Assembly (NCBI GenBank): GCA_003345555.1
Contig: PRDJ01000026.1
Span: forward strand, 1 to 41,863
Length of the DNA stretch: 41,863 bases
Direction: 5' to 3'
DNA from: Candidatus Thorarchaeota archaeon
GTDB lineage: Archaea; Asgardarchaeota; Thorarchaeia; Thorarchaeales; Thorarchaeaceae
In this document: piece by piece, positions 1 to 41,863 of the stretch
Numbering within the stretch: the first letter of the stretch is position 1
Layout: every line of letters begins with the position of its first letter
Notes under the pieces: generated by a model
What the model saw: the letters and a program-made list of their open reading frames with translations, nothing else
The model's database searches: none
Told to the model about the DNA's origin: nothing
Program-made: the position numbers and the translations under genes

Positions 1-1
1 A

Positions 2-193
2 GAATTGAGCGATGCCGTACTCAGAAGGAAGAACCATGCAGCAATCGCAGATGAGATGGCAGATGTCTTGGCTTGGGTATGCTCTTTCGCAAACTTGCTG
101 AATGTGGATCTATCAGCGGCCTTGGCCAAGAAGTACAATGGTGTATGCCCTCGGTGCAAAAAGGCTCCTTGTGAATGTACTGACACACCCTAG
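2..193 (+). CDS. MazG-like nucleotide pyrophosphohydrolase, C-terminal part
   Basis: The reading frame is open from the first bases of the window, so the N-terminus lies outside; an internal TTG at 5 is unlikely to be the true start. The visible 63 residues hold the EMADVLAW helix typical of the last part of all-alpha MazG-like NTP pyrophosphohydrolases, followed by a CPRC...CEC tail that archaeal members often carry, probably a metal site. Known family members hydrolyse (d)NTPs to the monophosphate and PPi. The catalytic ExxE region would be upstream and cannot be checked. The call rests on the C-terminal pattern only. Confidence 0.65.
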   Translation, partial: ELSDAVLRRKNHAAIADEMADVLAWVCSFANLLNVDLSAALAKKYNGVCPRCKKAPCECTDTP

Positions 194-247
194 GCCAAGT
201 TGCTCTAGCGGGTATCTGACTAACCGGTCAAATGATAGGTCAAAAGG

Positions 248-255
248 ATTAAAAG
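248..255 (+). promoter_or_regulatory. Candidate TATA box for the Sec61-beta gene
   Basis: The AT-rich element ATTAAAAG lies 40-47 bases before the ATG at 295. Transcription would start near 278 with a short leader that includes the GGAG at about 283. Confidence 0.4.
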
Positions 256-294
256 CTAAGGACAGAGAGAGCCTCACGCCTAGGAGATAGGACA

Positions 295-474
295 ATGCCA
301 AAGACTGCTAAGAAACGGAAGGGCAGGAGAGGCGAAGGACCAATGCCCTCAGGAGGCGCAGGGCTCATCAGGTTCTTTGAGGATGAGACGCCGGGCATCA
401 AGATAGGTCCGACCGTGGTTGTGATTTTCGCAGCAGTCCTAGTGATCCTGACAGTCGCGGCCCATATCCTGTGA
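295..474 (+). CDS. secG: Preprotein translocase subunit Sec61-beta (SecG family)
   Basis: This 59-residue protein has the Sec61-beta layout: a basic, Gly-rich N-terminus, the motif GLIRFFEDE (residues 24-32) just before the membrane, and one C-terminal transmembrane helix (about 40-58). It is the small accessory subunit of the SecYEG/Sec61 channel in the cytoplasmic membrane. The ATG at 295 follows a GGAG at about 283 and an upstream TATA-like box. The gene stands alone, with about 100 bases before it and about 90 before eL42. Its length and motif fit archaeal Sec61-beta closely. Confidence 0.88.
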   Translation: MPKTAKKRKGRRGEGPMPSGGAGLIRFFEDETPGIKIGPTVVVIFAAVLVILTVAAHIL

Positions 475-514
475 TTCGGCACTCGGCTAGATTCGCTGTG
501 CCGCGCCCCAAGGG

Positions 515-521
515 TTATAAA
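515..521 (+). promoter_or_regulatory. Candidate TATA box for eL42
   Basis: TTATAAA lies 45-51 bases before the ATG at 566. A start site near 545 would give a leader of about 20 bases containing GGTGAT, a plausible ribosome binding site. Confidence 0.5.
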
Positions 522-565
522 CAGCTCACGGCGGGTGTTGACGGCTTAATGCTGGTGATCCTGAC

Positions 566-847
566 ATGAACATTAAGGGGTCGATGAACAAGTACTGTCC
601 AAGATGTCACAAGTACACTGAGCATACCATATCCACGTACAAGAAGGGTCAGGATCGAAACAGGGCACAGGGAAAGCGGAGAATGGACAGAAAGACCAAA
701 GGCTACGGTTCTTTTCCAAAGCCGATACAACACCGCTTCGCCAAGACCACAAAGAAGACTGCACTGAAGTACAAATGCAAGGATTGTGGATACATAATCC
801 AGACGAAGGGCATGAGACTAAAGAGGCTTGAAGTGGTAAGGACTTGA
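566..847 (+). CDS. rpl44e: Large-subunit ribosomal protein eL42 (L44e)
   Basis: A 93-residue, strongly basic protein with two zinc-binding pairs, C11/C14 (CPRC) and C71/C74 (CKDC), and the KPIQHRFAKTTKK segment typical of L44e. It binds 23S rRNA near the E site of the 50S subunit. Starting at 566 reproduces the family N-terminus, in which a short basic lead precedes YCPxC; an internal ATG at 584 would remove part of it. A GGTGAT lies 8 bases before the start. In many archaea rpl44e and rps27e precede aIF2-alpha and nop10, as here. Confidence 0.95.
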   Translation: MNIKGSMNKYCPRCHKYTEHTISTYKKGQDRNRAQGKRRMDRKTKGYGSFPKPIQHRFAKTTKKTALKYKCKDCGYIIQTKGMRLKRLEVVRT

Positions 848-957
848 TTGGAGGAAAGCCACGTAGCCGCCTCAATTATCACACGTTCTCTTCTTGTGAC
901 TTCTTTCAGCAACGAGACCCTATCTCTACGTAGTTACGTTGAGTTGTGTCGATAGAG

Positions 958-963
958 TTATAA
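958..963 (+). promoter_or_regulatory. Candidate TATA box for eS27
   Basis: TTATAA lies 66-71 bases before the ATG at 1029 in the 180-base gap after eL42. It suggests that eS27, and perhaps the following aIF2-alpha and nop10, has its own promoter. Confidence 0.4.
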
Positions 964-1028
964 TGAAACTCCCACCCGGCCGTAATGAGTGCCTAGGTAG
1001 GGCACCATTTGCCGACTAGAGCACACAA

Positions 1029-1256
1029 ATGATACAGACTGCAGCGGTGGTAGTATTGACTAAAGGAGATGTCGTTCAGCAGCCCCGTTCGCGATTCATG
1101 AAAGTTAAGTGTCTGGACTGCGAGAATGAACAGATTATCTTCGGGTATGCCACGACCGAAGTAAAATGCCTCAAGTGTGGGAAGGTCTTAGCCAAGCCCA
1201 GTGGAGGAAAGGCAAGACTGGAAACCAATGCCAGAGAAGTTGAGGTATTTCAATAA
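1029..1256 (+). CDS. rps27e: Small-subunit ribosomal protein eS27 (S27e)
   Basis: This 75-residue protein carries the zinc ribbon of eS27, C28-x2-C31 and C47-x2-C50, and the conserved core around SRFMKVKCLDCENEQ and SGGKARL. It is a 30S structural protein. It is about 12-15 residues longer at the N-terminus than most archaeal S27e, so the real start may be inside the predicted N-terminus (a TTG near 1056 is available), but 1029 is the only ATG before the conserved core. It is followed by aIF2-alpha after 42 bases. Confidence 0.92.
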   Translation: MIQTAAVVVLTKGDVVQQPRSRFMKVKCLDCENEQIIFGYATTEVKCLKCGKVLAKPSGGKARLETNAREVEVFQ

Positions 1257-1298
1257 GGAGCATCTACGTTATCGTGTCGGTCCGGAGGTCTTGAATCT

Positions 1299-2093
1299 AT
1301 GGTCAAGAAGCGTGCTGAATGGCCACAGACCGATGACTATGCGGTAGCTGTCGCAACCAAGGTTGCTCCTTATGGGGCGTATGTGACATTGCCCGAATAT
1401 GGAGACAAAGAGGGCTTCATCCATATCTCGGAGATAAGCAGCACTTGGGTAAGGAACATCCGCAATCATATTCACGAGAATATGAGGACAGTCGTGAAGG
1501 TACTTCAGGTAGACACTCAGAAGAAACACATAGACTGCTCACTCAGGAGAGTCTCTGCTGAGGCAAAGAGAGCGAAGAACAACGAATGGAAGAGATCACA
1601 GAAGGCAGAGAAGCTCCTCGAAGTGGTTGCCAAGGAGAACAAGATGACGCTCGAACAGATATACGATAGTCTTGGCTGGCCAATTGAGGATACCTTCGGG
1701 GAAATCTACAAGGGACTCGAACGCGCCGCCGATGCGGGGGTCGAAGCACTCAAGGATGTGAATGCGCCCAAGGACGTGCTAGAGCAGATAGCCAATCTAG
1801 CAAAAGCACGTATCGAGATTCCTTCAGTCGACATCGATGGCGAGCTTTCCATTGTTGTTCCCGGTCCTGCCGGAATCGAGGTAATAAGGACAGCTTTGAC
1901 AACCGCGCTTAATCAAAGAGCAGACTACGAGAAATCCACCATGGATATCTATGCCTTGGGAGCACCCCGTTATAAGTTGCATATTGTCAGCCCAAACTAC
2001 AAAGAGGCAGAAGAGATTCTTCAGAATATCATGAACTCTATCACCAAGGGCATTGAGGGCAGTGGCGGGACCGTGAGTTTCGCCCGCAAGTAG
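1299..2093 (+). CDS. eif2a: Translation initiation factor aIF2, alpha subunit
   Basis: A 264-residue protein with the three-part eIF2-alpha structure: an N-terminal S1/OB domain (about 10-85, with GAYVTL and EGFIHISEIS), a helical middle domain and a C-terminal alpha-beta domain starting near residue 170. The trimeric aIF2 delivers initiator Met-tRNA to the small subunit. The serine-bearing loop of the S1 domain that is phosphorylated in eukaryotes corresponds to the segment around EISSTWVRN. The start is preceded by GGAGG at about 1282. The order eL42, eS27, aIF2-alpha, Nop10 is a common archaeal translation cluster. Confidence 0.95.
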   Translation: MVKKRAEWPQTDDYAVAVATKVAPYGAYVTLPEYGDKEGFIHISEISSTWVRNIRNHIHENMRTVVKVLQVDTQKKHIDCSLRRVSAEAKRAKNNEWKRSQKAEKLLEVVAKENKMTLEQIYDSLGWPIEDTFGEIYKGLERAADAGVEALKDVNAPKDVLEQIANLAKARIEIPSVDIDGELSIVVPGPAGIEVIRTALTTALNQRADYEKSTMDIYALGAPRYKLHIVSPNYKEAEEILQNIMNSITKGIEGSGGTVSFARK

Positions 2094-2105
2094 GTCGTGC
2101 CGACT

Positions 2106-2282
2106 ATGACCCACCTCTTCAAGTGTGCTAGATGCGGCAAGTACACTCTTCATGATGATGCATGTCCAATCTGTGGAGGCCATGTCAAAGACCCACAGCC
2201 GGCCAGATTCTCAGTCCAAGACAAATATGGGGAATACCGTCGGAGGGCAAAGAGGGGTTCTGGCAAAGTACCTGCCGCCTAG
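2106..2282 (+). CDS. nop10: H/ACA ribonucleoprotein protein Nop10
   Basis: This 58-residue protein has the Nop10 zinc ribbon (C7, C10, C20, C23) and the conserved PARFSVQDKYGEYRRR tail that contacts Cbf5. It is an essential part of the H/ACA particle that makes guide-directed pseudouridines. The ATG at 2106 gives the family N-terminus; a GTG at 2097 would add three residues. It starts 12 bases after aIF2-alpha and is very likely cotranscribed with it. STT3 on the other strand ends 50 bases downstream, so the two units converge. Confidence 0.93.
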   Translation: MTHLFKCARCGKYTLHDDACPICGGHVKDPQPARFSVQDKYGEYRRRAKRGSGKVPAA

Positions 2283-2332
2283 CGACTAGGCGAATCAGGA
2301 AAGCGGAGACCAATGTCTGCGCACGAACGACT

Positions 2333-5107
2333 TCAGTATAGCTGCACAGGGATCCAGATTGTTCGCCACTCAGATGCCAGTGTGGGCTCGCCAGATGTAA
2401 CTCCATCCCAGAATAGGATACGAATCTGATAGTTCATTCCGGGCCGAAGGGTGACATCTTCAGAGCTTGAAGCGCCTAGCGGTAGGAAGAACTCTGTGAT
2501 GTTCGTACCGGTTGCGAAGTGAGTAGCATTGGCGCCGCCAGTGTCATAGGACCAGTCGCCGTTATAGTCTATGTGGCCGTCGTAGGCCTGGTGACCTTGG
2601 TAGTTGATAATGCGCAGGTCTGACTTGTCAACTGAGCCCAACGGGGCAATCTGTATGCCTAGAGCATCGTTGCCCGTCTGGTAGCCGGGCAGATTGACAC
2701 CAAAGTATATGCGACTGGAGTTGCCTTGGATGTAGACTTTCGCGTCAAACCCGCTTCCCAAGACTGCATCAAAGCTCGCGAATGCCTTCTCACCAGTAGA
2801 CAGGACACCGTCCATTTTGGCAGACGTAAGGTCACCAATCTTTGGTGCCCACTGGGCATTGGTTCTGTTGATGTAATGATAGTACATCGTGTAGTCGATA
2901 TCATAGATCTTGACGAGACCATAGTCTGAGCTAACATAGGCATTCGTGAATGCGCCATGCAAGTCAACTGGCATGTGACCAATCCAGCGAGAGTCGTACA
3001 TATAGCCACCATTATACTCATCGACACTCAGGCGAGCTGAACTGAGGCCCATGGAATTGCCCTCATCTGGACTCGTGGGTTCTCCATAAGACAGCAGCTT
3101 GAACAGTGTTGACGAGTAGAATGCGTCGAGTGTGTAATCGGTCTCGTGAATACTGGTGGTCGATGGATCATCACCTAGATATGTGGCATCATCTATCGTC
3201 TTGGTTCCGAGATAGTCCTCAGCGATACGAACCATCCAAGGCCATTTTCCATCATCCCCACCGAACCCAGCGATCTCATGTCCCCAGTAGACGAGTATCT
3301 GTGTTGCGTTCCAAAGCTTGAAAATCCTAAGGGACTCGGTGAGATTGAGTGCCATCAAAGCATAGCCCATCAGAGCTATCTGAGTGCCGTTGATGGTTGC
3401 ATTATCAACAACTGTGTCGGCTCCGCCTGCGCCGTTTATCCAGTATCCATAATCCCACCAGCTCGCAACTGTGGCTCCACTAGGCATGACGCTGCGTACG
3501 TGTGTCATGGCAGTCTGCCAGTCCCGCCACTGCCCTGAAGTCGAATAGATACTGATGGGAGCAAACTCGGGACCGCCCATGTTTACACCATACTGAATTC
3601 CCAAATAGACATTGACCGAAAGCAGAAGACCGACGAACGTGAATGCTGCGAGTGCATGTTCTGATGTCAAGGATGTACTAATCCTGAATCGTCGACGCTC
3701 AAAAACCGACTTCTGAGCAACGACCTTAGCGAACGGTGCAAGAACGAAATCCACCGCGACTGCTGCAAGCAAAGCTACTGCAGGAGCCAGAATGAGACCA
3801 AGACGAATCATGCTACCGGTGAAGTATACTGCGGCCAATCCAAACAGCACAACAAGCCAGTCTTCGTCCTTACCTCTCTTAAACAGGAAATACATACCGA
3901 GAGGAAACAGGAATATTAAGACTGAAAGTGTCTGATAGAAGCTCGCCCAAGGAGCGGGCAGATGCTCGGCGACGGAGTTGAAGATTCGCTGCTCTAATCT
4001 GAAAAATGGATTTATTACAGCCAAGAACTTCCCGCCTACGAACGTTATAGGATTAGACCCGACTGTTGATATTGACAGGTTCTGACTTGTTTCGTAGGCG
4101 AAGTATGCAGCGACTCCCACGATAGGGGCTACTAAGCCGAGTAGAATTGGTTTTGCGTGGGGTGCAAGAGCGCCTGCGGTGGCGTGACGGTATCTCGCTA
4201 CCCGTAGCCACACCTCATAGCACGCAAGCACGGCCCCGACACCGACGGGAGCAAGGAATGCGAGAGATGTGAGAGTACCCGAAGTCTCGAAACTGCTTCT
4301 AGGCAGCAAACCTCCTATAAACAGCCCAATGCTGAGTGTGATTAGGTAGCTAGACAGAAGCCGCCTGCTGTATCGACCCGTGACCAGCATGAGTGCTCCA
4401 AAAAGTGCGAATAGATCGGTTAGAAAATCGGAAGCACCCCATGAAATCTGAAGATAGCCTAAGCAAAGTCCTGCAGCTACAGCGGATGGCAAAGATCCCC
4501 TCTTGAGAGCGCGAACAAAGAACAAGAGTGTGATGACGATTGCAAAGATACCAACAGACTCGTTATCAAAAAAGCCGGCAGTGGTTCTCTGTATGTAAGC
4601 CGGCATGAATGCCATGAACAACGAGCTCAATAGGCCGACGGCCTTGTTTGAGAGTTCCTTGCCCAGAAAGAACGTGATCAGTGTCGTGCATGCGCCCATG
4701 AATGAGGACATCATTATAGAGACCGTTAACACATCGATGCTGATGCCGAGGCCATTAACAATGAAGTATAGTGTCGCAGCTGTAAACGGCACACCAATGT
4801 ATGTCGAAGCAGGAATGCTGCGGCCGAACGGAACCCAGCTGGTATAATCGTACCAGCTGAAGAAGGATGCGTAACCATTTGCCGCGACGTACTCTGTCAC
4901 TTTGAGCTGGTACCAGCAGTCAAACTCGTGGACTACTGGCTGCGAGCTCATCATAGGCGCCAGACGGACTGCCAAGGCCGCAAAGAACAGAATCGTAAGT
5001 GCGACTACTAGGAGAATAGAGCCTCTAGATATCTTCGCCTTTGGTTTATGGAAGACCTGTCGGAACAGCCTTCCGATTGATTTCTTGAAGCTTCTGAGAC
5101 TCGGCAT
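2333..5107 (-). CDS. aglB: Oligosaccharyltransferase catalytic subunit STT3/AglB
   Basis: A 924-residue membrane enzyme that transfers a lipid-linked glycan to Asn in N-x-S/T sequons outside the cell. About 13 hydrophobic helices occupy the first half and a soluble domain the rest. The catalytic motif WWDYG lies at 550-554, an acidic HEFD motif follows the first helix and the DNE motif (GFFDNE) is in the second luminal-type loop, both expected for STT3 metal and lipid-phosphate binding. The ATG at 5107 has GGAG eight bases upstream; a TTG at 5146 would add 13 residues. It is a single gene, tail to tail with nop10. Two possible partner subunits lie elsewhere in the window. Confidence 0.93.
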   Translation of the reverse strand: MPSLRSFKKSIGRLFRQVFHKPKAKISRGSILLVVALTILFFAALAVRLAPMMSSQPVVHEFDCWYQLKVTEYVAANGYASFFSWYDYTSWVPFGRSIPASTYIGVPFTAATLYFIVNGLGISIDVLTVSIMMSSFMGACTTLITFFLGKELSNKAVGLLSSLFMAFMPAYIQRTTAGFFDNESVGIFAIVITLLFFVRALKRGSLPSAVAAGLCLGYLQISWGASDFLTDLFALFGALMLVTGRYSRRLLSSYLITLSIGLFIGGLLPRSSFETSGTLTSLAFLAPVGVGAVLACYEVWLRVARYRHATAGALAPHAKPILLGLVAPIVGVAAYFAYETSQNLSISTVGSNPITFVGGKFLAVINPFFRLEQRIFNSVAEHLPAPWASFYQTLSVLIFLFPLGMYFLFKRGKDEDWLVVLFGLAAVYFTGSMIRLGLILAPAVALLAAVAVDFVLAPFAKVVAQKSVFERRRFRISTSLTSEHALAAFTFVGLLLSVNVYLGIQYGVNMGGPEFAPISIYSTSGQWRDWQTAMTHVRSVMPSGATVASWWDYGYWINGAGGADTVVDNATINGTQIALMGYALMALNLTESLRIFKLWNATQILVYWGHEIAGFGGDDGKWPWMVRIAEDYLGTKTIDDATYLGDDPSTTSIHETDYTLDAFYSSTLFKLLSYGEPTSPDEGNSMGLSSARLSVDEYNGGYMYDSRWIGHMPVDLHGAFTNAYVSSDYGLVKIYDIDYTMYYHYINRTNAQWAPKIGDLTSAKMDGVLSTGEKAFASFDAVLGSGFDAKVYIQGNSSRIYFGVNLPGYQTGNDALGIQIAPLGSVDKSDLRIINYQGHQAYDGHIDYNGDWSYDTGGANATHFATGTNITEFFLPLGASSSEDVTLRPGMNYQIRILFWDGVTSGEPTLASEWRTIWIPVQLY

Positions 5108-5213
5108 ACGGCGTTCTCCGTTCGGAGCTGCTTTCGACCGACGCAATCTTGGATGCGCTAAAAAGGTTGCTGTTCGTAGAGCTATCGTACATCAATGTCT
5201 GGACAAAAAGCGG

Positions 5214-5254
5214 CTGTCCGGACCAAGGATGCCTCATACTCCGTTCCCGGACAG
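5214..5254. repeat. Inverted repeat between gcvH and STT3
   Basis: CTGTCCGG at 5214-5221 is matched by CCGGACAG at 5247-5254, an 8-bp perfect inverted repeat around a 25-base spacer. It lies about 40 bases after the gcvH stop and about 105 bases before the STT3 start, so it could be an RNA hairpin in the read-through transcript or a protein-binding site. No T-run follows it. Confidence 0.45.
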
Positions 5255-5294
5255 ATGATCAACTATTGACGACTGGAAGCGAATGCATCTCGTT

Positions 5295-5702
5295 CTACTT
5301 GGAAACTATGAAAGCAGAATAGGCTTTGCTGTCCATAAGCTTCTTCAAATCCTGCTTTGGATTTGAACACTTGATTTTGCACATCCAGCCTTTACCATAA
5401 GGATCCTGATTCACAATCTCAGGTGCGTCATCTAAGGCCGTATTCACCTCAGCAATCTGGCCACTGACTGGTGAGAAAACGTCGGAAGATGCCTTCATGG
5501 ACTCAACAAGGCCGCATTCCTCGCCAGCAGTCACATCGGTGCCGGGCTCTTTAATCTCGACAAAGGTGATCTCATGAAGAGCGTTCTGTGCGTAATCGGT
5601 AATCCCGACGATGACCATGTCACCTTGCACCTTCGCCCATTCATGTTCCTTCGTATAGTATAGTCCATCAATGACTTTCGTGCCTTTAGCGCCCTTCGAC
5701 AT
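5295..5702 (-). CDS. gcvH: Glycine cleavage system H protein
   Basis: A 135-residue lipoyl carrier protein with the biotinyl/lipoyl fold. The lipoyl-lysine is K70 in the motif VESMKASS; the YTKEHEW motif near residue 16 is also characteristic. GcvH shuttles the aminomethyl group from the P protein to the T protein. The ATG follows GGTGAG at a spacing of 5-6 bases. It is next to gcvT in the same direction with a 56-base gap that contains a TATA-like box, so it can be transcribed alone. The P and L proteins are not in the window. Confidence 0.95.
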   Translation of the reverse strand: MSKGAKGTKVIDGLYYTKEHEWAKVQGDMVIVGITDYAQNALHEITFVEIKEPGTDVTAGEECGLVESMKASSDVFSPVSGQIAEVNTALDDAPEIVNQDPYGKGWMCKIKCSNPKQDLKKLMDSKAYSAFIVSK

Positions 5703-5740
5703 CCAAGCTCACCTTCGTCTTTGAGTTCAAATGAGACTGC

Positions 5741-5746
5741 TTTAAA
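5741..5746 (-). promoter_or_regulatory. Candidate TATA box for gcvH
   Basis: TTTAAA (self-complementary) sits 39-44 bases upstream of the gcvH ATG in the short gap after gcvT. A start site near 5716 would leave a short leader with the GGTGAG binding site. Confidence 0.5.
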
Positions 5747-5758
5747 TCACTTTGCATT

Positions 5759-6916
5759 CTACCGAGCACGATTCTCGCCATATTTCTGAGGATCGTAGAA
5801 AGGCCATCCAGTCACCTTCGCCTTTCGTACCCGGCCCTTGATATCAATCTCTACTGTATCGCCCTCTTTCGCACTTTCCGGCTTCACGTATGCCATCGCA
5901 ATACCACAATCTAGTACGGGGGACATACCACCGCTCGTAACCATTCCTATCTTCTCACCGTTAATCAAAACGGGGTATTGCTCACGAGGAATCCCTTTGT
6001 CAACCATTACTAGTCCGATACGTGTCTTGGTGACACCGGCCTCCTTCTGCTTCGAGAGAGCATCGTATCCAATGTAATGCGGCGCGACTTTGAATTTCAC
6101 CGCGTATGAGATTCTGGCCTCAAGTGGAGTTGTGTTCTCGTCGAGCTCATGACCGTACAGCACTAATCCGGCCTCAAGACGTGTCGAATCTCTCGCACCA
6201 AGCCCACACGGTTTGACCCCGAAGTCCTTCCCCTGCTTGAGTATCTCTTCCCAGAAAGCAATGGCCTTCTTCTTCCCTGCATCATTGAAGGGAGTGTTGA
6301 GCAAGAGTACTTCGCCGCCCTCCTCGCCCGTGTAGCCAGTCCTGCACAGATAGCAGTCATGCCCAGCAAGCTTCACAGAATTGCAGCTGAATCGTGGCAG
6401 CGCCCTCGCATCTAACCCCGCCATCTTTGACAGCAGCTCCAGCGCGTTTGGCCCTTGCACCGCAATCATCACCACGTCCTTGGATCGGTCCTCGACAACG
6501 ACTTTGAAGCGCTTGGCATTTGCTATGAGATGAGACTTAATCTTCGGGCCATTCGACGCATTGGTAATCCATATGAATTCCATTTCCCCGATTCTGTAAA
6601 TCATTAGGTCATCGTGGATTCCGCCTTTCTCATTGAGACACGTAGCATAGTGACCCTCATTGAGCCCAAGCTTGGCAACATTGTTTGTGGTCAGAGTCTG
6701 CAGAAAATCAACAACCTGCGGACCGCTCACAAAGAAACGCGACATATGTGTCGTGTCAAATATCCCGACAGCTTCCCTAACAGCCATGTGCTCTTCACGG
6801 ATGTCAGTATAACGGACAGGCATTTCCCATCCTGCAAAGGGGACTACATCGCCATGGGATTTGTGCCATTCGTAAAGGTGAGTTCTATCTAGCTTCTCAC
6901 TCAATGATATCACCAC
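5759..6916 (-). CDS. gcvT: Glycine cleavage system T protein (aminomethyltransferase)
   Basis: A 385-residue protein of standard GcvT length. It has the N-terminal LDRTHLYEWHKSHG and VPFAGWEMPV motifs, the FDTTHMSRF motif, GYTGEEGGEV and a C-terminal barrel with GMVTSGGMSP. It releases ammonia from the H-protein-bound aminomethyl group and gives methylene-tetrahydrofolate, or the methanopterin equivalent. The start is GTG at 6916 or 6913, with TTG 6904 also possible; a TATA-like ATAAAA on this strand at about 6945-6950 suggests an almost leaderless transcript. It lies divergently beside pterin synthesis genes, a sensible pairing because the T protein needs a reduced pterin. Confidence 0.94.
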   Translation of the reverse strand: MVISLSEKLDRTHLYEWHKSHGDVVPFAGWEMPVRYTDIREEHMAVREAVGIFDTTHMSRFFVSGPQVVDFLQTLTTNNVAKLGLNEGHYATCLNEKGGIHDDLMIYRIGEMEFIWITNASNGPKIKSHLIANAKRFKVVVEDRSKDVVMIAVQGPNALELLSKMAGLDARALPRFSCNSVKLAGHDCYLCRTGYTGEEGGEVLLLNTPFNDAGKKKAIAFWEEILKQGKDFGVKPCGLGARDSTRLEAGLVLYGHELDENTTPLEARISYAVKFKVAPHYIGYDALSKQKEAGVTKTRIGLVMVDKGIPREQYPVLINGEKIGMVTSGGMSPVLDCGIAMAYVKPESAKEGDTVEIDIKGRVRKAKVTGWPFYDPQKYGENRAR

Positions 6917-7051
6917 TTCCGGGCGAGACGTCGAACCCTCTAGGTTTTATCTCCTTCCATACATCTCCTTCAGAGCAGGTGAAAAACCATCGGTTGCCGC
7001 AGCAGAAGCATATGTGGGCTGGAAGTTGGAGGAGGACAGCGGATCAAAGTC

Positions 7052-8194
7052 ATGGGAGTCCTCAACCTTTCACCAGAGTCGTTCTACCAAGGTTCCGTTC
7101 TTAGTGATCCAAGCCAGGTCTATGAGACGGTACAAAGGATGGAGAAAGACGGAGCGGATTTCATCGATGTGGGAGCGGCATCGACGGCACCTAAGAATGC
7201 CTATGGAACAATAGAAGTGAGCCAGCAGAAAGAACTGAAGAGAATCAGAGAAACGTTGGGATTGATTGTAGAATGTACAAGACTACCAATATCAATCGAC
7301 ACTAGGTCGGCCTCGGTTGCAGAAGAGGCTCTACGTATGGGCGCCGCTCTAATCAATGATACTTCTGGTCTTCGTGCCGACAGTCAAATGGCGAAGCTTG
7401 TAGCGGATAATGCAGTACCCATCATCCTAATGGCTAATTGTGGAGAACCGTGTCTGAGTATTGAATCGAGCTTAGATTCTCTTGGAGTTAGCATAAGGAC
7501 TGCGTTGGGTGCAGGGGTGAATTCAGACCTAATTATCATAGATCCGGGGATTGGATTTGGCAAGCCTGCAGAGATAGACTGCGCTATCTTGAGAGGCCTG
7601 AGAGCTTTCTCATTGCTCGGACATCCGCTATTGGTTGGGGTCTCTAGAAAGGCATTCATTGGCAACCTTCTCGGTTTGCCGGATCCAGCACAGCGACTTG
7701 CTGGAACTATAGCTGCTACGTCAATCGCCGTTCTGAATGGTGCGGATATCATACGCGCACACGACGTAAGAGAAGCACGCGTTGCTGCTGCAATCGGTGA
7801 AGCACTAAGAACACCAGTGTCAACCGCAGGAGATAACGTAGAGATTCTTGCACCATGCAATGAGCGAGAAGCAGAGCTGCTGATACGTCAGGTAGGTGCC
7901 AGTTCAGAGATTATTAGGCAACTGGCGAATAAGGCATTGACGCTCAGTGTTGTGGTCAGAGATGTACTGACCCCGGCAGCTCTAGTACTAAAACAGGAGA
8001 TGCTTGCCTTAGGAGGAGATGCTGCCTATCACTATGACGTAATAGATCATAAGACGGACCGAACAGATGTCCTAATAATCGGGACTCCGCTTCATCTCAG
8101 CAAGCTGGTCAAGAGAATATCGACAATGCGGGATTTCGGACTGGACAAGATTGGCGCGCGAATTCGAGATGTTATGAGCAAGCGCAGGTGTTAA
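7052..8194 (+). CDS. Dihydropteroate-synthase-like protein with C-terminal extension
   Basis: Residues 1 to about 265 form a pterin-binding TIM barrel of the FolP family, with MGVLNLSPESF, SIDTRS, INDTSG, DPGIGFGK and VSRKAF in the expected order. A further domain of about 115 residues follows, as in the archaeal DHPS-related proteins of methanopterin synthesis. It probably couples a pterin diphosphate to an arylamine. The ATG at 7052 lies within the family motif, so several N-terminal strand residues (RIKV) are upstream. The in-frame stop is at 6980-6982 and no ATG, GTG or TTG lies between; GGAGGAGG at 7028-7035 points to an unusual ATC start at 7043. The exact substrate is inferred. Confidence 0.82.
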   Translation: MGVLNLSPESFYQGSVLSDPSQVYETVQRMEKDGADFIDVGAASTAPKNAYGTIEVSQQKELKRIRETLGLIVECTRLPISIDTRSASVAEEALRMGAALINDTSGLRADSQMAKLVADNAVPIILMANCGEPCLSIESSLDSLGVSIRTALGAGVNSDLIIIDPGIGFGKPAEIDCAILRGLRAFSLLGHPLLVGVSRKAFIGNLLGLPDPAQRLAGTIAATSIAVLNGADIIRAHDVREARVAAAIGEALRTPVSTAGDNVEILAPCNEREAELLIRQVGASSEIIRQLANKALTLSVVVRDVLTPAALVLKQEMLALGGDAAYHYDVIDHKTDRTDVLIIGTPLHLSKLVKRISTMRDFGLDKIGARIRDVMSKRRC

Positions 8195-8209
8195 TCGGGG
8201 TGATTATGG

Positions 8210-8923
8210 ATGGATTGGTCTGATTGGCAGCCGGTCTATCTAGCTATAGCGAAGAGACTCAGTCTGGACATTGATGCCGACAGGAAGGCCACTGCTCTAC
8301 TCACTTCGTTGCTTGAGGACATTGACCCGGCCCCCCTTCTCAACAAGCTCGAGAACAAAATCCGGAACCGTATTGTCGTGGTCTGTGGGGCAGGTCCGTC
8401 TTTGGGACAACAGCTGGATGAAGTAATGTCAATGCCAGAAACGGTCGATGCCATCTATGTGGCAGCTGATGGTGCTGCATCGGCATTCTTGGAACTCGGC
8501 AGGAAATGCGATATTCTCGTGACCGATCTCGATGGAAACAATGATGATCTAAAGACCATGATGAACCATGGAGCTCTGCCAATAATACACGCCCATGGCG
8601 ACAATATGCATAGAGTAGAGGAATTTGTCCCAACACTTAACACAGCGCTCGGCAGCACGCAGGTAGAACCGACTGATAGGGCATTCCTATGGGGGGGATT
8701 CACTGACGGAGACAGAGCATGTCACATCACTCTTCATTATGCGCCCCGACGTCTCATACTTGTCGGCATGGACTTCGGCAATGTAGTCGGGCGCTGGTCG
8801 AAGCCCAACAGACCGCTCCACTACGAAGCAGATGACAGAAAACGAGTCAAACTGGAGATAGCAGAGGAACTCGTCTTGGGTTTATTGGCAAGGACCAGTG
8901 TCCCATGCAGTTTCATGATCTGA
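8210..8923 (+). CDS. mptE: 6-hydroxymethyl-7,8-dihydropterin pyrophosphokinase (MptE type)
   Basis: A 237-residue protein of the archaeal MptE/DUF115 family, unrelated to bacterial FolK. Visible signatures are VVVCGAGPSL (about 54-63), AADGAAS, VTDLDGN (about 106-112), HAHGDN and the WGGFTDGDRA segment. In methanogens the enzyme activates 6-hydroxymethyl-dihydropterin with ATP, producing the substrate for the dihydropteroate-type condensing enzyme. It starts 15 bases after the DHPS-like gene, so consecutive steps are encoded side by side. It converges with the membrane protein gene that ends at 8981. Confidence 0.9.
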   Translation: MDWSDWQPVYLAIAKRLSLDIDADRKATALLTSLLEDIDPAPLLNKLENKIRNRIVVVCGAGPSLGQQLDEVMSMPETVDAIYVAADGAASAFLELGRKCDILVTDLDGNNDDLKTMMNHGALPIIHAHGDNMHRVEEFVPTLNTALGSTQVEPTDRAFLWGGFTDGDRACHITLHYAPRRLILVGMDFGNVVGRWSKPNRPLHYEADDRKRVKLEIAEELVLGLLARTSVPCSFMI

Positions 8924-8980
8924 TAGCATAGGGTCTAACATACCTAGTCTCTGTCTACAATTAGTGGTCTGCTATCGAGT

Positions 8981-9424
8981 CTAAGTCTTCAGACCATAGA
9001 GGTAGCTGATGATAAGGAACGCAGTCCCTGCGAGTACTGCGCCAAGAATCATCAGACGAGTTGCATATCCCGGCTGGAAAACGTACTTGGAAGCGAGGTA
9101 GATCAGTCCGACACCAACAGTACCGATGAATATCACAGATGAGGCTACGATTCCTTCTAGTCCTAGCTGAACATCAATACTGGGTGCAATCAAGATGGGA
9201 TTGCTTGATGCATCAACGGCAATTGCCGGAGGAGTCTTGACAAGAGTGTAGATGTTGCCGCCGAGGATGAATAGAACAGCCAGAAACATTGCTCCGAAGA
9301 TGACTATGTCAGGAGGACGTGCTGGCATGCGAAACCGGGGTCTTGAAAGCCGGACTCTTGGTTTAATGATGAACCGCGGCCACCATACGGGCAACTGACG
9401 AACCTCGCGGGCAGAGTCATGCAT
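8981..9424 (-). CDS. Three-helix membrane protein, candidate OST3/OST6-like subunit
   Basis: A 147-residue protein with a basic N-terminus and three predicted transmembrane helices (about 38-57, 88-110 and 119-143). The pattern GGNIYTLVKTPP after the first helix, a short loop ending in Q-x2-x-EG-x-I before the second helix, and RLMILG before the third recall by eye the last three helices of eukaryotic OST3/OST6 (SGxMWNxIRxPP, QFxxE, RRIxxLG). The thioredoxin domain of the eukaryotic protein is absent. If correct it would partner the STT3 in this window. The start is uncertain: a TATA-like run abuts the ATG at 9424 and Met33 (9328) is an alternative. Otherwise it is an unassigned membrane protein. 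Confidence 0.6.
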   Translation of the reverse strand: MHDSAREVRQLPVWWPRFIIKPRVRLSRPRFRMPARPPDIVIFGAMFLAVLFILGGNIYTLVKTPPAIAVDASSNPILIAPSIDVQLGLEGIVASSVIFIGTVGVGLIYLASKYVFQPGYATRLMILGAVLAGTAFLIISYLYGLKT

Positions 9425-9490
9425 CTCCTTTTAAAAATATCGTGAAATGCAGACTTGTACTATGACAGGGATATATCATTCGAGGCACTG

Positions 9491-9497
9491 TTTAATA
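9491..9497 (+). promoter_or_regulatory. Candidate TATA box for topoisomerase IA
   Basis: TTTAATA lies 47-53 bases before the GTG at 9544, in the gap divergent from the membrane protein gene. A leader of about 25 bases with AGGTGA would result. Confidence 0.4.
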
Positions 9498-9543
9498 CCG
9501 TATGCTCATCAACGGTGAGAGAGTCACAGAAAGGTGACCAAGA

Positions 9544-11676
9544 GTGTCTCGTGTCCTTGTGATTTCTGAGAAACCGAATGCAGCTAAGAGAATAGCCCAA
9601 GCTCTCGATGAGAAAGGACAGCCCCATGAAATCGCGGTCGGTAGCGTCACATACTACGAGTGTACCAAAGACAATGACACGATACTAGTTACCTATGCCC
9701 TTGGGCACCTATACGAACTGCGACAGACAGAGGGTGGGTGGAACTACCCTAGGCTCGAGACTGAGTGGGTTCCGAAATATGAAGTCGAAAAGAAGGCTGC
9801 CAAAACCAGACCCCTAATCGCTCTTATCAAGCGGCTGGGAAGACAAGTAGATAGATTCGTAGTGGCGACCGACTACGATATCGAGGGCAGTCTAATTGGT
9901 TACTTGGTGCTAAAGTATGCCTGCGAGATCGATACTGCCAAGGCCCAAAGGATGGTGTTCTCGTCGCTCACTAAATCAGATATTGTGGAGGCATATGAGA
10001 GTGCTAGACCTAACCTAGACTTCACGATGATAGAATCGGGTTGTGTGCGGCACAAAGTGGATTGGCTCTATGGGATCAATCTCACTCGAGCTCTTACTTT
10101 ATCAATCAGGAAGTCTGCTGGATGGTTCAAGATAGTATCTACGGGAAGAGTACAGGGGCCGATCTTGGAATTTGTCGCCCTGCGTGACAAGGAAATCAAC
10201 CTGTTCGTGCCCACGCCATTCTGGAATATCGCTGTTCAAGGAATCTTCGAGAAACATGAATTGTCATTGGAGTTCAGTAACGGCCGCATTGATAACAAGG
10301 AGATGGCCTATGCACTGGCTGATGAAATTCGAGGAAAGACTCCATATGTTGACGCCGTAAGAGAAAAATCAGTTGTGCAGTCTGCGCCGCCGCCATTCAA
10401 TCTCAGCGACTTGCAGACAGAAGCATACCGACTCTTCGGCTTCAGGCCCAGTAAGACTCTTTCAGTAGCACAGAAGCTCTATCTTGATGCTCTGATTTCC
10501 TATCCGAGAACAAGTAGTCAGCGGCTTCCCCCTAGTCTTGATATCAACGCAATACTGAACGGGCTTCAGAAGATTGCAAGATTGGGCCCTCTTGTCAGAC
10601 GGCTGCTCAAGCAGGCACAGCTTACACCAACTCAGGGTGAGAAGGAGGATCCTGCACATCCAGCGATACACCCTACTGGAACACAACCAACCGAAGAACT
10701 GAGGCCAAATGAAAGAAAGATCTTCGACCTTGTCGTGCACAGGTTTCTTGCATCGCTCGGAGAAGCGGCTGTCAAGAAAATCGTGAAAGCGGACATTCTT
10801 TGTGGTGAGCGTCTCTTCTACGTGAGAGGAGTGAAAGTGCTGATCACAGGGTGGATGGATTTCTATGGCCCATTCGTACTAATGAAGGAGAAAGCATTGC
10901 CAGATCTTAGCAAAGGTGACGAAATCCAACTGACATCAGTGAAGGTGGATGAGAAGTACACGTCACCGCCATCTAGGTACAACCCGTCAAGCTTGTTGAG
11001 ACTTCTTGAAAGAGAGAACCTTGGCACGAAAGCGACTAGGTCTGAAATCATTGATTCGCTCAATTCACGCGGGTACACCGTAGGCGACAGATTCGAATTG
11101 TCAGCATTAGGCTACGCCATCTACGAGACCCTCAAGCAGTATGTTCCAACAGTGCTATCCGCCGACATGACTCGTCGATTGGAAGAGGAGATGGAAGAGA
11201 TACAGCGGGGCGCGGGTAGCAGAGAGAGCGTACTCTCAGAAGCCAAGGCCAATCTCCTTACACTACTTGGCAACTTCAGGTCTCAGGAAGATACGATTGG
11301 TCAAGCACTAGTGAAAGGTCTACAGAGATACTGGAGAGAGGAACAAGACATGGGGCCGTGCCCGAACTGCGAGGACGGAACCCTCACTCTGGTCTATTCG
11401 CCGAAGAGTGGTAAGAGATTCGTTGGATGCTCGAATTACCGAAATGGTACATGTAGTACGACATTCCCGCTGCCCCAGAAGGGTAAAGTCTTGCCGCTGA
11501 AGAAACAGTGTCCATATTGCGGCTATAGAATGATAAGGGTACTATCGGGCAGAAAGGCTTGGGAAACATGTATCAACTGGGCAGAGTGCACGGGGCGACA
11601 AGACGAACTCAAGGCCCTTGAAGAGAAAAGGACAACCAAAGAAAGAACCAAACCAGTAGAGGACGAAGACATATGA
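9544..11676 (+). CDS. topA: DNA topoisomerase I (type IA)
   Basis: A 710-residue type IA topoisomerase that relaxes negative supercoils by a transient 5'-phosphotyrosine bond. The Toprim domain begins with VISEKPNAAK (E9) and has the acidic motif TDYDIEG near residue 115; the active-site tyrosine is Y320 in ISYPRTSSQRLP. The C-terminus has two Cys4 zinc ribbons (CPNC...CSNYRNGTC and CPYC...CINWAEC). The start is GTG with AGGTGA eight bases upstream. Its stop overlaps the next small gene by four bases (ATGA). Length and motifs are typical of archaeal TopA/TOP3-like enzymes. Confidence 0.95.
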   Translation: MSRVLVISEKPNAAKRIAQALDEKGQPHEIAVGSVTYYECTKDNDTILVTYALGHLYELRQTEGGWNYPRLETEWVPKYEVEKKAAKTRPLIALIKRLGRQVDRFVVATDYDIEGSLIGYLVLKYACEIDTAKAQRMVFSSLTKSDIVEAYESARPNLDFTMIESGCVRHKVDWLYGINLTRALTLSIRKSAGWFKIVSTGRVQGPILEFVALRDKEINLFVPTPFWNIAVQGIFEKHELSLEFSNGRIDNKEMAYALADEIRGKTPYVDAVREKSVVQSAPPPFNLSDLQTEAYRLFGFRPSKTLSVAQKLYLDALISYPRTSSQRLPPSLDINAILNGLQKIARLGPLVRRLLKQAQLTPTQGEKEDPAHPAIHPTGTQPTEELRPNERKIFDLVVHRFLASLGEAAVKKIVKADILCGERLFYVRGVKVLITGWMDFYGPFVLMKEKALPDLSKGDEIQLTSVKVDEKYTSPPSRYNPSSLLRLLERENLGTKATRSEIIDSLNSRGYTVGDRFELSALGYAIYETLKQYVPTVLSADMTRRLEEEMEEIQRGAGSRESVLSEAKANLLTLLGNFRSQEDTIGQALVKGLQRYWREEQDMGPCPNCEDGTLTLVYSPKSGKRFVGCSNYRNGTCSTTFPLPQKGKVLPLKKQCPYCGYRMIRVLSGRKAWETCINWAECTGRQDELKALEEKRTTKERTKPVEDEDI

Positions 11677-11906
11677 CGGAGTGTCCCATCTGCTTCCGCC
11701 AGTCCATGAACGGCACTGAACTCTGTGAATATCATGAGGAGGCACTCACTAGACTTCGTGCTGCATTCGCAGAATGGGAGAAAGCTCTGGGTGTTGGATG
11801 GATAGATTACCTATCATTAGTGTATCGAACTCAGGAGCTGGGATTGTGGGTCCGCGAGATAGTGGCTTATCTCACCTCAAGAAGTGCTGCTTCAATGCTT
11901 TCGTGA
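11673..11906 (+). CDS. Small zinc-binding protein coupled to topoisomerase I
   Basis: I do not recognise a named family. The 77-residue product starts with a probable zinc site, C4-x2-C7 and C18-x2-H21, followed by a mostly helical tail. The ATG overlaps the topA stop in an ATGA arrangement, so translation is probably coupled and a role with the topoisomerase or DNA is possible (inference). Its last 35 bases overlap the end of the convergent gene at 11872. It could be an adaptor or a remnant zinc domain. Confidence 0.7.
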   Translation: MTECPICFRQSMNGTELCEYHEEALTRLRAAFAEWEKALGVGWIDYLSLVYRTQELGLWVREIVAYLTSRSAASMLS

Positions 11907-12216
11907 TATCGACCATAAGAGCCCGGGTCAGATCCTTCACGGCTATTATCATCATGCACATGCGGCCAGTGCTCTTGGCAACATTCTCTGCGAGAATGCG
12001 GACCTGCATGGCATCTTCTCCAAGCGAAAGAAACCCTGTTGATGTCGGTTCCCCGCGGCCCTGACCTGCTGGAATTGCCACTGCTGATAGCCCTAATCGA
12101 AAACGCTCGGCGTCAGATATCAGCACTAGCAGTCCATTCTCAAGGTCCATTAATCTAACTCTCAGACGACCGTGCTCCGTTTCGTGTTCAAAATCACGGA
12201 CATCATCAAGTGCCAT
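11872..12216 (-). CDS. Candidate PAC4-like proteasome assembly chaperone
   Basis: A 114-residue soluble protein. By eye its order of elements follows human PSMG4/PAC4: a strand ending RLMDLENGLLVLIS, then FRLGLSAVAIP, then PTSTGFLSLGED, then a helix RILAENVAKSTGR, a strand MCMMIIAV and a final helix LMVDITKALKQ. PAC4 assists assembly of the 20S alpha ring. The ATG at 12216 is chosen because a TATA-like element on this strand sits near 12252-12258; a TTG at 12246 would add ten residues. It overlaps the topA-linked zinc gene tail to tail by 35 bases. The assignment is by pattern only and could instead be an unrelated alpha-beta protein. Confidence 0.6.
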   Translation of the reverse strand: MALDDVRDFEHETEHGRLRVRLMDLENGLLVLISDAERFRLGLSAVAIPAGQGRGEPTSTGFLSLGEDAMQVRILAENVAKSTGRMCMMIIAVKDLTRALMVDITKALKQHFLR

Positions 12217-12284
12217 TGTGCAAATCCCTGCTTGCACTAGGCGCAATTGACCATAAATCAGTAGCGAGCAGACCTGGAGACGCT

Positions 12285-12362
12285 ATGTCTTGTCCAGTCA
12301 AAGGCTGCAAACAACATTGTTATGTGTCAGGAGAAACCTGTTCGTGTCGGAATCGGCAATGA
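12285..12362 (+). CDS. 25-residue Cys-rich mini-ORF ahead of the XPD-like helicase
   Basis: An ATG at 12285 opens a 25-codon frame with five cysteines (3, 8, 12, 19, 21) and one histidine (11), ending in TGA at 12360-12362 that overlaps the helicase ATG at 12359 (ATGA). GGAG at about 12275 gives a good ribosome binding site. It may be a genuine small metal-binding peptide or a leader that couples translation to the helicase. Its existence as a protein is inferred from the start signal and overlap. Confidence 0.5.
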   Translation: MSCPVKGCKQHCYVSGETCSCRNRQ

Positions 12363-14287
12363 GTGGCAGGCGCTCTCACATGGACTACTTTCCTTACCCG
12401 GAGACTCGGAAAGGACAGGATGACATGATGCAGCTCATTGAGAGTTCAGTTAGAGAGGGAAGAGACGCATGCCTCGAGGCACCGAACGGTTTTGGGAAGA
12501 CCTGTGTAGCGCTTTGTGGAGTCTTGCCTTGGGTGAAGGAGAACAACGGTAAGATTCTCTATTGTGCTAGGACACATAGACAGCTAGACCGCGTAATAGA
12601 GGAACTTGATGTTGTTTCCAAGCGCATTGATGTGACAGGCGTCGCCTTCAGAGGAAGGCAACATATGTGTCTGAACGAGTTCATCGTGAAGAACGCGGAT
12701 TTCGTGACCCCAATTAGCGAGATATGTGGCCAACTTAAGGCTGCACATAGTTGCTCGTACTTCGAGCATTTCAAGAACTTGGCCGCTTTAGACAATCCTT
12801 TCGAGGACATGCCGAAGAAAGCAATCAATGCTCTGGAGATTATTACGGTTGCAAAGGAATGGAGAGTGTGCCCATACGAACTGGCCAAAGCACTCGCGAG
12901 AGTCGCCGATGTTATCGCCCTTTCATATCTCTACGTGTTTGACCCATTCATACTCGAGTCCTTTGCACCAGAGATTGGAGCGCCCATGTCGATGGTTGTG
13001 CTTGTCCAAGACGAGGCACACAACGTTCCCTTCACAGCTCTCGATTCAGCCAGCGATTCACTAGCTCTTGGGACCATTAGGCAGGCAATGAGAGAAGCCG
13101 AGACGTACAACGATCATATATCGAGAAACTTCTGTCGGGAACTCGCGAAGAGCATACTGGAAGTATCCAATGGTATGGGGGAAAGCGAAGAGGAGAACAT
13201 CAGTCCTAGAGATCTCTATGACTCCATCGTTGGAGCGTCCGGCATAGCTCCGGAAACACAACCACTTCCCTATATGAGCAGCCTCGGTTCCAAGATTAGA
13301 ATGGGTCTCCTGAGAGCTGGTAAGTTTCCCAAATCAGCAATCTACAGAGTGGCAGAGTTTCTTCTAAAATGGCTGCGATACAGTGAACGTGATGATTACG
13401 GTTTCTTGCTGACTTCGAGACATAAGAACGGGCAAAGTAGAGGGGTCTCCATTGACCTTGTAGCACTAGACCCGACGAATGTAACTGAACCGATATTAAA
13501 ACAGGTTCATTCTTCCATAGCTATGTCGGGCACGATATCGCCACTTGATGCTTACGCGGAAATGCTGGGACTAAGAAAGGACAGCATAAAGGCAGCCTTT
13601 CGTAGTCCTTTCGGGCCGCGCAACAGGCTTGGCATAATCGTGGAGGGCTTGGATACATCGTATGAAGGCAGAAGCGCAACTCTATTCCAGCGAATGGTCG
13701 ATCACTGTGTTGCTGTCGCTAATGCTACAAACGGCAATACGGGCATTTTTGCGGCCAGCTACTCGGTCGCAGAATCTTTGGTCAGAGCAGGACTGGAAAA
13801 GAGACTCAAGAGAAAGCTGTTCATTGAGAGGCAGGGAATGAAAACAATCGAAAACGACACCATGATTGATGAGTTCAAGAGGAGGGGGGAAAGCGGCGGA
13901 GCTGTCCTCCTAGGCGTACAAGGAGGACGCAATTCCGAGGGTGGTGATTTTCCCGGTCCAGCTATGGAGAGTGTAGTAGTCGTTGGTGTTCCGTATGCTA
14001 AGCCAACTCCCCGAATTGATGCACTAATACAGTATTTTGACAAGCGCTTCTCTGGTAAGGGCAGAGAATACGCTTACGTCCTGCCCTCGATGACAAAGGC
14101 GATTCAGGCGGCCGGTAGGCCTGTGCGTCGCCTATCCGATAGAGGGGCGATCGTGTTCTTGGACCAGCGCTTTGCATCACCTTATCTTCGAAGATACTTG
14201 CCTTCTTGGCTTGATGAAGTGACAAGTACAATACCTGACGATCCCACCGCAGTTGCGGAAAGAATACAGGCTTTCTTCTCAGACTAA
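12359..14287 (+). CDS. XPD/Rad3-family iron-sulfur DNA helicase
   Basis: A 642-residue superfamily 2 helicase. It opens with the XPD-type Q-like motif FPYPETRKGQ, then Walker A APNGFGKT (41-48), four iron-sulfur cysteines C104, C122, C131 and C170, and Walker B DEAH (218-221). C-terminal motifs include GTISP, VQGGRNSEGGD and QAAGRPVR. It is a 5'-3' helicase probably used in repair. The ATG at 12359 overlaps the mini-ORF stop; a TTG at 12290 would add 23 unlikely residues. Its stop overlaps the convergent RNase H-fold gene by four bases. XPD rather than DinG is favoured by the N-terminal motif. Confidence 0.9.
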   Translation: MSGRRSHMDYFPYPETRKGQDDMMQLIESSVREGRDACLEAPNGFGKTCVALCGVLPWVKENNGKILYCARTHRQLDRVIEELDVVSKRIDVTGVAFRGRQHMCLNEFIVKNADFVTPISEICGQLKAAHSCSYFEHFKNLAALDNPFEDMPKKAINALEIITVAKEWRVCPYELAKALARVADVIALSYLYVFDPFILESFAPEIGAPMSMVVLVQDEAHNVPFTALDSASDSLALGTIRQAMREAETYNDHISRNFCRELAKSILEVSNGMGESEEENISPRDLYDSIVGASGIAPETQPLPYMSSLGSKIRMGLLRAGKFPKSAIYRVAEFLLKWLRYSERDDYGFLLTSRHKNGQSRGVSIDLVALDPTNVTEPILKQVHSSIAMSGTISPLDAYAEMLGLRKDSIKAAFRSPFGPRNRLGIIVEGLDTSYEGRSATLFQRMVDHCVAVANATNGNTGIFAASYSVAESLVRAGLEKRLKRKLFIERQGMKTIENDTMIDEFKRRGESGGAVLLGVQGGRNSEGGDFPGPAMESVVVVGVPYAKPTPRIDALIQYFDKRFSGKGREYAYVLPSMTKAIQAAGRPVRRLSDRGAIVFLDQRFASPYLRRYLPSWLDEVTSTIPDDPTAVAERIQAFFSD

Positions 14288-15054
14288 TTCGAGTCGTCCA
14301 ACAGCTTCTCTAGAGATGTACCGCCAGTCAGTACTGAGCGTGCCCGGCCAGTTGTCAGGGACCTTCTTCCGTCAGTCAGACGAGCAAACAGTTGCTTCAA
14401 AGACCGCACATACTCCTCTTTGGGTTCGATCAGAATATCCGAGCCACTAGGAACGCGTCCGTGTCGAGATGCGATTATTGTTGCAGAAGATTGGTCGGAG
14501 TCAGCGCCACCCCCCACTGTGGTATGATGTTCGTTCACGAGCTCTATTCGGGTCGCTGTAATCTTACCAAGAATACCCCGCAGATACAACACGGAGTACA
14601 AAGGAGAACCAGTTCCCACCCTTACTAGGGTCTCGCCCTCAGAATACTTCTTTGTGACGTGATAGAGCCAATCCAGAGTGAGCTTTGCTGCCTCAACTGG
14701 TGATGAGACCGTCTTTGTGTGCACCGGACGACCATCCATGGTTATGGCCAGTCCGATACGCATGCCTGGATCAACACCAATGGCAGTAATTGATGGACGC
14801 TTTATTCCAAGCAGTCTCATTTTGACTTCAATAGCTGTGAGGTCAGGGTCTGGGTCAGGCCCTACTTTCACAATGCGGCTATCTATTGCAGACCACGCCT
14901 CATCCTCTGTCGTGATTACAACATTGGCAGTGTCACATTCTGAATCGCCGGGATTGCAGACACTGAATCCAACTTCGAGACTCTCAAGAAGCTTGACTGT
15001 TTGGTAGAGCACCTTCGGGTTGCGGGTGGCAATTGTGACCTTAGTCTCACCCAT
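14284..15054 (-). CDS. Predicted RNase H-fold (RuvC/YqgF-like) protein
   Basis: A 256-residue protein. Residues 90-102 carry AIGVDPGMRIGLA, the first-strand aspartate (D95) and glycine pattern of RuvC/YqgF-type RNase H-fold nucleases; later acidic residues in IELVNEHHTT and GADSDQSSA could complete the site. The first 85 residues form a separate alpha-beta domain. The gene is head to head with radB (39-base gap) and tail to tail with the XPD-like helicase, so a nucleic-acid processing role fits, but the substrate is unknown. The ATG at 15054 is the natural start. Confidence 0.7.
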   Translation of the reverse strand: MGETKVTIATRNPKVLYQTVKLLESLEVGFSVCNPGDSECDTANVVITTEDEAWSAIDSRIVKVGPDPDPDLTAIEVKMRLLGIKRPSITAIGVDPGMRIGLAITMDGRPVHTKTVSSPVEAAKLTLDWLYHVTKKYSEGETLVRVGTGSPLYSVLYLRGILGKITATRIELVNEHHTTVGGGADSDQSSATIIASRHGRVPSGSDILIEPKEEYVRSLKQLFARLTDGRRSLTTGRARSVLTGGTSLEKLLDDSN

Positions 15055-15093
15055 TGTTCGAGCCCTTCTCGGTAGACTTATGACCCATCAGTC

Positions 15094-15843
15094 ATGATGG
15101 TGTTGGTGGTGGCTCCGGATTTGATTCTTCCGTCTGGCGTCTTGCCGTTGGATCATGTCTTGAATGGCGGCCTACGCACAGGTTTAGTCACGCACGTCTA
15201 TGGTGAGGCCGCATCAGGCAAGACCACCATGGGCCTGCAGTTTGTGAACGCGGCGTGCAAGCTGGGAGCGCGCTCGATGTACATCAACTCTGAAAGCACC
15301 TCAATAATCGAGAGACTGGAACAAGTCACAGGCAGAGAGTTCAATGAGATCGAGGATCTGGTCAGGATTCTCGCTCCAAAGGGTTTCGCTGAGCAAGGCA
15401 TGCTTATTGATGAACTAGACCTCTACGCAAGAGAGGGCACAAAACTGGTTGTCGTCGATACTCTTACTCGGCTTTATAGAACTGTGCTCGAAAACAAAGA
15501 TGCCACTTACGCAGCTCACCGAGAGTTGAATCGACAGACAGGCTTCCTGAAGGGGCTTGCAAGACAAAGAGACATGGCTATTCTAATACTCAATCAGGTT
15601 AGGGGAGTGCCAGACAGTCATGATTTGCTCGAACCAGTCGCCAAGAACATTCTAGACTACTGGGCCGATTATGTCCTCTGGATGCGCTTGGGACAGACAA
15701 GAGGAGAGAGAAAGATAGACCTGATCAGACCCGGAGAAAAACATCGACGAGTCGTTCTATACATCACTGGTTCCGGCATCGCTTCAGTACCCGACGAACA
15801 GGAAACAGTGAAATCGGGTGCAAAGAGACACAGAGAGGAGTAG
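15094..15843 (+). CDS. radB: DNA repair and recombination protein RadB
   Basis: A 249-residue RecA-family protein without the N-terminal helix-hairpin domain of RadA. Walker A is GEAASGKTT (37-45), Walker B is KLVVVDTLTRLY, and the L2-like region holds ILNQVRGVPDS. RadB is an archaeal RadA paralogue that assists homologous recombination. Two adjacent ATG codons (15094, 15097) are possible starts. CDP-archaeol synthase follows after 5 bases, so both are probably one transcript. Confidence 0.93.
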   Translation: MMVLVVAPDLILPSGVLPLDHVLNGGLRTGLVTHVYGEAASGKTTMGLQFVNAACKLGARSMYINSESTSIIERLEQVTGREFNEIEDLVRILAPKGFAEQGMLIDELDLYAREGTKLVVVDTLTRLYRTVLENKDATYAAHRELNRQTGFLKGLARQRDMAILILNQVRGVPDSHDLLEPVAKNILDYWADYVLWMRLGQTRGERKIDLIRPGEKHRRVVLYITGSGIASVPDEQETVKSGAKRHREE

Positions 15844-15848
15844 TCCCA

Positions 15849-16409
15849 ATGTATGAGGCCATCGCAGTAATTGAATTGGCAGTCTGGCTTGGATTGCCGG
15901 CGTGGGTGGCGAACTTCACGCCAGTTATTTTCGGAGGGGGAATGCCCATAGATCGAGGAAGGGTTCTTCGTGATGGACATAGATTGTTTGGCGACGGGAA
16001 GACAGTCAGAGGATTCATAGCAGGAGTGATATGTGGTACAGTGGCAGGAGTAGCTCAAACCATCGCGGGTCCGTTCTTGGAGCCGATACTGAGCTGGTAT
16101 GTGGTCGTCACCCCTGACATGGAAACAGTGTTGCTGATGAACCTGCCTGCAGCGTTTCTGCTATCCCTCGGTGCGCTTACCGGTGACCTTGCAGGATCCT
16201 TCATCAAGAGAAGAGCAAATATCAAGAGTGGAGGCCCATCACCGATGCTCGACCAGCTCGGCTTCGTAATCGTCGCTCTCATTGCGGCATCGTTTTTCTT
16301 GCGGCCTGCTCCAGAATATGTCCAGCTACTCATACTCATTACGCTCGGTGCGCACTGGTTGAGTAATGCATTAGGCTACTTGGTGGGTCTCAAGAAACAC
16401 CCTTGGTGA
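15849..16409 (+). CDS. carS: CDP-archaeol synthase
   Basis: A 186-residue integral membrane protein with about five helices, of CarS size. It has FGDGKTVRGFIAG (about 49-61) and the signature SFIKRRANIKSGGPSPMLDQLGF (about 120-142), where the acidic and basic residues bind CTP and Mg2+. It activates digeranylgeranylglyceryl phosphate with CTP to give CDP-archaeol, the headgroup precursor. It lies 5 bases after radB. Together with G1P dehydrogenase and the mevalonate genes it makes three parts of the archaeal lipid pathway in this window. Confidence 0.93.
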   Translation: MYEAIAVIELAVWLGLPAWVANFTPVIFGGGMPIDRGRVLRDGHRLFGDGKTVRGFIAGVICGTVAGVAQTIAGPFLEPILSWYVVVTPDMETVLLMNLPAAFLLSLGALTGDLAGSFIKRRANIKSGGPSPMLDQLGFVIVALIAASFFLRPAPEYVQLLILITLGAHWLSNALGYLVGLKKHPW

Positions 16410-16496
16410 CGCCGAGAGTGAAACACCTGAGCTCTTGCGTCATTTCCCGAATTCATAAGTGCTTGTTGATGTCAATATGCAAATGGCCAAAGATAG

Positions 16497-16506
16497 ACAT
16501 AAAAGG
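16497..16506 (+). promoter_or_regulatory. Candidate TATA box for the CBS-domain gene
   Basis: ACATAAAAGG lies about 110 bases before the ATG at 16614. A start site near 16530 would put the hairpin at 16542-16574 at the front of the leader. Confidence 0.4.
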
Positions 16507-16541
16507 TGTAGAACCCTCTCAGTGTTGCTCTGAGTAGAATA

Positions 16542-16574
16542 CCGATTGGCTCAGTCTGTGAAGAGCTCAATCGG
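16542..16574 (+). promoter_or_regulatory. Leader hairpin upstream of the CBS-domain gene
   Basis: CCGATTGGCTC (16542-16552) pairs with GAGC plus CAATCGG (16563-16574) as 11 base pairs with one bulged T at 16567 and a 10-base loop. It lies 39 bases before the ATG at 16614, in the probable 5' untranslated region. It could be a regulatory leader element or a dyad operator; no known riboswitch class is recognised. Confidence 0.5.
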
Positions 16575-16613
16575 AATCTAATACTCTTCTACTACTCTTG
16601 GAGTTGTTATACA

Positions 16614-17489
16614 ATGAAGGTATCCGAATGCATGCGGTCAGATGTTCCATATTTGACAGTGCCAGGTACCCGAGAAGATCTCCTGCAATTGATGGCAGAA
16701 ACACAAGCTAGCGGCTTTCCTATCTGCAAGAAGGGTACCAAGACAGTCGTGGGAGTGATCACAAGGAACGACCTTCTTCGAAAGCCAGATGAGAACCAAT
16801 TGGGCATGTTAATGGTGAGAGACCCCGTTATAGTCAGTCCAGATGCAGACATCAAGAAAGCAGTGGACCTCATGCTCGAGAAGGGCTTTAGAAGAATCCC
16901 AGTGGTGAAGAGTGGCGAGTTGGTCGGCGTCATATCCATCCCAGATATCCTTGGGTGTATCCTAGAAGAAGAGGAGGAATATCAGACCGCAACCATAGCT
17001 GACTATGTCAATAGGACTGTTGTGTCTGTATGGGAGCAAACGCCACTAATCCTGTCTTACATGATTATGGAAATGGCAGGCAAGAATGCGATCATAATCG
17101 TGGACGATACAGGCAGATTGGCAGGAATGATTTCAGTCAGTGATTATATTCGACTGTCGGAAGTGAGTGTTGAGGATAACGTGTCCAAGACCTACAGCGG
17201 CACCGAGCACTCGGTCGAATGGGGTTGGACTTCCAAAGACTACTTGATGGTTACCAAGAAGCTCCTGAGACTCCCGGATATTCCTGTTAGAGAAGCGATG
17301 ACCAAGAACATAATCAGCGTTAGCGAAGTCTCAACGATTTCAGATTGCGTGAAAATCCTCAGGAAGAATGAAATCGATGAAGCACCTGTGGTTTCAGCCG
17401 CGGGTCTGCTTACGGGAATCATCGAGGACAGAGAGCTGCTGAAACTCGCAGCAAAGCGAATTGCTCCCGTGCAGAAAACGGAAAGATAG
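16614..17489 (+). CDS. Protein with four CBS domains
   Basis: A 291-residue cytoplasmic protein made of two Bateman modules, that is four CBS repeats starting near residues 1, 66, 131 and 218. Recognisable repeats are VGVITRNDLL, RRIPVVKSGELVGVISIPDIL, LAGMISVSDYI and EAPVVSAAGLLTGIIEDREL. Such stand-alone proteins sense adenine nucleotides or S-adenosylmethionine; the ligand and partner here are unknown. It has its own promoter-like element and a leader hairpin. It converges with the PolD gene, whose stop is 61 bases away. Confidence 0.9.
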   Translation: MKVSECMRSDVPYLTVPGTREDLLQLMAETQASGFPICKKGTKTVVGVITRNDLLRKPDENQLGMLMVRDPVIVSPDADIKKAVDLMLEKGFRRIPVVKSGELVGVISIPDILGCILEEEEEYQTATIADYVNRTVVSVWEQTPLILSYMIMEMAGKNAIIIVDDTGRLAGMISVSDYIRLSEVSVEDNVSKTYSGTEHSVEWGWTSKDYLMVTKKLLRLPDIPVREAMTKNIISVSEVSTISDCVKILRKNEIDEAPVVSAAGLLTGIIEDRELLKLAAKRIAPVQKTER

Positions 17490-17550
17490 CTGGGCAAAGG
17501 ACCAACTGGATTGAGATGCACAAGTTCGCGCGGGAGAGGATAATCTGGAT

Positions 17551-20500
17551 TCAGAGGAAATCGGTCAGAGACGTTTGGTCGGATAAAAACAACGAGCTCA
17601 TGGCCGAATCAATCAATCTGAGCCCATCTTTCAGATACTGCCCGAGATTATGTTCTTCGATTATCCTTTGAGCGATTGGCAGATACTTCGATATGTTCTT
17701 TCGTCTCACGGTCAGCGACAAACCGAAACCACATTCGCATTTGCCTGAAAGCGGAATTCTGCGGTAGATCCGGTGACACCTAGTGCATTGCATTTTCTGA
17801 GTGGAATATGCTCTGAGATTCCCCTTTATGTCACGGATGAAGTGATGCGATAGAACCCGTTCGGCAACATCGCGTGCATCTACCGCATCTATCAAGCTCG
17901 CTAGGCGCAACTGTGCATCAAGCTTCTCGTCCATCCCCCCGAGCGCCTTATACCTAGTATTGCGTGGTCCAGCGTCAATTGATGATGTGCCATGCGTAAA
18001 GCCAAAGCCTTCATACTGGGCTTCCGTGTTCAGCCTCGATGCAACGATGTCAACCAAGTGCTCTGCTTCCTTGGGGTGACGTGCTTGCGCCACAATCTCA
18101 AAGAACTGTGCAGGATACCGAGTACATACGTCTAGGTTGTGAGCTTCACTATCCACTTCAGAAGGATTGAGGATAACCGACAGGACAAGGGGAGCATCCA
18201 TGAAACCACCCCGGCCTGCGGGAAGATATGACCTCGAGAAGTTGATCAAGGCATCCATGACAAGAAGAAGAGCGTCTTCATCGCCATCACAGTTTCTTCG
18301 CTTTGCGGCGTGCCAGTAGGGATGTGCATAGCAGACACTTGCATTGGTGAAACCGATTATTCTTCCAATTATCCCTGCAGACGTATGTGGTGCCAGCCCG
18401 ACCACGAGCTGCCCTACAACATCGTCTTGCGATTCAAATCCATAGAATCGCTTCAGACCGTATATCTTCTCGAGACAGTCATCAACAAAACAACCGACCC
18501 TGTAAAGATACTCCACACAATTCTCGGATACGACCAAGTCCTGTACTTTCAGCTCTACAACCTGCTCATCGGAATCAAGGGGTTCACTTCGGCAGTCTGT
18601 GAGATACCCCATCTCACGCAAACGTGCAACGGACACACCTATCTCTTTGGGCGTGAAGTGCGTGAGCGGTGCATCGGTTGCGTCAAAGCGGGCAGTTCCA
18701 TCTCGATAACAATACACAGCATGTTTTGCACGCAGAATCCCTTTTCCAAGGTATTCGGGAATCTTGCGTTCATTTGTCAATCCGAGGACACCCCGTAGTC
18801 CATGAGATTGGGGCTCGCCGACTTCGGTCCGGACACGGTCAAGCAGCCCTTGAATATCCACTTTGACCTTCTTCGAAGCACGAATCATGTTCACATCATG
18901 GCTCAAAGGACACATTCCGGTGGTTTCGTCTATGGATCGGCCGCAACCTTCCTGAGAGCACCAACGACGTATTTCGGTATGGGCGAGACAGTTTGGACAT
19001 CGAGACTCAAACGTCTCAGACTGGCAATGAGGACATACGCGTGAAACCAATTCAATCTCAGGACCGGAGACATTTGCGGGTCGGCCATCCAAGCGCGTTT
19101 CATCATCTGACAAGGCCAGAGTCGAAATGTGCTGTGCGGACCCCGCAACCTTCTCAATCCGCCTTTCGCTGGCCAGAGTCCTACCAACAGGAAAAAGTAC
19201 GTGGACGGGTGGATGCATTTTTCGTTCTTCGGCCTTCTCTGGTCGACCCATTCGTGCCCCAATGGAAAAGCCGACCTTGTCTCTGAGTGGAACATCGGCG
19301 ACAGAACTCAGTAGTTCCATAGACTCCTTTCCACTGGGCGATTTGCTTCTTGCCCCCAGCTGTGCTAGGATAGTGAGAGGACTGTCAGTCAGTTCTATGT
19401 GCTTCATGTCACTGCTGAACCTGTGAGGAAGACCAACTCGCTCCAAGAGCGTCTTGTATCGCCTGTCATTTGGAACAAGAATCGATTCTCCTTCAGAATA
19501 GTTTGTTTTGTTCTTCTTGGAGAGAAGCCATTCCCTCAAATCCAGAATCTCGTCTGCAGTGAGAACCGACCATCTATACTGATACTTAGGGTGTAACGGT
19601 ATGTCAAACTGCTTGGAAAGCTGAAGCGCCTGATGCGGAGTGGGAATCTTTGACAGAGGTAAGTCTATGAATGCAGTGAGTTCTTCTGGAGGAATCCCTG
19701 CACCTGATAGGCGTTTCTTCAGCTGTTTGTCTTCGAGTCTCGAACATGCCCGCTCCAAATCATGAGACCACCATTCCTCACAGTATCCGGACGGTACAAG
19801 AGGGTGGTTGTTTTCAAGAAACTCACCCATCGCGACCAGAATATCGCCTAGGAAGATTATCTTCTCGAGTTTGCCCTGAAGACGCTTGGCCTCCTCGGTA
19901 TCTTCGACCTGCTTGACAGTACCGTCCTTGAGCAAGACTATCGGCCCTTCGATTGTATCAACTGGCGCGACGATGGCCCCTTTTCCAGGACGCTCGGTTC
20001 TGATGTGAGTACCAGTGGCAAGAAACTCGTCCACCAAGAACATCGTTGCGGGATGAATGCCAACGCCAGCTAGTCCTGTATTCCTCGATCGTCCGTACCT
20101 TAGTCTGAAACCGCCTACACGAGAGGGATGAGCAAAGACTGGTCGTCCGCCTATTACATCTGCCAAGTACTCATTTTTCGGAGCGAGCTTTTTGGTCATG
20201 GACTCCTCTGCCTCGGATGATCTGGCCTTGGAGGTCTTCTCGGCAAGCTCAGTCAGCCAATCCCATCCCTTTATGCGAAGCCTATTCACAATCTTGGCAA
20301 GTTTCGGCGACCTGCCAACAACCCCGTCACTAAGAACTAGGACAAAACCACTACGGACCCGATTTGTTTCGATTCGTTCAAGGTCGCGGCCGCCAGAGAC
20401 CTCATAGTCCTCCGTGGGTTCGCCAGTGAGCATAATAGGTAATTTTGAGGCTGCAAACCGGATTAAGTCGGGATACACTGGATACTGAAGGTGTGATGCT

Positions 20501-21096
20501 CTTGAATAGAGCTCGACCTCTTCGACAGCACGCTCTACCTCCTCCGAGGTGGCTTTGAGTAAAGGCAGACCAAGCACCTGTCGAACCTGATCGGTAACCA
20601 ATACTGTCATGGCGGCATCCGTGCCACCAGCAGCACGAATTGGACCCGCAAGATACAGTGCAAGGTATCGCTCGTCTCCAGAACCCCTGATGCGCACTCT
20701 TGCAATACCTTCCAGAGGAGCCGCAGTGATGCTCTCGGTCATTATGGCCAAAGCAACTCGGACTGCCTTGTCAGCAGCCTTTTCGGGGTCTGTAATCCCT
20801 CCGAGTTCGCCCGCGGCTATTTCCCGTGCGATTGAGAAGGCGACTTCCTCCCTTGGCAGTTTTAGCTGGAGTTCTCTAATGCGTTGGGCAACCCCTACGG
20901 GCCCGTCTAGAGTAGCTTCTACCCTTGCTGCCACATCGTGTGCGGGAGGTATCTCAACTCTGGTGCTGGGGTCAACGCCCTTTGCCCGTGCCTGTTCTGC
21001 CACTGCATAGATTCTCTTGACTTCTTCACTGAGGGCAGCGAAGTATTGACCATAGCTAATACTGTGTTTGGGTAGGCTTGGTTCTAAATCGCTCAC
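17551..21096 (-). CDS. polC: DNA polymerase D large subunit (DP2)
   Basis: A 1181-residue catalytic subunit of the archaeal replicative polymerase PolD. The double-psi-barrel active site motif NCDGDEDA is at 935-942. Zinc-binding clusters occur at about 650-700 (CPHC...CPNC...CSQEGC...C) and near the C-terminus (CTRC...CECG). The N-terminal ISYGQYFAAL and AGGTDAAM motifs are also typical. There is no intein at the usual insertion site. The ATG at 21096 is a plausible start and no better upstream one is seen. It is divergent from RPA across a region with an inverted repeat. Confidence 0.96.
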   Translation of the reverse strand: MSDLEPSLPKHSISYGQYFAALSEEVKRIYAVAEQARAKGVDPSTRVEIPPAHDVAARVEATLDGPVGVAQRIRELQLKLPREEVAFSIAREIAAGELGGITDPEKAADKAVRVALAIMTESITAAPLEGIARVRIRGSGDERYLALYLAGPIRAAGGTDAAMTVLVTDQVRQVLGLPLLKATSEEVERAVEEVELYSRASHLQYPVYPDLIRFAASKLPIMLTGEPTEDYEVSGGRDLERIETNRVRSGFVLVLSDGVVGRSPKLAKIVNRLRIKGWDWLTELAEKTSKARSSEAEESMTKKLAPKNEYLADVIGGRPVFAHPSRVGGFRLRYGRSRNTGLAGVGIHPATMFLVDEFLATGTHIRTERPGKGAIVAPVDTIEGPIVLLKDGTVKQVEDTEEAKRLQGKLEKIIFLGDILVAMGEFLENNHPLVPSGYCEEWWSHDLERACSRLEDKQLKKRLSGAGIPPEELTAFIDLPLSKIPTPHQALQLSKQFDIPLHPKYQYRWSVLTADEILDLREWLLSKKNKTNYSEGESILVPNDRRYKTLLERVGLPHRFSSDMKHIELTDSPLTILAQLGARSKSPSGKESMELLSSVADVPLRDKVGFSIGARMGRPEKAEERKMHPPVHVLFPVGRTLASERRIEKVAGSAQHISTLALSDDETRLDGRPANVSGPEIELVSRVCPHCQSETFESRCPNCLAHTEIRRWCSQEGCGRSIDETTGMCPLSHDVNMIRASKKVKVDIQGLLDRVRTEVGEPQSHGLRGVLGLTNERKIPEYLGKGILRAKHAVYCYRDGTARFDATDAPLTHFTPKEIGVSVARLREMGYLTDCRSEPLDSDEQVVELKVQDLVVSENCVEYLYRVGCFVDDCLEKIYGLKRFYGFESQDDVVGQLVVGLAPHTSAGIIGRIIGFTNASVCYAHPYWHAAKRRNCDGDEDALLLVMDALINFSRSYLPAGRGGFMDAPLVLSVILNPSEVDSEAHNLDVCTRYPAQFFEIVAQARHPKEAEHLVDIVASRLNTEAQYEGFGFTHGTSSIDAGPRNTRYKALGGMDEKLDAQLRLASLIDAVDARDVAERVLSHHFIRDIKGNLRAYSTQKMQCTRCHRIYRRIPLSGKCECGFGLSLTVRRKNISKYLPIAQRIIEEHNLGQYLKDGLRLIDSAMSSLFLSDQTSLTDFL

Positions 21097-21165
21097 GGGC
21101 TATCAATCCTCTCCAGCTGGGTGCGGCCTTTTCTGCTTTCTCTTAGGCGATTTGCTACCCGCTGT

Positions 21166-21187
21166 TGATTCATGGTTCCATGAATCA
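21166..21187. promoter_or_regulatory. Ten-bp-arm inverted repeat upstream of RPA (candidate operator)
   Basis: TGATTCATGG (21166-21175) and CCATGAATCA (21178-21187) form a perfect inverted repeat with a 2-base spacer. It ends 12 bases before the TTTAAA box of the RPA gene and lies 70 bases upstream of the PolD large-subunit start on the other strand. The size and place fit a binding site for a dimeric regulator. Confidence 0.6.
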
Positions 21188-21199
21188 TTATCAGAGCCC

Positions 21200-21205
21200 T
21201 TTAAA
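21200..21205 (+). promoter_or_regulatory. TATA box for RPA
   Basis: TTTAAA lies 56-61 bases before the GTG at 21261. Transcription from about 21228 would exclude the TTG at 21165 as a start and supports the GTG. Confidence 0.55.
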
Positions 21206-21260
21206 GGACTGCAACCAGACAATTCCACGCCATACACCAGGAATCGGGACGGTATACATC

Positions 21261-23030
21261 GTGCTCACACTCGAAGAGACCATAGAGCTGATTCTGAAGA
21301 ATTCATCAGAGTACGATCGAAAGGATATACTCAAGCTCATTGAGGACAAGCGTAAGGAACTCGGACCGGAAGTCGTCAACGAAGAGTCGGCTGCAATGAT
21401 TGTGGCCCGCGAACTCGGGATAGACCTGCAGCAGGTCTCTCCTAAAGCGCGTCTCAGGATAGAAGACGTTACAGAGGAGAATAGAAGTGTCACATTGACT
21501 GCCAAGGTTGTAAACGTAGGCACGATACGAACTTTCTCAAGGCCGGGAGGAGGCGAAGGCAAGGTTGCAAGCATCATCGTAGCCGATGAGACTGGCCAAA
21601 TCAGAGTTGCACTGTGGGATGAAATCACCTCTGCAATAACTGAGGGAGCTATCACTGTAGGTTCTGTGATTCAGGTTAGAGGAGCTTATGTTAAGAAGGG
21701 ATTGCGCGGCGCCCTTGAACTGAATCTGGGGAGAATGGGGGGAATCACGGTGCTAGAAGACGATGAGGCGAAAGAGCTGGATATCAAGACTGCTGAGAGC
21801 GGCAGCGTGCATGTAGGCGATCTTCATGACAAAATGTTCGATGTGACTCTAGTATTGAGATTGGACAGACTTCAGAATCTTACCACGTTCACACGCAAGA
21901 CCGATGGTGCAGAAGGCAAAGTGATGAGTGCTGTTGGAGTAGACGAGACCGGCAGTATCAGGGTCGTCTTTTGGGACAATCATGCAGAACAGATGCAGGG
22001 TGCAAAAGAAGGCGAGGTAATCAAGCTGACAGGGTCTTACACGAAGGCAGGACGCAACGGCGAGGTGGAAATCCACGTAGGAAGATCCGCGAAGATAGAA
22101 CGAGGACTGAAGGAGAAGATTACTGCGGCCAAGATAAAGGAATTTCCCGTCGCTGTTCAAATCATCGGAAAGAAGAACATCAGTGACCTCTCAGTAGAGA
22201 TGAGAGACGTAGATATTGAGGGTAAGGTTGTCAAGGTCTTTCAGCCCACGTCTTTTGAGAGGGAAGGAAAAGCTGGAAAGGTACAGAACATGATTGTCGC
22301 TGATGAATCAGGAACTACAAGGGTCACATTCTGGACCGAACAGGTAGACCTGATTAAGGACTTGCAGCAAGGTGACGTAATCAGAATAAGACACGGATAC
22401 ATCAAGGAAGGTCTACGTGGGGCAATGGAGTATCATGTTGGCAGGCGTTCCGAGATAGAGATCAATCCCGAGGATTCTAATGTTGGTCAGCTGGACCTGT
22501 CAGAGTTGGCCCAGAGACCTGCTGTCCAAGCAGGTAGGGTAATGGTTGGTCATATTGGCGATGAAACGGAGGGCAAGACGGTCGAGTTATGCGGCATCAT
22601 TGTCGCTGTTGCTCGTACGAGCCCGGTCTACGCCTCCTGCCCCAACTGCCGAAAGAAAACAGAAGAACGGGATGGAAAATACTTCTGTGCTGTATGTGGC
22701 AAAGTGGACAAACCGGAATACAGGATGCTTTACAAGGTCACTCTTGATGACGGCTCCGGCTCAATACGAGCTACTTTGTTTGGAAAGACAGGCGAGGACC
22801 TTCTTCAAATGACGGCACAGCAGGCGCAGGACTTGATGGTCAAATCAGGGAATAAGAGCTTCCCTATGGAACAGAATTCTAACAAGATGCTCGGAAGATA
22901 CGTCACCATACGTGGCCGGGTGAGTAAATTCAGGGATACTCTGGAGATTTCAGCATCAGAGCTGCTATTTGCGGATCCTATTGAAGAGATAAGACGCACT
23001 CGAGAAGACGTAGTCAAGTTGGCAGGTTGA
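21261..23030 (+). CDS. rpa: Replication protein A, single-stranded DNA binding protein
   Basis: A 589-residue protein with repeated OB folds (roughly 60-165, 175-275, 290-400 and 430-560), each with a VADETG or VDETG type strand followed by a VxFW or VALW segment. The last OB fold contains a Cys4 zinc ribbon at C460, C463, C476 and C479, as in eukaryotic RPA70 and euryarchaeal RPA. It coats single-stranded DNA during replication and repair. The GTG at 21261 is chosen because the TATA box at 21200 lies after the TTG at 21165. It is divergent from the PolD large subunit. Confidence 0.93.
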   Translation: MLTLEETIELILKNSSEYDRKDILKLIEDKRKELGPEVVNEESAAMIVARELGIDLQQVSPKARLRIEDVTEENRSVTLTAKVVNVGTIRTFSRPGGGEGKVASIIVADETGQIRVALWDEITSAITEGAITVGSVIQVRGAYVKKGLRGALELNLGRMGGITVLEDDEAKELDIKTAESGSVHVGDLHDKMFDVTLVLRLDRLQNLTTFTRKTDGAEGKVMSAVGVDETGSIRVVFWDNHAEQMQGAKEGEVIKLTGSYTKAGRNGEVEIHVGRSAKIERGLKEKITAAKIKEFPVAVQIIGKKNISDLSVEMRDVDIEGKVVKVFQPTSFEREGKAGKVQNMIVADESGTTRVTFWTEQVDLIKDLQQGDVIRIRHGYIKEGLRGAMEYHVGRRSEIEINPEDSNVGQLDLSELAQRPAVQAGRVMVGHIGDETEGKTVELCGIIVAVARTSPVYASCPNCRKKTEERDGKYFCAVCGKVDKPEYRMLYKVTLDDGSGSIRATLFGKTGEDLLQMTAQQAQDLMVKSGNKSFPMEQNSNKMLGRYVTIRGRVSKFRDTLEISASELLFADPIEEIRRTREDVVKLAG

Positions 23031-23046
23031 TCTCTTCAAGACTTTC

Positions 23047-24294
23047 TCACGAGGTTTGCTCGATAAGCGTTTGGAGCCCTGTCAGAAAGATGCTGATATC
23101 GTTTGAGTTGTTGTAGATGTAGATTGATGCTCGCGCGGTCCCCTTGGACGGCGGAATTCCGATTTGGTAGTGGAAAGGCGCTGCGCAATGCCATCCGCTC
23201 CTAATCATGACGGCATACCTGTCGTTGAGGAAAGTTGCGATATCATGTGCAGACTCAACCGTGTCGATAACAAACGTCAGAAGTCCAGTCCGAAGGTTCA
23301 CATCGTCTGGTCCAAGGAAATGGACATGACTTAGCTGCTTGAGCCCTTCCAACGCCGCTCGAAGGAGATCCCTTTCGTGTTGCTCGATTTCACGCATTCC
23401 GATTGACTGCAGGTATTCGGCCGCTGCCCCGGCGCCTATGGCACCGGCATAGTTCTGCAATCCTGCCTCGAACTTGTGCGGAGGAGGCAGATAGGAAGGT
23501 ATGATGCGGCCATCCTCAAACCTCACGTCACTGACGGTATCGCCGCCGACAAGAAACATGTCCATTGACTCAAGGAGGCTCATCTTGCCATAGAGTACGC
23601 CCATTCCCGTTGGTCCACACATCTTGTGAACTGAAATGGCAGAGAAGTCTACGTCAAGATTCTGAACGTCAAGCGGATGATGTGGAGCGTATTGTGCATC
23701 ATCCGAAACCACCAATGCTCCTCGATCGTGTGCAATTTCGATTATCTCTCTCAGTGGCGCTATTGTGCCTGTCACATTGGAAGAATGAACGACTGATACA
23801 ATCCTTGTACTGCTGTCTATTGCTCTCTTCCAATCCTCGATATCGAAGGTTCCGTCGTTCCGGGCCCTAACTACTTCCAACTTCAGACCAGTTTTCTTTG
23901 CTCTCTCCACAAAGGGCAACGAACCGCTATGATGCTCCAAGCTCGTCGTTACAACCTTAGACCCTCTTTCAATCTTTACAGAGCTGGCGACAATATTGAG
24001 TGACTCCGTGGCGTTGCGGGTCCAAATACACTCACCCGGTTCTGCTGCATTTATGAATCTCGCCAACTTGCCTCTGGCCCTTGAATATGCGTCAGAAGCC
24101 TCTTCGCCGAGTCTATGAATACTCCTGCCGCCGCAGGCAGGAAAACGCTCGTAATACTCGTTCATGGCACTGATGACCTGACGAGGTTTTAGTGCCATGC
24201 ATGCACTATCAAGATACACAATGGGTCGGCCGTTTATTTTCCGTTTGAGAACCGGAAAATCCGATCTTATTCGAGACCAGAATCTGTCGTTCAT
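23047..24294 (-). CDS. sufS: Cysteine desulfurase, SufS/CsdA class
   Basis: A 415-residue PLP-dependent class V aminotransferase. The PLP lysine is K224 in SVHKMCGPTGMG and the persulfide cysteine is C370 in RSGWHCAAP, the class II (SufS-like) pattern. It takes sulfur from cysteine for iron-sulfur cluster or tRNA thiolation. The ATG at 24294 is chosen over an upstream in-frame start because the preceding gene on this strand ends at 24297, leaving only 2 bases between them. No SufBCD is in the window. The small winged-helix partner may regulate it. Confidence 0.92.
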   Translation of the reverse strand: MNDRFWSRIRSDFPVLKRKINGRPIVYLDSACMALKPRQVISAMNEYYERFPACGGRSIHRLGEEASDAYSRARGKLARFINAAEPGECIWTRNATESLNIVASSVKIERGSKVVTTSLEHHSGSLPFVERAKKTGLKLEVVRARNDGTFDIEDWKRAIDSSTRIVSVVHSSNVTGTIAPLREIIEIAHDRGALVVSDDAQYAPHHPLDVQNLDVDFSAISVHKMCGPTGMGVLYGKMSLLESMDMFLVGGDTVSDVRFEDGRIIPSYLPPPHKFEAGLQNYAGAIGAGAAAEYLQSIGMREIEQHERDLLRAALEGLKQLSHVHFLGPDDVNLRTGLLTFVIDTVESAHDIATFLNDRYAVMIRSGWHCAAPFHYQIGIPPSKGTARASIYIYNNSNDISIFLTGLQTLIEQTS

Positions 24295-24296
24295 TC

Positions 24297-24533
24297 TCAG
24301 CCCCTCACTATCTGCCAGTGGTATCCGCCCTTTCCAATTTTCCTCGTGATGATACCCCGCTCTACCAGCTGATTGGCCGCTATGACAAATGTGTCGCCAC
24401 CTGCACAGTCCTTGCATACCTCTGCATATTCAGCCCTCCGTGCTAGTTCCAGAATCTCAGAAGTGGTAAATGAGCCTCCGGCTTCGAGGATCTTCAGTAT
24501 GCACTGAGCATTTCTTGATAACGTGGACATCAT
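24297..24533 (-). CDS. Small winged-helix protein with three cysteines
   Basis: A 78-residue protein whose helix pattern (LKILEAGGSFTTSEILELA, then QLVERGIITRKIGKGGYHW) reads as a winged-helix DNA-binding domain. It has exactly three cysteines, one near residue 11 and a CKDC pair near residues 40-43. Its two adjacent ATG codons (24533, 24530) follow a TATA-like element on this strand near 24572. The stop is 2 bases before the cysteine desulfurase start. I suggest a regulator or partner of iron-sulfur metabolism, by context only; the family is not recognised. Confidence 0.7.
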   Translation of the reverse strand: MMSTLSRNAQCILKILEAGGSFTTSEILELARRAEYAEVCKDCAGGDTFVIAANQLVERGIITRKIGKGGYHWQIVRG

Positions 24534-24691
24534 TAATGGGGTCCGGGATGCGGAATAAGAAGTCTTCGAAGATATAATTGCCCTGCAACTTAACATAATA
24601 CTTAAATGATATCCATCGAGGCTAGAACCCGTTCTGTTTCTTTCCGTGCCTAGTAGCTCGGTCTGTGTGAAATAGGCGAAGGTGTACTGTG

Positions 24692-24943
24692 ATGGGAAGA
24701 AGAAGAAGGCAGAAAATCCGGAGAAGACCTCAGAAGCGAATTCCAGATGTGTATCAGTGTCCGGATTGTGGCAACGCTGCAATCAAGATAGAGCTGTTCA
24801 GGGACAAGAGTCTCGCGACAGTGAAGTGTGGGTCATGCGGTTTGGAGATGACCATTGACGATGTGAGTTCGCTTACCGAGCCAGTAGACGTTTACGGTAG
24901 CTTCATAGACAAGTTCTATGAAGGAGACAAGACGGAGAAGTAG
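24692..24943 (+). CDS. elf1: Transcription elongation factor Elf1 homologue
   Basis: An 83-residue protein with the Elf1 layout: a basic N-terminal tail MGRRRRQK, a Cys4 zinc ribbon (C23, C26, C46, C49) and a C-terminal LTEPVDVYGSFIDK segment very like LSEPVDVYxxWID of eukaryotic ELOF1. Elf1 binds the elongating RNA polymerase and helps passage through obstacles. The ATG at 24692 gives the MGRR start; a GTG at 24689 is adjacent. It is divergent from the winged-helix gene. Confidence 0.88.
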   Translation: MGRRRRQKIRRRPQKRIPDVYQCPDCGNAAIKIELFRDKSLATVKCGSCGLEMTIDDVSSLTEPVDVYGSFIDKFYEGDKTEK

Positions 24944-24972
24944 CCCGCTCGTCTCACTGCACTCAGCAATGA

Positions 24973-24979
24973 TTATAAG
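24973..24979 (+). promoter_or_regulatory. Candidate TATA box for the 36-residue membrane peptide
   Basis: TTATAAG lies 31-37 bases before the ATG at 25010, the spacing expected for a short-leader or leaderless archaeal transcript. Confidence 0.5.
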
Positions 24980-25009
24980 TATGGCTCAAGCAGGAGATGT
25001 TCGACGCCT

Positions 25010-25120
25010 ATGCAGCAGAGCCTCATCCCGATTGTTAACATTGTCTTGAGCATTTTGGGTATTGTGGCCCTTCTCCTTGTGCTAGGTTATATCGCATACG
25101 GTCAAGAGGAAGAGGAATAG
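25010..25120 (+). CDS. 36-residue single-helix membrane peptide
   Basis: An ATG at 25010 opens a 36-codon frame ending in TAG at 25118-25120. The product has a hydrophobic helix at about 5-30 and a very acidic tail (QEEEE), typical of a small single-pass membrane protein. A TATA-like box at 24973-24979 stands at the right distance. I do not recognise a family and cannot infer a function. Confidence 0.55.
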   Translation: MQQSLIPIVNIVLSILGIVALLLVLGYIAYGQEEEE

Positions 25121-25143
25121 CATCCTTTATCGAGTGCTTCCCT

Positions 25144-25383
25144 ATGAACCCCTTAGAGTCGGTGCTTCACCTCGCCTTCGATAATTCCGCGCCGTATGTC
25201 ACCAACTTGGACGCTGTAAGATCACTGATTCAGCAAGCAGTGGCTCAGACCACCTCTGTCGATGATGCAGTCACCTACATCGAGAACAGATTCCCAGACG
25301 CAGAGATCACGCTCAAGACTGATATTCGCATCTTAGTTGCTGCCATTCGCCATGCCGCCCGACAAAGGAAGTTATCTGGATGA
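25144..25383 (+). CDS. Small helical protein coupled to the Lhr helicase
   Basis: A 79-residue protein, probably all alpha-helical, without cysteines or recognisable motifs. Its TGA stop overlaps the helicase ATG in an ATGA pattern, so it is probably translated together with the helicase. The family is not recognised; a helper or subunit role is only an inference from the coupling. No clear ribosome binding site is seen before its ATG. Confidence 0.7.
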   Translation: MNPLESVLHLAFDNSAPYVTNLDAVRSLIQQAVAQTTSVDDAVTYIENRFPDAEITLKTDIRILVAAIRHAARQRKLSG

Positions 25384-28220
25384 GCGCGTTTGAGTCGCTA
25401 GGACCGGAAATTTCCAGATTCCTATCTGACCATGGTATCGGCTCACCAACGCCCATTCAAGAGCTGGCAATTCCCGCCATCCTACATGACCGCAGCGATG
25501 CGTTGCTCTTGGCCCCCACAGGCAGTGGCAAGACAGAAGCGGCTCTCCTACCGCTACTGAGAATCCTGAAAGAGAGACAGTCGCAGAGCGAGTTGTATGG
25601 GATCTACATTCTGTACATCACGCCTCTCAGGGCACTAAATCGAGACGTGCTCTTGAGAATCGAAAGCCTATGCAATCGTCTTGGCCTGAGTGTAGCTGTG
25701 CGGCACGGCGATACGACGCAGTATGTGCGGAGACAACAGGCCCTTAATCCCCCGAATCTCTTGATAACAACCCCGGAATCGCTTCAGGCAATTCTGCCAG
25801 CCCAGAGACTTAGATATCATCTAAGGACTGTCTTTGCGGTCGTCGTCGACGAAATTCATGAAATGGCAGATAGCAAGAGAGGCACACAGCTTAGCTTGGG
25901 TCTTCAGCGACTGGACAGAATCGCGGGTACAAGGACCCAGCGTATCGGGCTTTCTGCAACGGTTGGAAATCCAAAGGATGTCGCAAGCCTATTGGCTGGA
26001 ACAGGGCGACAAGTCAAGATTCTATGGGCCGGATATGAGCTGAGGAAGATGAATCTAAGGGTCGAGATGCCTGTCCCGAATGCAGAGGATCAGGAGACAT
26101 CGAGAAGAATCTCATACCCTTTGAACTCAACAGCGCGACTCCGCAGGATAATCGAGCTTATTTCATCACACGGCTCGACGATTCTATTCACGAACACAAG
26201 ATCGTTTGCGGAAGTCCTAGGAGCCAAGATGCATGCGATTGGGCCGCCGTTTGATTTTGATGTGCACCATGGGTCGCTGTCAAAAGATGCTCGTATGACG
26301 GCTGAGACTCGACTAAAGCAGGGGCTATCAAGAGCCATAATCGCAACCTCTAGTCTTGAGCTTGGTATCGACATAGGTCATGCAGATCTCGTGTTACAGT
26401 ATTCCTCTCCGAGAGAGGTATCACGTGCTCTGCAACGCACAGGGCGAGCTGGTCATCGGTTAGGAATGGTAGCGGAAGGTGTGTTCATAGCCACTATGAA
26501 CTTGGATGATGTCACTGAATCTGGAGTCATACTCAGACGGGCTCAATTGAACAAGGTTGAAGATGCCCGAATTCCAATAAAAGCATGGGATGTCCTCTGC
26601 CATCAGATTGCCGGGATTCTTCTTGACGTCGGCGGAGCTGATGTTGATAGTGTCTTGAGATTCATCCGTTCGACACAACCCTACGCGGAAATGACCCTTG
26701 AGGAGATGAATTCCCTTCTTCATTTCATGACTGAGAAGAAAATCGTGAGTACAAATGGGAGTAGGGTCAATGGAACGCGAGCAACCCGCCTTTTCTATTA
26801 CGACCATCTGAGTACGATTCCTGATATCCGGCAACTGAGTGCCCTAGATATGACTACACGCACCCCGATTGGCGTCTTGGATGAAGATTATGTAACAGAG
26901 AATATCCAAGCTGGCTCTCTGTTCGTAATCAGAGGCCGACCTTGGACTGTCGTGAGTGTGGATGAAGACGAGGTTATCTGCGCTCCAGCAAGTGGCTCCG
27001 ACAGTGAGGCGCCACATTGGATAGGAGAGATGATTCCTGTGCCCTATGAAGTTGCTTCGGAGGTCTCGGAACTATGGCAGCATGTGCTCGAAGGAACTGA
27101 GGACGAGGTCAAATTGTGGCTACAGTCGCGATATGGAATCGCGGGGTCTCCTCAGGAATTTATTATCAGAACTGTAAGAGAGAGCAGTGAGGCTTTGGGA
27201 TGCCTTCCGTCTTTAGAGTCTCTTCTTGTTGAGGACTTCGGCACAGGTCTGGTTATTCATGTGCCACTTGGTACAAGGGCAAATGAAACATTAGGAATCG
27301 TTGTAGCGGCCTTGCTCACAACATGCATGGGAATAGATGTGAGTGTGGAAAGAGACCCGTATAGGATTCTGCTAACCGCGACTGGTCGTCTGGACCCTGA
27401 ACGGGTTGTCGATATTCTCAGAGGCTATGACGGCAAGCAGGCGTCGTCAATTCTCAGACTTGCGGTCAAGCACACACAGAGCTTTTCTTCTCGCTTCGTC
27501 CATGTCGCTCGCAGAATGGGCGTGATACGAAGGGAGACCAGAACCAAGGATGTTCCAATCAGGCGACTCATAGCCAGCCTTGAAGATAGTCCCGTCTTCC
27601 AAGAGGCAATGAGGGAGATACTGCAAGAGAAACTCGATGAAGAACGAGTTATTGACTTGTTCAATGATATTTCTGAAGGACTAATAGATATCCGAATTGT
27701 CACTACCACAAAACCATCGCCTCTCGCTAGATTGATAGTTGAAGAAAAGACACGATTTGAGATACTGGGCGAAATCACAGATGAAAGCGAAGTTCTCAGG
27801 CTTGTCGAAAACAGACTGAACGCTAGGCAGTTAAGGCTGGTATGCATGGCGAATGGTGATTGGGATTCCGTCCGAACCATATCTACGCTAAGCGACGCAA
27901 TAGAATGTCCGAAGTGTGGATCGAGAATGATAGCTGTGATTTCCCCTAGTGAATCCACGCTCACAGCGATAATGAAGATGAAACGAAAGGGCAAGACTCT
28001 CTCGAATGATGAGATGAATCAGTATTCAGCGGCAGTATTGACAGCGGAGCTTGTATCGACATACGGTAAGAGCGCGCTGATGGTATTGGCTGCACATGGT
28101 ATCGGACCGAGAACCGCATCACGCATTCTGCAATCCGGGTCCACTGATAGGCTTGCCCTCCTTAGAGAGATTGTGAGAGCGGAACGTGAATATGCAAGGA
28201 CAAGACCATTCTGGCAATGA
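25380..28220 (+). CDS. lhr: Lhr-family superfamily 2 helicase
   Basis: A 946-residue helicase. Motifs run in order: the Q-like PTPIQELAIP, Walker A APTGSGKT (45-52), TPLRALNRD, TPESLQ, Walker B DEIH (157-160), SATVGN, ATSSLELGIDIG and QRTGRAGHR. After the helicase core comes the long winged-helix and beta-rich region of the Lhr core (about 440-800), and a CPKCGSR zinc pair near 840. Lhr proteins unwind DNA-RNA hybrids and forked DNA in repair. The start overlaps the upstream 79-residue gene by four bases; its end overlaps the EngB-like GTPase. Confidence 0.92.
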   Translation: MSAFESLGPEISRFLSDHGIGSPTPIQELAIPAILHDRSDALLLAPTGSGKTEAALLPLLRILKERQSQSELYGIYILYITPLRALNRDVLLRIESLCNRLGLSVAVRHGDTTQYVRRQQALNPPNLLITTPESLQAILPAQRLRYHLRTVFAVVVDEIHEMADSKRGTQLSLGLQRLDRIAGTRTQRIGLSATVGNPKDVASLLAGTGRQVKILWAGYELRKMNLRVEMPVPNAEDQETSRRISYPLNSTARLRRIIELISSHGSTILFTNTRSFAEVLGAKMHAIGPPFDFDVHHGSLSKDARMTAETRLKQGLSRAIIATSSLELGIDIGHADLVLQYSSPREVSRALQRTGRAGHRLGMVAEGVFIATMNLDDVTESGVILRRAQLNKVEDARIPIKAWDVLCHQIAGILLDVGGADVDSVLRFIRSTQPYAEMTLEEMNSLLHFMTEKKIVSTNGSRVNGTRATRLFYYDHLSTIPDIRQLSALDMTTRTPIGVLDEDYVTENIQAGSLFVIRGRPWTVVSVDEDEVICAPASGSDSEAPHWIGEMIPVPYEVASEVSELWQHVLEGTEDEVKLWLQSRYGIAGSPQEFIIRTVRESSEALGCLPSLESLLVEDFGTGLVIHVPLGTRANETLGIVVAALLTTCMGIDVSVERDPYRILLTATGRLDPERVVDILRGYDGKQASSILRLAVKHTQSFSSRFVHVARRMGVIRRETRTKDVPIRRLIASLEDSPVFQEAMREILQEKLDEERVIDLFNDISEGLIDIRIVTTTKPSPLARLIVEEKTRFEILGEITDESEVLRLVENRLNARQLRLVCMANGDWDSVRTISTLSDAIECPKCGSRMIAVISPSESTLTAIMKMKRKGKTLSNDEMNQYSAAVLTAELVSTYGKSALMVLAAHGIGPRTASRILQSGSTDRLALLREIVRAEREYARTRPFWQ

Positions 28221-28806
28221 ACTGAACAAACCACTTGTGGTGGTTGCCGGGAGAAGTAATGTTGGAAAAAGCAGTCTAGTCAGAGCTCTCACCGGCAAGA
28301 GAGTCAGAATCGGCAAGCGCCCCGGCACTACGGGGCATGAAGAACTCATCGACCTAGAGTCCATAGTACTTGTGGATATGCCCGGATTTGGCTATGCTGC
28401 AGGAAAGGATAGGGCGGCCATAAATCGATTGAAGACCGGAATCGTACACAGACTCGAGAACTGGGAACGCCGACTACTCATAGCCATCCTAGTCATAGAC
28501 GTGTCACTATTCAGAGAGCTTGTGGAGAGATGGGAAAGCCGAAACGAAGTTCCTGTTGATGTGGAATTCTACGGGTTCCTTTCCGAGATTTCACAGTATG
28601 TTATTGTCGCTGCAAACAAGACCGACAAGGTGGCGAATAAGGACAAGTCGGATGAGTTCGGTTTTCTGCGTATGAAGCTATCAGAGGTCGGACAGGCCCC
28701 GGACATTATTCCTGTTTCAGTCAGAGATGCAGAGAGCATCAGAGACCTCAGAGTGAGGATTGAGAGCATCTTGAAACAGGAGGGGTTGGAAGTCCCAAGC
28801 TGGTGA
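28192..28806 (+). CDS. engB: EngB-like GTPase
   Basis: A 204-residue TRAFAC GTPase of the EngB/YihA family. G1 is GRSNVGKSS (about 22-30), the G2 region is PGTTGHEE, G3 is DMPGFGYA and G4 is NKTD (about 145), with a serine-type G5 near PVSVRDAES. EngB proteins assist assembly of the large ribosomal subunit; the archaeal role is inferred. The ATG at 28192, or GTG at 28186, lies inside the end of the Lhr gene, giving an overlap of about 29 bases. Confidence 0.88.
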   Translation: MQGQDHSGNELNKPLVVVAGRSNVGKSSLVRALTGKRVRIGKRPGTTGHEELIDLESIVLVDMPGFGYAAGKDRAAINRLKTGIVHRLENWERRLLIAILVIDVSLFRELVERWESRNEVPVDVEFYGFLSEISQYVIVAANKTDKVANKDKSDEFGFLRMKLSEVGQAPDIIPVSVRDAESIRDLRVRIESILKQEGLEVPSW

Positions 28807-28815
28807 GCGCAGGTA

Positions 28816-29922
28816 TTACTGCTTTCCCTTCTTGAATACGTAAATTACGATGCCGACAAAGAACAATGCAGAGGATACAATGAGCATAGGAAGAATAGCC
28901 GAATCGGGTGTAGCACGACCCGAAGTCAGCCAACTCACCATATTCATGAACAAACGAGCATTGTCAGCGGCGTAGTACCATTTCAAGGTCGCCTTCGGAA
29001 TGTCAATCGGACGACCGGTAAACATGATTGTTGAGCCAGAGATTATCACTCTGCTCCCATTGTATTCGAAAGCGGAGAGCCATGGTGGCAGTGTCCCGTT
29101 GATAGCAGAGTAGTTCAATGGCCACGTCTGTGATTCCTCTAGGGTCATATTAGGGAAGGAGATGTTTCCCCACGTATATGGACCCTTTCTGAACTGAGCA
29201 AACGAACTCTTGTATCCCCGGGCAATCGAACTTGACAGGGATAGAGGCTTGAGCGTGGCCGTCATTAGTATGAGCCCATTGATATCTTTGAATATCGGAT
29301 GGTTTGTGTTCCAGGTTGTCGAATCCAGTTGCATGACCCAAGGATACGAACTGTTCAGATTACGCTCGTAGTCAAACATGGTATCTGCCCATAATGTGCT
29401 CTCGCTCGTCGCGTTGATGCTGAATCGCACGCCTGTTATGTTGAGCATGTCTAGGAGCCGGTTTATTGCGATATTGTCTCCTAGGCTCTGAAGAGCCGAT
29501 TCAGTCCAATACGTGGAGTTCTGAGAAATAGTGGGATCGCCAAGTATCATTAGTGAACTGCCGTTATTCAACATCCTGACAATTGAAGCAGCCTCGGAAC
29601 TGGCAAACGGAGACCCCGCACTCGGAGAAGCGATGATGAGAACATCTGCGTCTGTCAGTACAGTATCGTTCAGATGCGAACCGTTGTAGATGCGAACCAT
29701 ATACCGGGTTGATGCATTCACAGCGTCAAGCATGAGTTTCAGTCCGTCGTCCGCATCACTGGCCGCAAAGTGTGGCGAGTGACTAGCGTCGAAGAGTATG
29801 ACTATCGGGTCTAGGGGGACTTGAGCACTAGCGGTACATTCTAAGTATGAGACAGATAGAACTACTATGAAAAGGGTGCTGCATATTTGGATTCTATTCA
29901 GCCGCCTCATGGCTCCTTTCAA
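28816..29922 (-). CDS. Secreted membrane-anchored protein with OST48-like layout
   Basis: A 368-residue protein with a signal peptide (about 1-34), an extracellular alpha-beta domain and a C-terminal transmembrane helix (about 343-362) followed by a basic tail. The domain opens with IVILFDASHS and contains ADVLIIASPSAG and NNGSSLMILGDP, then near the end SRVIISGSTIMFTG; these resemble the order of VLLDN, LIIFSPS, GGGSVLVAASSD and ARVIFSGSLDFFSD in eukaryotic OST48. It has 13 N-x-S/T sequons. Thus it is a candidate OST48-like subunit or simply a glycosylated surface protein with the same GATase-like fold. It converges with the EngB-like GTPase. Confidence 0.65.
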   Translation of the reverse strand: MKGAMRRLNRIQICSTLFIVVLSVSYLECTASAQVPLDPIVILFDASHSPHFAASDADDGLKLMLDAVNASTRYMVRIYNGSHLNDTVLTDADVLIIASPSAGSPFASSEAASIVRMLNNGSSLMILGDPTISQNSTYWTESALQSLGDNIAINRLLDMLNITGVRFSINATSESTLWADTMFDYERNLNSSYPWVMQLDSTTWNTNHPIFKDINGLILMTATLKPLSLSSSIARGYKSSFAQFRKGPYTWGNISFPNMTLEESQTWPLNYSAINGTLPPWLSAFEYNGSRVIISGSTIMFTGRPIDIPKATLKWYYAADNARLFMNMVSWLTSGRATPDSAILPMLIVSSALFFVGIVIYVFKKGKQ

Positions 29923-30001
29923 CCTTCAGGCTCAGATTGCAAGCCTTACAGGAGAGCGTTTTTTAAACTTATCCTCAAAGTAATGGGGACTGCATGGTCC
30001 T

Positions 30002-30388
30002 CTAGTCAGTCCTTCTCCAGTAGACAAAGAGGATTCGCCTTTCCGCGTCTGTCGACTCGACAACCTCATAGGAATTGCGGATTTGTGCGATTCTCTGGGC
30101 AAGGAGATGATAACAGGCATCCACTTTCCTTGCTATTACAACTGACTGATAGAAGCTCCTGCAACTGCAGTAGATTTCTGGAATAACGAGGTACTCCCGT
30201 CTGAGCCCTCTGATAATCCAAGCAGTTGAGCCGCTTGGTTTGAAATGGTATTCTGCGACACGGCACTCCTCGACAGCTCTTAACGCTCTAATGAACCTCA
30301 GTCCATACTTGCCCCGGAAGTACTCGATATCGGCCTGTTTCAGTTCGTCTTTGGATATGAGGGCGACTTCATGAGCAGTGAGTGTCAT
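30002..30388 (-). CDS. SWIM zinc-finger protein
   Basis: A 128-residue protein with a SWIM motif, C-x-C in YCSCRSF (about 72-77) and C-x2-H in DACYHLLA (about 90-97), a zinc-binding unit found in DNA- or protein-binding proteins. N-terminal helices and a basic segment KPSGSTAWIIRGLRREY precede it. Archaeal proteins of this kind are annotated as predicted nucleic-acid binding. It is divergent from the phosphoesterase gene. The exact role is unknown. Confidence 0.72.
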   Translation of the reverse strand: MTLTAHEVALISKDELKQADIEYFRGKYGLRFIRALRAVEECRVAEYHFKPSGSTAWIIRGLRREYLVIPEIYCSCRSFYQSVVIARKVDACYHLLAQRIAQIRNSYEVVESTDAERRILFVYWRRTD

Positions 30389-30451
30389 TTCTTATCACGC
30401 AACTACCCATATGGCTATGCTAAAATGCTACGGGCCTCATTCACGCAATCA

Positions 30452-31285
30452 ATGGAGATAATCTTCGAGGACAGATGCCTTGTTGTTCGGTCCGATGTAT
30501 TGAATGCGCTTCTAGTGTCCGATATACATTTGGGTTTTCGTGTCGAACTAGAACATCGTACAGGCATTAGTTATCCCCCAGACCATCCACTGTTGTTGAA
30601 CCAGCTTCAGGCTATTGTCAAGAAACACTCTGTATCTGCACTGTACATAATTGGTGACCTTAAGCACACCATAGTCCCCGACAATTCATATGATTGGGAA
30701 ATCATCCCCGAGTTCATGACAATGATTTCAAGGGATATTGACACAACCATCATACCTGGTAACCATGATGGGTCAATAGAAGGGCTCCTTCCCAGGAAAG
30801 TCGGAATCGCAGATGTTCATGGATTGACTATTGGACATGATAGTGACACACTCGGTCTCCTTCACGGTCACGCATGGCCATCAGCAGACGTTCTTCGTTC
30901 TTCGGTCATCGTTGTCGGCCACAACCACCCAAGTCTGAATCGCATTAGGACTGTTTCAGCCCGACTAAATGGCAGGCAGAACCGAAGAAGATCAGTCGGA
31001 TTCATGCCAGTGGTATTGCGCTCGAGATTGAACAAGAACTGTGTCCGCATGAATATCGGAGAGCCAGAAGACCTGATTGACTCTGAGGGCATTCTGATAA
31101 CTCTGCCAAGCTTCAACCCTCTGATTTCCGGGATTCAAGTTAATCTATCAGGTTCGAGACTGCAAGGACCGATTTTCGAAACCGGATGTGCGGAGCTTCG
31201 AAGCTCCGAAGTCTATAGCGTCGATGGCGTGTTTCTTGGGACTGTAGATACACTACAGGCGTCAGTGGACGAAACCATTAAATGA
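30452..31285 (+). CDS. Predicted metallophosphoesterase (archaeal ICC-like family)
   Basis: A 277-residue calcineurin-like phosphoesterase. The metal motifs are SDIHLGF (about 24), GDLKH (about 70), PGNHDG (about 106-111), HGHAW (about 137) and GHNHPS (about 156). The family (COG1407 type) hydrolyses phosphoester bonds in an unknown substrate. The ATG at 30452 (MEIIFEDR) is chosen since upstream starts at 30371 or 30425 would add a non-conserved stretch and the first overlaps the divergent SWIM gene. A perfect 18-bp palindrome lies within its 3' part. Confidence 0.85.
   Translation: MEIIFEDRCLVVRSDVLNALLVSDIHLGFRVELEHRTGISYPPDHPLLLNQLQAIVKKHSVSALYIIGDLKHTIVPDNSYDWEIIPEFMTMISRDIDTTIIPGNHDGSIEGLLPRKVGIADVHGLTIGHDSDTLGLLHGHAWPSADVLRSSVIVVGHNHPSLNRIRTVSARLNGRQNRRRSVGFMPVVLRSRLNKNCVRMNIGEPEDLIDSEGILITLPSFNPLISGIQVNLSGSRLQGPIFETGCAELRSSEVYSVDGVFLGTVDTLQASVDETIK
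31191..31208. repeat. Perfect 18-bp palindrome inside the phosphoesterase gene
   Basis: CGGAGCTTCGAAGCTCCG equals its own reverse complement. It lies within the coding region 77 bases before the stop. It may be chance or a protein-binding or RNA structure site upstream of the tRNA promoter. Confidence 0.4.
31276..31283 (+). promoter_or_regulatory. Candidate TATA box for tRNA-Pro
   Basis: CATTAAAT ends 27 bases before the tRNA 5' end and overlaps the stop codon of the phosphoesterase gene. The distance fits a tRNA promoter with a short 5' trailer to be cut off. Confidence 0.5.
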
Positions 31286-31310
31286 CGCCCGCCGTGAATG
31301 GTGGGTGCAT

Positions 31311-31418
31311 GGGTCGGTAGTCTAGCTTGGCTATGATTCTTGGTTCGGGACTCAAGAACTGATATCCAGATCTTGACCGAGCAAGAGGTCGCCGGTTCAA
31401 ATCCGGCCCGGCCCACCA
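31311..31418 (+). tRNA. tRNA-Pro (anticodon CGG) with intron, CCA encoded
   Basis: The acceptor 5' strand GGGTCGG pairs with CCGGCCC (31408-31414), including one G-T pair. A73 is at 31415 and the CCA at 31416-31418 is encoded. The T arm is GCCGG-TTCAAAT-CCGGC, the variable loop AGGTC, and the D loop has GG at 31329-31330. The anticodon arm starts at 31339 (CTTGG) and reads TT-CGG-GA, so position 34-36 is CGG, proline. The total of 108 bases exceeds the 78 expected by 30, the size of an intron in the anticodon arm. The exact splice site is uncertain. Confidence 0.85.
31351..31380 (+). other. Probable 30-base intron in tRNA-Pro
   Basis: The extra sequence folds as TCAAGA (31352-31357) with TCTTGA (31371-31376). 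TCGG of the anticodon loop (31345-31348) pairs with CCGA (31377-31380), leaving a 3-base bulge (31349-31351), half of the usual bulge-helix-bulge. Removing 31351-31380 gives a G31-G39 mismatch; removing 31352-31381 gives a perfect CTTGG/CCAAG stem. The borders are therefore uncertain by one base. Confidence 0.6.
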
Positions 31419-31514
31419 CTACTTTGTTCATACAAGGCCAACTCGTCTGATAGGTATCAGCACTTCCCGCAAGCTACCATAGTTGAACCCCACTCAGGTG
31501 CCTGACGACGACAC

Positions 31515-32531
31515 ATGGCACAATGCCGAAGAATAAGTTCAAAAGTACCGAAAGGCATGCGCGGGAAGCTAGACAGCAGGGAGAGAGAATTGGGTCAAGG
31601 ATCTGGCAAGGGCAAAGTCATTCTGTTTGGCGAACACTTCGTAGTATACGGCCTTCCAGCACTTGCAGCAGGCATCGCCGCAGAAACGACTGCGAAAGTG
31701 ACTAGATTAAAGACAAGTGGATGGACCATTGATGACCTTAGGCCAGAGACACCAGGCTACAAGGCTGAAAAGGCCGATGAGCAGAAGGTGTCGACAGACA
31801 ACGTCATACGTCACTTGGGTTTGGATCTTTCGAAACAAGGTATTCACATTGAACTTGGAGGAGACCTAGTAGCCGCGTCTGGAATTGGAGCAAGTGCTGC
31901 GAACTGTGTCGCGTTGGCCCGGGCACTGAACGAGGAGTTTCGACTCGGTTTGAACAATGACCGGATTAACGAAGCCGCCTATGAAGGCGAAAAGGGCTAT
32001 CATGGTACACCCTCAGGAATAGACAATACTGCATCCACATTTGGCGGTCTGATATGGTATGTGAGAGATCCAAACAGTACTGTACCTATGTTCGAGAAGC
32101 TGAAGCTCAAGAAACCGATCGGGCTAGTCATTGCCTCCACTGGACTGACGGCTAGCACAAAGAAGGTCGTCGACGATGTAGCGGCAAAGAAAAAGGCCGA
32201 TCCAAAATGGTTTGATTCCATTGTTGACGAATACAGGACTCTTGTGAAGGACGGGCGCGAGTCCTTGCTCCGCCTTGACCTCAAGAAGGTCGGACAGCTT
32301 ATGAACAGGAATCATGAGCTGTTGCGTTCGCTAACTGTCTCTTGCCCAGAACTGGACAGTCTTGTAGAAAAAGCATTGAAGAATGGTGCGCTGGGTGCGA
32401 AACTAACTGGGACGGGAAGAGGAGGCCTAATGATAGCTCTCGTTGCCGACCAGCACGCAACAAATCGTGTGGCAGAGTCTTTACAGAAGGCGGGTGCGGC
32501 TGCAGTCTGGAAGACGAACTTCGGACAGTAA
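31515..32531 (+). CDS. mvk: Mevalonate kinase
   Basis: A 338-residue GHMP kinase. Motif 1 is GKVILFGEHFVVYG (about 33-46), motif 2 is ASGIGASAANCVALA (about 121-135), GTPSGIDN is the catalytic region, and motif 3 is KLTGTGRGGLMIAL. It phosphorylates mevalonate to 5-phosphomevalonate. It opens a tight set of four genes of the archaeal mevalonate route, with the decarboxylase 16 bases downstream. The start is uncertain: ATG 31515 and 31557 are both possible, and a TTG at 31590 preceded by GGGAGAG would give the usual short lead before motif 1. Confidence 0.93.
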   Translation: MAQCRRISSKVPKGMRGKLDSRERELGQGSGKGKVILFGEHFVVYGLPALAAGIAAETTAKVTRLKTSGWTIDDLRPETPGYKAEKADEQKVSTDNVIRHLGLDLSKQGIHIELGGDLVAASGIGASAANCVALARALNEEFRLGLNNDRINEAAYEGEKGYHGTPSGIDNTASTFGGLIWYVRDPNSTVPMFEKLKLKKPIGLVIASTGLTASTKKVVDDVAAKKKADPKWFDSIVDEYRTLVKDGRESLLRLDLKKVGQLMNRNHELLRSLTVSCPELDSLVEKALKNGALGAKLTGTGRGGLMIALVADQHATNRVAESLQKAGAAAVWKTNFGQ

Positions 32532-32547
32532 TGGGAAGTGCATACTT

Positions 32548-33858
32548 ATGATACTGGAAGACTACATCAAGAAACTGGCTGTGCAAGGCGCACTGAAGAC
32601 TGTACGCAAGTCTATCTCAAAGAACTTGGAAATAGCTGGAGTCCTTAAGACTCTGGAACCGACACCAGTGCTCTTTGAAAGCGTGAAGGAATCCGGGTTC
32701 CGTGTCGCTGGCAACCTCTTCTGCAACAAGACACAGATTGCCGACTACTTCGGCATCAAGCCCGAGGAAATGATTCCGACCCTGGCAAGAGCTATCGAAC
32801 GCAAGAACCCTCCAGAGAAGACCAAGAGTGCCCCTTGCCAGGAAGTTGTCGAGACCGGCGTGGACTTAGGCAAATTGCCAATCCTCATGCATAACAAGAT
32901 TGATGGCGGCCCTTACATATCCGCAGGTGTCGTTGTCTCTGTGGACCCTGAGTATGGACAGAACTTGGACTTCCACAGGGCGATGCAATTCGAGAAGAAC
33001 CGCATGGCTGTGAGAGTCGTGAGCGGACGAGACTTTCATAAGTTTCTAGAAAGAAACGGCGAAGTTGACGTTGCTTTCTGTGTGGGAACTACACCTGAGG
33101 TCCTTGTTGCCGCAGCAACGTCGGTGGAGACTGGAGTGGACGAGTTGCAGATCGCCAACGCGCTGAGACCAATCAAGGTAACGCGCGCGAAGAGTGTTGA
33201 CCTTAGCATACCGGCAGACTCTGAGTTTGTGCTCGAAGGCAGAGTATTCAATCAGGAGAGACATGCCGAGGGGCCGTTTATAGATCTCACGGAGACTGTT
33301 GACGTTGTGCGGCAGGAACCAGTGTTCGAAGTAAGGAAAATCACGCACAGAAAAACGGCCATCTGGCAGGCTCTACTTCCAGGACGCTTGGAGCATAAGA
33401 TACTGATGGGAATGCCTCGCGAACCAACAGTCTACCGGAAAATCAAGGAGCGTGGCGTGGATGTGATTGATGTGAGCATCACGCCGGGTGGTGCAAGCTG
33501 GCTGCACGTAGCAGCTAAAATCAGGAAGAAGAATGCAGACGACGGAGCAAAGGCAATCGAGGGAGCATTTGCGGGGCACACGAGTGCTAAACACGTCTGG
33601 GTGTACGACGAGGACATCGATATCTACAATGAGCAAGACCGGGAATGGGCCATGGCGACTCGCTTTCAAGGCGACAAGAACATGCATGTCAAGGCGAGAG
33701 AACCGGGGAGTTCTCTTGATCCGAGTGCCGAACCCGGAACGAAGATGACGACGAAGATTGGCTTCGATTGCACAAAGGCCCTCGACACGAAAGGCAAGAG
33801 CTACGATCGTGCTGAGTTCCCGAAAGTAGACCTGAAACGGTTCATGGAGAGCGCGTAA
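32548..33858 (+). CDS. UbiD-family decarboxylase, probable anhydromevalonate phosphate decarboxylase
   Basis: A 436-residue UbiD-like enzyme (prenylated-FMN dependent in the family). Recognisable segments are GGPYISAGVVVS (about 126-137), HRAMQFEKNRMAVR, FVLEGRVFNQERHAEGPFIDLT and PGGASWLHVAAK. In the archaeal mevalonate pathway described in Aeropyrum, a UbiD member decarboxylates trans-anhydromevalonate phosphate to isopentenyl phosphate. Its place between mevalonate kinase and both aconitase-X subunits supports that role over ubiquinone-type decarboxylation. The ATG at 32548 replaces an upstream in-frame start that would overlap mvk. No UbiX partner is in the window. Confidence 0.85.
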   Translation: MILEDYIKKLAVQGALKTVRKSISKNLEIAGVLKTLEPTPVLFESVKESGFRVAGNLFCNKTQIADYFGIKPEEMIPTLARAIERKNPPEKTKSAPCQEVVETGVDLGKLPILMHNKIDGGPYISAGVVVSVDPEYGQNLDFHRAMQFEKNRMAVRVVSGRDFHKFLERNGEVDVAFCVGTTPEVLVAAATSVETGVDELQIANALRPIKVTRAKSVDLSIPADSEFVLEGRVFNQERHAEGPFIDLTETVDVVRQEPVFEVRKITHRKTAIWQALLPGRLEHKILMGMPREPTVYRKIKERGVDVIDVSITPGGASWLHVAAKIRKKNADDGAKAIEGAFAGHTSAKHVWVYDEDIDIYNEQDREWAMATRFQGDKNMHVKAREPGSSLDPSAEPGTKMTTKIGFDCTKALDTKGKSYDRAEFPKVDLKRFMESA

Positions 33859-33862
33859 TCAA

Positions 33863-35047
33863 ATGCTCGAACTGAAACCCGAAGAGAAGGCCATGCTTGA
33901 AGGACGGCAAGGCAAGGCCACCCGAAAAGCGATGGAAATAATCACATTGCTTGGAGAGATATATGGTGCAAAGAGACTGATTCCCGTCTCTAGCGTACAG
34001 ATTGCAGGAGTCTCCTATGACAATCTCGGAGAGCCAGGTCTGGAGTTCCTTTCGGACATGGCAGTCGACGGCAAGGCGCGAGTGTTGACCACACTCAACC
34101 CTGCAGGAATGGACTTGGAGGAATGGCAGAAACACGGAATAAATGCCGACTTTGCCCGGAACCAACAGAGAGTCATAGATGCCTTTGCCAAGATGGGGGT
34201 TATGACGACGTGCACATGCACACCCTATCTCGTTGGTAATCTTCCTCACTTCGGGGAGCACGTGGCTTGGGCTGAATCATCAGCAGTCTGTTTTGCTAAC
34301 TCCGTCATAGGAGCCCGGACCAACAGGGAGGGCGGGCCCAGTGCTCTTGCTGCATCTCTCACAGGCGTAACTGCCGAATATGGGCTTCACCTTGATGAAA
34401 ACAGGGTAGCCGAGGTCAAGTACGACGTGCGGACGAGGCTGAAGACCACTGACGACTTCGGGCTTCTCGGCCAAGTAATTGGTGAAAGAACAAAACAGGC
34501 CATACCCTACATAACTGGAATCTCGCATGCTACAACAGAAGACCTGATGTCATTCTCTGCTTCAGTCGCGACCTATGGTGGGGTTGCTATGTTCCATATG
34601 GAAGACATCACCCCAAGAACGACGACAGTGCCAGAAAAGGTGCAAATCATCACACAAGAAGATCTGAGTAATGCACGTAGAGCACTCGACGACAAGGACG
34701 CTGTCATTGATTTCATCAGCATTGGTTGTCCCCATGCCAGCATAGACGAGATATCTCACATTGCCAATATGCTGGACGGCAAGAGAGTGAAGAAAGGAAA
34801 GACTGTGTGGATTACAACAGCTCGACCCACGAAAGACTTGGCAGTCAGAATGGGCTACTATGATAAAATAGAGAAAGCCGGTGCATTCCTCGTGAGCGAC
34901 GCGTGTTGTGCAGTTGCACCCTTGAAAGGACGCTTCACGGGTTTGATGACCGACTCTGCAAAGGCCTGCTTCTATGCACGGGGCAAGAACAAGTTCAAGA
35001 CGGAAATTCGAACCATCGACGAGTGCATTAGGGAGGCGGTCGTGTGA
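33863..35047 (+). CDS. Phosphomevalonate dehydratase large subunit (aconitase X)
   Basis: A 394-residue aconitase-X catalytic subunit. Familiar segments are VQIAGVSYDNLGE, CTCTPYLVGN, GEHVAWAESSAVCFANSVIGARTNREGG (in part) and SDACCAV near the end, supplying cysteines for a [4Fe-4S] cluster. With the small subunit it dehydrates 5-phosphomevalonate to trans-anhydromevalonate phosphate. It starts 4 bases after the decarboxylase and overlaps the small subunit by four bases (GTGA), the same order as the reaction partners. Confidence 0.88.
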   Translation: MLELKPEEKAMLEGRQGKATRKAMEIITLLGEIYGAKRLIPVSSVQIAGVSYDNLGEPGLEFLSDMAVDGKARVLTTLNPAGMDLEEWQKHGINADFARNQQRVIDAFAKMGVMTTCTCTPYLVGNLPHFGEHVAWAESSAVCFANSVIGARTNREGGPSALAASLTGVTAEYGLHLDENRVAEVKYDVRTRLKTTDDFGLLGQVIGERTKQAIPYITGISHATTEDLMSFSASVATYGGVAMFHMEDITPRTTTVPEKVQIITQEDLSNARRALDDKDAVIDFISIGCPHASIDEISHIANMLDGKRVKKGKTVWITTARPTKDLAVRMGYYDKIEKAGAFLVSDACCAVAPLKGRFTGLMTDSAKACFYARGKNKFKTEIRTIDECIREAVV

Positions 35048-35436
35048 AACTCCAAGGAAGAAAGGTCTTTAGAGGAAAGGTTGCAGGCGAGGCTCTGGTG
35101 ACCACTCAGGATATCTCGTTCTACGGAGGATGCGATCCACAGACAGGGCAGATTGTGGAAAAGGGGCACGAACTTGAAGGAAAGTCTGTGGCTGGGAAGG
35201 TGTTGGTTTTTCCAACGGGCAAGGGTTCGACTGTCGGTTCATACATTCTCTATGCCCTCCGCAAGAACGGAAAGGCGCCTCTTGCGATTGTAAACAAGAT
35301 AGTTGACCCAGTTGTCGCCGTGGGGTGCATAATATCCGAGATTCCCGCAGTCGACCAAGTGCAAATCGATAGGCTGCACTCCGGGCAGAAAGTTGAGGTG
35401 GACGCCGATCACGGCGCTGTCTCAACTTCGGGCTAA
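35044..35436 (+). CDS. Phosphomevalonate dehydratase small subunit (aconitase X)
   Basis: A 130-residue swivelling-domain protein (DUF126 type) with the segment VLVFPTGKGSTVGSYILYAL (57-76), in which the serine is the expected substrate-binding residue, and GCIISEIPAVD. It forms the dehydratase with the upstream large subunit. The GTG start at 35044 overlaps the large-subunit stop, indicating coupled translation and a fixed subunit ratio. It converges with uS2, whose stop is 9 bases away. Confidence 0.88.
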   Translation: MKLQGRKVFRGKVAGEALVTTQDISFYGGCDPQTGQIVEKGHELEGKSVAGKVLVFPTGKGSTVGSYILYALRKNGKAPLAIVNKIVDPVVAVGCIISEIPAVDQVQIDRLHSGQKVEVDADHGAVSTSG

Positions 35437-35445
35437 TCAAACCTA

Positions 35446-36081
35446 CTAGAACCGCTGGACCTGAGGCTCAAAATCCTCGGGGGTGAAGGAGGGCTCGGCA
35501 TCGGGGGCTAGGTCGCCCTTCTCTCTGAGAACTTGTCTTGTGATCAGGTAGTAGACAAGAGCAAGCGCCTTCCTTCCACGGTTGTTGGACGGGATGACAA
35601 GGTCGATGTTTGTCGTGACGTTGTCCGTGTCGCAGAGAGCGATGACTGGAATGCCAATCCTAGCAGCCTCGGACAGTGCTTGTTGGTCGGTACGAGGATC
35701 GGTCAGTATCAGGAGTTCGGGCTCCACATAGCTTCTTGGACCAGCGATGTTGGGATTTGTGAGCGTGCCGGGAACAAAGCGTTCAGTGAATGCATGTGCT
35801 CCGATATATCCTGAAAATGACTCCACAGGCCTCTTTCCGTATACACGTCCGGAGACGGCAACCACCCGGTCGGGGTTGAATCTGTTTATGAACTTGCCAG
35901 CAGTCCTGATTCTCTCATCAGTCTTCCTTACATCTAGGACGTACAAGCCAATTGGGCGTTGTCTGTAGACAAACGGTTCCATGTCCTGTGTCTTCACTTG
36001 TGTCCCGATATGGCAACCCGCTGCAAGATACTTGTCCATCGGTGTCAGGAGCTCAACATCGGATGCTTCGGCGTCGCTCAT
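35446..36081 (-). CDS. rps2: Small-subunit ribosomal protein uS2
   Basis: A 211-residue protein of the archaeal uS2 form. It has [21 protein letters not shown] in part, [47 protein letters not shown] and the core [21 protein letters not shown] (in part). It is a 30S protein at the head-platform junction. Its ATG overlaps the Rpo10 stop by four bases, so it is the last gene of the RNA polymerase and ribosomal operon in the window. Confidence 0.96.
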
Positions 36082-36299
36082 GATTGCTTAGCCCCCGGAG
36101 ACTCAGATGTTGCGAAGGCCATGAAGCTGTCTATCACATCCACATGTGAGAGCAACATTCTTCTACAGCAATACCTGTGCAGGCCCAATCTATCCAAGAC
36201 CACGGCGGGGTCCTCGCCTTGACGGACCTCGCGCTTGAACTGCTCGTACTTGTCCGCTACAACTTTCCCACACGTGAAGCATCTTACTGGGATAATCAT
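36078..36299 (-). CDS. rpo10: RNA polymerase subunit Rpo10 (RpoN)
   Basis: A 73-residue homologue of eukaryotic Rpb10. It has the zinc site C7-x2-C10 in PVRCFTCGK and the adjacent pair C44-C45 in HRYCCRRML. It helps join the Rpo3/Rpo11 platform to the large subunits. Here it lies between uS9 and uS2 as in many archaea, but RpoK is missing from the usual position. It overlaps uS2 by four bases. Confidence 0.96.
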
Positions 36300-36311
36300 C
36301 TTACGATCACA

Positions 36312-36710
36312 TCACCTGTATGATTTCTGAAAACGGCTTCTTGCCGATGGGCCACCAAACTTCTTCGGCTCGGTGCGCCTAGGATCGCCCACAAGCATCG
36401 TCCTATCGTGTTCAATCATTCGGGAACGCGCTTCGAAATCCTGACTCATCTCGATCAGACCAGTGGCTACTGCCATTCTGGCAGCATCTGCTTGGCCCAT
36501 GAAGCCGCCACCCCGAACGCTCACTCTTATGTCATACTTCGTCCAGCCTTCGCCAAACAACAGAAGTGGTTCCTGTATTCTCAATCGTGCAATATCGGGT
36601 TGCACGATTTCGAGCGGCTGTCCGTTTATTCGGATTCTTCCATTGCCGTCCCTAACAGTTGCTTTTGCCAAGGATGTCTTTCTCTTACCGGCAGTCACGA
36701 CTATGCGCAC
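36312..36710 (-). CDS. rps9: Small-subunit ribosomal protein uS9
   Basis: A 132-residue protein with TAGKRKTSLAKATVRDG near the start, RGGGFMGQADAARMAVA and the C-terminal GPSARSRFQKSYR whose final basic residues reach the P-site tRNA. The GTG at 36710 is chosen: it lies one base after the uL13 stop and has GGAGGTG seven bases upstream. An ATG at 36740 would overlap uL13 and add non-conserved residues. It is in the rpo3 operon. Confidence 0.95.
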   Translation of the reverse strand: MRIVVTAGKRKTSLAKATVRDGNGRIRINGQPLEIVQPDIARLRIQEPLLLFGEGWTKYDIRVSVRGGGFMGQADAARMAVATGLIEMSQDFEARSRMIEHDRTMLVGDPRRTEPKKFGGPSARSRFQKSYR

Positions 36711-36711
36711 T

Positions 36712-37179
36712 TCATTCCACCTCCAAGCTCGTCCAGCCAAGCTCTTCGCTAAGGTCGCCGATGGTCACACACTTGCGTCGAGGGCTGCTGTAACGCAACT
36801 TCTCAAGCACGATTTTCTCGGTTTCCGCATATTCTTTCGGAACGCCCATGAAAACCTGGATACGTTTGTATGCGTCCATAGCCCGGGACGTAGACCAAGG
36901 AAGCATGCCGCGTACCATTCTGCGGAACATCTTGTCTGGGCGCTTCTGATGAAGTGGACCCTTCTCCGGTTTGGTCGATGTCTTAATCTTGCGTCTTAAC
37001 TTGTAAGCATCAATGACTGTCTTCCTATCACCGGTGATTACGGCCTTCTCTATGTTCACAACAACAATCCGGTCTCCTTTTAGAGCGGCCTTCGCCACCG
37101 TCGCTCCGAGCCTTCCAGCGATCATGTTCTCTGCATCAAAGACCTTTGCCTTCTGCTCGCCCATCGCAACCGCCTTCAT
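36712..37179 (-). CDS. rpl13: Large-subunit ribosomal protein uL13
   Basis: A 155-residue uL13 with FDAENMIAGRLGATVAK, VVNIEKAVITGDR and MVRGMLPW (the loop typical of archaeal and eukaryotic L13a). It binds 23S rRNA in the 50S subunit. Its ATG overlaps the eL18 stop in an ATGA; MGEQKAKVFD at codon 6 is an alternative start. Confidence 0.95.
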   Translation of the reverse strand: MKAVAMGEQKAKVFDAENMIAGRLGATVAKAALKGDRIVVVNIEKAVITGDRKTVIDAYKLRRKIKTSTKPEKGPLHQKRPDKMFRRMVRGMLPWSTSRAMDAYKRIQVFMGVPKEYAETEKIVLEKLRYSSPRRKCVTIGDLSEELGWTSLEVE

Positions 37180-37553
37180 GTGATTATCAATACTCCCGTA
37201 CCTTTAGGAACTCGATCAAGCAGCTCATCGATTGAAATCAGAACTCCGCCCGCATCTACAATCAGCGACCGAGCCGAGACAGAGGCATTCAGAGCAGCCA
37301 CAGTCACCTTGTGTGTCAAACTGCCGGAACCCAACACCTTGCCCGGTATAACCACTATGTCACCGTCACTTGTGTACCGGCCAATCTTGCCGACGTTCAC
37401 AGCTGGGCGCATCCGAGCCGGACGAGATATCAGTTCGGCGACTCGTTTCCATATTCTGGCACCATTCTTGTTGGATGTGCTTTTGAGCGCATTGATAAGC
37501 GCGCGTGTATTGGGGTCTGTTGGTCCAGTTCTAACCACCTGTAGCCACCTCAC
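37176..37553 (-). CDS. rpl18e: Large-subunit ribosomal protein eL18
   Basis: A 125-residue protein with the eL18 pattern RTGPTDPNTRALINALKS (about 8-25), ARMRPAVNVGKI and VVIPGKVLGSGSLTHKVTVAA (in part). It shares a fold with uL15. It is flanked by four-base overlaps with rpo3 upstream and uL13 downstream, so all three are translated in sequence. Confidence 0.95.
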   Translation of the reverse strand: MRWLQVVRTGPTDPNTRALINALKSTSNKNGARIWKRVAELISRPARMRPAVNVGKIGRYTSDGDIVVIPGKVLGSGSLTHKVTVAALNASVSARSLIVDAGGVLISIDELLDRVPKGTGVLIIT

Positions 37554-38350
37554 AGTGAACCTGCAAACTCAAGGGCTTCCCGAACCCGTTCCTTAAGGAT
37601 ATCAGCTGCTCTCTCAACTATCTCGTCGGGAGGAAGTGCTCCTGAGGACTCGACCTTGAATAGAAAGCTATCCTTCTTGGAATCAATTGTGATGGCACCG
37701 GACTCGCACTCCTGAACACATGCTTCGCACATGCTGCAGTCGAGAGTGTTCTGAGTAGAGACTTTGTCACCATCTAGCTTGAGTATCTTCTTCGGGCAGG
37801 CTTCCACACATGCGCCGCAGCGGTCGCATTTTGTCTTGTCAACGCTGACCACTGGCACATATTTGTATGCTACCGTTGCGACAGGTTGGAACTTCGCATT
37901 CTCTGCACCAGTCCCAAGACGTGCGTATGCTTCAACAATCAACCTCTGATGTGGGGCCAGCTTTACAATGGGTATCTCTCCTGAAGCCGGGACCACCTTT
38001 GGGTCCTGTGATGAGAGATCTCGGGAGTAAACTACTGTCTCTTGGTCGCCGGCCTCTTTCTCAAGAGTAAGCGTGCACTGGCATAGACTGCAGCCCTTCC
38101 CCTCACAGTCACATTCCTGAGGGAGGTTGTAGTCGTCGAGCTTGGTTATTAGTGGTATAAGCCCGAGTCTATGGGCCAGCATTTCATCATACATGACGCT
38201 TGTGTTCTCAATTACGATAACTTCGTCTATAGCCATTGCAGGTAACCGTGTAAGCATAGTGCGTCTGAGCGCATTCGCAAACGCGACATCTACGCCTTCC
38301 ACTAGGAAATGGATTGCATCACTTTGCTTGTGGATTATCGTGATTTCCAT
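37550..38350 (-). CDS. rpo3: RNA polymerase subunit Rpo3 (RpoD) with ferredoxin-like domain
   Basis: A 266-residue homologue of Rpb3/alpha that nucleates polymerase assembly with Rpo11. The dimerisation part has VDVAFANALRRTMLTRLPAMA in part and MLAHRLGLIPL. An inserted ferredoxin-like domain keeps eight cysteines in two sets, C175/178/181/185 and C205/208/211/215, suited to two [4Fe-4S] clusters. A further Cys group lies at 80-92. The ATG at 38350 follows GGTGAG; an upstream start at 38416 would add 22 non-conserved residues. It heads the ribosomal operon here. Confidence 0.95.
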   Translation of the reverse strand: MEITIIHKQSDAIHFLVEGVDVAFANALRRTMLTRLPAMAIDEVIVIENTSVMYDEMLAHRLGLIPLITKLDDYNLPQECDCEGKGCSLCQCTLTLEKEAGDQETVVYSRDLSSQDPKVVPASGEIPIVKLAPHQRLIVEAYARLGTGAENAKFQPVATVAYKYVPVVSVDKTKCDRCGACVEACPKKILKLDGDKVSTQNTLDCSMCEACVQECESGAITIDSKKDSFLFKVESSGALPPDEIVERAADILKERVREALEFAGSL

Positions 38351-38518
38351 CTTCTCACCTGAGAGCAGAGGCCTTCCTTTACCCAAAAGACACTGTTCCC
38401 GGACGGACTCGCTCAAGAACCTTATGGGCCCTTCAGCTCACTCGCCCGTGCCCTGGGTGTTCGAAACGGGACTTGACATCGCATAAAAGTATTGCTCTAA
38501 AGCTGCGAGACATGCTGC

Positions 38519-39016
38519 TCAGGAAGCCACCCGGCACATATTCCTGAGCTCGTTGATTATCACCCTGTAACCGTTGACCCTCTGCTTTGGGTCGATTGCA
38601 ACCATGCCGTACGTCGGCCAACCTAGGAGGTCTTGTACCGACTCGGGTTTCATCGCGCCGGGCAGGTCCTGCTTGTTGGCAATGACGATGATTTGTATCC
38701 CTGCGAGTACGTCCTTATACTTCTCAAGAAGCTGTCGAGTCCGCAGTACCTCCCGGGGGGTACTATCAGTGACCACTACGACCATAATACTGCCTTTCAG
38801 AAGGTCAGGCCACAGAAATTCAAAATGCGACTGACCAGCCATTTCAACAAGTGAAACCTTCGTCGTGCTGTCGATGGTTATCGTGCCACAATCCATTCCG
38901 GCGGTAGGCACATAATTGGAGTCCAGTGTCGCCGTCCTGTCCGTGAGCAGCTTTATCAGAGTAGACTTGCCAGCATACCCCGATCCGAGTAGAGCAACCT
39001 TCACGTACTGAGTCAT
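38519..39016 (-). CDS. Arf-like small GTPase
   Basis: A 165-residue protein that is a complete Ras-superfamily GTPase. G1 is GSGYAGKST (11-19), a switch I threonine is T38 in YVPTAG, G3 is EMAGQ (58-62) and G4 is NKQDLPGA (114-121), a sequence favoured in Arf/Arl and bacterial MglA-type GTPases. There is no N-terminal glycine for myristoylation and no prenylation tail. It is on the strand of the rpo3 operon, 168 bases upstream. Such single GTPases are numerous in Asgard archaea; effectors are unknown. Confidence 0.9.
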   Translation of the reverse strand: MTQYVKVALLGSGYAGKSTLIKLLTDRTATLDSNYVPTAGMDCGTITIDSTTKVSLVEMAGQSHFEFLWPDLLKGSIMVVVVTDSTPREVLRTRQLLEKYKDVLAGIQIIVIANKQDLPGAMKPESVQDLLGWPTYGMVAIDPKQRVNGYRVIINELRNMCRVAS

Positions 39017-39031
39017 CCGACGCGACTCCGA

Positions 39032-39043
39032 TTTATGTTAAAG
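39032..39043 (-). promoter_or_regulatory. Candidate TATA box for the small GTPase
   Basis: On this strand the sequence reads TTTAACATAAAT, 16-27 bases before the ATG at 39016. This spacing predicts a leaderless transcript. Confidence 0.45.
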
Positions 39044-39190
39044 CAAATAGGCTTCGTTTGGCATATCAGCTGTCGTGTTACTGTTGTATCACTCGCAGTG
39101 CTGCTTGTTTGGCTCCTCTTAACCTGAGCTATAGGGGCGAGGCCCGGGCTAGTCTGACCTCGACAGAAGCGCTTAACTGTGGAAAGTAAG

Positions 39191-39203
39191 TCCCCCTTGG
39201 GGA
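39191..39203 (+). promoter_or_regulatory. Small hairpin over the ribosome binding site of egsA
   Basis: TCCCC (39191-39195) pairs with GGGGA (39199-39203) around a 3-base loop. GGGGAG of the same stretch is the probable ribosome binding site, 9 bases before the ATG at 39213, so folding could hide it. Confidence 0.35.
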
Positions 39204-39212
39204 GCTAACAGA

Positions 39213-40202
39213 ATGACCTTCTCCTGTCCTTCTACCGTCATAGTGGCGAAGAATGCGATAGAAAAGTTAGGCGAACTGCTACGCTCGTATCAGCATATAA
39301 TCTGCGTCACGGACGAGATTATTCAGTTGGACTATGGGGAGAAGCTGAGGAGAATCATAGGCCTCGATCCAGAATGGGTGATGGCCTCAACTTACCAAGA
39401 CAATACACCTGTCAATGAGAGTGCTGACATCATAGTAGGATTCGGCGGAGGGCGAAGTCTAGATGTTGCAAAACTCTTAGCCGCGAGGACAGGACTTGAA
39501 TGGATTTCTGTGCCCACGGCCGCGTCTCATGACGGTATCGCAAGTGAGGTTGCGTCTGTTACTCAAGACGGTTACAGGTATTCAAAGAGATGCAGAAGAC
39601 CCAGTGCAATTGTCGCCGACTTATCAATCATGTTGAGGGCGCCGCCTAGACTAAGGCTTGCAGGAACTGGCGACATCCTTTCCAAGGCATCAAGCCTAGC
39701 GGAATGGCGGCTGGGAAATCACAAGAACGGTGAGCCTCTCAACGAGGAAGCATTCTCCTTGGTCAGCTCCGCCCTAGAATCGGTTCTGAAGAACAGCAGT
39801 CTGGAGACTCTGGTCAAAGCTGAGATAGACGCAGGAAGGGCGATGTGCATCGTCGGTAGCTCAAGACCGTGCTCAGGAACTGAACATGCGATTTCCCATG
39901 CGATGGAAAGGCGATATCAAGAACTACACGGACTTCAGGTGGCCTTTGCCACCCCACTGTGCCTTCACTATCTGAAGGATCTCGGGTATGCGAAATATGG
40001 GGCTAACGATCTACTCAGCCTGATGCGCAAGAGAGGGCTGCCAACTACCCTTGGCGAAATGAACACAACCCCCGACTTGTTCATAGATGATGTCCACCAT
40101 GCCCTAGAGATAATGAAGAAGAGAGACAGGTATTCTGTCCTGAAAGATGTTGAGGACGATGCTCTTTTGAAAGTCATCAGTGAACTGTACGAAATGCCTT
40201 AG
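39213..40202 (+). CDS. egsA: sn-glycerol-1-phosphate dehydrogenase
   Basis: A 329-residue zinc-dependent NAD(P)H dehydrogenase that makes the G1P backbone of archaeal ether lipids from DHAP. It has GFGGGRSLDVAK (about 75-86), PTAASHDGIAS, GTGDILSKASSLAEWRL (catalytic aspartate), SRPCSGTEHAISHAME and HGLQVAFAT; the two histidines and the aspartate bind zinc. It is a little shorter than the usual 340-350 residues. The ATG follows GGGGAG. Its presence indicates G1P rather than G3P lipids. Confidence 0.93.
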   Translation: MTFSCPSTVIVAKNAIEKLGELLRSYQHIICVTDEIIQLDYGEKLRRIIGLDPEWVMASTYQDNTPVNESADIIVGFGGGRSLDVAKLLAARTGLEWISVPTAASHDGIASEVASVTQDGYRYSKRCRRPSAIVADLSIMLRAPPRLRLAGTGDILSKASSLAEWRLGNHKNGEPLNEEAFSLVSSALESVLKNSSLETLVKAEIDAGRAMCIVGSSRPCSGTEHAISHAMERRYQELHGLQVAFATPLCLHYLKDLGYAKYGANDLLSLMRKRGLPTTLGEMNTTPDLFIDDVHHALEIMKKRDRYSVLKDVEDDALLKVISELYEMP

Positions 40203-40223
40203 GCTTCGAGACTTGTTCGACAG

Positions 40224-40230
40224 TTTTAAA
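40224..40230 (+). promoter_or_regulatory. Candidate TATA box for L7Ae operon
   Basis: TTTTAAA lies 84-90 bases before the L7Ae ATG, soon after the egsA stop. It likely drives L7Ae, eS28 and eL24 together. Confidence 0.5.
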
Positions 40231-40313
40231 AGAGGTCGTCATGAGAAGGACCGGGACGGCCTAGGAAGACGGTCGTCTGGATTACCAATGAAGTGCTAAC
40301 AGAGGTATACTGG

Positions 40314-40685
40314 ATGCCAAAACCAAGTTTCGTCGAATGGGAAGCCACTGAAGAACTTCAGAAGAAAGCCCTAGAAGCCGTAGAGATTGCCAAAGATAGC
40401 GGCAGAATCAAGAAGGGGATTAATGAAACAACAAAGTCCATCGAACGTGGCATAGCACGCTTGGTGCTCGTCGCCGAGGATGTTGAGCCGCCCGAAGTGA
40501 TTATGTATCTGCCCGGTCTCTGTGATGATAAGAAAGCTCCATACATCTTTGTGAAGAGTAAGAAGGATCTTGGCAATGCAGCAGGCATTGAACGCCCCAC
40601 TGCAGCAATCGCAATCGTCGTCGAAGGAAAGTCAAAAGACTTAGTCACGGAGATTGTCGAGAAGATCGCCGCCCTGCGAAAGTAG
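40314..40685 (+). CDS. rpl7ae: Ribosomal protein L7Ae (eL8), kink-turn binding
   Basis: A 123-residue L7Ae. It has PKPSFVEWEATEELQKKALE in part, KKGINETTKSIERG (the kink-turn contacting loop), LVLVAEDVEPPEV and PYIFVKSKKDLGNAAG. The protein binds kink-turns in 23S rRNA, box C/D and H/ACA guide RNAs and RNase P. The ATG at 40314 gives the family start MPKPS; a GTG at 40293 would add seven residues. eS28 follows after 22 bases. Confidence 0.96.
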   Translation: MPKPSFVEWEATEELQKKALEAVEIAKDSGRIKKGINETTKSIERGIARLVLVAEDVEPPEVIMYLPGLCDDKKAPYIFVKSKKDLGNAAGIERPTAAIAIVVEGKSKDLVTEIVEKIAALRK

Positions 40686-40707
40686 ACTGGCAAGGTGATA
40701 TCGTTCA

Positions 40708-40929
40708 ATGAGCAAAGAAGAGGAAGCTCTATCGATTCCTGCGGAGGTTATTCAACTACTGGGCAGGACTGGCGTGACTGGAGAGATAACTCAGGTGAGA
40801 GTTAAGATACTCGAAGGCCGCGACAAGGGGCGAGTACTGACTCGTAACGTCAAAGGCCCTGTTCGCATGGGAGATATCCTGATTCTTCGTGAGACCGAAC
40901 GCGAAGCTCGTAAGATGAGGAGGCGTTAG
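40708..40929 (+). CDS. rps28e: Small-subunit ribosomal protein eS28
   Basis: A 73-residue OB-fold protein with [21 protein letters not shown] in part, [17 protein letters not shown] and the C-terminal [14 protein letters not shown], all diagnostic of eS28. It lies at the mRNA exit of the small subunit. eL24 begins 2 bases after its stop, the usual archaeal L7Ae-S28e-L24e order. Confidence 0.96.
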
Positions 40930-40931
40930 CC

Positions 40932-41129
40932 GTGGTCGGCATACAGAAATGTGTATTCTGTGGGAAGGACATTGAGCCGGGCACGGGTATGGCTTTTGTA
41001 CAGACAAAAGATGGAACTGTGCTATGGTTCTGTTCGAATAAGTGCAAGGTCAGTCGGATTCGGCGAAGGATGAAGCCAAGACAGACCAAGTGGACCGCGG
41101 GCTACGAAAAAGGCGGAAAGCCAAAGTAG
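40932..41129 (+). CDS. rpl24e: Large-subunit ribosomal protein eL24
   Basis: A 65-residue zinc protein with C7-x2-C10 (KCVFCGKDIEPGTG) and C34-x3-C38 (WFCSNKCK), and the basic end RRRMKPRQTKWT. It is the short archaeal eL24. The start is GTG, two bases after eS28. In many archaea NDK and infB follow in the same direction; here NDK is on the opposite strand and converges. Confidence 0.95.
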   Translation: MVGIQKCVFCGKDIEPGTGMAFVQTKDGTVLWFCSNKCKVSRIRRRMKPRQTKWTAGYEKGGKPK

Positions 41130-41231
41130 ACGATAGATGTAGAGCCTTCGGCCTTCTCAAGTACGCGACAGTAGTCAAAACCATTCCGTAGGACTCGGTG
41201 TACTACGACCACGAATGATGGGTTCAAGACA

Positions 41232-41271
41232 AGAGGGGCGGCAGTCCCAACAAGCTGCGGCCCGCTCCTCT
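41232..41271. terminator. Strong GC-rich hairpin between eL24 and NDK
   Basis: AGAGGGGCG (41232-41240) pairs with CGCTCCTCT (41263-41271, one G-T pair) and GCAG (41241-41244) with CTGC (41255-41258), leaving a 4-base bulge (41259-41262) and a 10-base loop. It lies in the 235-base gap of two converging genes. It may stabilise or end transcripts, or be part of a small structured RNA. No poly-T follows on +. Confidence 0.4.
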
Positions 41272-41364
41272 CTGCTAGTTCTGTTGGATCATTTCATCCA
41301 GTTCACAGCGATGTGCTGTGCTAATAGTCATGTTACTTGTGCACGAGTCTAGGGCTTGGAAAAC

Positions 41365-41863
41365 CTAAGCTTTCGCTATTTCTTCCTCGATGAAGCTGTG
41401 AATGGATCGCGCAAGAGCAGATATCTCACCCTGGCGAACACCCTCTGCGTCCTTCGAGAACAGTTTCTCCAGAGACGGAACGAGGTTGGGCGAGGAACGC
41501 TTCTGTTCAATCGTAGTTTGAACAAGCTTGCGAATCTCTGCAGTATAATCGGCGTCGCCAGTCTTGTACTTGTCGATGTAGGCTCTTGCTCTGGCTTCTG
41601 CATCTGACGAGTGTACTAGGCCGCCTTCCTTGGTCCAGAGTGCAATCTCAGCAGCAGCTGTATCGGGAGCGTCGGATGCATGTGCAACGTTGATTCCGGC
41701 CCAAATCCCATAGCGTCCTCTCAAAGAATCTGGTGTGGCTTTCTGTACGAAAGTGGCGCCTAGCGCGTCGCGGATTCCTTGAATCACATTGTCTCCTTCG
41801 AATACCATTGCTAGCACGCGAGCAGATGTTATGAAGTCAACCAGCCAACCGAAGAACGGCTTA
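41365..41863 (-). CDS. ndk: Nucleoside diphosphate kinase, N-terminus outside the window
   Basis: The frame is open to the right edge of the window, so the first residues are missing. Visible are KPFFGWLVDF, ARVLAMVFEGDNV, RGRYG and NVAHASDAPDTAAAEIALW, of which the first His of the active-site strand normally precedes the RxRYG segment and HASD is the conserved loop. NDK balances NTP pools by a phospho-histidine. After the usual end of the fold there is an unusual helical tail of about 85 residues. An internal GTG at 41817 is not the true start. Confidence 0.88.
   Translation of the reverse strand, partial: KPFFGWLVDFITSARVLAMVFEGDNVIQGIRDALGATFVQKATPDSLRGRYGIWAGINVAHASDAPDTAAAEIALWTKEGGLVHSSDAEARARAYIDKYKTGDADYTAEIRKLVQTTIEQKRSSPNLVPSLEKLFSKDAEGVRQGEISALARSIHSFIEEEIAKA

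Follow-up and report, generated by a model that had tools for sequence, protein, structure and literature searches.

A putative OSTC/DC2-type membrane protein encoded near STT3 in Asgard archaea

The locus and its genes

The window analysed here, a whole stretch of 41,863 nucleotides from a Candidatus Thorarchaeota genome, carries on its (-) strand an open reading frame at 8981..9424 (147 codons from the ATG at 9424) for a three-helix membrane protein, probably of the OSTC/DC2 type. A sequence-only reading of this DNA had recognized in it a thioredoxin-less relative of OST3/OST6, on the strength of GGNIYTLVKTPP, a Q/E pattern before helix 2 and the motif RLMILG, all of which are indeed present in the frame as quoted. 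The same reading had placed STT3 4 kb away, and the gene for this catalytic oligosaccharyltransferase (STT3/AglB; PF02516, E 2.1e-45), the presumed partner of the protein, is found at 2333..5146 on the same (-) strand, at a distance of 3.8 kb. It is the only STT3 copy in the genome. A search for ribophorin I gave no Pfam match there, a weak negative, since the control genomes gave no match over the cut-off either. The window also holds, at 11872-12246 (-), a 124-aa ORF (cluster c12) conserved beside topA and an XPD-like helicase in most f1 loci.

Where does translation of the three-helix protein begin? The ATG at 9424 has a GGAG directly against it, and a TTG at 9392..9394 (-) is preceded by a GAGGT ribosome-binding motif 7 nt upstream. 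This TTG aligns with the ATG, GTG or TTG of most family members, and most homologues of the same family start with MKPWWP..., with a conserved GAGGT before it. Ten loci of the family were compared: GAGGT (or AAGGT) precedes the start in nine of them, and in one homologue an in-frame stop lies shortly before the ATG. From this conserved context, translation probably starts at TTG 9394 rather than at ATG 9424, and the true gene probably spans 8981-9394, encoding 137 aa instead of 147.

Architecture of the predicted protein

An AF2 model computed from 35 sequences (mean pLDDT 73) contains three helices, at residues 37-62, 81-113 and 118-146, and a short hairpin. All features lie on the (-) strand. 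The basic N-terminal tail (9317..9394; residues 11-36, PVWWPRFIIKPRVRLSRPRFRMPAR) is predicted to be cytosolic and is the counterpart of the OSTC tail; residues 1-38 include 10 K/R and 2 D/E, an excess of basic residues which predicts that the N-terminus is inside, as in OSTC. Helix 1 (9239..9316; residues 37-62), seen both by AF2 and in the hydropathy profile, has GGNIYTLV at its end. It leads into a predicted extracytoplasmic beta-hairpin (9191..9223; residues 68-78), whose AF2 strands, 68-70 and 76-78, have modest pLDDT, and whose predicted position is that of the lumenal hairpin of OSTC. In the model and the alignment, helix 2 (9086..9184; residues 81-113) carries the invariant Glu 90, while helix 3 (8987..9073; residues 118-146), modelled with a pLDDT mostly above 80, carries Gly 128 and Lys 146, both invariant in the Asgard alignment. 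AF2 and hydropathy thus give three membrane helices, not the four of OST3/OST6.

Membership of the OST3/OST6/OSTC superfamily

Homology to the membrane half of OST3/OST6, which the first inspection had claimed by eye, is borne out by Pfam: the ORF scores 29.7 bits against PF04756 (OST3_OST6; curated cut-off 27, E 5.7e-7), and its match covers positions 183-288 of the 294 in the profile, that is, the membrane part alone. The description as thioredoxin-less holds too, and the protein is free of cysteine. No other Pfam family, and hence no better-fitting unrelated one, matches at E<=10, and NCBIfam returns no match. The PF04756 cut-off is passed by all eight of the diverse Asgard homologues scored (8/8). 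Human OSTC itself matches PF04756, again over the membrane half (37.8 bits), so Pfam is unable to separate the branches of the family. Full-length MAGT1 reaches 332 bits, against 49.7 for the best Asgard protein among the matches listed, on its membrane part alone.

Could the likeness simply be one of composition, in a three-helix membrane protein that is unrelated? Three-helix membrane proteins have little information content, and this one is short, hydrophobic and just over the Pfam cut-off. Against such a coincidence stand a BLASTP alignment of human OSTC with the homologue from Asgard genome G227 (33% identity over 143 residues, E 2e-15) and a profile built from 71 Asgard homologues, which finds OSTC with 75 bits (E 4e-20). 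Shuffling the OSTC loop never restored the true score (0/500); with the OSTC tail shuffled, the mean was 68.1 against a true score of 75.2, which 5/500 shuffles reached, a moderate result. As far as sequence statistics allow, chance resemblance is refuted, and we give it almost no credence.

OSTC as the nearest known relative

The sequence-only reading was right about the superfamily, though not about the nearest relative: sequence profiles, fold and reciprocal searches all indicate that the closest known relative of the window protein is OSTC/DC2, not OST3/OST6. When the window protein itself was compared with the PDB by phmmer, OSTC alone was matched, and weakly (E 0.009 and 0.39); the strong evidence stems from the Asgard family. 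A profile of 10 Asgard proteins matches OSTC in the PDB at E 1.9e-14 and matches none of MAGT1, TUSC3, OST3 or OST6 at E<=10, even though their chains are in the set. The 71-homologue profile gives 10 bits for the membrane part of yeast OST3 and 20 bits for that of MAGT1 (E 0.003), a weak score that favours a distant shared origin.

In the reverse direction, human OSTC as query retrieved the gene in all six Asgard genomes searched (6/6), with E values from 0.005 in the window's genome, a weak match, to 5e-14 in G227. The homology extends over nearly the whole length of OSTC, the G227 protein being 37% identical to residues 7-146. MAGT1 as query gave no match in those six genomes, in a search run without a positive control. 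With OSTC as query, phmmer retrieved neither MAGT1 nor OST3, so its eukaryotic paralogues are further from OSTC than the Asgard proteins. Structural comparison agrees: OSTC chains fill ranks 1-4 of the Foldseek search against the PDB (prob 1.00), followed by Ost6 (0.66) and MAGT1 (0.38), with modest scores throughout (best E 0.0095, TM 0.48-0.58).

Distribution and the search for thioredoxin fusions

The gene is near-universal in Asgard archaea, being found by profile search in 205 of 228 genomes, including 44 of the 45 good ones, and in 57 of 62 genera. Open frames among the matches listed are almost all of 139-219 aa. A thioredoxin domain fused to the protein, encoded upstream or split off from it was looked for and rejected. 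Frames of 336 and 219 aa, candidates for a thioredoxin fused or encoded upstream, are upstream read-through and not thioredoxin; a frame of 496 aa reported for G039 comprises 145 aa between stops in its DNA; and a split OST3 finds no backing in the seven Asgard thioredoxin-half matches examined, which are soluble stand-alone thioredoxins. No viral relatives were found.

These data bear on the idea of an OST3/OST6 orthologue that shed both its thioredoxin domain and its first helix within Asgard archaea, with the fusion seen in eukaryotes as the ancestral form. The shared Pfam family speaks for such a loss, and the membrane parts of MAGT1 and OST3 do align readily with the Asgard proteins, with the helix 2 Glu and the C-terminal Lys in common. 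The fusion form is, however, absent among the matches listed from the 228 Asgard genomes (rare low-scoring fusions may lie beyond these), every match is much nearer to OSTC than to either MAGT1 or OST3, and the thioredoxin-half matches belong to separate soluble proteins, so that we consider this loss improbable.

Pairs of paralogues comparable to STT3A/OSTC and STT3B/MAGT1 were also sought and set aside, nearly all of the tested genomes with two OSTC-like genes having a single STT3. Two OSTC-like genes occur in six genomes of the Lokiarchaeal genus g50 (G111, G112, G118, G120, G121 and G126; e.g. loci L003 and L095), with one STT3 detected in each except G118, where none was. A 'retextured' start and a longer tail are frequent in the second copy, and the two copies possibly reflect subfunctionalisation.

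Linkage to STT3

The gene is recurrently linked to STT3. Family f1 largely keeps the block topA - OSTC-like - mptE - folP-like - gcvT - gcvH - STT3, and in its loci examined STT3 is 1.9-3.9 kb away, mostly 3-4 kb and 1.9 kb in one. Beyond f1, f26 has STT3 at 4.2 kb and f17 at 6.8 kb, and in f29 STT3 is divergent, 254 bp from the OSTC-like gene. STT3 therefore lies within 7 kb of the gene in four Asgard families, and the linkage is absent from most of the other Asgard families examined. If each genome is taken to be about 3 Mb long with a single STT3, and families are treated as independent, about 0.1 of the 14 other families would be expected by chance to have STT3 within 10 kb; three were observed. 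Gene linkage is no proof of binding.

Two further features of these loci deserve mention. Among the Asgard OSTC-like genes, that of G227 (L031/L075, 4399-6979) bears the greatest similarity to human OSTC; it is divergent from STT3 at 254 bp, and the two genes may have a promoter region in common. As for STT3 itself, its frames measure about 720-930 aa in most other Asgard families and about 1290-1340 aa in the Lokiarchaeal f20 and f19, where they include a large extra part.

Order of events

In the free tree, MAGT1 and OST3 stand apart from the Asgard proteins and OSTC with support of 100/98; this split is weak, because MAGT1 and OST3 sit on long branches, and OSTC is represented by one sequence. 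An AU test does not reject a single clade of OSTC, MAGT1 and OST3 (p = 0.31). Both results matter for the possibility that the Asgard protein is of an undifferentiated ancestral type: eukaryotes would have duplicated one thioredoxin-less gene into OSTC, left unchanged, and OST3/OST6, to which thioredoxin was added, so that the Asgard protein would be equally orthologous to both and would resemble OSTC only because OSTC changed less. The AU test and the long branches of MAGT1 and OST3 speak for this, the free tree against it, although weakly for the reason given, and we rate it a serious contender at slightly under even chances. It is compatible with the biochemistry of the OSTC-type explanation.

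The sequence-only reading had further proposed that the membrane part existed before a thioredoxin domain was joined to it. The lack of any fusion among the matches listed from the 228 genomes agrees with this, and the Asgard data favour a thioredoxin-less ancestral form, yet the order of events cannot be proved from the tree. About evenly balanced, in our judgement, is the fuller scenario in which the archaeal ancestor of eukaryotes already had translocon-coupled N-glycosylation with an OSTC-type adaptor at its plasma membrane, OST3/OST6 arising later by fusion of a signal peptide, a thioredoxin domain and a first helix onto a copy. If true, OSTC, sometimes called vertebrate-only (PMC6929149), would be an older form than OST3/OST6. 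Kinship with OSTC (DC2) suggests that this docking subunit predates OST3/OST6 with their thioredoxin domain, and it provides a testable order in which the eukaryotic oligosaccharyltransferase had its adaptor before it gained a thioredoxin.

Proposed role

Mammalian DC2/OSTC is a partner of STT3A that tethers this enzyme to Sec61 and the translocon, while STT3B has a thioredoxin subunit instead (PMC8191290, PMC6929149, PMC7226087). The lumenal hairpin of OSTC contacts the SEC61 plug (PMC9892003). This mammalian role, combined with a predicted hairpin at the matching place, leads us to propose that the protein serves as an adaptor keeping STT3 at SecY. We judge it likely that the window protein belongs to the OSTC/DC2 branch within the OST3/OST6/OSTC superfamily, as an Asgard representative that would bind STT3 and couple it to SecY. 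The computations establish to which family it belongs, and its contacts with STT3 and SecY are inferred. The protein would lie in the plasma membrane, its basic tail facing inward and its hairpin outward, and would pack against STT3 at the site held by OSTC or MAGT1 in eukaryotes. Its hairpin and helices may touch SecY/SecE, and STT3 would thereby be kept at the export channel, glycosylating chains as they emerge. An oxidoreductase action like that of OST3/OST6 would be impossible for such a protein.

Comparison with known systems

A survey of 2016 reported no prokaryotic homologues (PMC4973528). Since then, 'OST3' has been published in Asgard archaea (PMC10307638, citing 2017 work; PMC8813620; PMC11417166), and in TACK as well (PMC11417166), so the presence of an OST3-family gene in Asgard archaea is not new. 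Models of the Asgard OST, Sec61 and TRAP (with the MK-D1 OST) overlay the human translocon, and MK-D1 OST3/6 expressed in HeLa cells goes to the ER (PMC11417166). In the literature searched, which covers the work of 2017-2018 incompletely, neither an OSTC/DC2 assignment of the Asgard gene nor its missing thioredoxin was found, though either may have been noticed.

Compared with OSTC/DC2, the Asgard protein is of similar length (137-147 vs 149 aa), with three helices, a basic tail, a hairpin between helices 1 and 2, the GG.(I/V)Y...P signature, a Glu in helix 2, a Lys at the C-terminus and no thioredoxin domain. It differs in that the identity of the window protein is low (about 26% over the matched part), and in its presumed location, an archaeal plasma membrane rather than the ER. 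With OST3/OST6, MAGT1 and TUSC3 it shares the Pfam family and the homologous last three helices, whereas those proteins have in addition a signal peptide, one more helix and, on the lumenal side, a thioredoxin domain with CxxC. None of these is present in the Asgard proteins, and no CxxC occurs among the 71 homologues. The eukaryotic signature protein published for Asgard archaea as OST3/6 is the same gene family; its published name suggests a redox subunit, whereas the OSTC-type reading predicts an adaptor between the glycosylation enzyme and the export channel.
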